64,000 nt of DNA, taken from the NCBI GenBank assembly GCA_022071965.1, contig JAJVIQ010000009.1, positions 124,001 to 188,000 on the forward strand, given 5' to 3'. The stretch comes from Gammaproteobacteria bacterium (lineage in GTDB: Bacteria; Pseudomonadota; Gammaproteobacteria; JAJPIJ01). A model generated the notes under the pieces. It did no database searches, was not told where the DNA came from, and worked only from the letters and a program-made list of their open reading frames with translations. Both the position numbers and the translations under genes were made by a program. Position 1 is the first letter of the stretch, and the number at the start of each line of letters is the position of its first letter. Below are positions 1 to 64,000 of this stretch, in pieces.

Positions 1-2
1 GC

Positions 3-488
3 ACGGCGAGCATCCACTATCACTTCCCGACCAAGGCCCATCTCGCCATGGCGATCGTCGACCGCGTTCGCTATGCGACCGCTGCGGCGGTGGCGGAGAT
101 CGAGGCATCTGTCGCGTCCCCCGGTGAGCGTCTGCGCCGCTACTGCGGTCTATTCCTGCAGACCTGGGGGTCGGGCGATCGGCTCTGCCCGATGTGCATG
201 CTGGCGATGGGCCAGGACGCGATCCCGGCCGAGGTGCAGGGCGGCGTGCGTGATTTCTGGCAGGGCGGGGAGTCCTGGGTCGCCCGGACCGTGCGCGCCG
301 GACAGGCCACGGGCGCGTTCCGCCGCGACCTCGATCCACGGTCCGTAGGCAGGACCTTTGTGGCAGCGCTGGAAGGCGGCATGGTCGCGGCACGCGCCTT
401 CTCGGACCGCACGCGCATGGAAGATGTCATCGAACATCTCATGGATTCGGTGAAGGCCGGGCGAACAGAAGGCGCAAGCACAGTCTAA
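3..488 (+). CDS. TetR-family transcriptional regulator, 5' end missing
   Basis: Only the distal part of a TetR-type repressor is in the window; its start lies left of base 1. Read in frame from base 3, the first residues (ASIHYHFPTKAHLA) are the recognition helix and turn of the TetR helix-turn-helix, with the usual Y-x-F-x-x-K pattern. About 145 residues of mainly helical ligand-binding and dimerisation domain follow, with a Cys pair (CPMCM) near the middle. The ligand cannot be inferred. It ends 22 bases before the metallohydrolase start on the same strand, so it is probably the local regulator of the redox genes that follow (inference). An ATG at 48 is an internal Met, not the start. Confidence 0.85.
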   Translation, partial: TASIHYHFPTKAHLAMAIVDRVRYATAAAVAEIEASVASPGERLRRYCGLFLQTWGSGDRLCPMCMLAMGQDAIPAEVQGGVRDFWQGGESWVARTVRAGQATGAFRRDLDPRSVGRTFVAALEGGMVAARAFSDRTRMEDVIEHLMDSVKAGRTEGASTV

Positions 489-510
489 CCGTATGGAGGC
501 GCACGCCCTG

Positions 511-1482
511 ATGACAGCCCGACAGCCCCGCAATCGACGTGGATACCGCGCCGCGTACGTGTTGACGCTGGTCGTGCCGCTCGCTGCGGGCCTGTCGTAC
601 AGCCTGCGCGGGACCGCCTATACGCCGCCGTTCAACCTCGTGGAGGTCGCGCCGGGCAATTTCGTGCACCTGGGCAGGCAGGTGTCCTTCGAGGATCCCG
701 ATACCGACGATATCGCCAATATCGGCTTCATCGTCGGAGAGAAGTGCGTGGCGGTCGTCGATACCGGGGGTTCGGTGGCCGTGGGACGGGCCCTGAGGGA
801 TGCGATACGCGAGCACACACCGGCACCGATCTGCTACGTCATCAACACCCACTCGCATTTCGATCACTACTTCGGCAACGTCGCCTTCAAGGACGACGGA
901 CCCCAATTCATCGGACACCGGAAACTGCCCGAGGCGCTCGGTGGCGACAATGCCTACGTGCTGGAGCACTTCGGCAGGTATCTCGGAGAGCATCCGAGCA
1001 ACGCCGACATCATCCCGCCCGGCCGGACCGTCGACTCCACGCTGGAGCTGGACCTGGGCGGCAAGACGCTGCGGCTGACGGCCTACCCGACGGCGCACAC
1101 GCACTGCGACCTCTCCGTGCTCGACGTCGGCACCGGCACGCTCTGGCTGGGGGATCTGCTGTTTCGCGAGCGGCTGCCCTCCTTCGACGGAAGCGTGCTG
1201 GGCTGGCTGAAGGTGATCGGCACGCTGGAGCAGGAGCATGGCGTCAAGACGGTGATCCCGGGTCACGGCCCGATCGGCGAGGATCTCGAGGCGGCGTTCG
1301 CCGACGAGAAGCGCTACATGGAAACCGTGGTCTCCGAGGTCAGGGCGCAGATCGCCGACGGCAGGGATATCGACCAGGCGGTGGAGACGGTGGGCCTGTC
1401 CGAACGCGAGCGCTGGCTGTTGTGGGATCAGCAGCACAAGCGCAACGTCTCGCGCGCCTACACGGAACTGGAGTGGGAATGA
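511..1482 (+). CDS. SoxH-like MBL-fold metallohydrolase of a quinoprotein relay system
   Basis: A metallo-beta-lactamase-fold hydrolase with an N-terminal hydrophobic anchor or signal segment (about residues 10-27). The metal motif THSHFDHYFGN gives the HxHxDH ligands, and further ligands are TAHTHCD, the Asp of LWLGDLLF, and PGHGP near the C-terminus. The overall pattern matches the SoxH-like zinc hydrolases found beside quinoprotein dehydrogenases. The next gene encodes the matching SoxYZ-like carrier, which supports that assignment. I chose ATG 511 over ATG 493 because GGAGG at 495-499 lies between the two and is placed to serve 511. The substrate is unknown; a persulfide or thioester on the carrier is a guess. 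Confidence 0.8.
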   Translation: MTARQPRNRRGYRAAYVLTLVVPLAAGLSYSLRGTAYTPPFNLVEVAPGNFVHLGRQVSFEDPDTDDIANIGFIVGEKCVAVVDTGGSVAVGRALRDAIREHTPAPICYVINTHSHFDHYFGNVAFKDDGPQFIGHRKLPEALGGDNAYVLEHFGRYLGEHPSNADIIPPGRTVDSTLELDLGGKTLRLTAYPTAHTHCDLSVLDVGTGTLWLGDLLFRERLPSFDGSVLGWLKVIGTLEQEHGVKTVIPGHGPIGEDLEAAFADEKRYMETVVSEVRAQIADGRDIDQAVETVGLSERERWLLWDQQHKRNVSRAYTELEWE

Positions 1483-1554
1483 GCGGACTTTCATGGCGAT
1501 TGCGGCGCCAGGCGGTGGTCGCGTCGATCACAAACGGAGCTTAGGAGGCACATC

Positions 1555-2439
1555 ATGAACATGCAGACATTCGGGCGCGGCCTCATCGCTGCGCTGGCTT
1601 TTTTCGGCGCCCTGCAGGTAGGGCAGGCCGCGGCGGAGGAGAAGCTCGAGATCGTTCGGCCCAAGGACTTCAAGTCCGACGTGGACCTGTGGGCGACATT
1701 CCTGCGCGATGCCTATTTCAAGGACACGGAGATCATCGAGGACAAGACCGTCATCGACATGAAGACGCCGTATCGCGCCGAGGACGCCGCGGTGACGCCG
1801 GTGTCGATCACCGCGCAGTTCGATCAGTCCCCTGACCGGTACATCGAGAAGCTCTACGTCATCGTCGACAACAATCCCCAGCCGCTGGTCGGGACCTTCC
1901 ATTTCACGCCTGATACCGGGAAGGCCGACCTCGCGCTGCGGGTGCGCATCGATCGCTATACCAACATCCGCGCGGTCGCGGTGCTGAACAACGGCGAGCA
2001 CCACATGGTCACCAATTACGTGAAGGCCTCGGGCGGCTGCTCGGATCCGTTCGGCGGCGACATCTACGAGGCGCTGAAGTCCGCCGGCAAGATGAAATTC
2101 CGCACCGTGGGCGAGATCCTCGCCGATCAGACGCAGCTCGGCCAGTTCAGCATCAGTCACCCGAATTTCACCGGCATGTCGATCAACCAGCGCACGGGCA
2201 ACATCGTGCCGCCGCATTTCGTCAACAGGGTCACGCTGGTCTACAACGACAAGGTGGTGATGAAGGCGGAGACGGGCATCTCCATCAGCCAGGATCCGAG
2301 CTTCCGGTTCTTCTTCAAGCCCGGCAGTGGCGGCACGCTGCGCGCCGACATCGAGGACAGCAAGGGCAACAAGTGGTCCGAGGCCTTCGATGTCACCGAG
2401 GCCCCGGCCACGGCCGTCACCGCCGACAAGGGCACCTGA
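1555..2439 (+). CDS. Fused SoxY-SoxZ-like carrier protein, quinoprotein-associated
   Basis: An exported 294-residue protein. A signal peptide (about residues 1-27, ending AAA-E) is followed by a SoxY-like half ending in ASGGCSDPFGG, whose Cys corresponds to the swinging-arm Cys that carries sulfur intermediates in SoxY. A SoxZ-like immunoglobulin-fold half follows (HPNFTGMSINQRTG to the end). In the classical Sox system SoxY and SoxZ are separate proteins; this fused form is the type found beside quinoprotein (PQQ) dehydrogenases. AGGAGG at 1543-1548 sets the start. It follows the metallohydrolase with a 72-base gap, and the transcription unit ends at the strong terminator downstream. No quinoprotein dehydrogenase is visible in the window. 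Confidence 0.85.
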   Translation: MNMQTFGRGLIAALAFFGALQVGQAAAEEKLEIVRPKDFKSDVDLWATFLRDAYFKDTEIIEDKTVIDMKTPYRAEDAAVTPVSITAQFDQSPDRYIEKLYVIVDNNPQPLVGTFHFTPDTGKADLALRVRIDRYTNIRAVAVLNNGEHHMVTNYVKASGGCSDPFGGDIYEALKSAGKMKFRTVGEILADQTQLGQFSISHPNFTGMSINQRTGNIVPPHFVNRVTLVYNDKVVMKAETGISISQDPSFRFFFKPGSGGTLRADIEDSKGNKWSEAFDVTEAPATAVTADKGT

Positions 2440-2464
2440 CGGCCCACCGGCATCATGCGTTGAA

Positions 2465-2494
2465 CGAGGGGCGCTTCGGCGCCCCTCGGGTTTT
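2465..2494 (+). terminator. Rho-independent terminator after the SoxYZ-like gene
   Basis: A perfect 10-bp stem (CGAGGGGCGC and GCGCCCCTCG) is closed by a TTCG tetraloop and followed by GGTTTT. It starts 26 bases after the SoxYZ-like stop codon, so it ends that transcription unit. Confidence 0.85.
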
Positions 2495-2596
2495 GGGCCT
2501 CCCGTCGGCCCGACCCGCGCCTGCATCAGGGCGGTGGTCCTGCGCCTCCGGCGCGGCTTATCATGACGCTCATAAGAAGAATTCCAGCCGCCGCCC

Positions 2597-4156
2597 ATGG
2601 TCCGCCCATTTTCCAGTTTCGGATTCCGCCAGCTGACCGGATGGATGCTGGGGCCGCTGTGCCTGATGTTCTGCGGCCTCTACGGTCCGGAATGGGGTAT
2701 GAGCGTGCAGCAGGCATGGACCGCCGGCACGGTGGCGCTGATGACGATCTGGTGGATCACCGAGCCCGTGCCCCTGTGGGCGACCGCCTGCGTGCCGCTG
2801 TTCGTGTTTCCGGCGATCAAGGTGGCGCCGCTGTTCGGTGTCGCACTGCAGTACACCGACCCGGTGAATTTTCTTTTCCTGGGCGGCATGTTGATCGCCG
2901 CCTCGATGCAGCAATGGGGACTGCACAGGCGCATCGCCCTGGCGATCGTCGACGCCATCGGCGCCAGTCCCCGCCGCATCGTCCTGGGATTCATGCTGGG
3001 GACCGCATTCATCAGCATGTGGGTCTCCAATACCGCCACCGCGATGATGATGTACCCCATCGGCATGGCGGTCCTCATCAGGCTGCGCGAGCAGCGCGTG
3101 GACGAGGTTCTGCTCGCCAGGTTCGGGCTCGCGCTCATGCTCGGCATCGCCTATGCCGCGAGCATCGGCGGGATCGGCACCAAGATCGGAACGGCGCCCA
3201 ATCTCGTGTTCGTGAAGCTCGCGGATCCGCTGCTGAGCCACGACGTGGATTTCCTGACGTGGCTGAAGGTGGGCGTACCGATCGTGGCCATTGCGTTGCC
3301 CCTGGTCTGGCTGTACCTGGTGCGGGTGGCCGCGCCGATCCCCGCCGCCGGATTTCTCGACAGCGCCGCCTATATTGCCGAGGAACGGCAGCGCCTCGGA
3401 GCGATGAACCCCGGCGAACGGATCGCGCTCGTGGCATTTCTCGCGGCCGCGTGGCTGTGGATATTCCGCAAGGACATCGAGCTGAGCGGGTTCGTGATAC
3501 CGGGCTGGTGGGGCCTGGTGACCTGGAGCTGGCCCGACGTCATAGGCGTACCCCTGGAGTCCCTGCCGGCGCCGCTCGCCAGGCTGCTGGCGCAGGATGT
3601 GGGCGATGCGGCGGTGGCGATGGCGGTGGGCACGCTGCTGCTTTTCATCCCGGTTCCGGGCCAGCCGGCGCGCAGGGCGCTGAGCCTGCGCAACGCCTTG
3701 CGCGTCCCCTGGAGCCTGCTCGTGCTGCTGGGCGGCGGATTCGCGATGGCCTACGGCATACAGCAGAGCGGACTGTCGGACTGGGTGGGGGGCTGGCTGC
3801 GCGACCTCGATCAGCTGCCGCCTCTGCTGCTCATCCTGTGCGTGTGCCTCATCACGGTGATCCTGACCGAGGTGGCGTCCAACACCGCGACCGCCAACAT
3901 CATCCTGCCGATGCTCATCGCGCTCGCCCCCGAGATCGGCCGCAGTCCCGCGCCGCTGATGATGGCGGCCACCATTGCCGCGTCATTCGGCTTCATGCTG
4001 CCTGCAGGCACGCCGCCGAACGCCATCGTGTTCTCCAGCGGCTACATCACGGTTCCGCAGATGGCGCGCAGCGGGCTGCTGATCGATCTCCTCGGAGCGG
4101 TGCTGGTCGCACTGATGTGCTACGCCCTGGCACCCTGGGCGCTGGGGCTCATCTGA
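2597..4156 (+). CDS. DASS/SLC13-family sodium:anion (dicarboxylate-type) symporter
   Basis: A polytopic membrane protein of 519 residues with about a dozen hydrophobic segments. It shows the internal two-fold repeat of the divalent anion:sodium symporters: two Ser-Asn-Thr substrate/Na+ motifs (WVSNTATAMMMYPIG and EVASNTATANIILPM), each followed by a second signature (GGIGTKIGTAPNLVF and FMLPAGTPPNAIVF). Family members import dicarboxylates, citrate or sulfate with sodium. The exact substrate cannot be read from sequence, but C4-dicarboxylates fit the general family and the two fumarases a few kb away (weak inference). It faces relA tail to tail with a 24-base gap. The ribosome site before ATG 2597 is weak. 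Confidence 0.85.
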   Translation: MVRPFSSFGFRQLTGWMLGPLCLMFCGLYGPEWGMSVQQAWTAGTVALMTIWWITEPVPLWATACVPLFVFPAIKVAPLFGVALQYTDPVNFLFLGGMLIAASMQQWGLHRRIALAIVDAIGASPRRIVLGFMLGTAFISMWVSNTATAMMMYPIGMAVLIRLREQRVDEVLLARFGLALMLGIAYAASIGGIGTKIGTAPNLVFVKLADPLLSHDVDFLTWLKVGVPIVAIALPLVWLYLVRVAAPIPAAGFLDSAAYIAEERQRLGAMNPGERIALVAFLAAAWLWIFRKDIELSGFVIPGWWGLVTWSWPDVIGVPLESLPAPLARLLAQDVGDAAVAMAVGTLLLFIPVPGQPARRALSLRNALRVPWSLLVLLGGGFAMAYGIQQSGLSDWVGGWLRDLDQLPPLLLILCVCLITVILTEVASNTATANIILPMLIALAPEIGRSPAPLMMAATIAASFGFMLPAGTPPNAIVFSSGYITVPQMARSGLLIDLLGAVLVALMCYALAPWALGLI

Positions 4157-4180
4157 GCGCCAGCGGCAACGCGCCTCGCC

Positions 4181-6343
4181 TCAGGCGCGCCGCCGGGCGT
4201 GCAGGACGTCCTTGATGCGCTCCAGTCGACGCATGATGTGTTCCAGCTGACGTACGTCGGCGACCAGCACGGTGAATATCATGTGCGCCTTGCCGGATCT
4301 GGCGTCGCTGTAGGACTTGACGGCCACGATGTCGACCTTCTGGTTGCTGAGCATGTCGGAGACGTCGCGCAGCAGCCCGCGGCGGTCGTTGGCCTCGATG
4401 TCGATACTGACCCGATGGTGGGCGCCGGCACTCTCGCCCCAGCTCACCTCGACGATGCGCTCGGGGCGCTCGCGAATCAGCTTCGCCAGGTTCGCGCAGG
4501 TGGCGCGGTGTATCGACACGCCCTGGCCCACGGTGATGTAACCGCCGATCGGCTCGCCAGGCACCGGACTGCAGCAGCGCGCGGTCCGCGTCATTACGTC
4601 GGTCGCACCCAGGACGATGACTTCGCCGTACCCGTCGCCGGCGGCCCGCCGTGCTGCCGTCGGCACCTGCGCCTCTTCGCGCACTGTCTGCCTGGCCGGC
4701 TGCAGGGCCTGCGCGAGGTGCGCGGGAGTGAGATCGCCGCGCCCGAGCGCGGCCAGCAGGTCGTCGGCATCCGCCAGGTGCAGCGCGCGGGCCAGCTCCG
4801 CGGTATTGACGGCATCGAGCCCGAGGCGTTTCAGGTCGCGATCGAGCGCGGCGCGCCCCTGGACGATATGCTGGGCGCGCTCCCGCTCGCGGAACCATCG
4901 GCGTACCTTGGCCCGGGCGCCGGCGGTCTTGAGGTAGCCGAGCGCGGGGTTCAGCCAGTCCCGGCTCGGCCCGCCCTCCCGCCCCGTGAGGATCTCCACC
5001 GTCGAGCCGCTGGCGAGCGCCTGCGCCAGCGGCAGGATGGTCCCGCCGGATTTCGCGCCGCGGCACTGGTGACCGACATCGGTGTGCACGGCGTAGGCGA
5101 AATCGAGCGCGGTCGCCCCGATCGGCAGGTCGATGATGCGCCCCTGCGGGGTGAGCACGTAGATGCGGTCGTGAAACGCGATGTGGCGGAAGCGCTCGAA
5201 GAGATCATTGCCGCTGCCGGGCTCGTCGGATTCGACGTGTTCCAGCAGGCGCCGGGACCATGCCGAGAAGTCCGCCTTGCGCTCCTTGTAATGCCAGTGT
5301 GCCGCGACGCCGAGCTCGGCATGGCGGTGCATGGCGTGGGTGCGGACCTGGATCTCGATGGTGCGGCCCTCCGGGCCGACCACCGCGGTGTGCAGCGACT
5401 GGTAGCGGTTGTCCTTGGGGCGGGCGATGTAGTCGTCGAACTCGCTGGGGAGGGGCGCCCAGAGACTGTGGATCAGGCCGAGTGCGGCGTAGCAGTCCGC
5501 GACCTCGTTGACGACCACGCGAAAGCCGATGGAATCGAAGATGGCCTCCATCCCGACGTTCTTGCGACGCATCTTCTTCCAGATGCTGTAGATGTGCTTG
5601 GGCCGTCCGCTGACCTCGCTGCGTATGCCGGCGCGGCTGAGCTCGAACATCAGGAGATCGAGCACCCGGCGCACGTAGGCGTCGCGTGTCTCGCGCTGTT
5701 CGTTCAACTGGCTGGCGAGCTCGCAGTAGGTCGCCGGATCCACGAAGCGGAACGAGAGATCCTCCAGCTCCCACTTCAGCTGCCACACGCCCAGCCGGTT
5801 GGCAAGCGGCGCGAAGATGTCCAGGGTCTCCTTGCCGAGGCGCCGCCGCGTATCGTCGTCGGCACGCTTGGCGGCGCGCAGTTCGCAGAGCTGCCGCGCC
5901 AGGCGCACGAGGACGACGCGCGGGTCCTCCGCCATGGTGAGCAGCATGCGCCGCAGGCGGTCGGCCTGCGCGGCCTCCACCGCGGTGCGGCGCAACTCCT
6001 TGAGCACGGAGATGCGCTCGGCCTCCCTGAGCAGCCGGGCGACGCCGGCGCCGACGCGTTCCTCGACGAGGTCGGCGTCCATCTCCCCGTACTCGTACAG
6101 CGGCAGCAGCAGGCCGGCGGCGAGCGTCTCGGCGTCAAGGTCCAGCGCCTCCAGGACGCTGACGCATTCCAGTCCCTGCGTTCGGCAGGTGTCCAGGGCG
6201 GGATTGGCGTCCGCACGCTCGCGCAGGACGAGCTCGGCGCGCCGCACGGGCTCGAGGTGCTCGGCCGCCATGCGCCTGGCGACGATCTCGCTGGCCCCGA
6301 GTACGGGCGGCGGCAGCAGCTCGAGGGGGCGTAGCTCGCTCAC
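4181..6343 (-). CDS. relA: GTP pyrophosphokinase RelA, (p)ppGpp synthetase I
   Basis: A stringent-response alarmone synthetase of 720 residues (E. coli RelA is 744). The N-terminal HD hydrolase domain is degenerate: where bifunctional enzymes have the HD-V-E-D-T motif this one reads LDAETLAAGLLLPLYEYG, so hydrolysis is not expected. The synthetase domain has GRPKHIYSIWKKM, the acidic ExDD motif (SEFDDYIARPKDNRYQSLHT) typical of synthetase-only RelA, and the catalytic Glu in IEIQVRT. A TGS domain (RIYVLTPQGRIIDLPIGAT), a Cys-containing zinc-finger region and a C-terminal ACT domain complete it. Translation starts at a GTG, preceded by AGGAT. Activation by uncharged tRNA on the ribosome is known for the family. 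Confidence 0.95.
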   Translation of the reverse strand: MSELRPLELLPPPVLGASEIVARRMAAEHLEPVRRAELVLRERADANPALDTCRTQGLECVSVLEALDLDAETLAAGLLLPLYEYGEMDADLVEERVGAGVARLLREAERISVLKELRRTAVEAAQADRLRRMLLTMAEDPRVVLVRLARQLCELRAAKRADDDTRRRLGKETLDIFAPLANRLGVWQLKWELEDLSFRFVDPATYCELASQLNEQRETRDAYVRRVLDLLMFELSRAGIRSEVSGRPKHIYSIWKKMRRKNVGMEAIFDSIGFRVVVNEVADCYAALGLIHSLWAPLPSEFDDYIARPKDNRYQSLHTAVVGPEGRTIEIQVRTHAMHRHAELGVAAHWHYKERKADFSAWSRRLLEHVESDEPGSGNDLFERFRHIAFHDRIYVLTPQGRIIDLPIGATALDFAYAVHTDVGHQCRGAKSGGTILPLAQALASGSTVEILTGREGGPSRDWLNPALGYLKTAGARAKVRRWFRERERAQHIVQGRAALDRDLKRLGLDAVNTAELARALHLADADDLLAALGRGDLTPAHLAQALQPARQTVREEAQVPTAARRAAGDGYGEVIVLGATDVMTRTARCCSPVPGEPIGGYITVGQGVSIHRATCANLAKLIRERPERIVEVSWGESAGAHHRVSIDIEANDRRGLLRDVSDMLSNQKVDIVAVKSYSDARSGKAHMIFTVLVADVRQLEHIMRRLERIKDVLHARRRA

Positions 6344-6452
6344 AGACTGATCCTAGCCCATGTGGAGGCCGCGGATTGTGCGTCCGGGCTCACCAGCGGC
6401 GGGGCTGGATATCCTGGGGGGCAGGATCGCCGGGGCGCGGGCGCCCGCGCGC

Positions 6453-7478
6453 TCAGCGCCCCCATTCCGCCGGTCGCCAGCGCAGACCTGCGGCGATGAG
6501 ACGCTGCAGCAGGGCCTTGTAAGGGACACCGGCGTGCTCGGCGGAGTCCGCGAAATCCTCGCCCCGGGCGATCTGCGGATTGGGATTGGCCTCGATGACG
6601 TAAACACGGTGCTGCCGGTCCATGCGAAGGTCGATGCGCGCATAGCCGTTCAGACCGAGGATGCGGAAGACGCGACGCGCCAGATGCCGCAGCTTCTCCG
6701 CCATGCCCTCGGGCAGGTTGCGTGCCTCGCGCGAGGTGATCCGGTACTTGTCCTGGTATTTGCGCGACCATTTCACCCGCTGCGTGGCAATCCGCCGCGC
6801 CTCGTCCGGCAGGTTGTCCATGACCAGCTCCCAGACCGGAAAGACCTGCAGATGCTGATTGCCGAGCACCGACACGTACAGTTCCCGGCCCTCGATGTAG
6901 CGCTCGACGATCGCCCCGGTGCTCACGCTGTTGTGCACGAACCCGACACGTTCCCGCAGTCGTTCGTCGTCCTCCACGATCGAAGCCTGGGAAATGCCCA
7001 GGGAGGCCTCCTCGGATACCGACTTGACGATCAGCGGAAACTCCAGGTGCCTTGGCCTGCGCACCGGGCGACCCATCGGTACGACCATGAAGTCCGGACT
7101 CGGGATGCGGTGGTAGTGCAGGATCTTCTTCGACAGCGCCTTGTCCCGGGCGAGCATCAGGCCGCGCGGATTGCAGCCGGTGTACGGCATCCTGAGGAGC
7201 TCCAGGTAGGAGACGACGTTCTGGTCGTAGACCGCCACGCCGTCGAACTCCTCCAGGAGATTGAACGCGATGTGCGGTTTCCATCCCTCGATCGCCTGGC
7301 GGATCACGCCCAGGTCGTTGCGCACCCCCAGCGCGCGGACCTCGTGGCCGATCTCCCGCAGCGTGTTGACGACGTCGTACTCGGTGCGCCACTGTGCAGA
7401 GGCGAGATCCACGCCCGTGACCTCCTCCGGCGGCACGAGGTCCGCGTGCATGAGCGCGAGTATGCGAAGCCTCTTCAT
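6453..7478 (-). CDS. ATP-grasp ligase (D-Ala-D-Ala ligase-like)
   Basis: About 341 residues with the ATP-grasp fold. LIVKSVSEEASLGISQ is the phosphate-binding lysine and glycine-rich loop, ERYIEGRELYVSVLG is the central ATP-grasp strand, and RIDLRMD with YVIEANPNPQ carries the metal-binding acidic and Asn residues near the C-terminus. The pattern is that of D-alanine-D-alanine ligase relatives, but the substrate is unknown. The ATG overlaps the stop of the upstream zinc-peptidase gene (ATGA), so the two are translationally coupled and probably act on one pathway. No longer N-terminus is needed: the upstream frame is the 3' end of that peptidase gene. Role possibilities include a peptide or carboxylate-amine ligase; none is proven. 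Confidence 0.8.
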   Translation of the reverse strand: MKRLRILALMHADLVPPEEVTGVDLASAQWRTEYDVVNTLREIGHEVRALGVRNDLGVIRQAIEGWKPHIAFNLLEEFDGVAVYDQNVVSYLELLRMPYTGCNPRGLMLARDKALSKKILHYHRIPSPDFMVVPMGRPVRRPRHLEFPLIVKSVSEEASLGISQASIVEDDERLRERVGFVHNSVSTGAIVERYIEGRELYVSVLGNQHLQVFPVWELVMDNLPDEARRIATQRVKWSRKYQDKYRITSREARNLPEGMAEKLRHLARRVFRILGLNGYARIDLRMDRQHRVYVIEANPNPQIARGEDFADSAEHAGVPYKALLQRLIAAGLRWRPAEWGR

Positions 7479-8536
7479 AACGCCACCCGTTGCCTGCCGC
7501 TGTGCATGTTGTTCATGGTCTGAACGGTCAGCAGCAGGATGAAGTCGTGACGCGCCTGATCCTCCGGCACCGCCAGGCGCAGGTTGCGCTCGCGGCAACG
7601 ATCGATCATGCCGCCGAGGACCTGGTCGATGGTGTACTGGTAGGCGCCCGTCCAGTCGGCGACCTTGCGCCTGGCCTCCTTGCGGATGCGCGCGAGAAAC
7701 GTGGCCGCGTGCGTGTTGGCGGCATGGTGGGCGGAGTCCGAGAAGATGCGCCCGAGGGCGTCGTCATAGAACGTGGGATGGACCTGGCCGTAGTGCGCGC
7801 GGCGGCGACGGTAGTGTTCGCGCAGCGTGGTGCGCAGCTCCGACAAGGGTTCAATGATCTCGTGGCTGGCCACCCGCGGCGGCTTGCCTGCCAGGGTATG
7901 CATGAGTTGATCGACGTACTCGAGCTTGCGCAACGCCGGCCATCCCTTGTAGCGCTCGCGCCATTCGGAGTCCGGCTGCAGCCATACCGCGAAGGTCTCG
8001 GCGAAGTCCTCGTCGGGATGTGCCTGCGCGTACCAGCGGTCCAGGTGCAGGACGAACCGTTTGCTGTAGGGCTTCGGCGTGTACCAGTCGGGGTAGGGGA
8101 CCGAGGACTTGCCGAACAGCTTCTGCCGCAGCGGGCGCCGTCGCAGCAGATAGGCGTTCTCGATGGCGTGGCCGGTCTCGTGCCGCAGGATCTGCATGCA
8201 CCAGTCCTGCGCGCCGCCCTCGACCTCGAGCATCTGGTTCAGCTCCAGTCGCGCCAGCCGCGAATGCGCGAGGTAAAACGGCACGGCGATGCCGGGAACG
8301 CCGTCGGGACTGAACCACTCGGCGGACAGCCAGAAGTGGGGCCGGAAGCCGATGCCTCTCGCCGCGAGCTCCCCGGACAGCCGCTCGATGCATTCGGCGA
8401 CCGGAGTGCCTTCGATGGCGAGATCGAGGTCGCACAGGCGCAGTTCGAGCAGCTGTTCGTCCGACCAGCCCGCCCACTGATCGGGCGCCAGCCTCTTGTT
8501 GCGGGAACCTGGACGTGCGCGTCGAGCCACCGGCAC
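7475..8536 (-). CDS. Putative zinc-binding metallopeptidase
   Basis: A 353-residue soluble protein with the zincin motif HETGH at about residues 118-122 and a downstream EDFAETFAVWL that would supply the third zinc ligand, as in proteins annotated putative zinc-binding metallopeptidase. No signal peptide is seen, so it should be cytoplasmic. A basic N-terminus (ARRARPGSRNKR) precedes the conserved part. The start is a GTG with a poor ribosome site, so the N-terminus is uncertain. Its stop overlaps the ATP-grasp start by the ATGA arrangement. Pairing of this peptidase type with an ATP-grasp ligase suggests a peptide-modification or cell-wall-related step (inference only). Confidence 0.75.
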   Translation of the reverse strand: MPVARRARPGSRNKRLAPDQWAGWSDEQLLELRLCDLDLAIEGTPVAECIERLSGELAARGIGFRPHFWLSAEWFSPDGVPGIAVPFYLAHSRLARLELNQMLEVEGGAQDWCMQILRHETGHAIENAYLLRRRPLRQKLFGKSSVPYPDWYTPKPYSKRFVLHLDRWYAQAHPDEDFAETFAVWLQPDSEWRERYKGWPALRKLEYVDQLMHTLAGKPPRVASHEIIEPLSELRTTLREHYRRRRAHYGQVHPTFYDDALGRIFSDSAHHAANTHAATFLARIRKEARRKVADWTGAYQYTIDQVLGGMIDRCRERNLRLAVPEDQARHDFILLLTVQTMNNMHSGRQRVAL

Positions 8537-8677
8537 GGAGCATAGGAGATCGTTCAGCCTTTGCCAATCGCGCGCGCCTGCCGTTCTTGGCCGACGACCC
8601 GCCGCGTCGCGGCCCAGCGCGCTCGACGCCGACGGGCCGCGGCGCCCGTGCGGGGGTTCGCCGTCCTGGGCGGAGTA

Positions 8678-8971
8678 TCAGACCCGGAAGACGTACTCTC
8701 TGCCGGCCTCGCCGAGCAGCTGCGAGATGGGTGCCCGAAGATTCTCCTCCCGGGTCCATCGCTTCATCGATGCGATGTCGTCGTGAACGAAGGCGCCGCG
8801 TACGACCAGGCAGCCGCCGCCTCGTAGGGGCGCGGCGGCGCCCTCCGAATGATCCGGGTCAAACGGCCGCAGCCGGATGACGCGATCGGCGCGGGTGCGC
8901 CTCGAACCCCCCGGCGACGGTCGGGACTCGGCACCGGAGGAGACCGGCAGGTATTCCGCAACCCGAATTCG
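8678..8971 (-). other. Unassigned open frame after the START-domain gene, coding-like, no canonical start
   Basis: Directly after the START-domain stop, in the same frame, 97 codons remain open down to a TGA at 8680-8678. The inferred peptide looks like real protein (for example VIRLRPFDPDHSEG, LVVRGAFVHDDIASMKRW and GEAGREYVFRV) and the codons mostly end in G or C as in neighbouring genes. No ATG or GTG opens it; the only ATG, at 8767, would give a 29-residue product. It could be a small gene with an unusual start, the severed C-terminus of a longer protein, or chance openness in GC-rich DNA. The rest of the 8537-8971 stretch shows nothing else I can support. Confidence 0.3.
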
Positions 8972-9637
8972 TCAGTCCGCAGGCAGGTGTCGTGTGGAAG
9001 TGGCGAGGACCTGCTGTCGTCGCCGAATTTCGCGCAGCATGCCTTCGAGCTGTTCGCGGATCTGGCCGCGCATGAGCGCGGGTCCGATGAGCGGCGGGAT
9101 CCAGAAGGCCGGCGTGCTCTGCGCCCGGTATTCGATGCGGCAGTCCGGGCGCCCGGTCAGCCGCAGGTGGCCCGACATGGGTCGCAGATTGCCGTCCACC
9201 GCGCGGAACGTGATGGCCCGCATCGGGTCGAGCTCGATCGCGAAGACGACATCGATGCGGCGCTGGAAGAACAGCGCGTGCCATGTGCCTCGCTGCTCCA
9301 CGCGCAGGGGTTCCCCCGGCGCGCTGATGACGCGGCTCAGGCGCATGTCGGGGATGAAGTCGCTCAAATGATCGAAGTCGGTCAGCACCTGCCAGGCGAG
9401 GCGGGGAGTGGCGGTGGTGCTGGCGCAGGCCATGACCTCGTAGGTCTGGTCGGCGCGCCTGATGGCTATGCTCGCGACATCGTCGGCGCGCACAAAGCCG
9501 ATCGCGAACATGGTCGCGGCGGCAATCAGCAGGCGGCCCGCCAGGTCCGGGCCCTGGATCCGTCCAGCCACTTGCGCCTCCGGCAAGGTCGCAGCCGGCG
9601 CAATTGTACTCCCGTGCATGCGCCACGGCATCGGCAT
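8972..9637 (-). CDS. Exported START/SRPBCC-domain protein
   Basis: About 221 residues from the first possible ATG. A hydrophobic export segment (LLIAAATMFAIGFVRADD, about residues 35-52) is followed by a START-like lipid-binding fold: YEVMACASTTATPRLAWQVL and LTDFDHLSDFIPDMRLSRV are the helix and first strands typical of polyketide-cyclase/START proteins. Such proteins bind hydrophobic ligands; no ligand is known here. The long, polar N-terminus before the hydrophobic segment makes the true start doubtful, and a later Met (residue 7 or within the signal region) is possible. It heads the minus-strand cluster that continues into the peptidase and ATP-grasp genes. Confidence 0.7.
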   Translation of the reverse strand: MPMPWRMHGSTIAPAATLPEAQVAGRIQGPDLAGRLLIAAATMFAIGFVRADDVASIAIRRADQTYEVMACASTTATPRLAWQVLTDFDHLSDFIPDMRLSRVISAPGEPLRVEQRGTWHALFFQRRIDVVFAIELDPMRAITFRAVDGNLRPMSGHLRLTGRPDCRIEYRAQSTPAFWIPPLIGPALMRGQIREQLEGMLREIRRRQQVLATSTRHLPAD

Positions 9638-9692
9638 GGCGCGACCGTGCAGCGGGAGAGGCGGCCAGGGCGCGGGGCGGCAGGCGGGCGCC

Positions 9693-11219
9693 TCAGGCCG
9701 GGGCGTGCCGACGCTTCATGATGATCTGCCGCCACTCGGCCGGGCCGCTGTCATGCACCGACCGGCCCTCGACGTCGACGGCTACGGTTACCGGCATGTC
9801 CTTGATCCGGAATTCGTGGATGGCCTCCATCCCGAGGTCCTCGAAGGCCACCACACGCGCGCCGGTGATGGCCTTCGAGACCAGGTAGGCGGCGCCGCCG
9901 ACGGCCATGAGGTACACGGCGCGATGCCTCCTGATCGCCTCGATGGCGATCGCGCCGCGCTCGGACTTGCCGATCATGCCGATGAGGCCGGTCTGCGCCA
10001 GCATCATCTCGGTGAACTTGTCCATGCGGGTGGCGGTCGTCGGTCCGGCGGGCCCGACCACCTCGTCGCGCACCGGATCGACGGGGCCGACGTAATAGAT
10101 GAACCGGCCCCTGAAATCCACACCGGGCGGCAGGCCCTGTCCGCTCGCGAGCAGGTCCTGTATGCGCTTGTGCGCGGCGTCGCGCCCGGTGAGCAGGCTT
10201 CCGGACAGCAGCAGGGTCTGCCCGGGCCTCCAGGTCGCGATCTCCTCGTGCGTGATGCCATCGAGATCGATGCGCCTGGCCGCGGGGCCGGCCTCCCAGG
10301 TGATCTTCGGCCAATCCTCCAGCGACGGCGGGGCCTGCAGGGCCGGGCCGCTGCCGTCGAGCACGAAATGGGCGTGACGGGTAGCGGCACAGTTGGGGAT
10401 GATCGCGACCGGCAAGTTGGCCGCGTGCGTGGGGTAGTCCCTGATCTTCACGTCGAGCACCGTCGTGAGCCCGCCGAGGCCCTGCGCGCCGATCCCCAGC
10501 GCGTTGACCTTCTCGTGGATCTCCAGCCGCAACTCCTCGATGCGGCTGCGCGGACCGCGCGCGCGGAGCTCCAGGATGTCGATCGGGTCCATCAGCGATT
10601 CCTTGGCAAGGATCATCGCCTTTTCGGCCGTTCCCCCTATGCCGATGCCGAGCATGCCCGGCGGGCACCATCCCGCGCCCATGGTCGGCACGGTCTTCAC
10701 CACCCAGTCGACGATCGAATCCGAGGGATTGAGCATCACGAACTTGCTCTTGGCCTCGGAACCGCCGCCCTTGGCGGCGACCCGGACGTCGACGACGTCG
10801 CCGGGCACCAGTTCCATGTGCACGACCGCCGGGGTGTTGTCGCCGGTATTTCTCCGCCCGCCCGCCGGATCGGCGAGCACCGAGGCGCGAAGCCTGTTGT
10901 CCGGATCGTTGTAGGCGCGGCGCACGCCTTCGTTGACCAGCTCGGTGACGCTCCTCTCGCCCTCGAAGCGCACGTTCTGACCGATCTTCATCATTACGGT
11001 GACGATGCCGGTGTCCTGGCAGATCGGCCGGTGCCCCTCGGCACACATGCGCGAATTGACGAGGATCTGCGCCATCGCGTCCCGGGCCGCCGGGGACTCC
11101 TCCTCGAGATAGGCCCGGTGCACGGCCCTGATGAAATCCACGGGGTGGTAGTAGGAGATGAACTGCAGCGCGTCGGCGACGCTGTCGATGAGGTCGTGCT
11201 GCCTGATGAGAGTGGTCAT
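9693..11219 (-). CDS. Fumarate hydratase class I (iron-sulfur)
   Basis: Converts fumarate and water to malate in the TCA cycle using a [4Fe-4S] cluster. The 508-residue protein carries both class I domains. Three likely cluster cysteines are in MCAEGHRPICQDTG (the second Cys), GWCPPGMLG and PNCAATRHAHF; the beta domain has PPGVDFRGRFIYYVGPVDP and GPTTATRMDKF. I chose ATG 11219 (MTTLIRQHDLI) rather than the upstream possible start, since family similarity begins there and GGGATC lies just before it. It is divergent from the class II enzyme, with 230 bases between the two starts. Class I enzymes are oxygen and iron sensitive, so the pair probably serves different conditions. Confidence 0.93.
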   Translation of the reverse strand: MTTLIRQHDLIDSVADALQFISYYHPVDFIRAVHRAYLEEESPAARDAMAQILVNSRMCAEGHRPICQDTGIVTVMMKIGQNVRFEGERSVTELVNEGVRRAYNDPDNRLRASVLADPAGGRRNTGDNTPAVVHMELVPGDVVDVRVAAKGGGSEAKSKFVMLNPSDSIVDWVVKTVPTMGAGWCPPGMLGIGIGGTAEKAMILAKESLMDPIDILELRARGPRSRIEELRLEIHEKVNALGIGAQGLGGLTTVLDVKIRDYPTHAANLPVAIIPNCAATRHAHFVLDGSGPALQAPPSLEDWPKITWEAGPAARRIDLDGITHEEIATWRPGQTLLLSGSLLTGRDAAHKRIQDLLASGQGLPPGVDFRGRFIYYVGPVDPVRDEVVGPAGPTTATRMDKFTEMMLAQTGLIGMIGKSERGAIAIEAIRRHRAVYLMAVGGAAYLVSKAITGARVVAFEDLGMEAIHEFRIKDMPVTVAVDVEGRSVHDSGPAEWRQIIMKRRHAPA

Positions 11220-11449
11220 GCGCTGATCCCGGGCTGGCAGGAACTGTGATTCGGGTTGAAACGGGCGCGGCATTCTACCCGATTTGGCCCGGATCCCGTC
11301 CCGTGCGGTCCGCTGGCCGGGGCGTGGGCATGGGCCCCGGCCTCAGGGGGACGGCGAGCCATCCGCGGTCGGTGCCACCTATACTCGATGCAAGGGGCGG
11401 ACGGCGCGATGCCGTGACATGCCCGGGACTGGCAACGGCGAGGTGGACG

Positions 11450-12844
11450 ATGCAGAAGGACAACGACCGCACGGCGCACGACAGCATAGGGGACGTGAGC
11501 GTTCCGGCAGGGGTGTTCTACGGCGCCCAGACGCAGCGCGCCCTGCAGAATTTCCCGGTGAGCGGTCTGCGCATGCCGCGTGCGTTCATCGAGGCGCTGG
11601 GCATGGTCAAGGCCGCCGCGGCCATGGCCAACGGCGAGCTCGGGCTGCTGGAGCGCGACGTCGCCGACGCCATCGGCATCGCCGCCATGCAGCTCTCCAC
11701 CGGGCTCTACGACGAGCACATGCCCGTCGATGTCTTCCAGACCGGCTCGGGCACCAGTACGAACATGAACGCGAACGAGGTCATCGCCTGGCTCGCCAGC
11801 CAGCGCCTCGGCCGCCCGGTGCATCCCAACGATCACGTCAATCTCTGCCAGAGCAGCAACGACGTGATCCCGACCTGCATACAGGTGAGCGGCGGCACCC
11901 AGGTGATCCGCGACCTCATCCCGGCGCTGCGACATCTGGCCGATCGCATCGACCGCCGCAGGACCGAGTTCCATGACGTGACCAAGACCGGGCGCACCCA
12001 TCTGATGGATGCAATGCCGATCACGCTCGGCCAGGAGCTCTCGGCGTGGGCGGCCCAGGTTCGACTCGGCGGCGAGCGGTTGCAGGCGGTGCTCGAGCGG
12101 CTCTGCGCACTGCCGATCGGGGGCACCGCGGTGGGCACCGGGATCAACAGCCATCCGGAGTTCGGGGCGCGCGTGGTGAGCGCGCTGAGCGCGATGTCCG
12201 GCATCGGCTTCACGCAGAAGGACAACCTTTTCGAGGGTCTGAGCGCCCAGGACACATCTGTCGAGCTGAGCGGGCAGCTGAAGACGATCGCCGTCAGCCT
12301 GATGAAGATGTGCAACGATCTGCGCTGGATGAACAGCGGCCCGCTGGCCGGGCTCGGCGAGATCTCTCTTCCCGAGCTTCAGCCGGGGAGCAGCATCATG
12401 CCCGGCAAGGTCAACCCGGTCATACCGGAGGCGGTGTGCATGGTCTGCGCGCAGGTCATCGGTAACGATGCGACCGTCACCGTTGCCGGCCAGTCCGGGA
12501 ATTTCCAGCTCAACGTCATGTTGCCGGTGATCGCCTACAACCTCTCGCAGAGCATCGAGATCCTCGCCAACGCCGCGCGGCTGCTCGCGGACAGGGCGAT
12601 CGCCGGGTTCACGGTGAACCGGGCGCGGATCGGCGCCACGCTGGAACGCAATCCAATGCTGGTGACCGCTTTGAACACCGCGATCGGCTACGAGCAGGGG
12701 GCGAGGATCGCCAAGGCGGCGTACGCGGAGAACCGATCGATCATGGAGGTGGCGCTGCGAATGACGGATCTGTCCGAGCAGGAGCTCAGGCGCATGCTCG
12801 ATCCGGACGCCCTGACCCGGGGCGGGATACCGGCGCGCCGCTGA
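11450..12844 (+). CDS. fumC: Fumarate hydratase class II
   Basis: The iron-independent tetrameric fumarase of the aspartase/fumarase superfamily, 464 residues. The superfamily signature GSSIMPGKVNP sits at about residue 313; FQTGSGTSTNMNANEV and CQSSNDVIPT are the conserved substrate loops, and KTGRTHLMDAMP carries the catalytic His region. The start is ATG 11450 with GAGGTGG before it; the open frame extends upstream but without similarity. It is transcribed away from the class I gene, and ends convergent to fimV over a 47-base gap. Catalyses the same reaction as the class I enzyme but tolerates oxygen and iron limitation (known for the family). Confidence 0.95.
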   Translation: MQKDNDRTAHDSIGDVSVPAGVFYGAQTQRALQNFPVSGLRMPRAFIEALGMVKAAAAMANGELGLLERDVADAIGIAAMQLSTGLYDEHMPVDVFQTGSGTSTNMNANEVIAWLASQRLGRPVHPNDHVNLCQSSNDVIPTCIQVSGGTQVIRDLIPALRHLADRIDRRRTEFHDVTKTGRTHLMDAMPITLGQELSAWAAQVRLGGERLQAVLERLCALPIGGTAVGTGINSHPEFGARVVSALSAMSGIGFTQKDNLFEGLSAQDTSVELSGQLKTIAVSLMKMCNDLRWMNSGPLAGLGEISLPELQPGSSIMPGKVNPVIPEAVCMVCAQVIGNDATVTVAGQSGNFQLNVMLPVIAYNLSQSIEILANAARLLADRAIAGFTVNRARIGATLERNPMLVTALNTAIGYEQGARIAKAAYAENRSIMEVALRMTDLSEQELRRMLDPDALTRGGIPARR

Positions 12845-12863
12845 CGGTGCGGCCGGGCGCATT

Positions 12864-12879
12864 GCCGGCGGCCGCCGGC
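12864..12879. terminator. Palindrome between the convergent fumC and fimV genes
   Basis: A perfect 16-base GC palindrome (GCCGGCGGCCGCCGGC) lies in the short gap between two converging genes. No T-tract follows on either strand, so it is at best a weak or bidirectional stop signal. Confidence 0.3.
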
Positions 12880-12891
12880 GACGGAGCGTCC

Positions 12892-15123
12892 TCAGGCGCG
12901 GGTGCGCACGTCCCCGAGGTCCTCGGGGGCTATCTCCACCGTGGCGACGAACTCGAACAGCGGATGCGTCGGGGCGATCGTCTCGCCCAATCGGGCGATC
13001 TTCGCCCAGTGCTCACTGTTCCGGAACTGCTCGTCCTGGCCGAGTCGCGTGGCCAGCTCCACGAACCTGTCGGCCGCGCCGGCGGCCGCGTGCACCTCGG
13101 CGAGCTTGACCAGCAGCGCCGGCTCGTCCGGATGGTCCGCCAGCGGACCCACCAGCAACCGCTCGGCGTCCTCGTACTGCAGGTAGGCAATCTGCAGGTC
13201 CACCTCCTTCAGGATCGGCTCCACGCGGGAGGAGTCCATCCGCAGCGGCACCACGGTGGCGGTGGCCGGCGCTGGTGGGCCCGCCGGCGATGGCGTCTCC
13301 GACTCTGCGGACGGGACCGAGGTCAGCGCGACTGTCGCCTCCTCATCCACCCCCAGGCCCCAGGCCGGCACCGAATCCTCGTTCCAGATCCCGGAGGCGT
13401 TCTGATCCGAGGTGGGATCGATGACGATGTGCGACGCCGCCGGAAGGTTCGTTGCGGCATCCTCCGGGGCGAGGTCTACGATCGGCGCGCCCATGATCTC
13501 CGACGCCGCAGTCCCGGTCTCGGTCGCGGGCTTGTTGACCTTCTGGGCGACCTCCTCGCGCAGGCGGGCATCCTCGCGCTCGCGAGCAGCCCAGTCCTCG
13601 TGGCGGACGTCGCTGGACGCGCGTCGGCTGCGCATCACGGTGGAGGCGCCGGCCAGGCCCGCGATCAACAGCGTCCCGAGGCCCCACCACCAGCCGTTGC
13701 GGGTCGGCGCCGGCTGTTCATCCGCTTGCGCGTGGACGGCGCCGGGGTGCGCGGGGGCGCTCTGCTGCGGCGCGGGGACTGCGGGTGCCGCGGCGCGCGG
13801 GAGCTCCGGCCCGCTCACGGCTGGCGTCGCGGCGGATGTGATGATCGGCAGCGTCAGCGGCGGTTGCGCTTCGGCGGTGGGCGCGGCCGGCGCGCTCGAT
13901 GACTGTGCGTCGAGCCGCTGCTGCAGTTCCCCGAGTGTGCCCTGCAGGGCGAGGATCCGGGCCTCGCGTTCGTCGGCCAGCCTCTGCAACTCCTCGATGC
14001 GGGCGGACAGACTGTCGAGCTGCGCGGTCATCGCCGCCACGGCGTCCGCCGCGACCTCCGATCGAGGGCCGACTGCGGCCATGGCGGCCTCCACCGCCGG
14101 AGCGGCGGTCGCCGGGGCGTCGGACGATGCTGCCGCGACAGCGCTCGCCGCCGGCGAGGCCCCCGTTGCGGCCGGCGCATCGGCATTCGCGGCGGGTGCA
14201 ACGTGCGCGCCGGATGCGGCGTCGCCCGTCGATACCTCCGGTGCCGGCGCCGCATCGTCAGCGGTGGCCTGGGGCCGCGGCGGCTCCGTGACCGCGGTCT
14301 CGACCGCCGGCGTCGCCGTGGCGGCGCCGAGATCCGGGATGTGCAGCGAGACACCGACGCGCAGGCGATCCATGTTGTGGTTGACGAAGGCGTCGGGATT
14401 GGCCTCGAGCAGTCGCGTCATCACTTCCTGCATGCTCGAGTCGCGATTCGGCCTCACCCGCCGGGCGATCGCCCAGAGGGTCTCGTTCGGCATCACGGGG
14501 CCGTAGGTATCGCCGTGCAGCGCGCCCGTCTTGCGCGCGCGCGACCGCCGCTCGGTGGCTGCGGAGGACGTGACGGCGGCGGGGGCCCCGGCCCGCTGCG
14601 GGCGCTCGCGCTTCGCGCCGGCCGGCGCGGAGAGCGCAGTGATGCTCTGCTCCATCGCGTCGAAGTCGATCGATTGCGCGACCGTGCCGGGCGCGATCGC
14701 GGCGGCCGTGGACCCGGGGGCGACCGGCGGGTCGAGCAGCACGGTGTACTCGCGTCGCGTGTGCGCGTTGGGCAGCACGATCTCGACGTAGAAGGTGACC
14801 ACGGGTTCCCGGATGTTCTCGGTACTGCGGATCTGAAGCTGGTACTGCCCGCCGCCCCGGGCGACGAATCGGCCGGACAGTTTGGCGACGATGGTGCTGT
14901 TGGTCGAGCCGACCGCGATATCGTCCACCGGCCGGAAGAACACGCGGGCCTCGTCGATCTCGCCGGGGCCGAGTTCGATCATCTGCACCTCGGCGCGCAG
15001 CGGCTGATTCAGTTTCGAACGTACCGCGATCTCCCCCAAGCCGATCGCATGGGCATTGAGCGATGCCACCGCGGCGAGTATCGCCACGTGCAGCCGGTTC
15101 TTCCTGTGCCTGGCCATGGTCAT
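12892..15123 (-). CDS. fimV: FimV-like polar-organisation / pilus assembly protein
   Basis: A 743-residue inner-membrane hub protein of the FimV/HubP type, known to organise type IV pili, flagella or chemotaxis at the pole. A signal sequence (HVAILAAVASLNAHAIG) is followed by the FimV N-terminal domain (LGEIAVRSKLNQPLRAEVQ), a LysM peptidoglycan-binding domain (YGPVMPNETLWAIARRVRP), a long Ala/Pro-rich acidic linker with a coiled-coil stretch (LDSLSARIEELQRLADER), a transmembrane helix (WWWGLGTLLIAGLAGAST) and a cytoplasmic tail ending in the FimV C-terminal TPR-like helix (LKEVDLQIAYLQYEDAERLL). The start at 15123 gives MTMARHRK directly before the signal peptide. Confidence 0.9.
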   Translation of the reverse strand: MTMARHRKNRLHVAILAAVASLNAHAIGLGEIAVRSKLNQPLRAEVQMIELGPGEIDEARVFFRPVDDIAVGSTNSTIVAKLSGRFVARGGGQYQLQIRSTENIREPVVTFYVEIVLPNAHTRREYTVLLDPPVAPGSTAAAIAPGTVAQSIDFDAMEQSITALSAPAGAKRERPQRAGAPAAVTSSAATERRSRARKTGALHGDTYGPVMPNETLWAIARRVRPNRDSSMQEVMTRLLEANPDAFVNHNMDRLRVGVSLHIPDLGAATATPAVETAVTEPPRPQATADDAAPAPEVSTGDAASGAHVAPAANADAPAATGASPAASAVAAASSDAPATAAPAVEAAMAAVGPRSEVAADAVAAMTAQLDSLSARIEELQRLADEREARILALQGTLGELQQRLDAQSSSAPAAPTAEAQPPLTLPIITSAATPAVSGPELPRAAAPAVPAPQQSAPAHPGAVHAQADEQPAPTRNGWWWGLGTLLIAGLAGASTVMRSRRASSDVRHEDWAAREREDARLREEVAQKVNKPATETGTAASEIMGAPIVDLAPEDAATNLPAASHIVIDPTSDQNASGIWNEDSVPAWGLGVDEEATVALTSVPSAESETPSPAGPPAPATATVVPLRMDSSRVEPILKEVDLQIAYLQYEDAERLLVGPLADHPDEPALLVKLAEVHAAAGAADRFVELATRLGQDEQFRNSEHWAKIARLGETIAPTHPLFEFVATVEIAPEDLGDVRTRA

Positions 15124-15406
15124 GAGTTCTCGCGCCTCGTTGACCCGCCGCCACGTCGCTGACCCCGCGTCAGCGATCCGGGTTGGGGGTCTTTGCCTGC
15201 AACGCGCAAGCAGGATGCGTGCCGAAGCGCGGGCCAGATCGCGGCCCGGTGACATCCCTCATGCGAAACAACCGGGTAAGCGCGGTCGGGCGGCGTGGAC
15301 CCGGATCCGGGTAAAGGTGTGCCCGCCTCGTCAGCGGGTTGACGCGCGGCGGGCGGCGGCAGGGCCACGGCGCGACGGAGGCGCTGGTCTCCGGCGCCGT
15401 GGGCGG

Positions 15407-17167
15407 CTATGCAGGCTGGATCGCGGTGCTCTCGAAGCGCCCGCCGTCGGCGCCCGGGATGAGCTCCAGGCGGCGGCGGTGATGCGCGGCCACATGTGCC
15501 CGGTGAGCGATGCTGATGAGTGTGGTGTCCGGCAGCCGCTCGCGCAGCAACTGGTAGAGATAGGCCTCCATGTCCTGATCCAGCGCGGCAGTGGCCTCGT
15601 CGAGGAACAGCCAGTCCGGCCGGTTGAGCAGCGCCCGCGCAATCGCCAGTCGCTGCTGCTCGCCCGGGGACAGGCGCATGGCCCAGTTGTCGGTGTCGTT
15701 CAGGCGCGTGGTCAACTCCTCGAGGCGGCACGCCTTCAGCATCTCCACGATCTCCCCGTCGCCGTAGCGTCCGCCCTCGGAGGGATACGCCACCACCTCG
15801 CGCAGCGTACCGAGCGGAAGGTAGGGTCTCTGCGGCAGGAACATGATCTTTCCCTCACCGGGCGTCTCCACCACGCCGCTGCCGAATGGCCAGATCCCCG
15901 ACAGCGCCCGGAACAGGGTGCTCTTGCCGCTGCCCGAGGGGCCGGTCACCAGCGTGTGCTCGCCCGGGGAGAAGGTCGTGTGGATGCCTCGCAACAATAC
16001 CCGGCCGTCCGGGGTGACGAGATGCAGGTCGCGCGCGGCGATGCCGGCAGCGTCGTTCGGGGAGATCCGGATGCCGCCGGCAGTCCGCCCTTCCTGACCC
16101 GCCTTCGTGATCGCCAGGTGGAAGCTGATCAACCGATCGCAGGTCGCCTTGTATTCCGCCAGCGAGGCGTAGGAGTCGACGAACCAGCTCAACGCGTCCT
16201 GGACCCGGCCGAAGGCGGAATTTATCTGCATCAGGTCGCCCAGCTGTATCGCACCGGAAAAGTAGCGCGGCGAGGCGACCACCAGGGGAAACACCGTGGC
16301 GAGCTGGCTGTAGGTCGAGGAGTAGCCGAGCAGCTGCAGGCGCGATCGGATCAGCGCCGCCCAGTTCAGCGAGATCTGCCTGAAGCGACCGGAGAGGTTC
16401 TTGCGCTCGTCCTCGTGGCCGCCGTACAACGCGATGCCCTCGGCGTTCTCGCGCATGCGCACCAGCGCGAAGCGCAGATCGGCCTCGTATTTCTGCTGAT
16501 AGAAATTCAGCCCGATGAGCGGCCGGCCGATCTTGTGCGCGAGCCAGCTGCCGACGAGCGCGTAGATCACCGCCACCCACACCATGTAGCCGGGGATCGT
16601 GACGGCATGGCCGCCGATGGTGAGGTTCAGCGGGCCCGAGAGGGTCCACAGGATGAAGATGAAGGAGAGCAGGCTGACCACCGATCGCATCAGGTCCAGG
16701 CCGAGGGTGAGCGTGCTGGTGGTGAAGATCTTCAGGTCCTCCTGCATGCGCTGATCGGGGTTGTCGGTGCCGTAGTTCTTCAGCTCCAGCCGGTAGAACA
16801 CGTTGTCGCGCAGCCACTCGCCGAAGTAGACGTTGGTTATCCAGCGCCGCCAGCGGATCTGCAGTGCCATGTTGACCGCGAGCTGCACCATGGCGATGAG
16901 GATGTAGGTCATCGCGAGCGCGAGAAAGAGGACCAGCTGATGCTTGAATTCGGGGAAGTCGCGGTTCTGTATCGAGTTGTAGAACGCGTTGTACCACTTG
17001 TTGAGCAGCACGGTCATGTAGACCATGCCGAGATTGAGCGCGATGACGGCGGCCAGCATGCCGCCGGCGACCCATCTCTCCTCGGACCTCCAGTACGGTT
17101 TCGTCAGCGCCCAGACCTGCTTCATGAAGGCACGCGACGTGATGCTCAGACGTGTATCCTCGGACAT
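15407..17167 (-). CDS. ABC transporter, fused permease and ATPase (YddA/SbmA-related type)
   Basis: A 586-residue half transporter: an N-terminal membrane domain of about six helices (residues 30-300) of the SbmA/BacA_like class, then a nucleotide-binding domain with Walker A GPSGSGKST, signature LSPGEQQRLAIARAL, Walker B WLFLDEATAALD and the switch His in ISIAHR. NKWYNAFYNSIQNRD near the N-terminus is typical of this class. It should homodimerise. E. coli YddA and related ABCD-type proteins move peptides or cobalamin-like compounds; the substrate here is unknown. About 280 bases lie between it and the fimV start on the same strand, and about 180 between it and mnmA upstream. Confidence 0.9.
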   Translation of the reverse strand: MSEDTRLSITSRAFMKQVWALTKPYWRSEERWVAGGMLAAVIALNLGMVYMTVLLNKWYNAFYNSIQNRDFPEFKHQLVLFLALAMTYILIAMVQLAVNMALQIRWRRWITNVYFGEWLRDNVFYRLELKNYGTDNPDQRMQEDLKIFTTSTLTLGLDLMRSVVSLLSFIFILWTLSGPLNLTIGGHAVTIPGYMVWVAVIYALVGSWLAHKIGRPLIGLNFYQQKYEADLRFALVRMRENAEGIALYGGHEDERKNLSGRFRQISLNWAALIRSRLQLLGYSSTYSQLATVFPLVVASPRYFSGAIQLGDLMQINSAFGRVQDALSWFVDSYASLAEYKATCDRLISFHLAITKAGQEGRTAGGIRISPNDAAGIAARDLHLVTPDGRVLLRGIHTTFSPGEHTLVTGPSGSGKSTLFRALSGIWPFGSGVVETPGEGKIMFLPQRPYLPLGTLREVVAYPSEGGRYGDGEIVEMLKACRLEELTTRLNDTDNWAMRLSPGEQQRLAIARALLNRPDWLFLDEATAALDQDMEAYLYQLLRERLPDTTLISIAHRAHVAAHHRRRLELIPGADGGRFESTAIQPA

Positions 17168-17346
17168 GCTCTGTTCCTGTCAGCTGCGCAAAGGCTCGGG
17201 GACAGCGGGTGCTGTCCTCGCCGTTGGCGTCAGGGGATGCCGCCGGAACGGCCTGCGCGCCGGCACGGACGAAGGCGACGCCGGGCTCGCCCCGGCGTGG
17301 CCGCCACGAATTGCAGGCCCGCGGCACCGCGGCGGGGGCGCCACGA

Positions 17347-18477
17347 TCAGCGCTCGGTGGCGGTGATGATGCCGCCGCCCAGGCAGGTCTCGCCTTCGTA
17401 GAAGACCACGGACTGGCCCGGCGTCACCGCCCGCTGCGGTGCCTTGAATTCGACTTCGCAGTCGCCGCCGCCCGTGACTATGACCGCGCAATCCTGATCT
17501 GGTTGCCGGTAGCGGGTCTTCGCCGCGCACTCGAAACGCGCGCCGGGGGCGGCCCCTGCGACCCAGCTCAGGTTCGAGGCGACGAGGCGCCGGCTGCGCA
17601 GCAGGGGATGGTCGTGGCCCTGCGCGACGACGAGGGTGTTGGCCGCGACGTCCTTGGCCACGACGTACCAGGGCTTCTCGGACGCCCCTTTCACGCCTCC
17701 CACGCCCAGGCCCTCGCGCTGCCCGAGCGTGTAGTACATTGCCCCGGCGTGCTCGCCGAGGGTGTGTCCGTCCACCGTCTTGATCGGCCCGGGGCGTGCC
17801 GGCAGGTAGCGGCGCAGGAAATCGCGGAACGGCCGCTCGCCGATGAAACAGATCCCGGTGGAGTCGCGCTTGGCGTGCACGCCCAGTCCGGCCTGCCTGG
17901 CGAGGCGACGCACCTCGCTCTTGTCGAGCTCCCCGATCGGAAAGAGGGTGCGGGCGAGTTGCGCCTGCGTCAGCCGGTGAAGGAAGTAGGTCTGGTCCTT
18001 GCCGGCATCCCGGCCCTTGAGCAGCTCATAGCGGCCGCCGCGGTAGCGGGCGCGGGCATGGTGGCCGGTGGCGATGAGGTCGGCACCCCATTCCAGCGCC
18101 TTGTCCAGGAAGGCGCGGAACTTGATCTCCGCGTTGCAGAGCACATCGGGATTGGGCGTGCGGCCGGCCTGGTACTCGCGCAGGAACTCCGCGAACACCC
18201 GCTCACGATACTCGGCGGCGAAGTTGACCTGCTCGATGTCGATGCCGATGACGTCGGCCGTCGCGACGGCGTCGACGAGGTCCGCGCGCGAGGCGCAGTA
18301 CTCCTCCGTGTCGTCGTCCTCCCAGTTCTTCATGAACAGACCGCGCACCGCGTAGCCCCGCTGCTTGAGCAGCAGCGCGGTGACAGCCGAGTCCACGCCG
18401 CCGGACATGCCGACGGCGACGCGCGACGGTGCCTCCGGGGCCCGGTGCGGCGGAGCGGACATCACCTGTTCATTCAT
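17347..18477 (-). CDS. mnmA: tRNA-specific 2-thiouridylase MnmA
   Basis: Thiolates U34 of tRNA-Lys, -Glu and -Gln in the cytoplasm, taking sulfur from the Tus relay. The 376-residue protein has the PP-loop [10 protein letters not shown] for ATP, the catalytic Cys of [12 protein letters not shown] and the second Cys of [12 protein letters not shown], with the disulfide-forming pair of the family intact. The start is MNEQV at 18477; MSAPP at 18462 is an alternative. In E. coli nudJ is the direct upstream neighbour, but here a 14-kb CRISPR-bearing segment lies between, and the WYL gene starts 47 bases away on the other strand, so the native promoter has probably been replaced (inference). Confidence 0.95.
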
Positions 18478-18524
18478 GATTTTCGGACTACACTCGAGCA
18501 AAAAGAGCAATCACGCAGCCGTCG

Positions 18525-19505
18525 ATGGCCATGGACCGGTTCAATCGCATCTTCGCCCTACACAAGCAACTCGCCGGCGCGCGGGTGCCGGTCTCCTGCG
18601 GCCAGCTGGAGGCCAGGCTCGAGTGCTCGCGGGCGACGGTCATCCGCGCGATCCGCGACCTGCGCGGCTACCTGCGCGCGCCCATCGAGTACGATCGCGA
18701 GCGCAACGGCTACTACTACAGCCGCGGCCCCGACGGCCGCATCTTCGAGCTGCCCGGACTGTGGTTCACGCCCGCCGAGCTGCACGCGCTGCTCACCTGC
18801 CAGCAGCTGCTGCACGGCATCCAGCCCGGCCTGCTCGACGAGCATCTGGCCCCGCTGCGCGCCCGCATCGACGAGCTGCTGCGGACCCAGCGCGTTGTCC
18901 GCGGCCCGCTCGAGCGCCGCGTCCGCGTCCTTACCGTCGCCCGGCGGATGCCCGCCGCCGCGATCTTTTCCCCAGTGGCCTCGGCCCTGCTGCAGCGCCG
19001 CCGGCTGCGGCTCTTGTACCACAGCCGCTCCACCGATAACCAGTCGGAGCGCGCCGTCTCGCCGCAGCGGCTGGTGCATTACCGCGACAACTGGTACTTG
19101 GACGCCTGGGATCACGGCAAGGAGGCGTTGCGGACGTTCTCCGTGGATCGCGTCCGCGCCGTCACGCCGTCGAGCGAACGCGCGCTCGACGTCGACGAGA
19201 CCGAGCTGCACGAACTGCTCGCCAGCGGCTACGGCATCTTCGCCGGCCGCGCACAGGCCACCGCCGTGCTCCGGTTCAGCGCCCGGGCCGCGCGCTGGGT
19301 GGCCGAGGAGGAATGGCATGCGCGCCAGCGCGGGGCGTGGCTGCCGGACGGCAGGTACCAGCTGGAGGTGCCTTACAGCGACCCGCGGGAGTTGATGATG
19401 GACGTGCTGCGCCACGGCGAGGGGGTGGAGGTCCTCGGCCCGCCGGCCCTGCGCGAGGCCATCCGCGCGCGGCTGGCCACGGCGCTCGGGAATTATGAAT
19501 CCTGA
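18525..19505 (+). CDS. WYL-domain transcriptional regulator
   Basis: A 326-residue regulator: an N-terminal winged helix-turn-helix (GQLEARLECSRATVIRAIRDLR) followed by a WYL domain (ERAVSPQRLVHYRDNWYLDAWD, with HYRDNWYLDAW the core) and a C-terminal WCX-like extension. WYL domains sense ligands, in several cases nucleic acids, and such regulators are often encoded beside phage defence systems including CRISPR-Cas. It is divergent from mnmA, and the cas operon lies 2.3 kb downstream on the same strand with a decayed gene and two small genes between. It is the best candidate regulator of that locus (inference). Ribosome site weak; MAM at the start offers ATG 18525 or 18531. Confidence 0.88.
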   Translation: MAMDRFNRIFALHKQLAGARVPVSCGQLEARLECSRATVIRAIRDLRGYLRAPIEYDRERNGYYYSRGPDGRIFELPGLWFTPAELHALLTCQQLLHGIQPGLLDEHLAPLRARIDELLRTQRVVRGPLERRVRVLTVARRMPAAAIFSPVASALLQRRRLRLLYHSRSTDNQSERAVSPQRLVHYRDNWYLDAWDHGKEALRTFSVDRVRAVTPSSERALDVDETELHELLASGYGIFAGRAQATAVLRFSARAARWVAEEEWHARQRGAWLPDGRYQLEVPYSDPRELMMDVLRHGEGVEVLGPPALREAIRARLATALGNYES

Positions 19506-19663
19506 GCGGCAGGCTCACGGTTTGACCCAGTGCGTGGCTGACGATTGTCTGCGCGTCCTATTTCCTTGCACCCTCATCAATTGGAAAAAGGGATGCCGGC
19601 ATCGCCCGGGCGTTCCGATGCGTTGCCTCAATATGCAGTCCCCATTCCGGACCGAGGAGTGAC

Positions 19664-19924
19664 ATGAAGCAAGCGGCATCGAGCGATCGAGGTGAAGTTG
19701 TCATCTACCGGGCTGAGGACGGCAGCACCGCCTTGGATGTACGGCTCGTTCCCAGGAAGCGCAAGCCCGAGCGGCGGCAATTCAGAAAACCGCATCCTTG
19801 CCGGCAACCGGAGGAAGGAACCGATGATCCGCTTGACTATGAATCTCCTGATCCAGGACTAGGCATGAACGCGGGAAAGGCCAGACATGTTGTTTGCCGC
19901 GAGGCTCAGATCGAGCAGCGATAA
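19664..19924 (+). pseudogene. Remnant of a RhuM-family protein, N-terminus only
   Basis: The first 29 or so residues, including GEVVIYRAEDGSTALDVRL, match the conserved opening of RhuM/virulence-associated proteins, which normally continues with a DNA-binding-like segment (in-family text VWLTQxQMAELF). Here that continuation is missing: after LDVRL the frame runs into unrelated basic residues and stops after 86 codons. It is best read as a deleted relic rather than a working gene. RhuM genes are common in mobile and defence islands, so it marks this stretch as acquired DNA. The 158 bases before it, after the WYL gene, hold nothing I can name. Confidence 0.5.
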
Positions 19925-19929
19925 GAAGA

Positions 19930-20487
19930 ATGAAAACACCCAAGGGCACCATCCCGATCGAGCGGATCGAATACCGGATTTTTCTGTTGCGCGGGCAGAA
20001 GGTGATGCTGAGCACGCATCTTGCGGAGCTTTATGACGTCGAACCTCGCGCCTTGGTACAGGCGGTAAAGCGGAATATCCAGCGGTTTCCCGAGGATTTC
20101 ATGTTCCAACTGAGCGAAACCGAGTTTGATGACTTGAAATCACAAATTGTGACTTCAAGTTGGGGCGGCCTCCGCCGGGCTGCGCCCTATGCCTTCACCG
20201 AGCAGGGCGTTGCCATGCTTTCGAGTGTCTTGCACAGCGAACGCGCGATTCGCGTCAACATCGAGATTATGCGCGCCTTCGTGCGCCTGCGGCAGATGCT
20301 CGCCTCCAACGCCGAGCTGGCACGCAGGCTCGCAGAGCTGGAAAAGAAATACGACGCCCAGTTCAAGGTCGTCTTCGACGCCATCCGCGAATTGATGACA
20401 CCGCCCAAACCGAAGAAAAACGATCCATCGGTTCCGCGCCGTGGGAGGAGAAATGATCCCGGACCGTATGCCCTCGACCATGGCTAA
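19930..20487 (+). CDS. ORF6N (KilA-N-related) domain protein
   Basis: About 185 residues. The conserved ORF6N domain spans [20 protein letters not shown] through [18 protein letters not shown] and [20 protein letters not shown], then the helical [20 protein letters not shown], all typical of this phage- and plasmid-borne family. The C-terminus is coiled ([19 protein letters not shown]) and ends in a basic tail. The start ATG 19930 follows AAGAAG. Family members are thought to bind DNA and are common on prophages and defence islands; the role here is unknown. The last 35 bases overlap the start of the next small gene. Confidence 0.85.
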
Positions 20488-20755
20488 TAACAAAAAGGAA
20501 GACCGCACGCCAGCCGCACAACGCACCCTGCAGGTCTGTAGGCGTCAACTTTCGGACGAGAATTGGGCTGCCGGTTGGCTCATGGTCCTCGAATACACGC
20601 TGTGGGACTGGGTAACGCGCTGGCGCGTCCGATCCGAACCCGCCTCCGAGTTCGAGCGCGCGAACCGGGCGGACACCGAGGCGCTGTCGTGGCCCGCGGC
20701 CGGGCACCTCAAGCACAAGGCCAAGCGCAGTTTCATGCAGCGATTGGAAAGGTGA
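20453..20755 (+). CDS. Unknown small protein coupled to the cas operon
   Basis: A 100-residue protein I do not recognise. A strong Shine-Dalgarno (GGGAGGAG, 20443-20450) precedes ATG 20453, inside the end of the ORF6N gene, so translation is coupled to it. Sequence: a polar N-terminus, then an amphipathic Trp-rich core ([20 protein letters not shown] and [18 protein letters not shown]), then a basic C-terminus ([12 protein letters not shown]). No signal peptide or clear domain. It ends 7 bases before the cas3 start, so it is probably co-transcribed with cas genes. A regulatory or DNA-binding accessory role is possible but not shown. Confidence 0.6.
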
Positions 20756-20762
20756 TGACTGG

Positions 20763-23084
20763 ATGAACAAAGCGCTACCGAACCATGCCATGCGCAATGA
20801 GATGACGAGCACCATCTACCTTGCCCATAGCGAGAATTCCGCCGGTGCGATGCATCCGCTCATGGTTCATTTGGCGTCCGTCTCGGCGCTGGCCCGCCAG
20901 TTCATGGCGGGGCATCCCGCGGCCGACGAAGCCGCGCTGGCGGGTCTGCTGCACGATCTTGGCAAATACGCCGATCGCTTCCAGTTGCGTTTGCAAGGGA
21001 AGGACGGAGGGCTGGACCATTGGTCCCAAGGGGCTTCACTAGCGCTTACGCAGTTTCGCGCGGTTGCCGCAGCTCTCGCCATCGAAGGCCACCACATCGG
21101 CATGCAAAGAGGCGACCGTGAATCATTGCGGAGATTGCTCCCCGGCAACCTCACATCAGCCGTTTTGCCGGGTCTGGCGCTCTCCGACCCTGACATCACG
21201 CGGCTGCAATCCCGCGCCGTCGCTGATGGGCTGGAATTTAGAAAGCCTGCTGCACCGGCTATCACCTCATGGGCGCAGGCGGTCGCGGCCATGCTAGATG
21301 TACGTATGCTTTTCTCCTGCTTGGTGGATGCCGATTTCCTGGACACAGAGGCGCACTTCAATGGAAATGCGCAAGGAAAGCAGCCGCGACCCAAGGGTCC
21401 AGGCCTGGATGCGGCAAGGGCGCTGGCCGCACTCGATGTCCACATGAATGAATTACGCGCCAGGTCGCAAGCGCAGTCCAACGTGCGCGAGGCGCGCGAG
21501 ACTCTATGGCAAGCCGTCATTCATGCCAGCCAATTGCCATCGGGGTTGTTTACCCTGACCGCGCCGACCGGTTCCGGCAAGACACTGGCCATGTTGCGCT
21601 TTGCCCTGGAGCATTGCATCCGGCACAACAAGAAACGCATCGTGTTGGCCGTTCCGTTTCTTACCGTTATTGAGCAGACGGCCCGCGTTTTTCGGCAGGT
21701 ATTTGCCGATTTCCCGGATCATTTCCTTCTGGAGCATCACAGCCTGGCCGGATTGGGCGACGAATCCGAAAAGCGCGATGCCGAAGACAACGCGGCGCGC
21801 CAGCGGCGCCTGCTCTCGGAAAACTGGGATGCGCCCATCGTGCTCACCACCAACGTCCAGTTGCTCGAATCGCTTTTCTCCAATCGCCCCTCTTCCTGCC
21901 GCAAACTGCACAACCTCATGGACTCGGTGATCCTGTTCGACGAGGCGCAGGACCTGCCGCAGCACTTGGCAGTGCCGACCTTGGCGGTGTTGTCGCATCT
22001 GTCCGCGGCGTATCGCGCCACCGTGGTCTTTTCCACCGCCACGCAACCGGCATTCGATGCGCTGGACACAGCGGTGAAGAAACATGCCGTCAGCGGCTGG
22101 CGGCCGCAGGAAGCCGTGCCGGATCATCCTGCCCTGTTCAAGAGCCTCGAACGCGTCACAGTCCGTTGGCCTGCGAGAGACAGCAAGCCCCGTTGGCCGG
22201 AGCTCGCCGACGAGATACGGGGCTTACAGCAAGTACTGGTCGTGGTGAATCTGAAACGTCACGCGTTGGCGCTGCTTGAAGCCTTGGCCGGAACGGAAGG
22301 CCTGTTTCACCTCTCCACCAACCTGTGCGCCGAGCACCGGCGATCGATCATGGAGAAGGTGAGGGCCCGGCTTGCTGTAGGCCACAGTTGCCGTCTTGTA
22401 TCCACGCAATGCGTCGAGGCCGGTGTGGACGTGGATTTCCCCGTGGTCTACCGCGCCATGGCACCGCTGGAATCCATCGCGCAGGCAGCGGGACGCTGCA
22501 ACCGCGAAGGCCGGCTCAACAAGCAAAACCGGCTTGGGGAGGTCGTGGTGTTCGAGCCCGACGAGGAGGAAGGCTGGCGAAAGCGATATCCCACACACAG
22601 CTACGCTCAGGCGACCCAGGTCACGCAAACCCTGCTTACCCTGCATGGCAACTTGAATATCAACGATCCCGAGACCTTCCGTGCGTATTACCACCGGCTT
22701 TACGACCTGAACAATCCAGAAAGCCAGAATGCCAATCTCAACCGAGCGATTGACGAACTCGACTTTGTAGAAATCGCCAAGACCTACCGGCTCATCGAGA
22801 AAAATGCCATCCAGGTGCTCGTGCCGTGGGCGGAACGTCTGGGCGATTTCCTGTCATTGCGGGCCACAGCGGACAAGGATGGCATCAATGCAGACTGGAT
22901 ACGCCGCGCTCAAGGTCTGGCGGTGAGCGTGTACCGCAATCAGGACGGCCCGCCGGCGTGGACCATTCCGGCGAAGCTGCGGCGCGGCGGTTTTTCGGAT
23001 GAATGGTTCATCCTCGAAGGAGATTTTTATCACGATACATTTGGGCTCATCCCGCCGGAGGGCGCACAGGTTTTCATCGCATAG
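20763..23084 (+). CDS. cas3: CRISPR-associated helicase-nuclease Cas3, type I-C
   Basis: Recruited to target DNA bound by Cascade, which it unwinds and degrades. The 773-residue protein has an N-terminal HD nuclease: MHPLMVHLASVSALARQFMA, LAGLLHDLGKYADRF and IEGHHIGMQ give the metal-binding His/Asp set. The helicase follows with Walker A TAPTGSGKT (about residue 265), the Walker B ILFDEAQDLP, the STATQPAF motif III and motif VI QAAGRCNREGR. The single fused HD-helicase arrangement matches type I-C. ATG 20763 follows the small gene closely; a later Met at residue 14 is possible. Confidence 0.95.
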   Translation: MNKALPNHAMRNEMTSTIYLAHSENSAGAMHPLMVHLASVSALARQFMAGHPAADEAALAGLLHDLGKYADRFQLRLQGKDGGLDHWSQGASLALTQFRAVAAALAIEGHHIGMQRGDRESLRRLLPGNLTSAVLPGLALSDPDITRLQSRAVADGLEFRKPAAPAITSWAQAVAAMLDVRMLFSCLVDADFLDTEAHFNGNAQGKQPRPKGPGLDAARALAALDVHMNELRARSQAQSNVREARETLWQAVIHASQLPSGLFTLTAPTGSGKTLAMLRFALEHCIRHNKKRIVLAVPFLTVIEQTARVFRQVFADFPDHFLLEHHSLAGLGDESEKRDAEDNAARQRRLLSENWDAPIVLTTNVQLLESLFSNRPSSCRKLHNLMDSVILFDEAQDLPQHLAVPTLAVLSHLSAAYRATVVFSTATQPAFDALDTAVKKHAVSGWRPQEAVPDHPALFKSLERVTVRWPARDSKPRWPELADEIRGLQQVLVVVNLKRHALALLEALAGTEGLFHLSTNLCAEHRRSIMEKVRARLAVGHSCRLVSTQCVEAGVDVDFPVVYRAMAPLESIAQAAGRCNREGRLNKQNRLGEVVVFEPDEEEGWRKRYPTHSYAQATQVTQTLLTLHGNLNINDPETFRAYYHRLYDLNNPESQNANLNRAIDELDFVEIAKTYRLIEKNAIQVLVPWAERLGDFLSLRATADKDGINADWIRRAQGLAVSVYRNQDGPPAWTIPAKLRRGGFSDEWFILEGDFYHDTFGLIPPEGAQVFIA

Positions 23085-23092
23085 GAGGATTC

Positions 23093-23845
23093 ATGGCAAA
23101 CGGCACACACACATTGGAAGTCTGGGGCGATCTGGCCTGCTTCACGCGGCCGGAGATGAAGGTCGAGCGTTTCTCCTATCCCGTCATCACGCCGTCGGCC
23201 GCGCGCGGCATCTTCGATGCCATTTACTGGGACGGCAAGCGTGAGAAAGCCGGCATTCGCCCGTACTTCTACTGGCAAGTGACACGCATCGAAGTGCTGG
23301 AAAAGCCGCGCTATATCGCGCTGCGGCGTAACGAGGTAAAAGAAAAGGCGCCCGCCGAGCGCACGATCAAGTATTGGATGGAGGGGCGCGAACCGCCGGA
23401 ACCGATCAGGGCGGATGGCGGCAAGGACGAACTCGGCACCGACCAGAAGGGACGCACGCAGCGCCAGACCATGGCGCTCAAGAATGTGCGCTACCGCCTC
23501 AGCGCCAGGATCGTCCCGAATCCCGGCAACGAATGGGGCAAGCTCAATGCCTGTTTTCAGCGTCGCGCACGGGCGGGGAAGTGCTTTCAGCAACCTTACT
23601 TCGGCTGCCGGGAATTCCCGGCGTTCTTCGAATACATCGAGAACCCGGATGCCGCTCACGCCGCCACCGCGCCTTTCGACCAGCACCTGGGCTTGATCCT
23701 CTACGACGTGTTCGATCTGCGCAAGGAACAGGTGCGGGACAACGACGAACCTTTTATCACGCTTTTCGATGCTACGGTGCGCAACGGCGTGCTGGAGGTG
23801 CCGCCCTTTGATAGCGAGGCAATAAAGAAGCCAAGGAGGAAGTGA
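23093..23845 (+). CDS. cas5c: Type I-C Cas5c, crRNA-processing subunit
   Basis: In type I-C, which lacks Cas6, Cas5c (Cas5d) cuts the CRISPR transcript at the base of each repeat hairpin and stays on the 5' handle within Cascade. The 250-residue protein has the N-terminal VWGDLACFTRPEMKVERFSY, the glycine-containing SAARGIFDAIYW stretch and the family's RRNEV motif (YIALRRNEVKEK), and a C-terminal RRARAGKCFQQPYFG segment with PAFF. An excellent ribosome site (GGAGGATTC) fixes ATG 23093, 9 bases after cas3. The gap to cas8c is 2 bases, with the cas8c ribosome site inside this gene. Confidence 0.93.
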   Translation: MANGTHTLEVWGDLACFTRPEMKVERFSYPVITPSAARGIFDAIYWDGKREKAGIRPYFYWQVTRIEVLEKPRYIALRRNEVKEKAPAERTIKYWMEGREPPEPIRADGGKDELGTDQKGRTQRQTMALKNVRYRLSARIVPNPGNEWGKLNACFQRRARAGKCFQQPYFGCREFPAFFEYIENPDAAHAATAPFDQHLGLILYDVFDLRKEQVRDNDEPFITLFDATVRNGVLEVPPFDSEAIKKPRRK

Positions 23846-23847
23846 CC

Positions 23848-25626
23848 ATGCTGCATGCTCTGGTCGAATACGCAAGACAGCAATTGCCTGATGCAGAGCC
23901 AGGTTTTAAAACCCGTGAAGTGCGCTGGAGCATTGAACTCTCTGCCGATGGCCGATTCCTTGGCATCGTTTCTCTCGGCGACGGAGAGCGCGGACAAGAT
24001 CAGCCGCGCTGCCCGGATATGCACGGGATGGTTGCTGGCGGCAAATCCCACTTTCTCGTAGAAACGGCTCAGACCGTGGCGCTTTACTACAAGGCCAACG
24101 AAGACGAGAAGAAGATCGCCAACGCAGAGACGAAGCATGAATTTTTCGTAGATCTGCTGCGACAGGCGGCTGCTGGGATCCCAGAGCTCGTGCCACTGAC
24201 CCGCGCGCTGGCGGACGAATCACAGCTTGCCTTGATTCGCACCGCGCTAGCCGAACACAAAGCCAGCCCCACGAATTGGGTGGGTTGGCGTGTAAACGGT
24301 GTTGAGCCACGCGAAAATCCGGCTGTGCAGGCATGGTGGCGAGAATGGCGCCGAAACGACCTCAATAAAGAGGTTGCTGAGAATGACACCGCCAAGAATG
24401 CAGCCCATCTCGAAATGCTTTGCCTGCTGACCGGACAATCGGTCAAGCCATTGCTCACGCATCCAAAGATCACTGGCTTGGCGGGCGTCGGAGGCTTGGG
24501 TGCTGGCGACGTCATGGTTGGCTTTGACAAAGCCGCATTCGGGTCCTATGGCCTCGAGCAATCGGCAAACGCGGCAATGGAGCCCGAAGCCGTACAAAAG
24601 TACGTCGATGGTCTCAACGATCTGATCCGAAACCACTCTCGCAAGTTGGGAAGCGCGTTGATCGCCCATTGGTTCAAGGAGCAGCTTCCGGTCGAAGACG
24701 ACCCGCTTGCCTTTCTCTATGGATACGAGAGCGCGGAACAGACAGAAGCAGCTGCGCTAGGAGCGGCAAGGCGCCTGCTAGACTCGATCCGTAGCGGCAA
24801 ACGCGCAGAACTCTGCAACAACCGGTACTACGCGCTCACCCTGTCCGGCGCTGCAGGTCGCGTCATGGTGCGCGACTGGATGGAGGGCAGTTTCGAGGAA
24901 CTGGTGCGCAATGTCGCGGCGTGGTTTGACGACCTGTCTGTCGCCGCTCGCGGCGGCAAAGGATTGGCTCCCGATCCAAAGTTTATGGCCGTATGCGGTG
25001 CATTGGTGCGAGACCTGAAAGACTTGCCTGCTCCCACGGCGGCGACGCTATGGAAGACCGCAGTGCAAAGGTTGCCCATCCCGCAACCTCTCATGGCCCA
25101 GGCGTTGGCCCGCTTCCGTGTAGACGTTGCAGATAAAGACCATCCCCCGTTCAACCACGCCCGCATGGGCCTCATCAAAGCCTATTTCGTCCGAATCAAA
25201 CCAGGAGGTTATCCCACTATGACTGCGTATCTCAATCCAGAACATAGTGCCCCAGCCTACCACTGTGGGCGACTAATGGCTTTACTCGCTGAGCTTCAGT
25301 ATGCGGCCCTTGGAGATGTAGGTGCTGGCGTGGTGCAGCGGTATTACGCCGCTGCCAGCCAGACGCCCGGACTGATCCTTGGACGGCTAATTAGAAATGC
25401 GCAGAACCACCTGAACAAACCGGACAAGCCTTGGCTGGGATCGAAATTTGAGAGGCCCATGATGGAAATCATCGCTCGCCTTAATGATGACTTTCCACGC
25501 GTCCTCGACCTCGAAGGGCAGGGGCTGTTTGCTCTCGGCTACTACCAGCAGCTCGCCGCGCTGCGCGCGGGCAACAACAAGAACTCTGCGACCGAATCCA
25601 CCACCGAACAGGGAGAAACCAAATGA
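23848..25626 (+). CDS. cas8c: Type I-C Cascade large subunit Cas8c (Csd1)
   Basis: The large subunit recognises the PAM and stabilises the R-loop. The 592-residue protein matches Csd1: an N-terminal [18 protein letters not shown], a central [18 protein letters not shown]-like region and a C-terminal helical part rich in [19 protein letters not shown] at 23835-23839 lies 8 bases before ATG 23848, which favours this over GTG 23842. Its 3' part contains the internal Cas11c start at 25219. The stop overlaps the cas7c ATG (ATGA). Confidence 0.92.
25219..25626 (+). CDS. cas11c: Internal translation product Cas11c (small subunit), predicted
   Basis: Type I-C systems make the small subunit Cas11c from an internal start inside cas8c (established for this subtype). 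Here the internal in-frame ATG at 25219 is preceded by AGGAGG at 25203-25208, 10 bases upstream, a textbook ribosome site inside a coding region. It would give a 135-residue protein starting [19 protein letters not shown], a pattern like known Cas11c N-termini, where an AY-x(2)-GRL stretch follows the start. Cas11 lines the non-target strand groove of Cascade. The site fits the known design, but translation is not shown. Confidence 0.75.
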
Positions 25627-26591
25627 GCGCCATCCAGAACCGTTACGAATTCCTTTATCTTTTCGACTGTGAGAATGGCAACCCCAATGGGGACCCGGAT
25701 GCTGGCAACAGCCCGCGCATCGACCCGGAGGACATGCACGGATTGGTGTCGGACGTAGCCATCAAACGACGGGTGCGCAACTACGTTCAGACGGCCTTCG
25801 AGAACAAAGCGCCCAATGCCGTGTTTGTCGAGCATGCAACCAATCTGAACAAGCCCATCACCGCCGCGCACGTGGCAACAGCCGGTGCACCGGCTGGAGG
25901 TGCAACGCGCTCGCAGGTCGGCAAGGCTCGCGACTGGATGTGCCAGCAATTCTTCGACGTGCGAACCTTTGGAGCGGTCATGTCCACCGGTCCAAATGCC
26001 GGACAGGTGCGCGGCCCGGTACAGATTTCCTTTTCCCGCTCGATCGACCCGATTCTGCCGATGGACGCCTCAATCACCCGCATGGCGGTCGCGGAAAAGG
26101 TGAAAAATGCCAAAACGGTGGAAGATTACGAGAAATGGGAGAACGAACAGGAAGAAGACAAGCTCCGCACCATGGGCCGCAAGGCCCTCATCCCCTATGG
26201 CCTCTATGCCTGCAAGGGCTTCGTCTCCGCGCACCTCGCACAGGGCACCGGTTTCTCTGGCGACGACCTCAGCCACCTTTGGGACGCACTCAAGGGCATG
26301 TGGGACCACGACCGCTCCGCCTCCAAGGGCATGATGTCGTGCCGTGGACTCTACGTCTTCAAACACGTCGGCACGGACACCGACCAAGCACAACGCGTTC
26401 GCCAGGCCATGCTCGGTTGCGCGCCGGCCCATCGGCTCCTCGATTTGTCCACGCACAAACGTCCGATGGGCAACGCCATTGTGGAGATCAAGAAGGTGGT
26501 AGATGGTTCACCCCGCTCCTTCAGCGACTACCTTGTGACCGTCCACGAGGATCGGCTGCCGGTCGGCGTAGAGCTCATCGCGTATCCGTGA
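25623..26591 (+). CDS. cas7c: Type I-C Cascade backbone Cas7c (Csd2)
   Basis: Cas7c forms the helical filament that holds the crRNA spacer. The 322-residue protein carries the hallmark [17 protein letters not shown] near residue 18 and the following [29 protein letters not shown] and [14 protein letters not shown] are the family's RNA-contact and thumb-linked segments. The ATG overlaps the cas8c stop by ATGA, and its own stop overlaps the cas4 GTG (GTGA), so the three genes are tightly coupled. GGGAGAAACC serves as ribosome site. Confidence 0.95.
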
Positions 26592-27226
26592 CAACGCCCG
26601 ATGAAGAGCTAATCCCACTCTCGGCGCTCAATCAATTCGCCTACTGCCCCCGGCGCTGCTATCTCATTCACGCCGAGGGCGAGTTCGAGGACAACGTGCA
26701 TACCCTGCGCGGGAGCCATGAACATGAGCGGGTGGACAGCGTAAGGCACGAGGTGAGCGCCGGGGTGCGAGTGGAATATGGCTTGCCGGTGTGGAGCCGA
26801 AGGCTCGGCATCACCGGCAAGTGTGATGCGGTGGAGTTTCATCCCGACGGCAGCGTGTATCCCGTCGAGTACAAACACGGTAAACGCAAGCGCTGGATCA
26901 ACGATGATCTGCAACTCGCCGCACAGGGGATGTGCCTGGAGGAGACGCTGGGTCGGCCGGCGCCAAAGGGCGCGATCTACCATCACCAATCACGCCGGCG
27001 GCGGGAGGTGGTGATCGACGGTACGTTGCGCGGGGCCGTGGAGGCGGCGGCGCGGCAGGTGCGTGAGCTTCTGGCCGGCGGAAGACTGCCGCCGCCGGTG
27101 GACGACGGGCGCCGCTGCCCGAAGTGCTCCTTGCGCGACATTTGTCAGCCGGAGTTGGCGCGCTCCAGCGGCAGATTGACGGCACTGCGCGCAAAGCTGT
27201 TCGAGCCCGAGGATAACACGCGGTGA
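26588..27226 (+). CDS. cas4: CRISPR adaptation nuclease Cas4
   Basis: Cas4 helps Cas1-Cas2 choose and trim prespacers with the right PAM and orientation. The 212-residue protein has the RecB-type nuclease core: [10 protein letters not shown] (catalytic Asp), VEYKHGKRK (Glu-x-Lys motif) and [13 protein letters not shown] (Gln/Tyr-region helix). Four Cys, one in YCPRRC and three in [10 protein letters not shown], are expected to bind a [4Fe-4S] cluster. Translation starts at GTG 26588, overlapping the cas7c stop. It is followed by 178 bases without a gene before cas1. Confidence 0.92.
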
Positions 27227-27404
27227 CAGGGCACAAAGACGCCCTCTATACTCATCACCGTTCCCAACCACAGCCTCTGGGCGTGGGCACGCCCGCAGCG
27301 ATTCTCCCCGACATTCCCGCGCATCAGCGCCATGAGCGCGATTAGCTGCAGCGGAAGTTGTTCGGTTGATTGAATGACCGAGCACGGCCAAATCGGGGAT
27401 TCGA

Positions 27405-28439
27405 ATGGCTTTGCTTCTTAACACGCTTTACGTCACAACGCCCGAGGCCTACCTGCGCCTGGAAGGCGAAACGTTGTGCGTGATGATAGAGAAAGTAAAG
27501 CGACTGCAGATTCCGATGCATCACTTGGCAAGCATCGTCTGTTTCGGCGACGTGATGTTGAGCCCGGCTCTACTCGGTCGCTGCATGGAAGAGGGCCGCA
27601 GCGTGGTGTGGCTGGAACGCGGCGGCCGCTTCCAGGCGCGCGTGGAAGGTCCTGTAAATGGAAATATACTGTTGCGGCAGGCACAATTTCGGGCGGCCGA
27701 CCACCCGGGCAAGACGATCGAATTGGCGCGGGCCTTTCTCGCCGGGAAGCTGCGCAATAGCCGCAATGTTCTATTGCGCGGCGCACGGGACGGGCAGAAC
27801 GATGCCGAGCGCGCGGTGCTCGTGCAAAATGCGCGGCTCGTGGCGGGGCATCTGCGCAAACTCCCCCAGGCTCCGGATCTGGACGGCCTGCGCGGCGAGG
27901 AGGGCAATGCCGCCCGCATTTACTTTCAGTCCATGCAATTCCTTATACGCCAAGCCGTCCGCAGCGATTTTGCTTTCGATGCACGCAGCCGCAGGCCGCC
28001 TACGGATCCCATGAACGCGATGCTGTCTTTTCTCTACGCCATTCTGCTGCACGATTGCCGCAGCGCGCTGGAAGCGGTCGGGCTCGACCCGCAGCTCGGC
28101 TTCCTCCACACCGTGCGGCCGGGGCGCGCGGCTTTGGCGCTCGATCTGCTGGAGGAATTCCGCTCGGTGATCGCTGATCGTCTAGCGTTGACTCTGATTA
28201 ACCGCGGGCAGATTCAGGCAAGCCATTTCGATAGGCGCGAGGGCGGGGCCGTGCTGCTGAACGATGAGGGGCGCAAAGTGGTTATTACCGCCTATCAGGA
28301 ACGCAAGCAGGAGACGTTGACCCACCCCGTGCTGGAGCAGGAGGTGCCGATCGGGTTGCTTCCACACGTCCAGGCACGATTGCTGGCGCGGCATCTGCGT
28401 GGTGACGCGCCGGCGTATGTGCCGTATCTCCACAAGTAA
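27405..28439 (+). CDS. cas1: CRISPR integrase Cas1, type I-C
   Basis: Cas1 with Cas2 inserts new spacers at the leader end. The 344-residue protein has the metal-binding triad: Glu in [14 protein letters not shown], His in [14 protein letters not shown] and Asp/Glu in [10 protein letters not shown]. The N-terminal beta domain ([19 protein letters not shown]) is typical of I-C Cas1. ATG 27405 follows GGGGATTCGA, a weak ribosome site. The 178-base gap from cas4 may hold a second promoter for the adaptation genes, but I see no convincing one. Confidence 0.95.
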
Positions 28440-28738
28440 TGGACGCCATGTTGATTCTCGTTGCCTACGATGTCTCGACCGAAACGAGCGCCGGACGGCG
28501 GCGGCTGCGGCGCGTGGCCAAGGTGTGCCTGGATTACGGCCAACGTGTGCAGAAGTCGGTGTTCGAGTGCAGGGTAGATAAGACCACGTACGAGGTTTTG
28601 GAGAAAAGGCTGCTTGACGAGATTGATTCAAGCGAGGATAACCTGCGGCTGTACCGGCTAAATGAACCGATCGAGGAGCATGTCAAGGAATTCGGGCAGT
28701 TCAGGGCCGTGAATTTCGACGGCCCGCTGGTGGTGTAA
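28439..28738 (+). CDS. cas2: CRISPR adaptation protein Cas2
   Basis: A 99-residue ferredoxin-fold dimer that forms the core of the Cas1-Cas2 integration complex. LVAYDVSTE carries the conserved Asp at the first strand, followed by the I-C pattern [20 protein letters not shown] and KSVFECRVD. The ATG overlaps the cas1 stop (TAATG), and a second in-frame ATG at 28448 gives the shorter form seen in many relatives. The CRISPR leader begins right after its stop. Confidence 0.95.
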
Positions 28739-28779
28739 CGCGAACCTGAAGCGGCGGCCAACGGGCCGGGAGGTTCGCG
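28739..28779 (+). terminator. Hairpin just after cas2
   Basis: An inverted repeat of 9 bp (CGCGAACCT at 28739-28747 with AGGTTCGCG at 28771-28779) encloses a GC-rich second stem (GGCC...GGGCC). It starts at the base after the cas2 stop. No clean T-run follows, so it may be a pause or an attenuator that separates cas mRNA from the array rather than a strong terminator. Confidence 0.4.
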
Positions 28780-28915
28780 CGATGCATAAGTCGCTCTTTT
28801 ACAATATGGTTTGTTGCGGTATCGAATGTATAGGCGTTTTTCTTTGTCTCTCGAAGTCGGCGTTCGCGCCAGCCGCGCCGTTTTTCTCAGCAAATGAAGG
28901 AATTGGCGTAATAGT
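28780..28915 (+). promoter_or_regulatory. CRISPR leader, AT-rich
   Basis: A stretch richer in A and T than the rest of the window (for example TCTTTTACAATATGG and CGTTTTTCTTTGTCTC) directly precedes the first repeat, and the far end of the array carries the decayed repeat. Both facts put the leader here, so new spacers enter at about 28916. A -10-like TATAGG is present but no well-spaced promoter pair stands out. Confidence 0.65.
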
Positions 28916-30727
28916 GTATCGCCCGCTCGATTGAGCGGGCGCGGATTGAAACTCGGATACAGGCGGCGGAGGAGATCCTCCTCCTGCGGTATCGCCCGCT
29001 CGATTGAGCGGGCGCGGATTGAAACTCGATCCGCGTCGCATCGTCCAGGGCGATCCACTGTATCGCCCGCTCGATTGAGCGGGCGCGGATTGAAACCTCC
29101 CGAACCTGATCGAGGCGGGGCTCACCGAGGGTATCGCCCGCTCGATTGAGCGGGCGCGGATTGAAACATGCTGACGCCGTCGATCGTCGCACCAGGGGAA
29201 GCGTATCGCCCGCTCGATTGAGCGGGCGCGGATTGAAACAGGGCGTCGTCGATCTCCATCGCGATAGTTTTGGCGTATCGCCCGCTCGATTGAGCGGGCG
29301 CGGATTGAAACGTTTGCGACCCAAGGAACTGTCGCAGTCCATGCCGTATCGCCCGCTCGATTGAGCGGGCGCGGATTGAAACGCTGCACTATGGCGTACA
29401 CTTGAGGGTGGAACAGGTATCGCCCGCTCGATTGAGCGGGCGCGGATTGAAACCTCATAGGGCCGGCAGTGGTTGCGCTTCAGATCTGTATCGCCCGCTC
29501 GATTGAGCGGGCGCGGATTGAAACAATGACGTGGATCTCGCCGCGCGTGACCTGGAAGGTATCGCCCGCTCGATTGAGCGGGCGCGGATTGAAACTCGAG
29601 AGCATGCGCCACATCAGCGTGCTCTCTATGTATCGCCTGCTCGATTGAGCGGGCGCGGATTGAAACACCGATCCAAAGGTGCTGTATCAAGGCGGAGATT
29701 GTATCGCCCGCTCGATTGAGCGGGCGCGGATTGAAACGCTTACAAAGCGTCCGCTCTGCCGGTTGAGCTACGTATCGCCCGCTCGATTGAGCGGGCGCGG
29801 ATTGAAACATAACGTCACCGCTCAAGAGGTTCGGGCGCTGACGTATCGCCCGCTCGATTGAGCGGGCGCGGATTGAAACTTTTTCAGGCGCTCGGCAAGC
29901 TTCTCAGCAACAGGTATCGCCCGCTCGATTGAGCGGGCGCGGATTGAAACCGTTAATCGTGGTAGGCAGGACTTTCCCGAGCAGGTATCGCCCGCTCGAT
30001 TGAGCGGGCGCGGATTGAAACTCGAAAGTGCGTGACGTTCGTCCAACGGGAGGCCGTATCGCCCGCTCGATTGAGCGGGCGCGGATTGAAACATTGGTGA
30101 GGGTGACGGCCATTCATCGGGTCAGAGGTATCGCCCGCTCGATTGAGCGGGCGCGGATTGAAACGAGCCAGCCGGTCATAGCCACGCCCATGCAATCAGG
30201 TATCGCCCGCTCGATTGAGCGGGCGCGGATTGAAACGAGCCAGCCGGTCATAGCCACGCCCATGCAATCAGGTATCGCCCGCTCGATTGAGCGGGCGCGG
30301 ATTGAAACTCGCCTTGGCGTCATGGGGTAGCCAGTCCTTGCCGGTATCGCCCGCTCGATTGAGCGGGCGCGGATTGAAACCACGCTCCGCAGACTTTGCG
30401 TAATTTCCCCCATCGTATCGCCCGCTCGATTGAGCGGGCGCGGATTGAAACTCTACGAGGCCATTCGTTTGAAGGCCGAGCATGTGTATCGCCCGCTCGA
30501 TTGAGCGGGCGCGGATTGAAACCGTCGAGGAGGAATATCTGCCCTTCCCCGTAGGCGTATCGCCCGCTCGATTGAGCGGGCGCGGATTGAAACAACTTTG
30601 CACGACGTCGCCGCCGAGCTGCAGATGGTATCGCCCGCTCGATTGAGCGGGCGCGGATTGAAACCGAGTTAAGCGGGCGGATATCGCCGAGATTCGAAGT
30701 ATCGCCCGCTCGATTGAGCGGGCGCGG
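28916..30727 (+). CRISPR. Type I-C CRISPR array, 25 intact repeats plus a truncated terminal repeat, 25 spacers
   Basis: Repeats are 37 bases, starting GTATCGCCCGC and ending GGATTGAAAC. Each has a perfect 9-bp hairpin (CGCCCGCTC and GAGCGGGCG, loop GATT), after which 11 bases (CGGATTGAAAC) remain; this equals the 11-base 5' handle that Cas5c leaves on type I-C crRNAs. Spacers are 34-36 bases, mostly 34. Repeat 11 (29630-29666) has one C-to-T change in the left stem that a G-U pair would tolerate. Spacers 18 (30165-30199) and 19 (30237-30271) are identical. The last repeat (from 30699) matches for 29 bases and then loses its final 8. Direction follows from the leader side and the degenerate end. 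Confidence 0.98.
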
Positions 30728-30769
30728 TGTTCCTGTGGGCCGCTAAGGAGTAGCCGCCCCGTGTCTGAT

Positions 30770-30801
30770 TTGCAATTGTGCATTCTGAATGCATAATTGC
30801 A
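30770..30801 (+). promoter_or_regulatory. Large palindromic operator overlapping the DUF4143 ATPase promoter
   Basis: Arms TGCAATTGTGCATTC (30771-30785) and GAATGCATAATTGCA (30787-30801) are complementary at 14 of 15 positions around one central base. Inside lie TTGCAA (30770-30775) and CATAAT (30792-30797), spaced 16 bases, a plausible -35/-10 pair. Transcription would begin about 30804, next to the ATG at 30806, so the mRNA may be nearly leaderless. A bound dimeric regulator would block this promoter. Confidence 0.55.
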
Positions 30802-30805
30802 CGAT

Positions 30806-32026
30806 ATGACCGTCTACCTGCCACGCACCCTCGAGCCGATCCTGCGCAAGACCGCAAAGGAATTCCCGGCGGTGGTGCTGACGGGCCCGCGCCAGTCGGG
30901 AAAGACTACGCTGCTGCGTCACGTTTTCGGCCGGCGTGCGCACTACGTTTCCCTCGAACCACCGGACGTACGGGCGGCCGCGGGGGCCGATCCCCGCGGC
31001 TTTCTCGATGCGTGGAGACCCCCAGTGATCCTGGACGAGATTCAATACGCGCCCGATCTGCTGCCTTACATCAAGGAGCGCATCGATGCCAAGCGATCGC
31101 TAAAGGGCCGGTATCTGCTCTCCGGATCACAGAATCTGTTGCTCATGCAGCAGGTGGCCGAGACGCTGGCAGGACGCGCTGCGGTGCTGCACCTGCTGCC
31201 TTTATCGCGTCGAGAATTGGCGGGCGAATCCAAGGCGCCGCCACCGTGGGAGCGAAGGGCGCCGCGGGGCGAGGTGCTCAAGGGCGAGCGGGAAGCATTC
31301 TGGACGGCGGCGTTGCATGGGGGATTTCCGGAGCTGGCCACCGAACCGCGGCGCGATGTCGCACTCTGGTATGGCAGCTATGTCCAAACATACCTCGAGC
31401 GCGACGTGCGGACACTGCGCCAGGTGGGAGACCTCACGCAATTCCAGACGTTCCTGCGCGCGCTGGCCGCGCGTAGCGCCCAGCTCATCAATCTGACGGA
31501 TATGGGCCGCGACCTCGGCCTCGCCACCAACACCGTGAAGGCGTGGATTTCCGTGCTGGAGGCGACGCATCAGATCGCGATCCTGCGTCCGTATTACGCG
31601 AATGTCGGCAAGCGACTGGTGAAGACGCCCAAAGTCTATTTCACCGATACCGGCATGCTGAGTTACCTCGCGGGAATCCGCGACCCGGCGCACGCTGCCG
31701 CGGGTCCGATGGCCGGTGCCATCGCGGAAACCGCCGTCGTGAGCGAAGTGCTCAAATCGTTTTTCCATCGGGGCGCGGAACCGCGCCTGTATTTCTGGCG
31801 CACCGCGACCGGCGACGAAGTGGACCTGGTAATTGAAACCCCGACCGGCCTGTTGCCGCTGGAAGTAAAGGCCACGGCCACCCCGTCCCCCGCCATGGCC
31901 CGCGGCATCCTGCGCTTCCGAGAATCGGTTCGAGAGGCGCGTGCAGACGGATATGTAGTGCATATCGGCGACGTCTGGCTGCCGCTGGGGGGCAATATCT
32001 CGGCCCTGCCCTTCGGCACCTTGTAG
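30806..32026 (+). CDS. AAA ATPase with DUF4143 domain
   Basis: About 406 residues. An N-terminal AAA_14-type ATPase has Walker A TGPRQSGKTTLLRH and Walker B PPVILDEIQYAPDLLPYIKE, then SGSQNLLLMQQVAETLAGRA (sensor region) and the family's PLSRREL. A C-terminal DUF4143 region follows (VYFTDTGMLSYLAGI, and the nuclease-like TATGDEVDLVIETPTGLLPLEVKA whose acidic and Lys residues resemble the PD-(D/E)xK pattern). The function of the family is not established; members are abundant near defence and mobile genes. ATG 30806 was chosen over TTG 30797 because the palindrome covers the latter. No ribosome site is seen. Confidence 0.85.
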   Translation: MTVYLPRTLEPILRKTAKEFPAVVLTGPRQSGKTTLLRHVFGRRAHYVSLEPPDVRAAAGADPRGFLDAWRPPVILDEIQYAPDLLPYIKERIDAKRSLKGRYLLSGSQNLLLMQQVAETLAGRAAVLHLLPLSRRELAGESKAPPPWERRAPRGEVLKGEREAFWTAALHGGFPELATEPRRDVALWYGSYVQTYLERDVRTLRQVGDLTQFQTFLRALAARSAQLINLTDMGRDLGLATNTVKAWISVLEATHQIAILRPYYANVGKRLVKTPKVYFTDTGMLSYLAGIRDPAHAAAGPMAGAIAETAVVSEVLKSFFHRGAEPRLYFWRTATGDEVDLVIETPTGLLPLEVKATATPSPAMARGILRFRESVREARADGYVVHIGDVWLPLGGNISALPFGTL

Positions 32027-32216
32027 CGCGTTCGGCACCCCGTCGTATTTCGGCCTCTGCGTTGCCGATGGCATTCGATTGCCCGGCCGCGTCCCACGCC
32101 TTCCAGGGTGCGCTTGCCACACTGAAGAGGTACCCCGCGTCTGCCCGGAGCCCCTGCTGTGCCATGGACGCGCACGGCGAACCGCCGTTACCGTTCCCCG
32201 AACTCTCGGGCGACCC

Positions 32217-32316
32217 CGTTATCCGCAGCGAATCGCTGCGGCCTCATTGAAGCCAGTTCGGGGCCGCGCGTTCCGCGCTGCGGGCCGCGTTATCCGCAGC
32301 GAATCGCTGCGGCCTC
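32217..32316. repeat. Two copies of a 29-base palindromic element
   Basis: The 29-base unit at 32217-32245 recurs exactly at 32288-32316. Each holds the near-perfect palindrome CCGCAGCGAATCGCTGCGG (9-bp arms around one A). The copies lie in a 373-base stretch (32027-32399) between the ATPase and nudJ in which I see no gene. They look like REP-type elements at the right edge of the island. Confidence 0.7.
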
Positions 32317-32399
32317 GTTGGCGAAGCATGCACACAGCCACTGAGTTGTCCCTGCGGGGCGGGACATCTGCCGCCGGGCGCCTCGGCGCGTGACATGGA

Positions 32400-32861
32400 T
32401 CAGAGATGGCGGACAAGGTCCAATGGAAACCGCCTGCCGGCGCGGTAGTCCTCGATGCAGCGCATGACCAGGGGGCTGCGGTGCATCGCGCGATGCTCCA
32501 GCAACTCCTCGCGCGTATACCAGCATGCGCGTTCGACGGGATGATCGAGGGTCCGCCCGGGCTCGTGGCGTAGGGCACGGCTGTGAAAGCAGTAGCGCAT
32601 GTATACGATATCCGTGCCGGCCCTCGGGTAGGTGTAGACCCCGATGATCGCGAGCGGCTCGGTGTGCCATGCGGTCTCCTCCAGGGTCTCGCGCATGGCC
32701 GCCGCGGCCAGGGTCTCACCCCGATCCAGGTGGCCGGCCGGCTGGTTGATCACCAGGCGGCCATCCTCGTCACGCTCTTCCACCACGAGGAAGCGCCCGT
32801 CGCGTTCGACCACCGAGGCGACGACGACGTTGGGTTTCCAGATATCGGTGTGCGCGGGCAT
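32400..32861 (-). CDS. nudJ: NudJ-type Nudix phosphatase
   Basis: A 153-residue Nudix hydrolase resembling E. coli NudJ, which removes phosphate from nucleoside tri/diphosphates and thiamine-type pyrophosphates. KPNVVVASVVERDGRFLVVE opens the fold and the Nudix box reads GHLDRGETLAAAAMRETLEE-T-A: all catalytic Glu are present, but the Gly that normally follows EET is replaced by Ala. RSPLVMRCIEDYRAGRRFPL near the C-terminus is a NudJ feature. In E. coli nudJ lies directly before mnmA; here they share the minus strand but are separated by the CRISPR island, so a former operon appears split. Confidence 0.88.
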   Translation of the reverse strand: MPAHTDIWKPNVVVASVVERDGRFLVVEERDEDGRLVINQPAGHLDRGETLAAAAMRETLEETAWHTEPLAIIGVYTYPRAGTDIVYMRYCFHSRALRHEPGRTLDHPVERACWYTREELLEHRAMHRSPLVMRCIEDYRAGRRFPLDLVRHL

Positions 32862-33245
32862 CGATGAATGATCGGGCAGAAACGGGTGCCAGCCTGTGGA
32901 ACTCGGGCCGCGCTCGCGGGGCGGAGCGTTTGCAACGACAAGACAGCCCCCGGAAGACTATCCGATGGTGGGCAGTGTACGGGATATGCCGCACGCCGTC
33001 AGACGGCGGTTGCAGTGCGCGGATGGCACGGGCGGCAGGGGCTGCCCTCGAGCCCGGCCGGTGCGGCGCGTCGTCACGCCCGTCGTCATTGCGACCAACA
33101 CGGCGCGTGGGCGGGGCCGCGAGGAATTGTGCTAACCTCTCGGCCGGGGATCCGACGGTGTTGCGTGCGCCGCCACGGTGGGCCGTATCGTCGGCGGCCG
33201 GCGCCACGCAAGGGCCATGCGGACAGAATGGTTGCGGGAGGAAGC
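32862..33245. other. Gene-free stretch between divergent nudJ and the HhH gene
   Basis: No gene with a believable start or recognisable product is visible in these 384 bases. They separate two divergent genes and should carry both promoters, but I could not find a clear -35/-10 pair. The ATG at 33228 is inside the ribosome-site region of the next gene and is not chosen. Confidence 0.5.
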
Positions 33246-33821
33246 ATGCCGGCATTGGGCTGTTGTCTGTGGTGGTTCCTGCTCGGGTTGCTGCTGGGTT
33301 GGCTGTTGAACTGGCTGATGGCGCGGATCTGTCGATCCATGCGCGGCGGCGGTCCGGCTGCGCCGCACGGCGACGGGCTTTACTACTCGGAGTCCGCCTC
33401 ACCGGCGCCGGACTCGGCACTGCACAGGCTCGTCAATACCCGCTTCTATCCCGCCGATCGCATCGAGGAATCGCATACGCCCGCCGCCGCCGGCGCGAGC
33501 GCAGCTACTGACGCGCCCATCGATCTCGCCGCGGCGCGCGCAGCCGGGTTCGCACCGCGGGGGGCGGATGACCTGACCTTGGTCGAGGGGATAGGACCGA
33601 AGATCGCCGAGGTATTGCGGGCGGGCGGCATCACGACGTTCGCGCAACTGGCCGCCGCGGCGCCAGAGGCCCTCAGGGGCCTGCTCGATGCAGCCGGTCC
33701 GAGTTTCAAGCTCGCGCAGCCGCAGAGCTGGCCGGCTCAGGCTGCGCTGGCCGCCCAGAATCGCTGGGGCGATCTAAAAGCATACCAGGATCGGCTCACC
33801 GTCGGCCGACCCGCCGATTAG
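33246..33821 (+). CDS. Membrane-anchored helix-hairpin-helix protein
   Basis: A 191-residue protein with one N-terminal membrane helix (CCLWWFLLGLLLGWLLNWLMA, Cys-containing), a variable linker, and a C-terminal helix-hairpin-helix domain: DDLTLVEGIGPKIAEVLRAG, then ITTFAQLAAAAPEALRGLL. The GIGPKIAEVL hairpin resembles those used for DNA or protein contacts. GGGAGG lies 6 bases before ATG 33246, which sets the start. It sits 12 bases before the OmpA-like gene, so the two probably form an operon and might act together in the envelope. The function is unknown. Confidence 0.7.
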   Translation: MPALGCCLWWFLLGLLLGWLLNWLMARICRSMRGGGPAAPHGDGLYYSESASPAPDSALHRLVNTRFYPADRIEESHTPAAAGASAATDAPIDLAAARAAGFAPRGADDLTLVEGIGPKIAEVLRAGGITTFAQLAAAAPEALRGLLDAAGPSFKLAQPQSWPAQAALAAQNRWGDLKAYQDRLTVGRPAD

Positions 33822-33833
33822 ACCGGGGGCCGC

Positions 33834-35072
33834 ATGGACAGGCAAGAGGCGAGGGCGGGCGAGGAGGAGACGCGGGTCCTCGATCACGTGCGGCTGACGG
33901 TCGCCGTGCTGCTCGGGTTGCTGCTGCTGCTGCTGTGGTGGCGCGGCTACGGGCCCGGCTCGTCGGCAGCGTGCTGCGCCGGTGAGGCCGGTACGGCACT
34001 GTCGACACCCGTGACGACGCCGGCCGGTGAGCCGTTGCCTCCGGCGGTGACGATCGTGCCGAGCGCTCCGCAAGCCCCCCCGGCCGCGACCGGAGACGAG
34101 GCCGCTTCCGCGGAGATGTCCCCTCCTGCCGTCGAGGCCCGGGCGCCTGCGGCCGTCGCGCCCCCTGCCGCGGTCGAGGTCGAGTCCCATGCCAGCGAAC
34201 CCGCACCGGTCACGGCCGAGACCGAGCCCCCGGCCGCCGGCCCGCCCTATACGCTCACCGATCCCAACGCCCAGGTTCGAACCGAACCCGTACGGCTGCC
34301 GGCCTGGGAAGGCCCACAGCCGCCCGTCTACCACCACGACGTCTACGTGCCGCCGCCCGTGGTGTCGGCACCCCTTGCCGCCGCGCCGGAGATTGCGACC
34401 GCACCGACAACGCAGGAGCCCGGCGCGGTGATGGCAACGCCGGAGCCGGCACCGGCTGAAGTGGCGGCTGCGCAGGAGAGCGTCCCGGCGGCGCCGACGG
34501 AGGAGTCGGCTGCGCAGGAGAGCGTCCCGGCGGCGCCGACGGAGGAGTCGGCGGTGCAGGAGAGCACCCCGGCGGCACCGGCGCAGAAGGCCGGGGAATC
34601 AGCGGCGGTGTCACCCGCGTATGTCATCGAGGACCCCAACGCCCAGGTCCGTACCGCCGCCCCCACGTTACCCGAGTGGACCGGACCGCACTACGCCGCG
34701 CCGCATCACGACGTCTATTACCCGCCGGCCGCGCAGCCCGTCGCCGCCGCCGTACCGCCGGCCGCAAAGCTCTACTTCGATACCGCGAAATGGGAGCTGC
34801 CCGCCGACGCCGGCGAGGTGCTGGCACCGATCGTCAGCTATCTCGACGGGCATCCGGAGGCCCGGGCGGTGATTCAGGGATTCCACGATCCGCGCGGCTC
34901 CCGGGAGCTCAACGCCGCCCTGGCAAGGAACCGGGCCGGGGCCACCTGGGCGGCGCTAGTGGCGGCCGGCATCGCGCGCGAACGCATCGTCCTGCGCCAG
35001 CCGGCGGACTCCACCGGCAGCGGAACTCTTGTCGAGGCACGCCGCGCGGAGGTGAGCATCCTGGGGCAATAG
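33834..35072 (+). CDS. OmpA-like envelope protein with internal sequence repeats
   Basis: A 412-residue protein: a single N-terminal membrane helix (LTVAVLLGLLLLLLWW), a long Ala/Pro/Glu-rich region, and a C-terminal OmpA-like peptidoglycan-binding domain (AKLYFDTAKWELPADAGEVL, then RGSRELNAALARNRAGATWA). A motif occurs twice, once before and once after the linker: TDPNAQVRTEPVRLPAWEGP with HHDVYVPP, and EDPNAQVRTAAPTLPEWTGP with HHDVYYPP. In the linker, a 14-residue unit around QESVPAAPTEESA is repeated three times. It likely spans the periplasm and grips peptidoglycan (inference). It shares a transcription unit with the HhH gene. Confidence 0.75.
   Translation: MDRQEARAGEEETRVLDHVRLTVAVLLGLLLLLLWWRGYGPGSSAACCAGEAGTALSTPVTTPAGEPLPPAVTIVPSAPQAPPAATGDEAASAEMSPPAVEARAPAAVAPPAAVEVESHASEPAPVTAETEPPAAGPPYTLTDPNAQVRTEPVRLPAWEGPQPPVYHHDVYVPPPVVSAPLAAAPEIATAPTTQEPGAVMATPEPAPAEVAAAQESVPAAPTEESAAQESVPAAPTEESAVQESTPAAPAQKAGESAAVSPAYVIEDPNAQVRTAAPTLPEWTGPHYAAPHHDVYYPPAAQPVAAAVPPAAKLYFDTAKWELPADAGEVLAPIVSYLDGHPEARAVIQGFHDPRGSRELNAALARNRAGATWAALVAAGIARERIVLRQPADSTGSGTLVEARRAEVSILGQ
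34467..34592 (+). repeat. In-frame tandem repeat, three 42-base units
   Basis: Two nearly identical 42-base units (34467-34508 and 34509-34550) and a third, degenerate one (34551-34592) lie inside the OmpA-like gene and encode its acidic Ala/Pro-rich linker. Being multiples of three, they can change number without breaking the frame. Confidence 0.85.
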
Positions 35073-35154
35073 CGTGCCCAGCGCTTCGGGATGCACGCGC
35101 CGGGTGGACGGACCGTGCACATGACGGCGGCGTCCGCCGGGCCGGTCACCGGCG

Positions 35155-38100
35155 TCACCCGTCCGCGGTGGGTGCCGGACTGACGTTCTCGCCGGAGTGG
35201 CCGTGCACCTGCTCGACCTTCGGGTCCTTCCACGACCCGGTGATGGTGTACTGCTTGGCGAGCAGCTTGTCGATCTGACCCGGCAGTTCCGGGATCAATT
35301 TCTTGCCGATGAAGATCGCCGCGCCCACCGTGGCGCCCACTGGCCCGAAAATGGCGCTCGCCACCGGAAGGCTGTCGGAGATCATCGGCGTGACGGTGGC
35401 CACCTGGTCGTAATCCTGCCCCGCAAGCCCGGTGCGCCCCGTGACCTCGATGCGCGCCGAGGAGGCGTCCATCACCAGGTTGTTGGTATAGGCATTGCCG
35501 CCGTCGAACTCGAAGCTGCCGCTGATCCGATCGAAGCCCATGCCCTTGGCGAAGAGGTCGTTGAAATCGAGCATCAGCCGCTTCGGCAGGGCCTGTATGC
35601 TCAACAGACCGAAGAAACGCCCGACGGCCGGGTTGTCGACGTCGAGGAAACGGCCGTCCTCGATGTTCATGGCCATCGATCCATGCAGCCGCTCGAGCGT
35701 GAAGTCGGCGGGACTTCCGGCCCACGAGGCGTTTATGTCGATGGCCGTCTTGCCGCCCTCGACCGCCGTGACGTCGTAGCCGAACTGGCCCAGCAGTTCG
35801 CCGAGATCCGCGGCATCCACATCGATGCTGAAGCGCGAGGTGTGCACCTCGTCGGCGTAAATCCATTCGCCCTGGGCGCTGATCTTCGACGCCGGCGACT
35901 CGAACGTCAGTGTCTCGATCTTCAGACCGTTGGCGACCGGTGACGTGCGCAGCTCGCCGCGGCCCAGGCTCACGGTCTGGTAGGCGAGATCGTCGACCGT
36001 GATGCTGAAGGGCGGCATGCGGCCGGGGTTCACGTTGATCGGCGTGACGGTGGCGACCGCGCGCGGCGGAATGTGCAGCTTGCGCAGATCCGCCTTGCTG
36101 GGCATCTGCCTGAGGTAATGCGGAATGATGACGTCGCCCTCGATCTGGTCACCGACGACGTGCAGTTTCCAGTGCGTGCGCCCGCTGTCGCCGCGCACGC
36201 GCACGTGCCCGAAGTTGCGCCCGAGCGCCTGCAGGCGCTCGGCGCCCAGGTCTATCCAGATCGGTATCGGCGGCGCCGAGGAGCTGCCGACGGCCCCCCC
36301 CAGCGACATGCGTTCGTAAAGCGCGTCCAGCCAGTCGTTTATCGACAGCTCGGAGGTAGTGCCGGTGATCGAGACCGTGTCGTCGGAGGGCAGGCTCGCC
36401 GGGGCGTCCCCGAAACGCAGCGCGGCGCGCTTCAGGCGGGTGGTGCCTTCCGCGCCCTCGGCGAGCAGCAGCGCGCCGTGCAGTTCGTTGCCCAGGCTGA
36501 AATCGATGCCGCGGCTGGCCGTCTCCGCCAGGTCGACATGTATGGCCAGCGGGCGCGATTCCGCCCGACCCTTGCCCAGCGGCGAAGGCAGCTCCAGCTG
36601 CATGCCCGCGAGCGTGGAAGCGATGCGGAGATCGGTGACTCGCGCCACGCCGCCAGCGGCCTTCTTCAGTTGCGCGCTCACCTGCCAGTCCGTTTCTCCG
36701 ACGGCGTGCTCGAGCGCCCTGTGGCGCTCCAGCCAACCGGCGATGGCTGGCGTCAATGCCTTCAGGCGATCGGCGAGATAGGCCGTATCGCCGCGTCCGC
36801 CGAGGGTGAACTGCGCGTCCAGCCGTCCCTTTTCCGAGGTCCCCTCGATGCTCAATGCCACCGGCCTGTCGGCGTAGACACCCTGCAGGCCCGTGGCTTC
36901 GAAGCCCTTCTGGGTGAAGGTGAGCGTGCCGCTTACCGATCTGATCTCGCTCTTCAGCTGCCGGGGCCGCAGTACCGCGTCCTGCAATTTGACCATACCC
37001 TTGACCTCGTTGGGCACCGGTCGCAGCGGGATGCGCAGGCTGAGGGCCAGGTCGATCCGGCCGGCGTCGGACAGAAGGTCGGGCACGTCCGGGACCTTGT
37101 TCCTGAGCGGACTCTCGAGCAGGTACTTCCGACCCTCGGCAGTCGGGCCCCTGGCGGTGCCATCGATGAGCAGCAGCTTCTCCTTGGCGTACAGGTCCGG
37201 AATGAGTGCCGTGGTCTCGGTCAGCTCCGCGCCGAGGGTCTCTGCCCGCGGCACGAACACCGTCATGCTGCGGCCGGCGAACGCCACGTCGCCGTTGACC
37301 TTGGTGACGACTGGCCACTTCGGGCGAAACAGCAGTTCCGCGTCCACGACGTGCAGGCGCGCCTCGAACCGTCCGTCCTTGCCGTCGAAGGGGAATTTAT
37401 CGAGGGGGCCGCGCACGACGATGCCGCCGCCGTCGACGCGTCCCGAGGGAAACGCGTGGCTGAACCAGTCGCGGACCTTCGGCGATACGCCGACCTTGGG
37501 CAGGTAGTCCTTGATGCGCCGCGCGCTGACGTGATCGACGCGCGCGAACAGCTGCGCCTGCGGTGCGGCACCGGCGCGCGTGGCGATGTTCCCGAACGCG
37601 GTCACGTCGAAATCGCCGTTGGCGACGCTGAGACCATCGGTGGTGAGCCGCCAGCCATCGCCCGTGCGGCTCAGCCCGAGCCTGCCATCCAGGCGGGTCA
37701 GGATGATCGGCTGGTCGTAGAGCGTCGGTGCGGAGACCGTCACGCGATCGCAATCGAGCGTCACGGTGCCGCCGTCGGCCGCCGCGGCGATGGAACCGCG
37801 CAGGCCGTCGAGCTCCGGGCGGCTGCCTGCGCTGCGGATGCCCAGGTCTTCGAAATCCGCGCTGAGCGCGGTCTGTTCCCCGGGCGCTGCCGAGGGCGTG
37901 TATCGCAGGCGGAGATCACGCACCGCACCGTGCGGACCCATCGATGTCAGCGCGTCGCGCACCTGCGGCGGCAACGCGGTGATGCTGCTGGCCACGGGGA
38001 TCACGTCGTCGAGCTTCAGGTAGTCGACGTTGATCTGCAGCTCCGGCGTGTTGGCAGGCGTCCGAGGGCGTTTCAGCCGCATGACGATCCGGTTGTCGGG

Positions 38101-39081
38101 CCAGGAGCCGTTGGCGGTACTGACCCGCAGGGAACTGACATTCAGCAGCCACAGTCCCGGTTCGGTGCGCCGGGCGTCCACGTTGCCGCGCATCTGCTGC
38201 AGCCGAATGCGATGACCACGCGCGCCGACCTCCGATCCGCCGGCCGAAAAGGCGCCGATCACGCGGCTGACCCGTGCATTGTTCCAGTCGCTCCAGAACT
38301 GGAAATCGAGCTGTCCTCCGACCACCTCCAGGCCCAGCCAGCGCTTGTATTCGAGCAGCGACTGCGGATCGATGCCATGGCCCTCGAGGTACATCGTGCC
38401 CGACCATGTGTTGGTCAGCAGATCGCCGTCGGCGTCGAGGCGGAACTCGAATTCGCTGTCGGAGCCGGGCAGTCGGGCGCGCCCGTTGAACTGGCGGCGC
38501 CGCCCGTCGCTGCGTATCTCCAGCGAGACGTTCGAGAAGATGAGGGGCTTGAGCAGGCGATCGTCGTTCCAGGTGATGGCCGCCTCCTCGATGGTCAGCT
38601 GCTGCTGAGTCTGCAGCCAGTAGGCCAGTGCATTCTTCCTGAGGCTCGAAACGGCGGTCTCGCCCTCGCCGACGCCCTCGAGCCGTATGCTGCCGTCCTC
38701 GCTGCGCGCGAGCGAGATCTCCATGCCGCTGACCACGAGCTGCCCGGGGACGACCTCGCGCCGCTCCAGGGACCGGATGGGATCCAGGGCGAAGCTCGCC
38801 CGCGCGAAGCGGGTAACGGATTTCCCGCCGTCCGCGTCCGTCAGGCGCACGTTGCTCAGCTCGATGACCGGCGTCCACCCCTGCCAGTTGGCAGTGATCG
38901 TGTCGAATTCCACCGGCTGAGCGATCTGTTTGCTGACCCAATGCGCAATCGGCTCGCGATAGCGATCGATCCCCGGCAGCAGCAGTCTGACCACGCTGAC
39001 CGCCACGGCCACGCCCACGACCAGCACTGCCGTGGTCTTCCACAATATATTCAGGAACTCGAGGGTGATCCGCTTGACCAT
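35155..39081 (-). CDS. yhdP: YhdP-family AsmA-like envelope protein
   Basis: A very long 1308-residue protein of the AsmA/YhdP type, which bridges the inner and outer membranes and is needed for lipid transport and barrier function in E. coli. An N-terminal membrane helix (TTAVLVVGVAVAVSVVRLLL) is followed by a repeated beta-rich periplasmic body (for example RFARASFALDPIRSLERREV) and a C-terminal region with the family's NGDVAFAGR and GRTGLAGQDYDQVATVTP. Its ATG lies 9 bases after the rng stop on the same strand, the conserved rng-yhdP order. It meets the OmpA-like gene tail to tail over 82 bases. Confidence 0.92.
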   Translation of the reverse strand: MVKRITLEFLNILWKTTAVLVVGVAVAVSVVRLLLPGIDRYREPIAHWVSKQIAQPVEFDTITANWQGWTPVIELSNVRLTDADGGKSVTRFARASFALDPIRSLERREVVPGQLVVSGMEISLARSEDGSIRLEGVGEGETAVSSLRKNALAYWLQTQQQLTIEEAAITWNDDRLLKPLIFSNVSLEIRSDGRRRQFNGRARLPGSDSEFEFRLDADGDLLTNTWSGTMYLEGHGIDPQSLLEYKRWLGLEVVGGQLDFQFWSDWNNARVSRVIGAFSAGGSEVGARGHRIRLQQMRGNVDARRTEPGLWLLNVSSLRVSTANGSWPDNRIVMRLKRPRTPANTPELQINVDYLKLDDVIPVASSITALPPQVRDALTSMGPHGAVRDLRLRYTPSAAPGEQTALSADFEDLGIRSAGSRPELDGLRGSIAAAADGGTVTLDCDRVTVSAPTLYDQPIILTRLDGRLGLSRTGDGWRLTTDGLSVANGDFDVTAFGNIATRAGAAPQAQLFARVDHVSARRIKDYLPKVGVSPKVRDWFSHAFPSGRVDGGGIVVRGPLDKFPFDGKDGRFEARLHVVDAELLFRPKWPVVTKVNGDVAFAGRSMTVFVPRAETLGAELTETTALIPDLYAKEKLLLIDGTARGPTAEGRKYLLESPLRNKVPDVPDLLSDAGRIDLALSLRIPLRPVPNEVKGMVKLQDAVLRPRQLKSEIRSVSGTLTFTQKGFEATGLQGVYADRPVALSIEGTSEKGRLDAQFTLGGRGDTAYLADRLKALTPAIAGWLERHRALEHAVGETDWQVSAQLKKAAGGVARVTDLRIASTLAGMQLELPSPLGKGRAESRPLAIHVDLAETASRGIDFSLGNELHGALLLAEGAEGTTRLKRAALRFGDAPASLPSDDTVSITGTTSELSINDWLDALYERMSLGGAVGSSSAPPIPIWIDLGAERLQALGRNFGHVRVRGDSGRTHWKLHVVGDQIEGDVIIPHYLRQMPSKADLRKLHIPPRAVATVTPINVNPGRMPPFSITVDDLAYQTVSLGRGELRTSPVANGLKIETLTFESPASKISAQGEWIYADEVHTSRFSIDVDAADLGELLGQFGYDVTAVEGGKTAIDINASWAGSPADFTLERLHGSMAMNIEDGRFLDVDNPAVGRFFGLLSIQALPKRLMLDFNDLFAKGMGFDRISGSFEFDGGNAYTNNLVMDASSARIEVTGRTGLAGQDYDQVATVTPMISDSLPVASAIFGPVGATVGAAIFIGKKLIPELPGQIDKLLAKQYTITGSWKDPKVEQVHGHSGENVSPAPTADG

Positions 39082-39090
39082 CAGGCAGAA

Positions 39091-40602
39091 TCAGAGTAGC
39101 ACCACGTCGAATTGTTCCGGCGAATACATCGGCTCGACCTGGAACTGGATCGGGCGCTTGATGAATTCTTCAAGCTCTGCCACGGCTTGCGAGTCCTCGT
39201 CCGTCAGGCGGTCCACGACCTCGCGCGCCGCGACCACCAGGAGTTTCTGCGTCTCGAACTGGCGGACCTCGCGCAGTATCTCGCGGAAGATCTCGTAGCA
39301 GACGGTCTCGGCCGTCTTGATCGAGCCGCGTCCCTGGCAGGTCGGACAGGGCTCGCACAGCACGTGCTCGAGGCTCTCGCGCGTGCGCTTGCGGGTGATC
39401 TGCACCAGTCCGAGCGAGGTGATCTCGCTGACCACCACCTTGGAGTGGTCGCGCTCCAGGCTGCGTTCGAGCGCGCGCAGGACCTGGCGCTGGTGATCGG
39501 GGTCGGCCATGTCGATGAAGTCGACGATGATGATCCCTCCCAGGTTGCGCAGCCGCAGCTGCCGCGCGATCGCCTGGGCCGCCTCGAGGTTGGTCTTGAA
39601 GATCGTCTCCTCGAGATTGCGGTGGCCGACGAAGGCGCCGGTGTTCACGTCGACGGTGGTCATTGCCTCGGTCTGATCGAAGATCAGGTGACCGCCGGAC
39701 TTCAGATCCACGCGTCGTTCCAGCGCGCGTTGGATCTCGTCCTCCACCGAGTAAAGATCAAAGATGGGCCGCTCGCCAGGATAGTGCTCGATCCGCTCGC
39801 CCAGATCAGGGATGAACTCCTGGACGAACTCCTTCAGGCGCGTGTAGTTCTCGCGCGAGTCTACGCGGATAACCTCGACCTCGCGGGCCGCGAGGTCGCG
39901 CACGGTGCGCAGCAGCAGCGGCAGATCGTCGTGCACCAGCGCCGGCGCCGTGGCCTGCGAGATGTGGGACTGGATCGACTGCCACAGCCGCTGCAGGAAC
40001 TCCACGTCGCTGGCGATGCTCTCCTCGTCGATGCCCTCGGCGGCCGTGCGCACGATGAACCCGCCCGGGGAGGATTGCGCGGCGTCGGCGTTGATGACGC
40101 CATCGCCGTTGTCGCCCGCCAGTCCCGCGCCGCGGCGGGTGAGAATGTCGCGCAGCCGGGCCCGCTCCTGCTCGTTCTCGATCCGCTGTGAGATGCCGAT
40201 CGTCTGGCTGTGCGGCATGAACACCAGGTAGCGCGAAGGAATGCAGATCTGGGTGGTGAGCCGCGCCCCCTTGGTGCCCAGCGGATCCTTGGCCACCTGC
40301 ACGAGGATCTCCTGTCCCTCCCTGAGGATCTGGTCGATGGTGATCGGTCCGCCGCCGTTGGCGGACGCCTGTTCCACCGCGAGGATGTCGGAGATGTGCA
40401 GGAAGGCGGTCCGCTGCAGACCGATTTCCACGAACGCCGCGCCCATGCCGGGCAGCACCCGGGAGACCTTGCCGAGATAGATGTTGCCGACGAGGCCGCG
40501 GCGGCGGTTGCGCTCTACGATGACCTCCTGCAGCACCCCGTTCTCGATGAACGCCACCCGCGTTTCCTGCGGCGTCACGTTGATGAGAATCTCCTCGGCC
40601 AT
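39091..40602 (-). CDS. rng: Ribonuclease G
   Basis: An endoribonuclease that matures the 5' end of 16S rRNA and starts decay of some mRNAs. The 503-residue protein has an S1 RNA-binding domain (GNIYLGKVSRVLPGMGAAFV), the catalytic DNase I-like core with the two metal-binding Asp in TTVDVNTGAFVG and IIIVDFIDM, and the zinc-link CEPCPTCQGRGS. MAEEILINVTPQETRVAF at 40602 is the family start; the frame is open further upstream but without similarity. It lies directly before yhdP, as in E. coli. The maf gene often found before rng is absent. Confidence 0.95.
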   Translation of the reverse strand: MAEEILINVTPQETRVAFIENGVLQEVIVERNRRRGLVGNIYLGKVSRVLPGMGAAFVEIGLQRTAFLHISDILAVEQASANGGGPITIDQILREGQEILVQVAKDPLGTKGARLTTQICIPSRYLVFMPHSQTIGISQRIENEQERARLRDILTRRGAGLAGDNGDGVINADAAQSSPGGFIVRTAAEGIDEESIASDVEFLQRLWQSIQSHISQATAPALVHDDLPLLLRTVRDLAAREVEVIRVDSRENYTRLKEFVQEFIPDLGERIEHYPGERPIFDLYSVEDEIQRALERRVDLKSGGHLIFDQTEAMTTVDVNTGAFVGHRNLEETIFKTNLEAAQAIARQLRLRNLGGIIIVDFIDMADPDHQRQVLRALERSLERDHSKVVVSEITSLGLVQITRKRTRESLEHVLCEPCPTCQGRGSIKTAETVCYEIFREILREVRQFETQKLLVVAAREVVDRLTDEDSQAVAELEEFIKRPIQFQVEPMYSPEQFDVVLL

Positions 40603-40751
40603 GTCTGGTGTATGCTCGCCGTTGTCGGGGTGGGCAGCGGGGGTCCAGGCGAGCCGTCGCACGCGGCCTCGAGCCGGATCTTCTGAAGTCCCGTTCGAAT
40701 TTTCCCGATTGTAATACAGTTGAAGCACAAACCTGATGAAAGGGTTGAGAG

Positions 40752-42002
40752 ATGTCCGCGGCGGAAGATGCCATAGCGGTGGTGCTCGCCATCGGCTCGG
40801 CCGAGGAACTGAAGCCCCTGACCGCGGCCCGGGCCTCGGCCGCGGTGCCCTTCGGGGGGCTGTACCGGACCATCGACTTCGCCCTGACCAACTGCCTGCA
40901 CTCCGGCCTGCGCCGCATGCTGGTCCTGACCCAGTACATGTCGCATTCGCTGCACAAACACCTGCGCGACGGCTGGTCGGTCTTCAATCCCGAGATCGGC
41001 GAGTTCGTGACCCCCGTTTCGCCGCAGATGCAGGCCGGCAGGATGGGCTACGGGAGCGCCAGCGACGCGCTGAGGCAGAATGCCTATATCCTGGAGCGCA
41101 ACCGGGGCGACGTCGTCGCGGTGGTCTCGGGCGACTACGTCTACCGCATGGACTACGCCGCCATGATCGATTTCCATCGCCGCGCGAGCGCGGCGGTGAC
41201 CGTTGCCTGCCTGCCGCCGGAGGACCCCCAGCGCGACCCGGCGTTGCCGGTGCTCGGTGTCAACGGGCGCGACGAGATCGTTTCCTGTCACCATCCCCCG
41301 GCCGCCGCCGGGCTCGCCGGCCACGCGGCGTCCATGGGGATCTTCGTATTCAACAAGGAGGTGCTGCTGAAGACCCTCGCGATGCCGATCATCACCGGCA
41401 CGAGCAGCCTGGACATCGGCGAGGCGCTGCTGCCGGAGCTGCTCGGCAAGGCACGCATGGTGGTCTACCGCTTCGGGGGCAGCGCGGGCCGCGTCTCGCA
41501 GGATCGTTACTGGCGGCGGATGTCGTCGCTGGACGCCTACTATCAGGCGAACATGGACCTGCTGCACGTCGAGTCGCCCCTGGATCTCTACCAGGCTGAC
41601 TGGCCCATCCGCACCTACCAGCCGCAGAGTCCGCCGGCACGCACGGTGCCGGGCAAGTCCTGCAACGAGGGGATCTTCGTCAACTCCATCGTGGCCGGCG
41701 GCACGGTCATCGCGGGCGGCGGAGTCAACCACAGCGTGCTGTTCCCGCACGTGCGCGTCGAGGACGCGGCCACCGTCGAGAACGCCATCCTGTTCTCCGG
41801 CGTGCACGTCGGCGAGGGCGCGCGCCTGCGCAACTGCATCGTGGAGAAGTACGTGCGCATCCCGCCGGGCAGCCGGATCGGCTTCGACGAGGAGGTCGAC
41901 TGCCGGCATTTCGTGGTGACCGACCGCGGCATCGCCGTCGTACCGAAGGGCTACGTCTTCGAGCCGGCGCAGGCGCGCGAGAAGGTCCGGGCGTCGAGCT
42001 GA
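40752..42002 (+). CDS. GlgC-like protein, ADP-glucose pyrophosphorylase homologue with lost catalytic residues
   Basis: A 416-residue protein clearly built like GlgC: an N-terminal nucleotidyltransferase domain (PFGGLYRTIDFALTNCLHSG, VVSGDYVYRMDY, SMGIFVFN) and a C-terminal beta-helix (NEGIFVNSIVAGGTVIAGGG). Key GlgC features are changed: the G-rich loop LAGGRGTRL is VLAIGSAEELKPL, the RAKPAV segment is RASAAV, the FVEKP Lys is missing, and YWRDVGTLEAYW reads YWRRMSSLDAYY. Synthesis of ADP-glucose is therefore doubtful. It may be a regulatory partner of a second, active GlgC, or a decaying paralogue. RBS AGGGTTGAGAG precedes ATG 40752. It is divergent from rng. Confidence 0.8.
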   Translation: MSAAEDAIAVVLAIGSAEELKPLTAARASAAVPFGGLYRTIDFALTNCLHSGLRRMLVLTQYMSHSLHKHLRDGWSVFNPEIGEFVTPVSPQMQAGRMGYGSASDALRQNAYILERNRGDVVAVVSGDYVYRMDYAAMIDFHRRASAAVTVACLPPEDPQRDPALPVLGVNGRDEIVSCHHPPAAAGLAGHAASMGIFVFNKEVLLKTLAMPIITGTSSLDIGEALLPELLGKARMVVYRFGGSAGRVSQDRYWRRMSSLDAYYQANMDLLHVESPLDLYQADWPIRTYQPQSPPARTVPGKSCNEGIFVNSIVAGGTVIAGGGVNHSVLFPHVRVEDAATVENAILFSGVHVGEGARLRNCIVEKYVRIPPGSRIGFDEEVDCRHFVVTDRGIAVVPKGYVFEPAQAREKVRASS

Positions 42003-42013
42003 GGACGGCACCG

Positions 42014-43504
42014 ATGGCGACGATGCAGGGCGGACGGCACACCCGGGACGGGAACCGGACCGACCTCGTCTCGGCGCTGCGGGCGGTTTTGCCCGCGGGC
42101 GCGGTGATCGCCGAGGAGGAGGCGATGCGCCCTTACGAGTGCGACGGTCTTTCCGCCTACCGGCAGCTGCCGCGCGTGGTGGTCATGCCGCGCACCGCCG
42201 AGCAGGTGCAGGCGGTGCTCCGGCTCTGCCATGGGCGGCGGGTGCCGGTGGTCGCGCGCGGCGCCGGAACCAGCCTCTCCGGCGGCGCGCTGCCCCACCG
42301 CAACGGGGTGTTGCTCAGCCTGGCGCGCTTCAACCGCATCCTCGATCTCGACCCGTTCGGACGCACGGCGGTCGTCGAGCCCGGCGTGCGCAATCTCGCC
42401 ATCAGCGAGGCGGCCGCGGCGCACGGCCTCTACTACGCGCCCGACCCGTCCTCGCAGATCGCCTGCAGCATCGGCGGCAACGTCGCGGAGAATTCCGGTG
42501 GCGTGCACTGCCTGAAGTACGGCCTCACCGTGCACAACGTGCTGCGGGTCAGGGCATTGACCATCGATGGCGAGTGGCTGGACATCGGCTCCCAGGCGCT
42601 GGACGCGCCCGGGTATGACCTGCTGGCGCTGATGCACGGCTCGGAGGGGATGCTCGCGATCATCATGGAGGTCACCGTGCGACTGCTCCCGATCCCGACC
42701 TCGGCCCAGGTGGTCCTGGCGGCCTTCGCGAGCATCGAGGACGCCGGCAATGCCGTGGCCGGTATCATCGCCGCCGGTATCCTGCCCGCGGGCCTGGAGA
42801 TGATGGACAGGCTGGCGACCCGCGCCGCCGAGGACTTCGTACACGCGGGCTATCCGACCGATGCCGAGGCGATCCTCATCTGCGAGCTCGACGGCGTGCC
42901 CGCCGAGGTTTCCGCGCAGCTGCAGCGCGTGCGCGAGGTCCTGCAGGCGCATCGCGCCATGGCGCTGCGCGTGGCGGTCGACGAGGCCGAACGCCGGCAG
43001 TTGTGGGCCGGTCGCAAGGCGGCCTTCCCGGCCGTGGGGCGGCTGGCGCCGGACTACTACTGTGTCGACGGCACCATCCCGCGCCATCAACTCGCGCACG
43101 TCCTGCGTCGCATCGCCGATCTGTCGCGGGAATACGGCCTGCCGGTGGCCAACGTGTTTCACGCCGGGGACGGAAACCTGCATCCGCTCATCATGTATGA
43201 CGCGAACAGGCCCGGCGAGCTCGCCAGGGCAGAGCGATTCGGCGGCGACATCCTCGAGCTGAGCGTCAGGGTGGGAGGCACGGTGACCGGCGAGCACGGC
43301 GTAGGCGTGGAGAAGCTCGACCAGATGTGCGTACAGTTCGGCGCACTCGAGCTGCAGCACTTCCACGCCGTCAAACGGGTGTTCGACTCCTTCGGCCTGT
43401 TGAATCCCGGCAAGGCGGTACCCACTCTCGCGCGCTGCGTGGAGCTCGGAGGCATGCACGTCCACGGCGGCGAGCTGCCGCATCCGGACCTGCCGCGATT
43501 CTGA
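42014..43504 (+). CDS. glcD: GlcD-like FAD-linked oxidase (glycolate/D-lactate dehydrogenase subunit)
   Basis: A 496-residue PCMH-type FAD enzyme. [20 protein letters not shown] and [20 protein letters not shown] are the FAD-binding segments, and [11 protein letters not shown] with FNPG-like LLNPGKAV close the C-terminal domain. In bacteria GlcD works with GlcE and GlcF to oxidise glycolate, or alone in related D-lactate dehydrogenases. Neither glcE nor glcF is present nearby: the next gene is tldD on the other strand. So partners are elsewhere, or the enzyme is a stand-alone D-2-hydroxyacid dehydrogenase. It starts 11 bases after the GlgC-like gene, suggesting co-transcription. Confidence 0.85.
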
Positions 43505-43559
43505 GGCTCCTCGGGGCCTTCGTGGGGCGCGTGCGGATCCGGGCGCGCCGTGCGCGCGC

Positions 43560-45011
43560 CTAGTGGCCCCTGGAACTCGTGCCGCCGACGGTCAGATTGT
43601 CGATGCGCAGTGTCGGCTGCCCGACGCACACGGGCACGGACTGGCCGTTCTTGCCGCAGGTGCCCACGCCCGCGTCGAGCTCCAGGTCATTGCCGATCAT
43701 GCTGACGCGGGTGAGCACGTCGGGGCCGTTGCCGATGAGGGTGGCGCCCTTCACGGGGCGGGTTACCTTGCCGTTCTCGATGAGATAGGCCTCGGCGGCG
43801 GAGAACACGAATTTGCCGTTGGTGATGTCGACCTGGCCGCCACCGAAATTCACGGCATAAAGGCCGCGATCGACGGTGGCGATGATCTCCCGCGGGTCGT
43901 GCGGGCCGGGCAGCATGTAGGTGTTGGTCATCCGCGGCATGGGCCGGTGCGAATAGGACTGGCGGCGGCCGTTGCCGGTCGGCGGCAGCTTCATCAGCCG
44001 CGCATTCTGCTTGTCCTGCATATAGCCGCGCAGGATGCCGTCCTCGATGAGGACCGTGCACTGGGTGGGCGTGCCCTCGTCATCGACATTGAGGGAACCG
44101 CGGCGGTCGGCGAGCGTGCCATCGTCCACGACGGTGACCCCGGGGGCGGCCACACGCTCGCCGATGCGACCGGCGAACGCCGAGGTGCCCTTGCGGTTGA
44201 AATCGCCCTCCAGCCCGTGGCCGATCGCCTCGTGCAGGAGGATCCCGGGCCAGCCCGGCCCCAGCACCACCGTCATCTCGCCGGCCGGCGCGGGCCTGGC
44301 GTCCAGGTTGAGCAAGGCTTGGCGCACCGCCTCGCGCGCGAAATGCCGGGTGCGGCCATCGGCGGTCAGCCACTCGTATCCGATACGTCCCCCACCGCCG
44401 TAGCTTCCGGTCTCACGCCGCCCCCCTGCCTCCACGATGGTCGTGACGTTCAGGCGGACGAGTGGGCGCACGTCGCCCGCCAGCGTGCCGTCGCTGGCGG
44501 CCACCAGCACCGATCTTCGCTGCCCGGTGAGGCTGACGATGACCTGCGTGACGCGCGGATCGAGCGATCGGGCGTAGGCGTCGATCTCCTGCAGCAACCG
44601 CACCTTCTCCTCGGCCGCCAGGGTCTCGACCGGGTCCAGCGGCCTGTACAGCAGCCTGCCCGCGGGCCGCCGCCAGACGAGCCCGCCGCCATCGCCGCCG
44701 CGGCCGGCAATCGCGCGCGCGGCGCCGGCGGCGTTCTGCAGCGCCGGCATGGCGATCTCATCGGCATAGGCGAATCCGGTCTTCTCGCCCGCGACCGCGC
44801 GCACGCCCACGCCCTCGCCGATGCTGTGCGAACCTTCCTTGACGATGCCGTCTTCCAGCGTCCAGCTCTCCGAACGGCTGTGCTCGAAATAGAGATCGGC
44901 GTAGTCGAGGCGGGCATCGAGCAGGCTGTTGAGCACCTGTTCGAGGTGACGGTCCTCCAGGGCGGCGGGCGCAAGCGTCTGCTGGCGGGCGAGGGTGAGG
45001 CTTTCGGACAT
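43560..45011 (-). CDS. tldD: TldD metalloprotease
   Basis: A 483-residue TldD/PmbA-family zinc protease which, with TldE (PmbA), cleaves short peptides, matures microcin B17 and degrades CcdA. The His-containing motif [15 protein letters not shown] gives the active-site Glu/His set, and the family segments [22 protein letters not shown] and [13 protein letters not shown] are intact. I chose [11 protein letters not shown] at 45011, where similarity begins; the frame is open to 45101. A tldE gene is not in the window. In E. coli the order is rng-yhdP-tldD on one strand; here tldD sits beyond two genes on the other strand, so the cluster is rearranged. Confidence 0.93.
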
Positions 45012-45188
45012 TTCTTCGGCGTTCGCAAGCGTGGTTACGGGTCGGAGTTTGACACAACTGTACCTGCTATGTACCTTCTCAAACCTTTGGGTCTGGCACA
45101 CAGGTTCTCGAAGGCATACCGCCGGCCCGGGTTCCCGGAAGGGACAGGGGAAACCGGCACGAACTCAATCTCTCTCCCTTGGACCGCG

Positions 45189-46388
45189 ATGAGCAACACA
45201 CAGTTCTCCAGAATTGAACGCCTGCCTCCGTATGTCTTCAACACCGTGCAGGAGCTGAAGATGGCCGCCCGCCGCCGCGGCGAGGACATCATCGATTTCG
45301 GCATGGGCAATCCGGATCAGCCCACCCCCAGGCACATCGTCGACAAGCTGATCGAGGTCGCCCAGCGCGGGGACACCCACCGCTACTCGGTCTCGCGCGG
45401 CATCCCGCGCCTGCGCAAGGCCATCTGCGACTGGTACAAGGATCGTTACGAGGTCTATCTCGACCCGGAGAGCGAGGCGATCGTCACCATCGGCTCCAAG
45501 GAGGGCCTTGCGCACCTGGCCATGGCGATCGTCGACCGCGGCGACGCGGTGCTGGTGCCGAATCCCGCCTATCCCATTCATCCCTACGGCTTCGTGATTG
45601 CCGGCGCGGACATCCGTCACGTGCCGTGCGGCACCGGCATCGATTTCTTCGCCGAGCTCGAGAAGGCCATCCGCGACTCCTGGCCGAAGCCGAAGGTGCT
45701 GCTGCTCAACTATCCGAGCAACCCCACCACCGAGTGCGTGGATCTGACGTTCTTCGGGAAGGTCGTCGACATCGCCAGGGAGCATGGCATCTGGGTGGTC
45801 CAGGATCTCGCCTACGCCGATCTCGTGTTCGACGGGTACGTGGCGCCGTCGATCCTGCAGGTACCGGGGGCCAAGGACGTCGCGGTGGAATTCTTCACCC
45901 TGTCGAAGAGCTATAACATGCCGGGCTGGCGCATCGGCTTCATGGTTGGGAATCCGGTGCTGGTGAAGGCGCTGGCGCGCATGAAGTCATATCTCGATTA
46001 CGGGGTGTTCACGCCGGTGCAGGTAGCGGCCATCGCGGCGCTGGAGGGACCGCAGGACTGCGTGAAGGAGATCTGCGACATGTACCGGCGCCGCCGCGAC
46101 GTACTGTGCGAGGGTCTGAACGCCGCCGGCTGGACGGTGGAAAAACCGAAGGCGACGATGTTCGTGTGGGCGCCGATCCCGGAGCCGTACCGGAAGACGG
46201 GTTCGCTCGAATTCTGCAAGAAGATGCTGGCGGACGCGAAGGTGGCCGTGTCGCCGGGCGTCGGTTTCGGGGAGTACGGCGACGGCCACGTGCGCTTCGG
46301 CCTCATCGAGAACGAGCATCGCACGCGCCAGGCGGTGCGCGGCATCAAGGAGATGCTGAGGGCCGACGGCGTCGTTGACGGCACCTGA
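45189..46388 (+). CDS. alaC: Alanine-type aminotransferase (AlaC-like)
   Basis: A 399-residue fold-type I PLP aminotransferase. The PLP-binding Lys is in [15 protein letters not shown], with the phosphate/cofactor residues in [29 protein letters not shown] and [11 protein letters not shown]. The closest family is AlaC-like aminotransferase, which makes alanine from pyruvate and glutamate. ATG 45189 begins [18 protein letters not shown], where family similarity begins; the frame is open far upstream without meaning. It precedes hom and thrC on the same strand, an arrangement seen in several gammaproteobacteria, so the three form an amino-acid biosynthesis cluster. Confidence 0.92.
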
Positions 46389-46478
46389 GCGCTGATCCTG
46401 GGGCCCGGGCCGCCCGCCGGCCCGAGGATCGGCGTACGCGGAACAGTGACCGATTACCAGCGACGAACCATAACAATC

Positions 46479-47789
46479 ATGAATCCGATACGAGTGGGGC
46501 TGATGGGGATAGGCACGGTCGGCGGCGGCACCTTCGCGGTGCTGGCGCGCAACCAGGAGGAGATCACGCGCCGCGCCGGCCGTCCGATACGCATCACCGT
46601 GGTGGCGGACAAGGACCGCGCACGCGCCGAGGCGATCGCCGGCGGCAGGGCCAGGCTCATCGAGGATGCGTTTGCGATAGTCGGCGATCCGGAGGTGGAC
46701 GTGGTGGTCGAGCTCATCGGCGGCTATACCGTGGCCAGGGACCTCGTGCTCGGGGCGATCGACAACGGCAAGCACGTCGTCACGGCCAACAAGGCGCTGA
46801 TCGCGACCCATGGCAACGAAATCTTCGCGCGCGCGCGAGAGAAGGGCGTAATGGTGGCATTCGAGGCGGCGGTCGCCGGCGGCATTCCGATCATCAAGGC
46901 GATCCGCGAGTCGCTGGCGGCCAACCGCGTGCAGTGGCTCGCGGGCATCATCAACGGCACCTGCAACTTCATCCTCACCGAGATGCGCAACCACGGTCGC
47001 GAGTTCGCCGGGGCGCTCGAGGATGCGCAGGCCAGGGGTTACGCCGAGGCCGACCCCACCTTCGACATCGAGGGTATCGACGCCGCGCACAAGCTCACGA
47101 TCCTCGCCTCCATCGCCTTCGGAATTCCGCTCCAGTTCGACAAGGTGCACGTCGAAGGCATTACCGGTGTCGCGCGCGAGGACGTCGTCAACGCCGAGGC
47201 GCTGGGCTATCGCGTCAAGCTGCTGGGGATCGCGCGCCGCAGCGAGGAGGGCATCGAGCTGCGCGTGCACCCGACACTGATACCCGAGCGGCGCCTCATC
47301 GCCAACGTCGACGGCGTCATGAATGCCGTGCTCGTCCGCGGCGACGCGGTCGGCCCCCTGCTGTTCTACGGCGCCGGCGCCGGCGCCGAACCGACGGCCT
47401 CCGCGGTGGTCGCCGATCTCGTCGACGTCACCCGCGCCCTGACCGCCGATCCGCAGCACCGGGTGCCGCACCTCGCCTTCCAGGCGGACGCCATGTCCGA
47501 CGTGTCCGTCCTGCCGATGGAACGCGTCCTCACGACCTATTACCTGCGCATCACGGCGCTGGACAAGCCGGGCGTGCTGGCGGACATCACCCGCATCCTC
47601 GCCGACTCCGACATCAGCATCGAGGCCATACGCCAGCGCGAACCCGTCGAGGGCGAGCAGCACGTACCCATCATCCTGCTGACACAGCGCGTGCGCGAGC
47701 AGGCGGTGAACGAGGCCCTGGTGAAGATCGAGGCGCTGGAGTCGGTCAAGGGCAGGGTGACGCGCCTGCGCCTGGAGACGCTCGCGTAG
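46479..47789 (+). CDS. hom: Homoserine dehydrogenase
   Basis: Reduces aspartate semialdehyde to homoserine in the threonine/methionine pathway. The 436-residue protein has an N-terminal NAD(P) Rossmann motif (VGLMGIGTVGGGTFAVL), the core NGTCNFILTEM and AEADPTFDIEGIDAAHKLTI segments that hold the substrate, and a C-terminal ACT regulatory domain (ITALDKPGVLADITRIL), which usually confers threonine inhibition. It is monofunctional, with no fused aspartate kinase. I chose ATG 46479 (MNPIRVGLMG); GTG 46446 is an alternative. It precedes thrC with a 37-base gap. Confidence 0.95.
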   Translation: MNPIRVGLMGIGTVGGGTFAVLARNQEEITRRAGRPIRITVVADKDRARAEAIAGGRARLIEDAFAIVGDPEVDVVVELIGGYTVARDLVLGAIDNGKHVVTANKALIATHGNEIFARAREKGVMVAFEAAVAGGIPIIKAIRESLAANRVQWLAGIINGTCNFILTEMRNHGREFAGALEDAQARGYAEADPTFDIEGIDAAHKLTILASIAFGIPLQFDKVHVEGITGVAREDVVNAEALGYRVKLLGIARRSEEGIELRVHPTLIPERRLIANVDGVMNAVLVRGDAVGPLLFYGAGAGAEPTASAVVADLVDVTRALTADPQHRVPHLAFQADAMSDVSVLPMERVLTTYYLRITALDKPGVLADITRILADSDISIEAIRQREPVEGEQHVPIILLTQRVREQAVNEALVKIEALESVKGRVTRLRLETLA

Positions 47790-47826
47790 GGCGCGGCCGC
47801 CATGCTGGAAACCGGGTGACAGAGAG

Positions 47827-48969
47827 ATGCTGATCAACGCACGCTACACGGGTCTCATCGAGCGCTACCGCGACCGCCTGCCGGTGCACGACGACACGCG
47901 CATCATCAGCCTCGGGGAGGGCAACACGCCTCTCATCCGCCTGAACAACATCCCGCGCGACCTGCGCAGGGACGTCGACATCTACGTCAAGTTCGAGGGA
48001 TTGAACCCGACCGGCTCCTTCAAGGATCGCGGCATGACCATGGCGGTGACCAAGGCCGTGGAGGCGGGGGCGCGCGCGATCATCTGTGCCTCCACGGGCA
48101 ATACCTCGGCGTCGGCGGCGGCGTATGCGGCGCGTGCGGGCATCACCGCGTTCGTGCTGATACCCGAGGGGAAGATCGCGATGGGCAAGCTCGCCCAGGC
48201 GATGATGCACGGCTCGGTGGTGCTGCAGATCAAGGGCAACTTCGATGCCGGCATGGAGCTGGTCAAGCAGGTCGCGCAGCATGCGCCGGTGACCATCGTC
48301 AACTCGATCAACCCGTTCCGGCTGCAGGGGCAGAAGACCGCTGCCTTCGAGATCGTGGAAGAGCTGGGCCGCGCGCCCGACTATCACTGCCTTCCGGTCG
48401 GCAATGCCGGCAACATCACGGCGCACTGGATCGGTTACTGCGAGTATTCCTCGGCCTCCGGTGACCACGTGACGGCCGCGTGCGCGTACTGCAGCGGGCA
48501 CTGCCGTTATGCCGGCGGCGCGATCGTCGGCAACCGTCCGAAGATGGTGGGCTACCAGGCGGCTGGCAGCGCGCCTTTTCTCCGGGGCCACATGGTCGAC
48601 AATCCGGAAACCGTCGCCACCGCGATCCGGATCGGCCATCCGCAGAGCTGGGATTCGGCGTGGACGGTGCAGCGGGAGTCCGGCGGCTGGTTCGACGAAT
48701 GCAGCGACGCGGAGATCCTCGCGGCGCAGAAGCTGCTCGCGGAGCGCGAGGGCGTCTTCTGCGAGCCCGCCTCGGCGGCCTCCCTGGCCGGCGCGCTGCG
48801 CGATGTCAGGTCCGGAAAGATACCCGACGGCAGCACGATCGTCTGCACGCTCACGGGACACGGGCTCAAGGATCCGGACACGGCCATCAAGCAGAGCACC
48901 GCGCCCCTGGTGCAGGTGGAGGCGGATCTCGAGGCGGTCAAGCGGGCAGTCCTGGCCCACATGCAGTGA
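47827..48969 (+). CDS. thrC: Threonine synthase with a Cys-rich insertion
   Basis: Converts O-phosphohomoserine to threonine with PLP. The 380-residue protein carries the PLP Lys in PTGSFKDRGMTMA, CASTGNTSASAAAYA for cofactor phosphate, the PVGNAGNITAHW loop and the C-terminal TLTGHGLKDPDTA. Compared with the usual form, where about 9 residues lie between GYxEY and PRM, this enzyme has an insert of about 20 residues (near 208-237) that includes three Cys at 219, 222 and 226 (ACAYCSGHC). The Cys pattern could bind metal. The start at 47827 follows AGAG closely. Same operon as hom. Confidence 0.93.
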   Translation: MLINARYTGLIERYRDRLPVHDDTRIISLGEGNTPLIRLNNIPRDLRRDVDIYVKFEGLNPTGSFKDRGMTMAVTKAVEAGARAIICASTGNTSASAAAYAARAGITAFVLIPEGKIAMGKLAQAMMHGSVVLQIKGNFDAGMELVKQVAQHAPVTIVNSINPFRLQGQKTAAFEIVEELGRAPDYHCLPVGNAGNITAHWIGYCEYSSASGDHVTAACAYCSGHCRYAGGAIVGNRPKMVGYQAAGSAPFLRGHMVDNPETVATAIRIGHPQSWDSAWTVQRESGGWFDECSDAEILAAQKLLAEREGVFCEPASAASLAGALRDVRSGKIPDGSTIVCTLTGHGLKDPDTAIKQSTAPLVQVEADLEAVKRAVLAHMQ

Positions 48970-49021
48970 GCGCCGGGCGCGGCGGGCCGTGTCGCCGCGG
49001 CGCGGCCACGCATGTGACGAG

Positions 49022-50137
49022 ATGCCTTCGCCCGGCGTGCGCACGCATCCGGGTGTGGACAGCTCGTCCCTGACTTGGCATCGTCCCCCGATGCCGCCGC
49101 TCGCGACCAGGCCTTCAGATGCTCCCGCCGAGGCGCATGTGCTGGCGCCCGCGCTGTTCGAGCCTGCGTCGTCGGATCGCTCCTATTGCGAGGCGTTCGG
49201 GGCGGCGCCGGCGCTCCGGCTGATCCTCATGCGTGGCAACGAGCAACACCGCACCGGCCCCGAAGGATTCCATGACATCCTTTTCGGCCTGTTCGGCATC
49301 GGCGCGGCGGCCGACGCCGACCTTCCCGTCGCGGCGGTCAGCGCACTTTTCGATCTCCCGAACGCGTCTGTCGACGGCGCGTGGCTGTGCGCCGACCCCG
49401 TGCACCTGCGACCCGACATGGGCAGGCTGCTGCTCTTCGATGCAGCCACGTTCGATCTGGCCATGGAGGAGGCCGTGCGTCTGGTGGCGGAGGTCAACGA
49501 GGCGCTCGCCGAGGAGGGGATCCGCCTGCTGGTCGGGCGCGATCCGGGGCGCTGGTACCTGCGGACGGATGCACCGCCGGCGCTCAGGACCGTGCCCCCC
49601 CGGGCCGTTCGCGGCCATCACATCGACCCGTTCCTCCCGCGCGGCGCCGAGGCGCGCCGCTGGCAGCGACTCGCCAACGACGTGCAGATGGTGCTGCACC
49701 GCAGCCCGGTGAATGCCGCCCGCGAGGGCCGCGGCGAACCGGCGGTGAACGGCGTATGGTTCTGGGGCGCCGGCGTCCTGCCGCGGCCCGCTGCCGCGTG
49801 GGCTGCGGTGGTCACCGATGTCCCGCTGGCCGCCGGCCTGGCCATGGCGGGGGGCCTGCCCTGCCTGGAGGCGCCGCCGCCGCGTCCGCCGGCCACGGGC
49901 CGCTGGCTCTACGTGCCGGCCGTCGGCCCCGGGCCTGCGGCAGGGGAGGCCGACGGTGTGCAGGACCAATCGATGCAGGCACTTGATTCCACTTGTCTTG
50001 CGCCCCTGCTGGCGGCGCTGCGGGGCGGCGCGCTGGCGGCGATCACCGTTCATCTCCCCCGGGCCTCGTACACGTTGCGGCGAGGCAATCTCTGGCGATT
50101 CTGGCGGCGATTGCCGAGGCGTGCACCCACTGCGTGA
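49022..50137 (+). CDS. RpfE-like/phosphoglycerate-mutase-related protein
   Basis: About 371 residues resembling RpfE-type proteins, often annotated as cofactor-independent phosphoglycerate-mutase-like. Diagnostic are the central WLCADPVHLRPDMGRLLLFD, RWQRLANDVQMVLHRSPVN and the C-terminal NGVWFWGAGVLPRP. In Xanthomonas rpfE lies by recJ, but no recJ is present here. The role is not established; the family is linked to regulation of virulence in Xanthomonas. The start is uncertain: MPSPGV at 49022 or MPPLAT at 49091. It follows thrC on the same strand and precedes the REC-GGDEF-EAL gene. Confidence 0.65.
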   Translation: MPSPGVRTHPGVDSSSLTWHRPPMPPLATRPSDAPAEAHVLAPALFEPASSDRSYCEAFGAAPALRLILMRGNEQHRTGPEGFHDILFGLFGIGAAADADLPVAAVSALFDLPNASVDGAWLCADPVHLRPDMGRLLLFDAATFDLAMEEAVRLVAEVNEALAEEGIRLLVGRDPGRWYLRTDAPPALRTVPPRAVRGHHIDPFLPRGAEARRWQRLANDVQMVLHRSPVNAAREGRGEPAVNGVWFWGAGVLPRPAAAWAAVVTDVPLAAGLAMAGGLPCLEAPPPRPPATGRWLYVPAVGPGPAAGEADGVQDQSMQALDSTCLAPLLAALRGGALAAITVHLPRASYTLRRGNLWRFWRRLPRRAPTA

Positions 50138-50243
50138 CCACGCACGCGGCCGGCCGGTGTACCTCAAGTCCCCCCCCTCCCGGCCGCTATCCCCGGTGAG
50201 CCCTGTCGCGCCAGCCGTGGAGTCTTGCCGGGATGTGGGGGAC

Positions 50244-52007
50244 ATGAGCGCTACCGATGCCGCCAGATCGATCCGCGTCCTCTTCATCGAAGACGACGAC
50301 GATGCCGCGCGGCTGGTGCGCGAGCGGCTGGCGGCCTCGGAGGGCGCGCGTCTCGTCCTGCACCACGTGCACGACCTGAAGGCCGGCCTCATCGCCCTGA
50401 ACGGCGACGGCTACGATGTCGTGCTCACCGATCTGAATCTTCCCGACTCACGTGGCGTGCGCACCGTCAAGCGGCTGGTCGCCGTACGCAAGGAGATCCC
50501 CGTGGTCGTGTTCAGCGCCGTTGACGAGGAACGGGCGATACTGGAGCTGCTGCACTCCGGGGCGCAGGAGTATCTCGTCAAGGGCAAGGGCGACGGCCAT
50601 GGCGTCGCGCGCGCCCTGCGGCAGGCCATCGAGCGCAAGCGCGCGGAGCTGAACCTTCAGCGCCTGGCGCACTACGACAGTCTCACCGGCCTGGCCAATC
50701 GCACGTTGTTCCACAATCGCCTGGAATACGCGCTGGCGAATGCGACGCGCCGCCAGAGCTGCGTGGCACTGATGGTCCTGGACCTCGATCGCTTCAAGGC
50801 GGTCAACGACACCCTCGGTCATCAGGCGGGCGATCGGCTGCTCAGCCTGGCGGCGGAGCGGCTGTCGCGGTGCGTGCGCGACAGCGACACCATCGCACGC
50901 CTGGGCGGAGATGAGTTCACGATCATCCTCGAGAATCTCGGCGGGGCGGAGGAGCCCCGGATTGTCGCCCGCAAGATACTCGATGTCATGGCGCAGCCTT
51001 TCGCGCTGGAGGGCCAGGACGTGTACGTGACCCCGAGCATCGGGATCACGCTGTTTCCGCACGACGACGACAACGTCGACGGCCTGCTGAAGAACGCCGA
51101 CGCGGCCATGTATCAGGTCAAGGCCAACGGCCGCAACGGCTACCAGTTCTTCACCGCGGGCATGAACGAGCGCGCCGTCGCGCGCATAAGGATCGAGTCC
51201 GGCCTGCGCCAGGCGATCGAGCGCGGCGAGTTCCTGCTGCACTACCAGCCCAAGGTGAGCCTGCAGTCGGGCCGGCTGCAGGGTATGGAGGCCTTGGTGC
51301 GCTGGCAGCGGCCGGATGCGGGCATCGTCAGTCCGGGGCATTTCATACCCGTCGCCGAGGACTCCGGCCTGATCATCCCGATCGGCGAGTGGGTGCTGCG
51401 CAAGGGCCTGGCGCAGATGCGTATCTGGCTGGACAGCGGCCTGCCGGTCCCGCGCCTGGCGGTGAACATCTGCGCCCGGCAGTTCCGACAGTGCGACGTG
51501 GCGTCGATGGTTGCCGACGCGCTGCGGCAGTCCGGCCTCGACGGCAATTACCTCGAGGTGGAGATCACGGAGAGCGTGCTGATGGAGGATACCGACGCCA
51601 CGGTGGCCACGCTGCAGCGTCTGAAGGAGCTGGGCGTGAGCATCGCCATAGACGATTTCGGCACCGGCTACTCCTCGCTCAATTATCTGAAGCGCTTCCC
51701 CATCGATACGCTGAAGATCGATCGCTCTTTCGTCAGCGACATCCCCTACGACCAGGATGATGCGGTCATCACGCGGGCCATCATCGGTCTGGCGCACAAC
51801 CTGCGGCGCACCGTGATCGCCGAGGGTGTGGAGACGCACGAGCAGGTGCGCTTCCTGCGCGAGAATCACTGCGACGAGGCGCAGGGCTATCTCTTCAGCG
51901 GGCCGATCAGCACCATGCAGATGACCGGCTACCTCGAACGCGAGCGCGGCAGGCTCGCCGCGGGGCCGGTGCTGTCCATTGTCGGCGGCGGCCAGGTGGC
52001 CGTCTGA
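50244..52007 (+). CDS. Response regulator with REC, GGDEF and EAL domains
   Basis: A 587-residue cyclic-di-GMP regulator with three domains. The receiver domain (residues 1-130) has the acidic pocket (LFIEDDDD) and the phosphoacceptor Asp of VVLTDLNLPDSRG. The GGDEF domain has RLGGDEF and, just upstream, the inhibitory RxxD (RDSD), and the EAL domain has EALVRW, the DDFGTGYSS loop, LKIDRSF and AEGVET. All look intact, so it may both make and break c-di-GMP, or be biased to one activity by phosphorylation. ATG 50244 follows GGGGGAC. No partner histidine kinase is in view. Confidence 0.93.
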   Translation: MSATDAARSIRVLFIEDDDDAARLVRERLAASEGARLVLHHVHDLKAGLIALNGDGYDVVLTDLNLPDSRGVRTVKRLVAVRKEIPVVVFSAVDEERAILELLHSGAQEYLVKGKGDGHGVARALRQAIERKRAELNLQRLAHYDSLTGLANRTLFHNRLEYALANATRRQSCVALMVLDLDRFKAVNDTLGHQAGDRLLSLAAERLSRCVRDSDTIARLGGDEFTIILENLGGAEEPRIVARKILDVMAQPFALEGQDVYVTPSIGITLFPHDDDNVDGLLKNADAAMYQVKANGRNGYQFFTAGMNERAVARIRIESGLRQAIERGEFLLHYQPKVSLQSGRLQGMEALVRWQRPDAGIVSPGHFIPVAEDSGLIIPIGEWVLRKGLAQMRIWLDSGLPVPRLAVNICARQFRQCDVASMVADALRQSGLDGNYLEVEITESVLMEDTDATVATLQRLKELGVSIAIDDFGTGYSSLNYLKRFPIDTLKIDRSFVSDIPYDQDDAVITRAIIGLAHNLRRTVIAEGVETHEQVRFLRENHCDEAQGYLFSGPISTMQMTGYLERERGRLAAGPVLSIVGGGQVAV

Positions 52008-52245
52008 GGGGCCGCGTCCCCCGAGGTGCGAGGCGGGGCAACGCGCCGCTCGCGCACCGGGTTGGCGGGCCGACGGCACCCGCATCGCTCCACAGCCGAT
52101 TCTCCGTGTAGTACCATCTCGGATCGCACGGTCCTGCTGCGCCGGTCGAGGGGGCGGCGGTCCGAATGCCAGCCAGGAACACACATGCGGGGCGCCGGCC
52201 CGTGTCGGGCACGGCGCCCCTGTTCGTTATAGAGCATTGCCAACG

Positions 52246-53344
52246 ATGATTGAACTCAACCCGGTTCTGAACCAGGTTCGCGAGATGCACGCCCGCCTCG
52301 ACGAGCTCAGGGGGTATCTTTGACTACGAAAACAGGCGCGAGAGGCTGATCGAGGTCGGACGCGAACTGGAAAACCCAGCGGTGTGGAACAGGCCGGAGG
52401 AGGCGCAGGCGCTGGGACGCGAGCGTGCCGCGCTGGAGAGGGTGGTGGGTTCGGTCGACGTCATCGTGCGCGGCCTGGACGAGGCGAAGGAACTCGCGGA
52501 GCTTGCGGCCGCCGAAGAGGACACCGCGGCCTTCGACACCGTCTGCAGGGATCTGCAGGGGCTGGAATCACGCCTGAAGGGGCTGGAGTTCAGCCGCATG
52601 TTCGCCGGCGAGATGGACGCCCACAGCGCGTTCCTCGACATCAATGCGGGCTCGGGCGGGACGGAGGCGCAGGACTGGGCGGAGATGCTGCTGCGCATGT
52701 ATCTCAAGTGGGCGGACCGGCGCGGATTCAGGACCGAGCTGCTGGAGGCCTCGGCGGGCGAAGTGGCCGGCATCAAGAGCGCGACGGTGAGGGTCGAGGG
52801 AGACTATGCCTACGGCTGGCTGCGCACGGAGACCGGCGTACACCGGCTGGTGCGCAAGTCGCCCTTCGACTCCGGCAATCGGCGACACACGTCCTTCGCC
52901 GCCGTGTGGGTGTCGCCGGAGATCGACGACGACATCGATATCGAGGTCAATCCGGCGGATCTGAAGGTGGATACCTATCGCTCGAGCGGCGCCGGCGGCC
53001 AGCACGTGAACAAGACCGACTCCGCCATCCGCATCACGCACGTGCCGACGGGGATCGTGGTCGCCTGCCAGAACGAGCGATCGCAGCACAAGAACCGCGC
53101 GCAGGCCATGAAGATGCTGAAGGCCAAGCTCTACGAGCTGGAGGTGCAGAAGCGAAACGCCGCGAAGCAGGCGGTGGAGGACAGCAAGACGGACATCGGA
53201 TGGGGGCATCAGATCCGCTCCTACGTGCTCGACCAGTCGCGCATCAAGGATCTGCGCACCGAGATCGAGGTCGGCAACACCCAGGCGGTGCTCGACGGGG
53301 ACATCGACCGGTTTCTCGAGGCCAGTCTGAAGAGCGGCCTGTAG
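52246..53344 (+). CDS. prfB: Peptide chain release factor 2, programmed +1 frameshift
   Basis: RF2 terminates translation at UGA and UAA. Two reading frames make one protein: 25 codons from ATG 52246 end at an in-frame TGA (52321-52323), and the rest reads in the +1 frame from GAC at 52322. The frameshift site is the classical one, AGGGGG then TAT CTT TGA. The product has the SPF stop-codon-reading motif (KSPFDSG) and the GGQ catalytic loop ([16 protein letters not shown]). Termination at this TGA is itself RF2-dependent, giving autoregulation. lysS follows 10 bases downstream, the conserved order. Confidence 0.97.
52309..52323 (+). promoter_or_regulatory. prfB programmed frameshift signal
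   Basis: The internal Shine-Dalgarno-like AGGGGG (52309-52314) lies 3 bases before the slippery CTT (52318-52320), directly followed by the TGA stop. This matches the E. coli prfB signal in order and spacing. Confidence 0.97.
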
Positions 53345-53354
53345 GACGCGAACC

Positions 53355-54872
53355 ATGAGCAGGCGCGACGACGGAAGCCTTACTCCCCCGGAGCAGGACG
53401 AGGAGCGGCTGGTCGCGGAGCGGCGCGCCAAGCTGGCGGCAATGCGGGAGCTCGGAAATGCGTTTCCGAACGACTTTCGCCGCAACGTCGTCACCGGCGA
53501 GCTGCATGCCGAGTACGGCGGGAAGGACGCCGCCACGCTGCAGGCCTCTCCCGTGCGGGTGCGGATCGCCGGGCGCATGATGACCCGCCGCATCATGGGC
53601 AAGGCAAGCTTCTGTCACGTGCAGGACATGTCCGGGAGGATGCAGTTGTACGTCACCCGCGACGCGGTGGGCGAGGCGGGCTACGGCGCCTTCAAGCAGT
53701 GGGACATCGGCGACATCATCGGCGCCGAGGGCCTGTTGTTCCGGACCAGGACCGGCGAACTGTCCGTGCAGGTCGAGGAGATCCGGCTGCTGACCAAGGC
53801 CCTGCGACCGCTGCCCGACAAGTGGCACGGACTGGCCGACACCGAGACGCGATACCGGCAGCGCTACCTCGATCTCATCATGAACGAGGTCACGCGCAAG
53901 ACCTTCAAGGTGCGTTCCGACACGGTGAATTACCTCCGCCAGTTCCTGACCGCGCGCGGGTTCCTGGAGGTGGAGACGCCCATGATGCAGGCGATCCCGG
54001 GCGGGGCGACGGCGCGGCCGTTCATCACGCGGCACAACGCGCTCGACATGGAGATGTACATGCGCATCGCGCCGGAGCTGTACCTGAAGCGCCTGGTGGT
54101 CGGCGGTTTCGAGAAGGTGTTCGAGATCAATCGGAATTTTCGCAACGAGGGGCTTTCCACCCGCCACAACCCCGAGTTCACCATGCTGGAATTCTACGAG
54201 GCCTACGCCGACTATCACGATCTCATGAACCTGACCGAGGAAATGCTCAGGGGATTGACGCAGCACGTGCTCGGCACGACCGCGGTCAGCTACCAGGGCG
54301 AGATCTACGACTTCGGCAAACCGTTCGCGCGCTACACGATGAAGGAGTCGGTGCTGCGCTTCAATCCAGGGCTGGCGTCCGGCGCGCTCGATACCGCGGA
54401 GAGGGCGCGCGAGGTGGCGCGCGGGCTCGGAATTCCGCTGAGGCCGAGCTACGGACTCGGCAAGATGCAGACCGAGATCTTCGAGAAGACCGTGGAGTCG
54501 CGGCTGAAGGACCCGACGTTCATCACGGCCTATCCGGCCGAGGTCTCACCGTTGGCCCGCCGCAACGACACCGATCCCTTCCTCACCGACAGGTTCGAGC
54601 TATTCGTCGGCGGGCGCGAGATCGCCAACGGCTTCTCGGAGCTGAACGACGCCGAGGATCAGGCCGAGCGATTCCGTATGCAGGTGGCCGAGAAGGACGC
54701 CGGCGACGAGGAGGCCATGCACTACGACGAGGACTACGTACGCGCGCTGGAGCACGGCATGCCGCCGACCGCCGGGGAGGGTGTGGGCATCGATCGCCTC
54801 GTCATGCTGCTCACCGACGCGCCCAGCATCCGCGACGTGATACTGTTTCCGCACATGCGGCCACGGGGCTGA
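53355..54872 (+). CDS. lysS: Lysyl-tRNA synthetase, class II
   Basis: Charges tRNA-Lys with lysine. The 505-residue protein has the N-terminal OB anticodon-binding domain ([31 protein letters not shown]) and a class II catalytic core: motif 1 [16 protein letters not shown], motif 2 [20 protein letters not shown] and motif 3 [14 protein letters not shown]. The [20 protein letters not shown] segment holds the lysine pocket. It starts 10 bases after prfB, so the two form the conserved prfB-lysS unit. Confidence 0.97.
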
Positions 54873-55115
54873 CGCGCGGCGGGCGGGCCGGTCCCGCCAC
54901 CGGAAGCGCGCATCCAGCGCGCTGCCCATCGGCCAGGGCCGCGGTCTGCGCGCTGGACCGCCAAACCGACGGACAGGAGCGACTGCAAGGGTTCATCGGG
55001 CCATGCCCGCTCCCTTCGCCGCCGGCGCCCGATGGCCGCCTCACGTTGCCGGCGGCCACCTGCGGCGTCGTCATCTTCGCGCCGATCCTGCAGGTGCCGT
55101 GTCTCGCCGGCTTGC

Positions 55116-57506
55116 TCAGGCGACCTGCGTCTTCGTCGCAGTGACGGTCGACGTACGCTGCAACTCGAGCGGTGCCGCGGGACCCAGGACGCTGGCCTGC
55201 GCGTAATCGATACCCATGCCGCGCAATGCCTCCACGACCGCGGTGGTCTCGACGTGACCGGCAATTGTCCGCGCCCCCATGCCTCGGGCTATCCGGTGCA
55301 GCGAGAGCACGAGCTCGCGATCGAGGGGCCGATCGATGAGATCGCGGGTGAACTCCGCGGGCAACCGGAGAAAATCGACGTCGACCTTGCGCAATTGCGA
55401 CAGGGAGCCCTCGCCGGAGCCGCAGTCCATGAGCGCCACCCGGCACCCGCGGGCACGAAGCTGCGCGGTGAGCTGCCGCAGTCGCGCGGGGTGCGAGGAG
55501 AACGCGCTCTCGTGGATCTGCACACACAGTTTCGCTGCCGGGATCCGGGGATCGGCCAGCAGCTGTGTCAGTTCCCGCTCGAAGCGATCGTCGATCACCG
55601 ACTGCGACGACAGGGACATGCAGATCGTGTCCATGGCCGAGAGCACCGGATGCCGGGCCCGCAGCGCCTGCGTCACCGTGCTCAACACCCAGAAGTCGAT
55701 GGCCGGCGTCAGGTGATAGCGCTTGGCCGTGGGCAGGAAATCGGCGGTGATGTGCAGCGCGTTGTCGTTGTCGCGCATGCACAGTGAGATCTCGCACGCG
55801 CCTCCGGCGCCTTCGCCGCCCAGCGCCAGCAGCGGCTGCCAGTAGAGTTCGAAACGGTTCTCTTCCAGAGCGGAGTGGATGCTCTGCAGCCAGCGAGTCT
55901 CTCCCTGCCAGCGCGACAGCAGATCCTCGTTGCTGCGGAAGACGCTGACGCGATTGCGGCCCTCGCTCTTGGCGTTGTAGCAGGCGAGATCCGCCACCGC
56001 CAGGATGTCGGACAGGCTGCCACTGCCGCGGGTGATGCCCACCACCCCGATGCTGGCGCCGAGCGTGGGGGTGTGCTCCTTCCAGGTGGCGCAGTAATCG
56101 GAAACGGTGCGGCGCAGATTCTCCGCGATGCGCTCCGCCATCTCGATGGGACAGCCGTGCAGCAGGACGGCGAATTCGTCCCCGCCCAGGCGCGCGACCG
56201 TGTCGGCGCCGCGGACGCGTCCGCGCAAGGCCTCCGCAAGCCCTCGCAGGAAGTCGTCGCCCGCGAGGTGGCCGCAGGAGTCGTTGAGGGACTTGAAGTG
56301 GTCCAGATCGATGAAGCAGAGCGCGTGCTGGGCGCCATCGCTCTCGGCCGAGGCATGCAGCACGGCCAGCCGCGCCTCGAACTCCCGGCGATTGATGAGA
56401 CCGGTGAGCGGATCGTGACTGGCGGCCCAGCTCAGCTTGTCGTGCATGTCGCGAGTCTCGCTCACATCGCGCATGGAGACGACGATCCCGACGGGACGCC
56501 CGTCCGCCCGCAGCGGCGTGCAGTTGTAGTCCACGCTGCATTCGGATGCATCGCGCCGTACCAGCATTGTCGCGGTATCGCAGACGATCGTATGGGCCGT
56601 GCGCATGGCGCGCTCGACCGGATGGACATGCTCCAGGCCATCCCCCACCGGCCGCAGGACGAGCACTTCGGCAGCGGCCTTGCCCAGCGCCTCCCGCGCG
56701 GCCCAGCCCGTCATTGCCTCGGCGGCAGGGTTGACCGAGGTGATGCGACCGTCCGCGCCGGTGGTCACGATGGCGTCCGGCAGCGCTGCCACGGCGAGCC
56801 GCGCGAGATCGGTGGCCGAGACGCCGCCGCGGACCGCCGCCGCGGGCGCCGCATCGGCCTCGAGCGGGACGCCCGGTGGGCCCGGCTCGGACGGTCCCGG
56901 CCACGCCGTCGCCGCCCAGCTGAGGAACGCCACCCAGGAAGTGCAGACGGCCGCGGCAAAGGTCGCCGCATCGGGCGTGATCATCGCGACGACGGCGCCG
57001 GGGACGGCGAGCAGCAGCGCGTTCAGGCGCGGAGCGAGGACCGAGGTGCCCAGCAGGGGCGTGGTGAGCGCGGCGAGCAAGGCGAGTGCGAGCACCATCA
57101 CGGGGCGTGCGGCCGCATCGAGGAGCGGCGCGGCCATCAGCGTGCCGGCAATCCAGGCGAACCCGAACACCATGACAACGACGATCATCAGCGCCGACAG
57201 GTGGGTCGCATCGCTCGTCACGCGGGCGCGCGACATGCCGCGCATCAGGAACAGGGAGGAGGCGAGCAGCATGAACATCAGCCACGGGATGAGGATGTAC
57301 TCCGGCAATTGCCGCCAGAGCAGGGCGCCACCGAGCGCGGCGGCGGCGGCGTGCACGACGGACCAGAGCACCAGCCGGCGCTTGTGCGTGTTCGCAGGCA
57401 GCATGCGGGCGAGCAGGCCGGACCCGGGGTCCTCGCTGGCGGCACGCGCAGGGAAAAGACGGGCGTCTTCCGCGGCAGGCGGCCGCCCGGTCATGGCATC
57501 GAACAT
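55116..57506 (-). CDS. Membrane-bound PAS-GGDEF protein with a degenerate EAL domain
   Basis: A 796-residue protein with about six N-terminal membrane helices (for example VLWSVVHAAAAALGGALLW and YILIPWLMFMLLASSLFLM), a PAS domain (residues about 240-360), an intact GGDEF domain (RLGGDEF, with an RGAD inhibitory site), and a C-terminal EAL-like domain. The EAL signature reads EISLCM, the DDFG loop LMDCGSG, and LKIDR is LRLPAEF, so the phosphodiesterase activity is probably lost. The protein should make c-di-GMP at the membrane in response to an unknown signal. AGAGGTGG precedes ATG 57506. Confidence 0.9.
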   Translation of the reverse strand: MFDAMTGRPPAAEDARLFPARAASEDPGSGLLARMLPANTHKRRLVLWSVVHAAAAALGGALLWRQLPEYILIPWLMFMLLASSLFLMRGMSRARVTSDATHLSALMIVVVMVFGFAWIAGTLMAAPLLDAAARPVMVLALALLAALTTPLLGTSVLAPRLNALLLAVPGAVVAMITPDAATFAAAVCTSWVAFLSWAATAWPGPSEPGPPGVPLEADAAPAAAVRGGVSATDLARLAVAALPDAIVTTGADGRITSVNPAAEAMTGWAAREALGKAAAEVLVLRPVGDGLEHVHPVERAMRTAHTIVCDTATMLVRRDASECSVDYNCTPLRADGRPVGIVVSMRDVSETRDMHDKLSWAASHDPLTGLINRREFEARLAVLHASAESDGAQHALCFIDLDHFKSLNDSCGHLAGDDFLRGLAEALRGRVRGADTVARLGGDEFAVLLHGCPIEMAERIAENLRRTVSDYCATWKEHTPTLGASIGVVGITRGSGSLSDILAVADLACYNAKSEGRNRVSVFRSNEDLLSRWQGETRWLQSIHSALEENRFELYWQPLLALGGEGAGGACEISLCMRDNDNALHITADFLPTAKRYHLTPAIDFWVLSTVTQALRARHPVLSAMDTICMSLSSQSVIDDRFERELTQLLADPRIPAAKLCVQIHESAFSSHPARLRQLTAQLRARGCRVALMDCGSGEGSLSQLRKVDVDFLRLPAEFTRDLIDRPLDRELVLSLHRIARGMGARTIAGHVETTAVVEALRGMGIDYAQASVLGPAAPLELQRTSTVTATKTQVA

Positions 57507-57749
57507 ACTGACCACCTCTCTCGTTGAGCCTGCGGCTTCCAGCCCGGCGGGACCGCTGCCGTGGTGGTGGCCTTTATCATCCCCCGGCGCGGCATGAGGC
57601 GCGTGGCGTCGTGCACCTTCGCGCATGCCCCCGCTACCGGGCTGCTACCTCATCGAAAATTCTAGAGCCGCCTCGACGGCACTGCGCGGCAATCGCGCAC
57701 AGTAGCGCTGCGGGCTGCGCGACCAGCGCGAGGAGATCTGTGTGGTGCA

Positions 57750-59549
57750 TCACGAGACCTGGGTAACAGGCGTTGCCTGCGAGGGGGGCTGCAGCTTGAC
57801 CGGTCTGGGTTCGGCAAATACGTGACCCTGCACGTAGTCCACGCCGATCCTCCTGAGCTCGAGCATGGTGGCGACGTCGGCCACGCATTCCCCGATGGTG
57901 CGTATGCCGACGCGATTCGCGATGCGGGCCAGGGCCACCGTTATCTCGCGGTCGACGGGGTTGGCCGCCATCCTGCGAACGATGGTTTCGCTGATCTTCA
58001 GGTAGTCCATCGGGATCTTCCGCAGCATCGAGAACGACCCGATCAGGGCGCCGCAGTCGTCAATGGCGATCTGGCAGCCGGCGTCCTTGACCTTGGTGGC
58101 GAAATGCTGCGCCCGTTCGGGATGCTCGATCACGACCACCTCGGCGACCTCGAAGCACAGCCGCTCGGCCGGCAGCGCGTACTCCTTGATGAGTTCCAGC
58201 AGCGTGTCTAGGAATCTATCGTCGAGCAGCGACTGTCCCGAGACGTTCATGCTGGTCCAGTCATTGCCGCGGAACGTATTGCCCTTGCGGCTGATTGCGC
58301 GTATGACCTTCCTCGCCAGCCATCGATCGATATCCGGCAGCACGTGGTAGCGCAGCGCCGAGGGCATGAAATGTGCGGGCGTGAACACGCGGCCATTGTC
58401 GTCCTGCAACCGGAGCAGCAGCTCGCTGCCGTGCGGTAGACGCGTGTCGGCGGCAGGGACGATCGGCTGGCTGTAGAGCAGGAACCTGTTCTTGAGGATC
58501 GCATGCTGCATGCATCGCAGCCAGTGGATCTCCCCCAGCCGGTCGGACAGCATGGTATCGGTGACGTGATAGGTGTGAACCCGGTTTCCGCCTTCGTTCT
58601 TCGCCGCGTAGCAGGCGACGTCGGCGGAGGCGAGCAGCTCGGTGAGATCGGTGGTCTGCCGGTTGATCTCGACCACGCCCATGCTCGCCGTGGATTCCAG
58701 GAGCTGGCCGTGCCAGTCGAGCCGATAATCGGCCACGCAGGCGGCGATGCCTTCGGCGATCGCGCGGGCCTTCTGGATGGGGCAGCTGTACAGCAGCACG
58801 GCGAACTCGTCGCCCCCGAGCCGTGCGATGGTATCCGCGCCGCGTATCTTCGCGCGCAGCGCGGCGGTAAGGCCCTTCAGATACTCGTCGCCGGCCGCAT
58901 GTCCGAATCCGTCGTTGATGCGTTTGAAGTGATCGAGATCTATGTAGCACAAGGCGTGGCTGTGTCCGGTCATGGAGGCGTGATCGAGCAGCTTGCGCAG
59001 CCGATGCTCCAGTTCCTGCCTGTTGATGAGCCCGGTCAGGGCATCGTGCTTCGCGGCCCAGCTCATGCTCATCGCGACCGCGTGCCTGTCGGTGACGTCG
59101 CGGAAGCTCAGGACCAGCCCACCGACCCCGCCGCAGCCGTCATCGGCCGGCGTGCAGGCATATTCGATGCTGCAGGTATTGCCGCCGTCGCGCACCAGTG
59201 CAACGGCGGTCTCGCCCAGGACCGGCCGACGGGTCTTCATGCACGCGGCGATCGGGTCATCGGGATCGGCATTGCCGTCGAGGGCGGCGATGCGGAATAC
59301 TGACGTGGCAGGCCTGCCGATCGCGTCCTCCACGCCGATGCCGGTCAGCACCTCGGCGGATGGATTCATGTATTCGATGTTGCCCTGCGCGTCGGTGGCG
59401 ATCACCGCCTCCGCGAGGGCCTGCAGCGTGCGGAGCATGCGTGCACCGGCCACGGCCTCGGCACTGGGCGCGCCGGGCATGGCAATCACCGGCGCCCGGG
59501 CTGACGGCGCGGGTATCGGCGGACTGGAGGGTTGCTCGTATGTACTCAT
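57750..59549 (-). CDS. Soluble PAS-GGDEF protein with a partly degenerate EAL domain
   Basis: A 599-residue protein without membrane helices. A PAS domain (about residues 35-160: LQALAEAVIATDAQGNIEYM) is followed by an intact GGDEF domain (RLGGDEF, RGAD inhibitory site) and an EAL-like domain in which EAL reads ELLLRL and AEGVE is changed, while the DD of IAIDDCG and the Lys of YLKISE remain. Cyclic-di-GMP synthesis is likely; hydrolysis is doubtful. It resembles the membrane-bound neighbour in the GGDEF/EAL part, so the pair may be a duplication. GGAGG precedes ATG 59549, and a CRP-type site lies about 100 bases upstream. Confidence 0.9.
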   Translation of the reverse strand: MSTYEQPSSPPIPAPSARAPVIAMPGAPSAEAVAGARMLRTLQALAEAVIATDAQGNIEYMNPSAEVLTGIGVEDAIGRPATSVFRIAALDGNADPDDPIAACMKTRRPVLGETAVALVRDGGNTCSIEYACTPADDGCGGVGGLVLSFRDVTDRHAVAMSMSWAAKHDALTGLINRQELEHRLRKLLDHASMTGHSHALCYIDLDHFKRINDGFGHAAGDEYLKGLTAALRAKIRGADTIARLGGDEFAVLLYSCPIQKARAIAEGIAACVADYRLDWHGQLLESTASMGVVEINRQTTDLTELLASADVACYAAKNEGGNRVHTYHVTDTMLSDRLGEIHWLRCMQHAILKNRFLLYSQPIVPAADTRLPHGSELLLRLQDDNGRVFTPAHFMPSALRYHVLPDIDRWLARKVIRAISRKGNTFRGNDWTSMNVSGQSLLDDRFLDTLLELIKEYALPAERLCFEVAEVVVIEHPERAQHFATKVKDAGCQIAIDDCGALIGSFSMLRKIPMDYLKISETIVRRMAANPVDREITVALARIANRVGIRTIGECVADVATMLELRRIGVDYVQGHVFAEPRPVKLQPPSQATPVTQVS

Positions 59550-59650
59550 GGTCGGGCCTCCACGGCAGGGCCGGCGGCGGGCCGTTCCAGGAAGTGGCCC
59601 CGGCCGGAGTCGCCGCTGTGCAGCGAAGAAGAAGCAAGTTCGCTGCCAGC

Positions 59651-59666
59651 TGTGACTCAAATCACA
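59651..59666 (-). promoter_or_regulatory. CRP/Vfr/Clp-type binding site upstream of the PAS-GGDEF gene
   Basis: TGTGACTCAAATCACA is a perfect CRP consensus (TGTGA-N6-TCACA). It lies 102 bases before ATG 59549 in the 335-base gap between argG and the GGDEF gene, in which I see no other gene. CRP-family members respond to cAMP (CRP, Vfr) or c-di-GMP (Clp); which one acts here cannot be told. Confidence 0.6.
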
Positions 59667-59844
59667 GTAGCGCCGGCATGCGAGGCATAACCAACTGATA
59701 ACAAATGACTTACTCGCGCTGGTTTGATTTGCCGATCATCCGATCTGCATCTAGGATGAACGCCGAGTCAGAAAATTGACGCCGAGGAAGGGCATCGGGT
59801 TTGCCGTTGGCCGGCATCGGGCAGCCGGCCGGGCGGCCAAGCCA

Positions 59845-59866
59845 CCGGGGGCTCTGCCGCCCCCGG
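59845..59866 (-). terminator. Hairpin after argG
   Basis: An 8-bp stem (CCGGGGGC with GCCCCCGG, loop TCTGCC) starts 19 bases past the argG stop codon. It lacks a T-run on the minus strand, so it is only a possible stop. Confidence 0.4.
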
Positions 59867-59884
59867 CCCGGGAGTGCGGGGCGA

Positions 59885-61105
59885 CTAGCGGCGCGGGCGG
59901 CGCGCGGCGATCCGCAGGCGCAACGCGTTCAGGCGGATGAAGCCGGTGGCGTCGGCCTGATTGTAGGCGCCGGCGTCCTCCTCGAAGGTGGCGATGGTCG
60001 GATCGAACAGGCTGTGGCGCTCCGACCTGCGGCCGACGACGCTGACGCTGCCCTTGTACAGCTTCAGCCGCACCATCCCGTTGACGTTGCGCTGGGTGTG
60101 ATCGATGAGCGCCTGCAGCGCGAGGCGCTCGGGGCTGAACCAGTAGCCGTTGTAGATGAGCGAGGCGTAGCGTGGCATCACCTCGTCCTTCAGGTGCGCG
60201 ACCTCGCGATCGAGCGTCAGCGACTCGACGGCGCGATGGGCCTTCAGCAGGATCGTCCCGCCGGGCGTCTCGTAGCAGCCCCGCGACTTCATACCGACGT
60301 AGCGGTTCTCCACCAGGTCCAGCCGCCCGATGCCGTTCCCGCCACCCAGCTCGTTGAGCCTGGCGAGCAGCCGCGCCGGGCTCATCTCGCGTCCATTGAT
60401 CGCCACGGGATCGCCCCTGCGGAACGTGATCTCGATGTAGGTCGGACGCGCGGGCGCCTTCTCCGGCGCCACCGTCCAGCGCCACATGGTCGGCTCGGCC
60501 TCCTTCCACGGGTTCTCCAGCACTGCGCCCTCGTAGGAGATGTGCAGCAGGTTGGCGTCCATGGAGTAGGGGGACTTCTTCCCGCGTTTCATCTCCACCG
60601 GGATCCTGTGCCTGTTGGCGTAGGCCAGCAGCTTCTCCCGCGAGGTGAGATTCCACTCGCGCCACGGCGCGATGATCTTGATGTCGGGCCGCAGTGCATA
60701 GGCGCCGAGCTCGAAGCGGACCTGATCGTTGCCCTTTCCCGTAGCGCCGTGCGAGATGGCGTCGGCGCCGGTTTCGTTGGCGATCTCCACCAGGCGCTTG
60801 GCGATGAGGGGGCGCGCGATCGAAGTGCCGAGCAGGTACTCGCCTTCGTATACGGTGTTGGCGCGGAACATCGGGAAGACGAAGTCGCGGACGAACTCCT
60901 CCTTGAGATCCTCGATGTAGATCTTTTTCACGCCCATCAGCCGGGCCTTGCGGCGGGCCGGCTCGAGCTCCTCACCCTGGCCGATGTCGGCGGTGAAGGT
61001 CACGATCTCGCACTGGTAGTTTTCCTGCAGCCATTTCAGGATGACCGAGGTATCCAGTCCGCCCGAGTACGCGAGCACAACCTTCTTGATGTTCTTCGCT
61101 GCCAT
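59885..61105 (-). CDS. argG: Argininosuccinate synthase
   Basis: Joins citrulline and aspartate with ATP to argininosuccinate in arginine synthesis. The 406-residue protein has the ATP P-loop [52 protein letters not shown] and [20 protein letters not shown], all type I signatures. The start ATG 61105 and the length fit the family. It stands alone on the minus strand between the YbfF-like esterase and the c-di-GMP genes, with no other arg gene near. Confidence 0.97.
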
Positions 61106-61214
61106 CTTCCTTCGCCCCCAAAGTCACGCTTGAAGGCGCGCATTGTGCCGCCGGCGTGCAGGCGCGTCCAGCTTGGGGGGCGCTGCGCGGCGCCGTATGC
61201 CCGTGTCTCCGGCG

Positions 61215-61994
61215 TCAGCCCGCGAGCCACGGTGCGAGGGCGCCGAGGAATGCCTCCGGGGCGTCCGCGTGCGGCCAGTGACCGGCGCCAGCGATCGTGA
61301 CCATGCGTGCGCGTGGGAAGAGCGCGCGGATGTTCGGCTCGTGCTCGGGAAGGATGGCACGGGAGCGCTCGCCGCGCACGAACAGGACAGGGCCATCGAA
61401 CCGGCCGTCGATATCCGGAAAGCCGGCGATCTCCGGGAGCGCGTCGCGGATGGCCGGCAGGTTGATGCGCCAGGCGTAGCGCCCGTCGCGCGCGACGAGG
61501 TTGTGCAGCAGGAGGTTCCGTACCGCCGGATCCGGTTCCGCGGCACGGAGCATCTCCTCGGCCTGCATCCGTCTGGACGGCGCCGACGCCGCGACTGCCA
61601 GCATGGCATCCACGAGCTCCGCGAAGCCGACGGGGTAACTCACCGGTGCGATGTCCACCACCGCCAGCATGCGCCAGCGCACCGGTTGCACGAGCGCGGC
61701 GGTCATCGCGACTTTGCCGCCCATGCTGTGGCCGATCAGGACCGGCCGCGGCAGCGCGAGCCGGTCGGCGAGTGCACACACGTCCGCGGCCATGGCGCGG
61801 TAGCCCATCTCGGCGGCGTGCGGCGAGTCGCCGTGATTGCGCAGATCGACGCTCACCACCCGGTAGCGGTCCGCGAGGCGCCGGGCAATGGTCTGCCAGT
61901 TGCGCGACGAGCCGAACAGGCCGTGGAGGATGATCACGGCGGCGCCCTGGCCGATGTCCCGGCAGGCGAGGCTCGAGGCCGGTTCCGGGCTCAT
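61215..61994 (-). CDS. YbfF-like alpha/beta-hydrolase esterase
   Basis: A 259-residue alpha/beta hydrolase. The nucleophile is Ser in LIGHSMGGKVAMTAAL, the oxyanion region is ILHGLFGSSRNWQTIAR and the C-terminal His is in GAGHWPHADAPEAF. The pattern matches the YbfF-type esterase of E. coli, which splits acyl-CoA and short esters. I took ATG 61994 (MSPEPASSLACRDIG) as start; the frame is open much further upstream but without similarity. No ribosome site is clear. It is divergent from the chemotaxis receptor. Confidence 0.85.
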   Translation of the reverse strand: MSPEPASSLACRDIGQGAAVIILHGLFGSSRNWQTIARRLADRYRVVSVDLRNHGDSPHAAEMGYRAMAADVCALADRLALPRPVLIGHSMGGKVAMTAALVQPVRWRMLAVVDIAPVSYPVGFAELVDAMLAVAASAPSRRMQAEEMLRAAEPDPAVRNLLLHNLVARDGRYAWRINLPAIRDALPEIAGFPDIDGRFDGPVLFVRGERSRAILPEHEPNIRALFPRARMVTIAGAGHWPHADAPEAFLGALAPWLAG

Positions 61995-62159
61995 GGTGCG
62001 GCGGAGGCGCAAGGGCGGGCATCGCCCCGATGGCCGATCCTGAGGAAGGTCGATGCCGTCATCGTGAAGGCGACACGATATCAACTCCCGCCCTGCGCGG
62101 ACAGCGGGCATCGAATCGGTGCGGGAGCCCGGCCGCGGGGCGGCCTTGGCCTCGCGTCC

Positions 62160-62186
62160 TAAAGTTCCTGCTCCCGCGCACGATAA
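62160..62186 (+). promoter_or_regulatory. Sigma-28 (FliA)-type promoter for the chemotaxis receptor
   Basis: TAAAGTTC (62160-62167), an 11-base spacer and CACGATAA (62179-62186) match the FliA consensus (TAAAGTTT-N11-GCCGATAA) at 7 of 8 and 6 of 8 positions. The site is about 140 bases before ATG 62326, in a 331-base gap with no other gene. Confidence 0.65.
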
Positions 62187-62325
62187 AAAGGGGTGTCGAG
62201 GCGGAGATTCTCCCGTGGGCCGTCCGACGAGTGGGAAGGTCGAGACCGGACTTGTACTGGGTAACCCCGATGAGTTGAGCGCCGGGTGACCAGTCGGCAC
62301 CAACTTTACATTGAGAGACGGAATC

Positions 62326-63609
62326 ATGAATCTGAAGCAGAAGATCACGTGGGGCTCAGTGGTTCTTGGGGTGCTGCCGGCGGCGATACTCGCGGCGGCG
62401 ATCGGCCTGGCGGCGACACGGCACACCGACGCGGACGCTCAAGCCTTCCTCGCCGGCAACGCGAGCGCCGAGACGCAGGCTGCGTTCGATAACTACCGTG
62501 CCAACCTGGCCGAGTCGGTGGCGACGAACGCCGCCGTGCTCGGGGCGGTGCTGGCAGTCATTGCCGGGGCGGCCGGATGGCTCTTCGCCCGCTCCGTCAC
62601 CACGCCTCTCACCCAGTTCACGGCCACGGCGAAGAAGCTGGCCGATGATCTCGTGAAGGGCAAGGGCGACCTGTCCAAGCGGCTCGAGGAGTCGCGCAAG
62701 GACGAGATCGGGGCGATCGGCAAGGTGATGAACGTCTGGATCGAAAGCTCGCAGATCCTGGTGGCGAAACTGGTCGACACGCAGCGGCAGGTGGCCTCCG
62801 CCGTCGAGGACATCATCAACCTGGCGAATCACACCTCCAACGGCCTGAGCCGCCAGCAGAGCGAGACCGAACAGGTTGCCACCGCCATGAACGAGATGAC
62901 CGCCACCGTGCAGGAAGTGGCCCGCAATGCGGTCAACGCGGCGGAAGCAGCCAAGAGCGCCGACAACGACGCGAAGAGCGGTCACGGCGTGGTCAACACC
63001 ACCATCGGTGCGCTCAACAACCTGAGTGTGGAGTTCGAGCGGGCCACCGATGTCATGCGCAAACTGGAGCAGGACAGCACCAGTATCGGCTCCGTTCTGG
63101 CAGTCATACGCGAGATCGCCGATCAGACCAATCTGCTGGCGCTCAACGCCGCCATCGAGGCTGCCCGCGCCGGCGAGCAGGGCCGTGGATTCGCGGTGGT
63201 CGCCGACGAGGTTCGCACGCTGGCGAGCCGCACGCAGGAGTCGACCCGCGAGATCGAGGGCATCATCGACCAGCTCCAGAGCCGCTCCAAGGAGGCCGTG
63301 GTGGTGATGGACGCGAGCCGCTCGAGCGTCAATCAGTGCGTGTCGCAGGCCGCGCAGGCCGGCGGCGCGCTGGACACGATCACCACGCGGGTCGGGGTCA
63401 TCGATCAGATGAACGCGCAGATTGCCTCCGCGGCCGAGGAGCAGTCCTCCGTCGCCGAGGAGATCAACCGCAACATCGTCAACATCTCGCGTGTCACCGA
63501 CGAGTCGGCGGAGGCGGCCAAGCAGACCACCGTGGCCAGCGACCGGCTCGCGCAGGTGGCGACCGAGCTGGCGAAGTACTGCTCGATGTTCAAGGGCTAC
63601 TCCGTCTGA
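62326..63609 (+). CDS. Methyl-accepting chemotaxis protein
   Basis: A 427-residue chemoreceptor. A first membrane helix ([19 protein letters not shown]), a very short periplasmic part of about 40 residues, a second helix ([20 protein letters not shown]) and a HAMP-like linker lead to a long coiled-coil signalling domain with the conserved tip [20 protein letters not shown] and [15 protein letters not shown]. The small sensor suggests an unusual or indirect signal. ATG 62326 (MNLKQKITW) follows GAGAGACGG; TTG 62311 is less likely. A sigma-28 promoter lies upstream, and a terminator follows, so it is a single-gene flagellar-class unit. Confidence 0.93.
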
Positions 63610-63643
63610 GTCTGTACGCTCGACGGCAGGGATTCAGGGGTGA

Positions 63644-63674
63644 GGGGCGCCGCGCGGCGCCCCTTCCCTTTTTT
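63644..63674 (+). terminator. Rho-independent terminator after the chemotaxis receptor
   Basis: An 8-bp stem (GGGGCGCC with GGCGCCCC, loop GCGC) is followed by TTCCCTTTTTT. It lies 35 bases after the stop of the receptor gene. Confidence 0.85.
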
Positions 63675-63742
63675 GGCGCGAAGAGGTTCATTGACCGCGA
63701 GTCCTGCGCTGCGTTCGATGACGGACACCGTTTCCCAATGGT

Positions 63743-63908
63743 GAGAGCGGTTTCGGCCGCGAACGTGCCGCCGCACAGATCTCTTCGCGGCTGAAGCCGC
63801 TCCCACGATGGATTGCGTCGCGGCTGACGGCGCTCTCACGGCGGATTGCGTCGCGGCTGACGCCGCTCTCACAGCGGATTGCGTCGCGGCTGACGCCGCT
63901 CCCAACGC
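63743..63908. repeat. REP-like repeats: three tandem 33-base units, a partial unit and an inverted copy
   Basis: Three head-to-tail units (63810-63842, 63843-63875, 63876-63908), each opening with GGATTGCGTCGCGGCTGACG, follow a partial unit (63781-63809, with TTCGCGGCTGAAGCCGCTCC). An inverted copy (GAGAGCGGTTTCGGCCGCGAA) lies at 63743-63763. The core CGCGGCTGA-GCCGCT is typical of dispersed REP-type elements in gammaproteobacteria. The remaining bases to 64000 show no gene. Confidence 0.8.
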
Positions 63909-64000
63909 TCTCGAAAGGCACTACGCATTCACTCATTGCACAAGTATCGATAGAATCCGTCCTCCCCGGCTCCAATCCTGCTCCCCTGAAAAAATGGCGA

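Follow-up and report, generated by a model that had tools for sequence, protein, structure and literature searches.

A type I-C CRISPR spacer corresponding to part of a tRNA-Thr(UGU) gene, probably of phage origin

The window, the whole stretch of 64,000 nucleotides analysed here, contains a CRISPR array in which one spacer, the twelfth, reads as part of a tRNA gene. This raises the question of where such a spacer was acquired and what it would target. The first-pass annotation offered three sources: a phage-borne tRNA, the integration-site tRNA of a mobile element, or the tRNA gene of the host itself. The explanation favoured here, at a probability of about 0.78, is that spacer 12 is an ordinary type I-C spacer, acquired from the tRNA-Thr(UGU) gene of a phage or phage-like element during infection of an ancestor of the host.

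The array adjoins a complete type I-C operon on the forward strand (20763-28738), with the gene order cas3-cas5c-cas8c-cas7-cas4-cas1c-cas2 (Table 1). The assignment follows from the gene content by NCBIfam curated cut-offs: cas8c, cas5c and a csd2-type cas7 are found in one operon with cas3 and the cas1-cas2-cas4 genes. The Rfam CRISPR-DR9 model places 24 repeats above its gathering score and repeat 11 slightly below it; the last repeat, which is truncated, matches in part. Since this last repeat is degenerate, the leader is placed on the cas2 side of the array. One C-to-T change, at 29638, sets repeat 11 (29630-29666) apart from the remaining full repeats, which are all identical. Spacers 18 (30165-30199) and 19 (30237-30271) are also identical, a one-unit duplication of spacer and repeat. 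Directly downstream of the array is a 409-aa open reading frame (30797-32026) with a Walker A-like motif (GPRQSGKTTLLR) and no NCBIfam match.

Table 1. Features of the CRISPR-Cas locus (positions in the window)
Feature	Position	Strand	Basis
cas3 (helicase + HD nuclease)	20763..23084	+	TIGR01587, TIGR01596, above cut-off
cas5c	23003..23845	+	TIGR01876, 1.3e-36, above cut-off
cas8c (csd1)	23842..25626	+	TIGR01863, 7e-88, above cut-off
cas7 (csd2)	25623..26591	+	TIGR02589, 1.6e-88, above cut-off
cas4	26588..27226	+	TIGR00372, 1.2e-36, above cut-off
cas1c	27405..28439	+	TIGR03640, 4.6e-152, above cut-off
cas2	28439..28738	+	TIGR01573, 1.6e-18, above cut-off
Putative leader, cas2 to first repeat	28739..28915	+	Position only (intact array end)
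CRISPR array, 26 repeats of 37 nt (GTATCGCCCGCTCGATTGAGCGGGCGCGGATTGAAAC), 25 spacers of 34-36 nt	28916..30728	+	Repeat reading, Rfam CRISPR-DR9
Spacer 12, minus strand = tRNA-Thr(UGU) nt 7-40	29738..29771	-	Direct reading, Rfam tRNA, 3 mismatches to phage tRNA-Thr

Spacer 12 (GCTTACAAAGCGTCCGCTCTGCCGGTTGAGCTAC, 34 nt) is numbered from the cas/leader end and lies in the middle of the array, between the repeat at 29701-29737 and the one that starts at 29772. Its reverse complement, GTAGCTCAACCGGCAGAGCGGACGCTTTGTAAGC, consists of a D-stem (GCTC/GAGC) around the loop AACCGGCA, the 5' anticodon stem GACGC, the loop TTTGTAA with the anticodon TGT, and a final GC, where the 3' strand of the anticodon stem begins. 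The Rfam tRNA model matches this strand with 22 bits (E 0.009 in a short stretch) against a gathering score of 29, a score reached with 34 nt of tRNA, under half of the whole molecule. The same model finds no tRNA match in the other spacers of the array.

Comparison with 310 collected tRNA genes gives a best distance for spacer 12 of 3 mismatches in 34, a value that is partly selected, since the set includes genes fetched with a pattern derived from the spacer. The other 24 spacers are 13-16 mismatches away from the same genes, 1000 shuffles of spacer 12 at least 10, and 2000 random 34-mers from the window at least 7. The contigs matched by the pattern all carry tRNA-Thr(TGT) according to ARAGORN (28 of 28 viral and 40 of 40 genomic). 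The tRNA likeness of spacer 12 is not due to chance, and the earlier reading of it as a tRNA-Thr(TGT) fragment running from the D-arm to the anticodon arm is borne out, down to its exact coordinates.

An exact protospacer was found neither in the host assembly nor in the genomes sampled from its order, class and phylum, and INPHARED, PLSDB, IMG/VR and 85,000 species genomes have none either; neither the 34-nt nor the 24-nt query had an exact match in IMG/VR, and the 30-nt query had none in the species genomes. Near matches in phages are present. A loose (degenerate) tRNA-Thr pattern retrieved the 28 viral contigs from IMG/VR, and three of these (L066, L077 and L078) are the nearest to spacer 12, each with 3 mismatches in 34, so that the nearest phage match is close but not exact, and a phage that is still unsequenced could hold the exact sequence. 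The phage contig L066 encodes a terminase, a portal and a major head protein. The terminase match of L077 is weak, and L078 encodes a replication initiation protein and an SSB. Spacer 12 also has 20 consecutive bases in common with a fourth contig, L054, from the D-stem through the anticodon arm, and the D-loop of L054 is one base shorter. The phage-type genes of L054 include one for an RF-1-domain release factor and one for a deoxynucleotide phosphatase. Its release-factor gene (4799-5158) lies less than 1 kb from the tRNA-Thr gene (5923-5997). Two other virus contigs (L059 and L062) carry about 20-30 tRNA genes in less than 12 kb each.

The only INPHARED matches covering 97% of spacer 12 are to records of E. 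coli phages, with 81.8% identity, and lie in tRNA-Thr genes in both records that are annotated. These phage matches, and the plasmid matches at the same 81.8% identity, were rejected as the source, as they reflect tRNA homology. The rest of the array gives no comparable lead. Joined together, the 24 distinct spacers have no match in INPHARED or PLSDB at E<=1, and against four genomes of the order they match the array itself and otherwise only at chance level. In 29 tRNA-bearing virus records, spacer 12 alone is convincing; the best match of the others is 22 nt at 91% (E 0.014), and there is no second link to any one phage. Spacers 11, 13, 18 and 1, represented by their first 26-28 bases, have no match in IMG/VR.

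Could the spacer instead be directed at the host's own tRNA-Thr(UGU) gene? The host assembly comprises 3.56 Mb in 39 contigs and is 98.7% complete. It includes Thr-GGU and Thr-CGU genes, but a Thr-UGU gene was not found in it, which leaves room for self-targeting, since that sequence itself is not open to inspection. In three relatives (L139, L140 and L141, one of the same genus), the Thr-UGU gene follows coaX and a SPOR-type gene, names that come from reading the sequences. The host assembly (G000) has no baf/coaX family match either, so the Thr-UGU gene and coaX are probably both in one assembly gap. The orthologues in the relatives are 13-14 mismatches in 34 away from spacer 12 and have an unusual D-arm (GTAGTTAAATGGCATAAC). 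Within the assembly, only the array copy is found within 3 mismatches of the spacer, and the closest host tRNA found, Thr-GGU, has 8. With host tRNAs differing at 8 or more of the 34 positions, spacer 12 should be harmless to its host. If it matched an essential tRNA perfectly, an active type I-C system would kill the cell. By these distances, self-targeting by spacer 12 is unlikely, and we regard a target in the host's missing Thr-UGU gene as the least credible of the possible origins.

An origin in an integration site, as an attP/tRNA fragment on a plasmid, an integrative element or a tRNA-inserting prophage, is improbable as well. Such elements do commonly use tRNA genes for integration, and one may have been missed in an assembly of 39 contigs. 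However, attP sites that restore a tRNA upon integration normally carry the half from the anticodon loop to the 3' end, while spacer 12 covers only positions 7-40, the 5' half. The coverage therefore argues against this second of the proposed sources and favours a full tRNA gene over an attP fragment. An integrating element should also match the tRNA of its recipient, and outside the array no sequence within 3 mismatches is present in the order (4 genomes) or in the samples of the class (369) and phylum (398), three sets that share some genomes and each contain the host. A close match is absent from PLSDB as well. The chromosome of an unrelated bacterium, whose DNA was acquired by the host, is a somewhat less doubtful source, although still an unlikely one. 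The tRNA-Thr pattern found 40 contigs in the 85,000 species genomes, the nearest of them 4 mismatches from spacer 12, with tRNA-Thr(UGU) genes of Bipolaricaulota, Chloroflexota, Planctomycetota and Myxococcota at this distance, and many such genes are part of chromosomal Thr-Tyr-(Gly)-Thr clusters. None is closer to the spacer than the phage genes, but the difference (3 versus 4 mismatches) favours a phage only slightly, and sequence distance by itself does not prove phage origin. The phage is preferred mainly because of the usual origin of CRISPR spacers, cellular DNA of another phylum being a rarer source than phage DNA. A phage-borne tRNA is the best supported of the three sources first proposed, as the nearest matches, at 3 mismatches, are in virus contigs.

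The PAM fits this picture less neatly. In type I-C systems, a 5'-TTC PAM adjoins the first base of the spacer, or GAA on the other side by the convention of PMC5071653, and it accompanied 20 of 22 new spacers in that study. TTC is also the PAM of the Xanthomonas albilineans I-C system (PMC10810201), which serves as the standard for comparison here. The position was read in the near-match phage tRNAs, none of which is an exact protospacer. For spacer 12 the three PAM bases would be complementary to tRNA positions 43-41, the pairing partners of positions 27-29 (G, A and C in the spacer). With a perfectly paired anticodon stem they would read GAC; for TTC, 28-42 and 27-43 would both have to be mispaired. 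None of the four closest, non-identical phage tRNAs has TTC at this place: the bases are GTC in L054 and L066, CCC in L077 and GAT in L078. In L054, whose 5' strand is also GACGC, an A stands opposite A at 28-42, resulting in GTC. Three possibilities follow: mispairing in the anticodon stem of the source tRNA, imprecise acquisition, or a relaxed PAM in this system.

According to the favoured explanation, the tRNA-Thr(UGU) gene of a phage or phage-like element would have supplied spacer 12, and the crRNA made from it would be antisense to the tRNA. Cascade would bind the phage DNA over the part of the tRNA gene from the D-arm to the anticodon arm and would recruit Cas3, leading to degradation of the phage DNA. 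The tRNA gene would then passively mark a place on the phage genome rather than act as a regulated target; nothing shows a role for tRNA function in CRISPR targeting here. A proposal found in PMC10264068 is that phage tRNAs help phages to evade tRNA-cutting defences.

Spacer 12 is real and, most likely, an ordinary CRISPR memory, one well-explained spacer. It points to encounters of this lineage with phages that carry tRNA genes, and it indicates that such a gene can be kept as a spacer when the host tRNA has diverged enough. A far bolder idea, which we consider very improbable, is that spacer 12 acts as a guide against many phages and is kept because tRNA genes rank among the most conserved DNA of phages that carry them. 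If so, a single crRNA directed at the conserved D-arm and anticodon arm could serve for priming or interference against a wide range of unrelated phages, and the divergent host Thr-UGU, with the D-arm unusual in its family, would make the targeting safe. If such wide-ranging targeting by way of a conserved phage tRNA were demonstrated, it would be relevant to the persistence of certain spacers. The open-access literature searched yielded no description of a spacer directed at the tRNA gene of a phage, and one may exist elsewhere; PMC3119063 was rejected as a precedent, as it concerns the insertion of an island rather than a spacer.

The system agrees with known type I-C CRISPR-Cas systems in gene content, gene order and its 34-36 nt spacers, and the models for Cas5c, Cas8c, Cas7 and Cas1c all score above their curated cut-offs. 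It differs in its repeat, which is 37 nt long and of the CRISPR-DR9 type, whereas the commoner I-C repeat length is 32 nt. The extensively self-targeting system of Xanthomonas albilineans is of the same type, but its spacers match prophages and plasmids of the host (PMC10810201), whereas here there is no convincing host match outside the array. Compared with phage-borne tRNA-Thr(UGU) genes, spacer 12 has the same D-arm and anticodon arm to within 3 of 34 bases for three phage genes from IMG/VR, and the mismatches to these nearest three are found in the D-loop and at positions 26-29.
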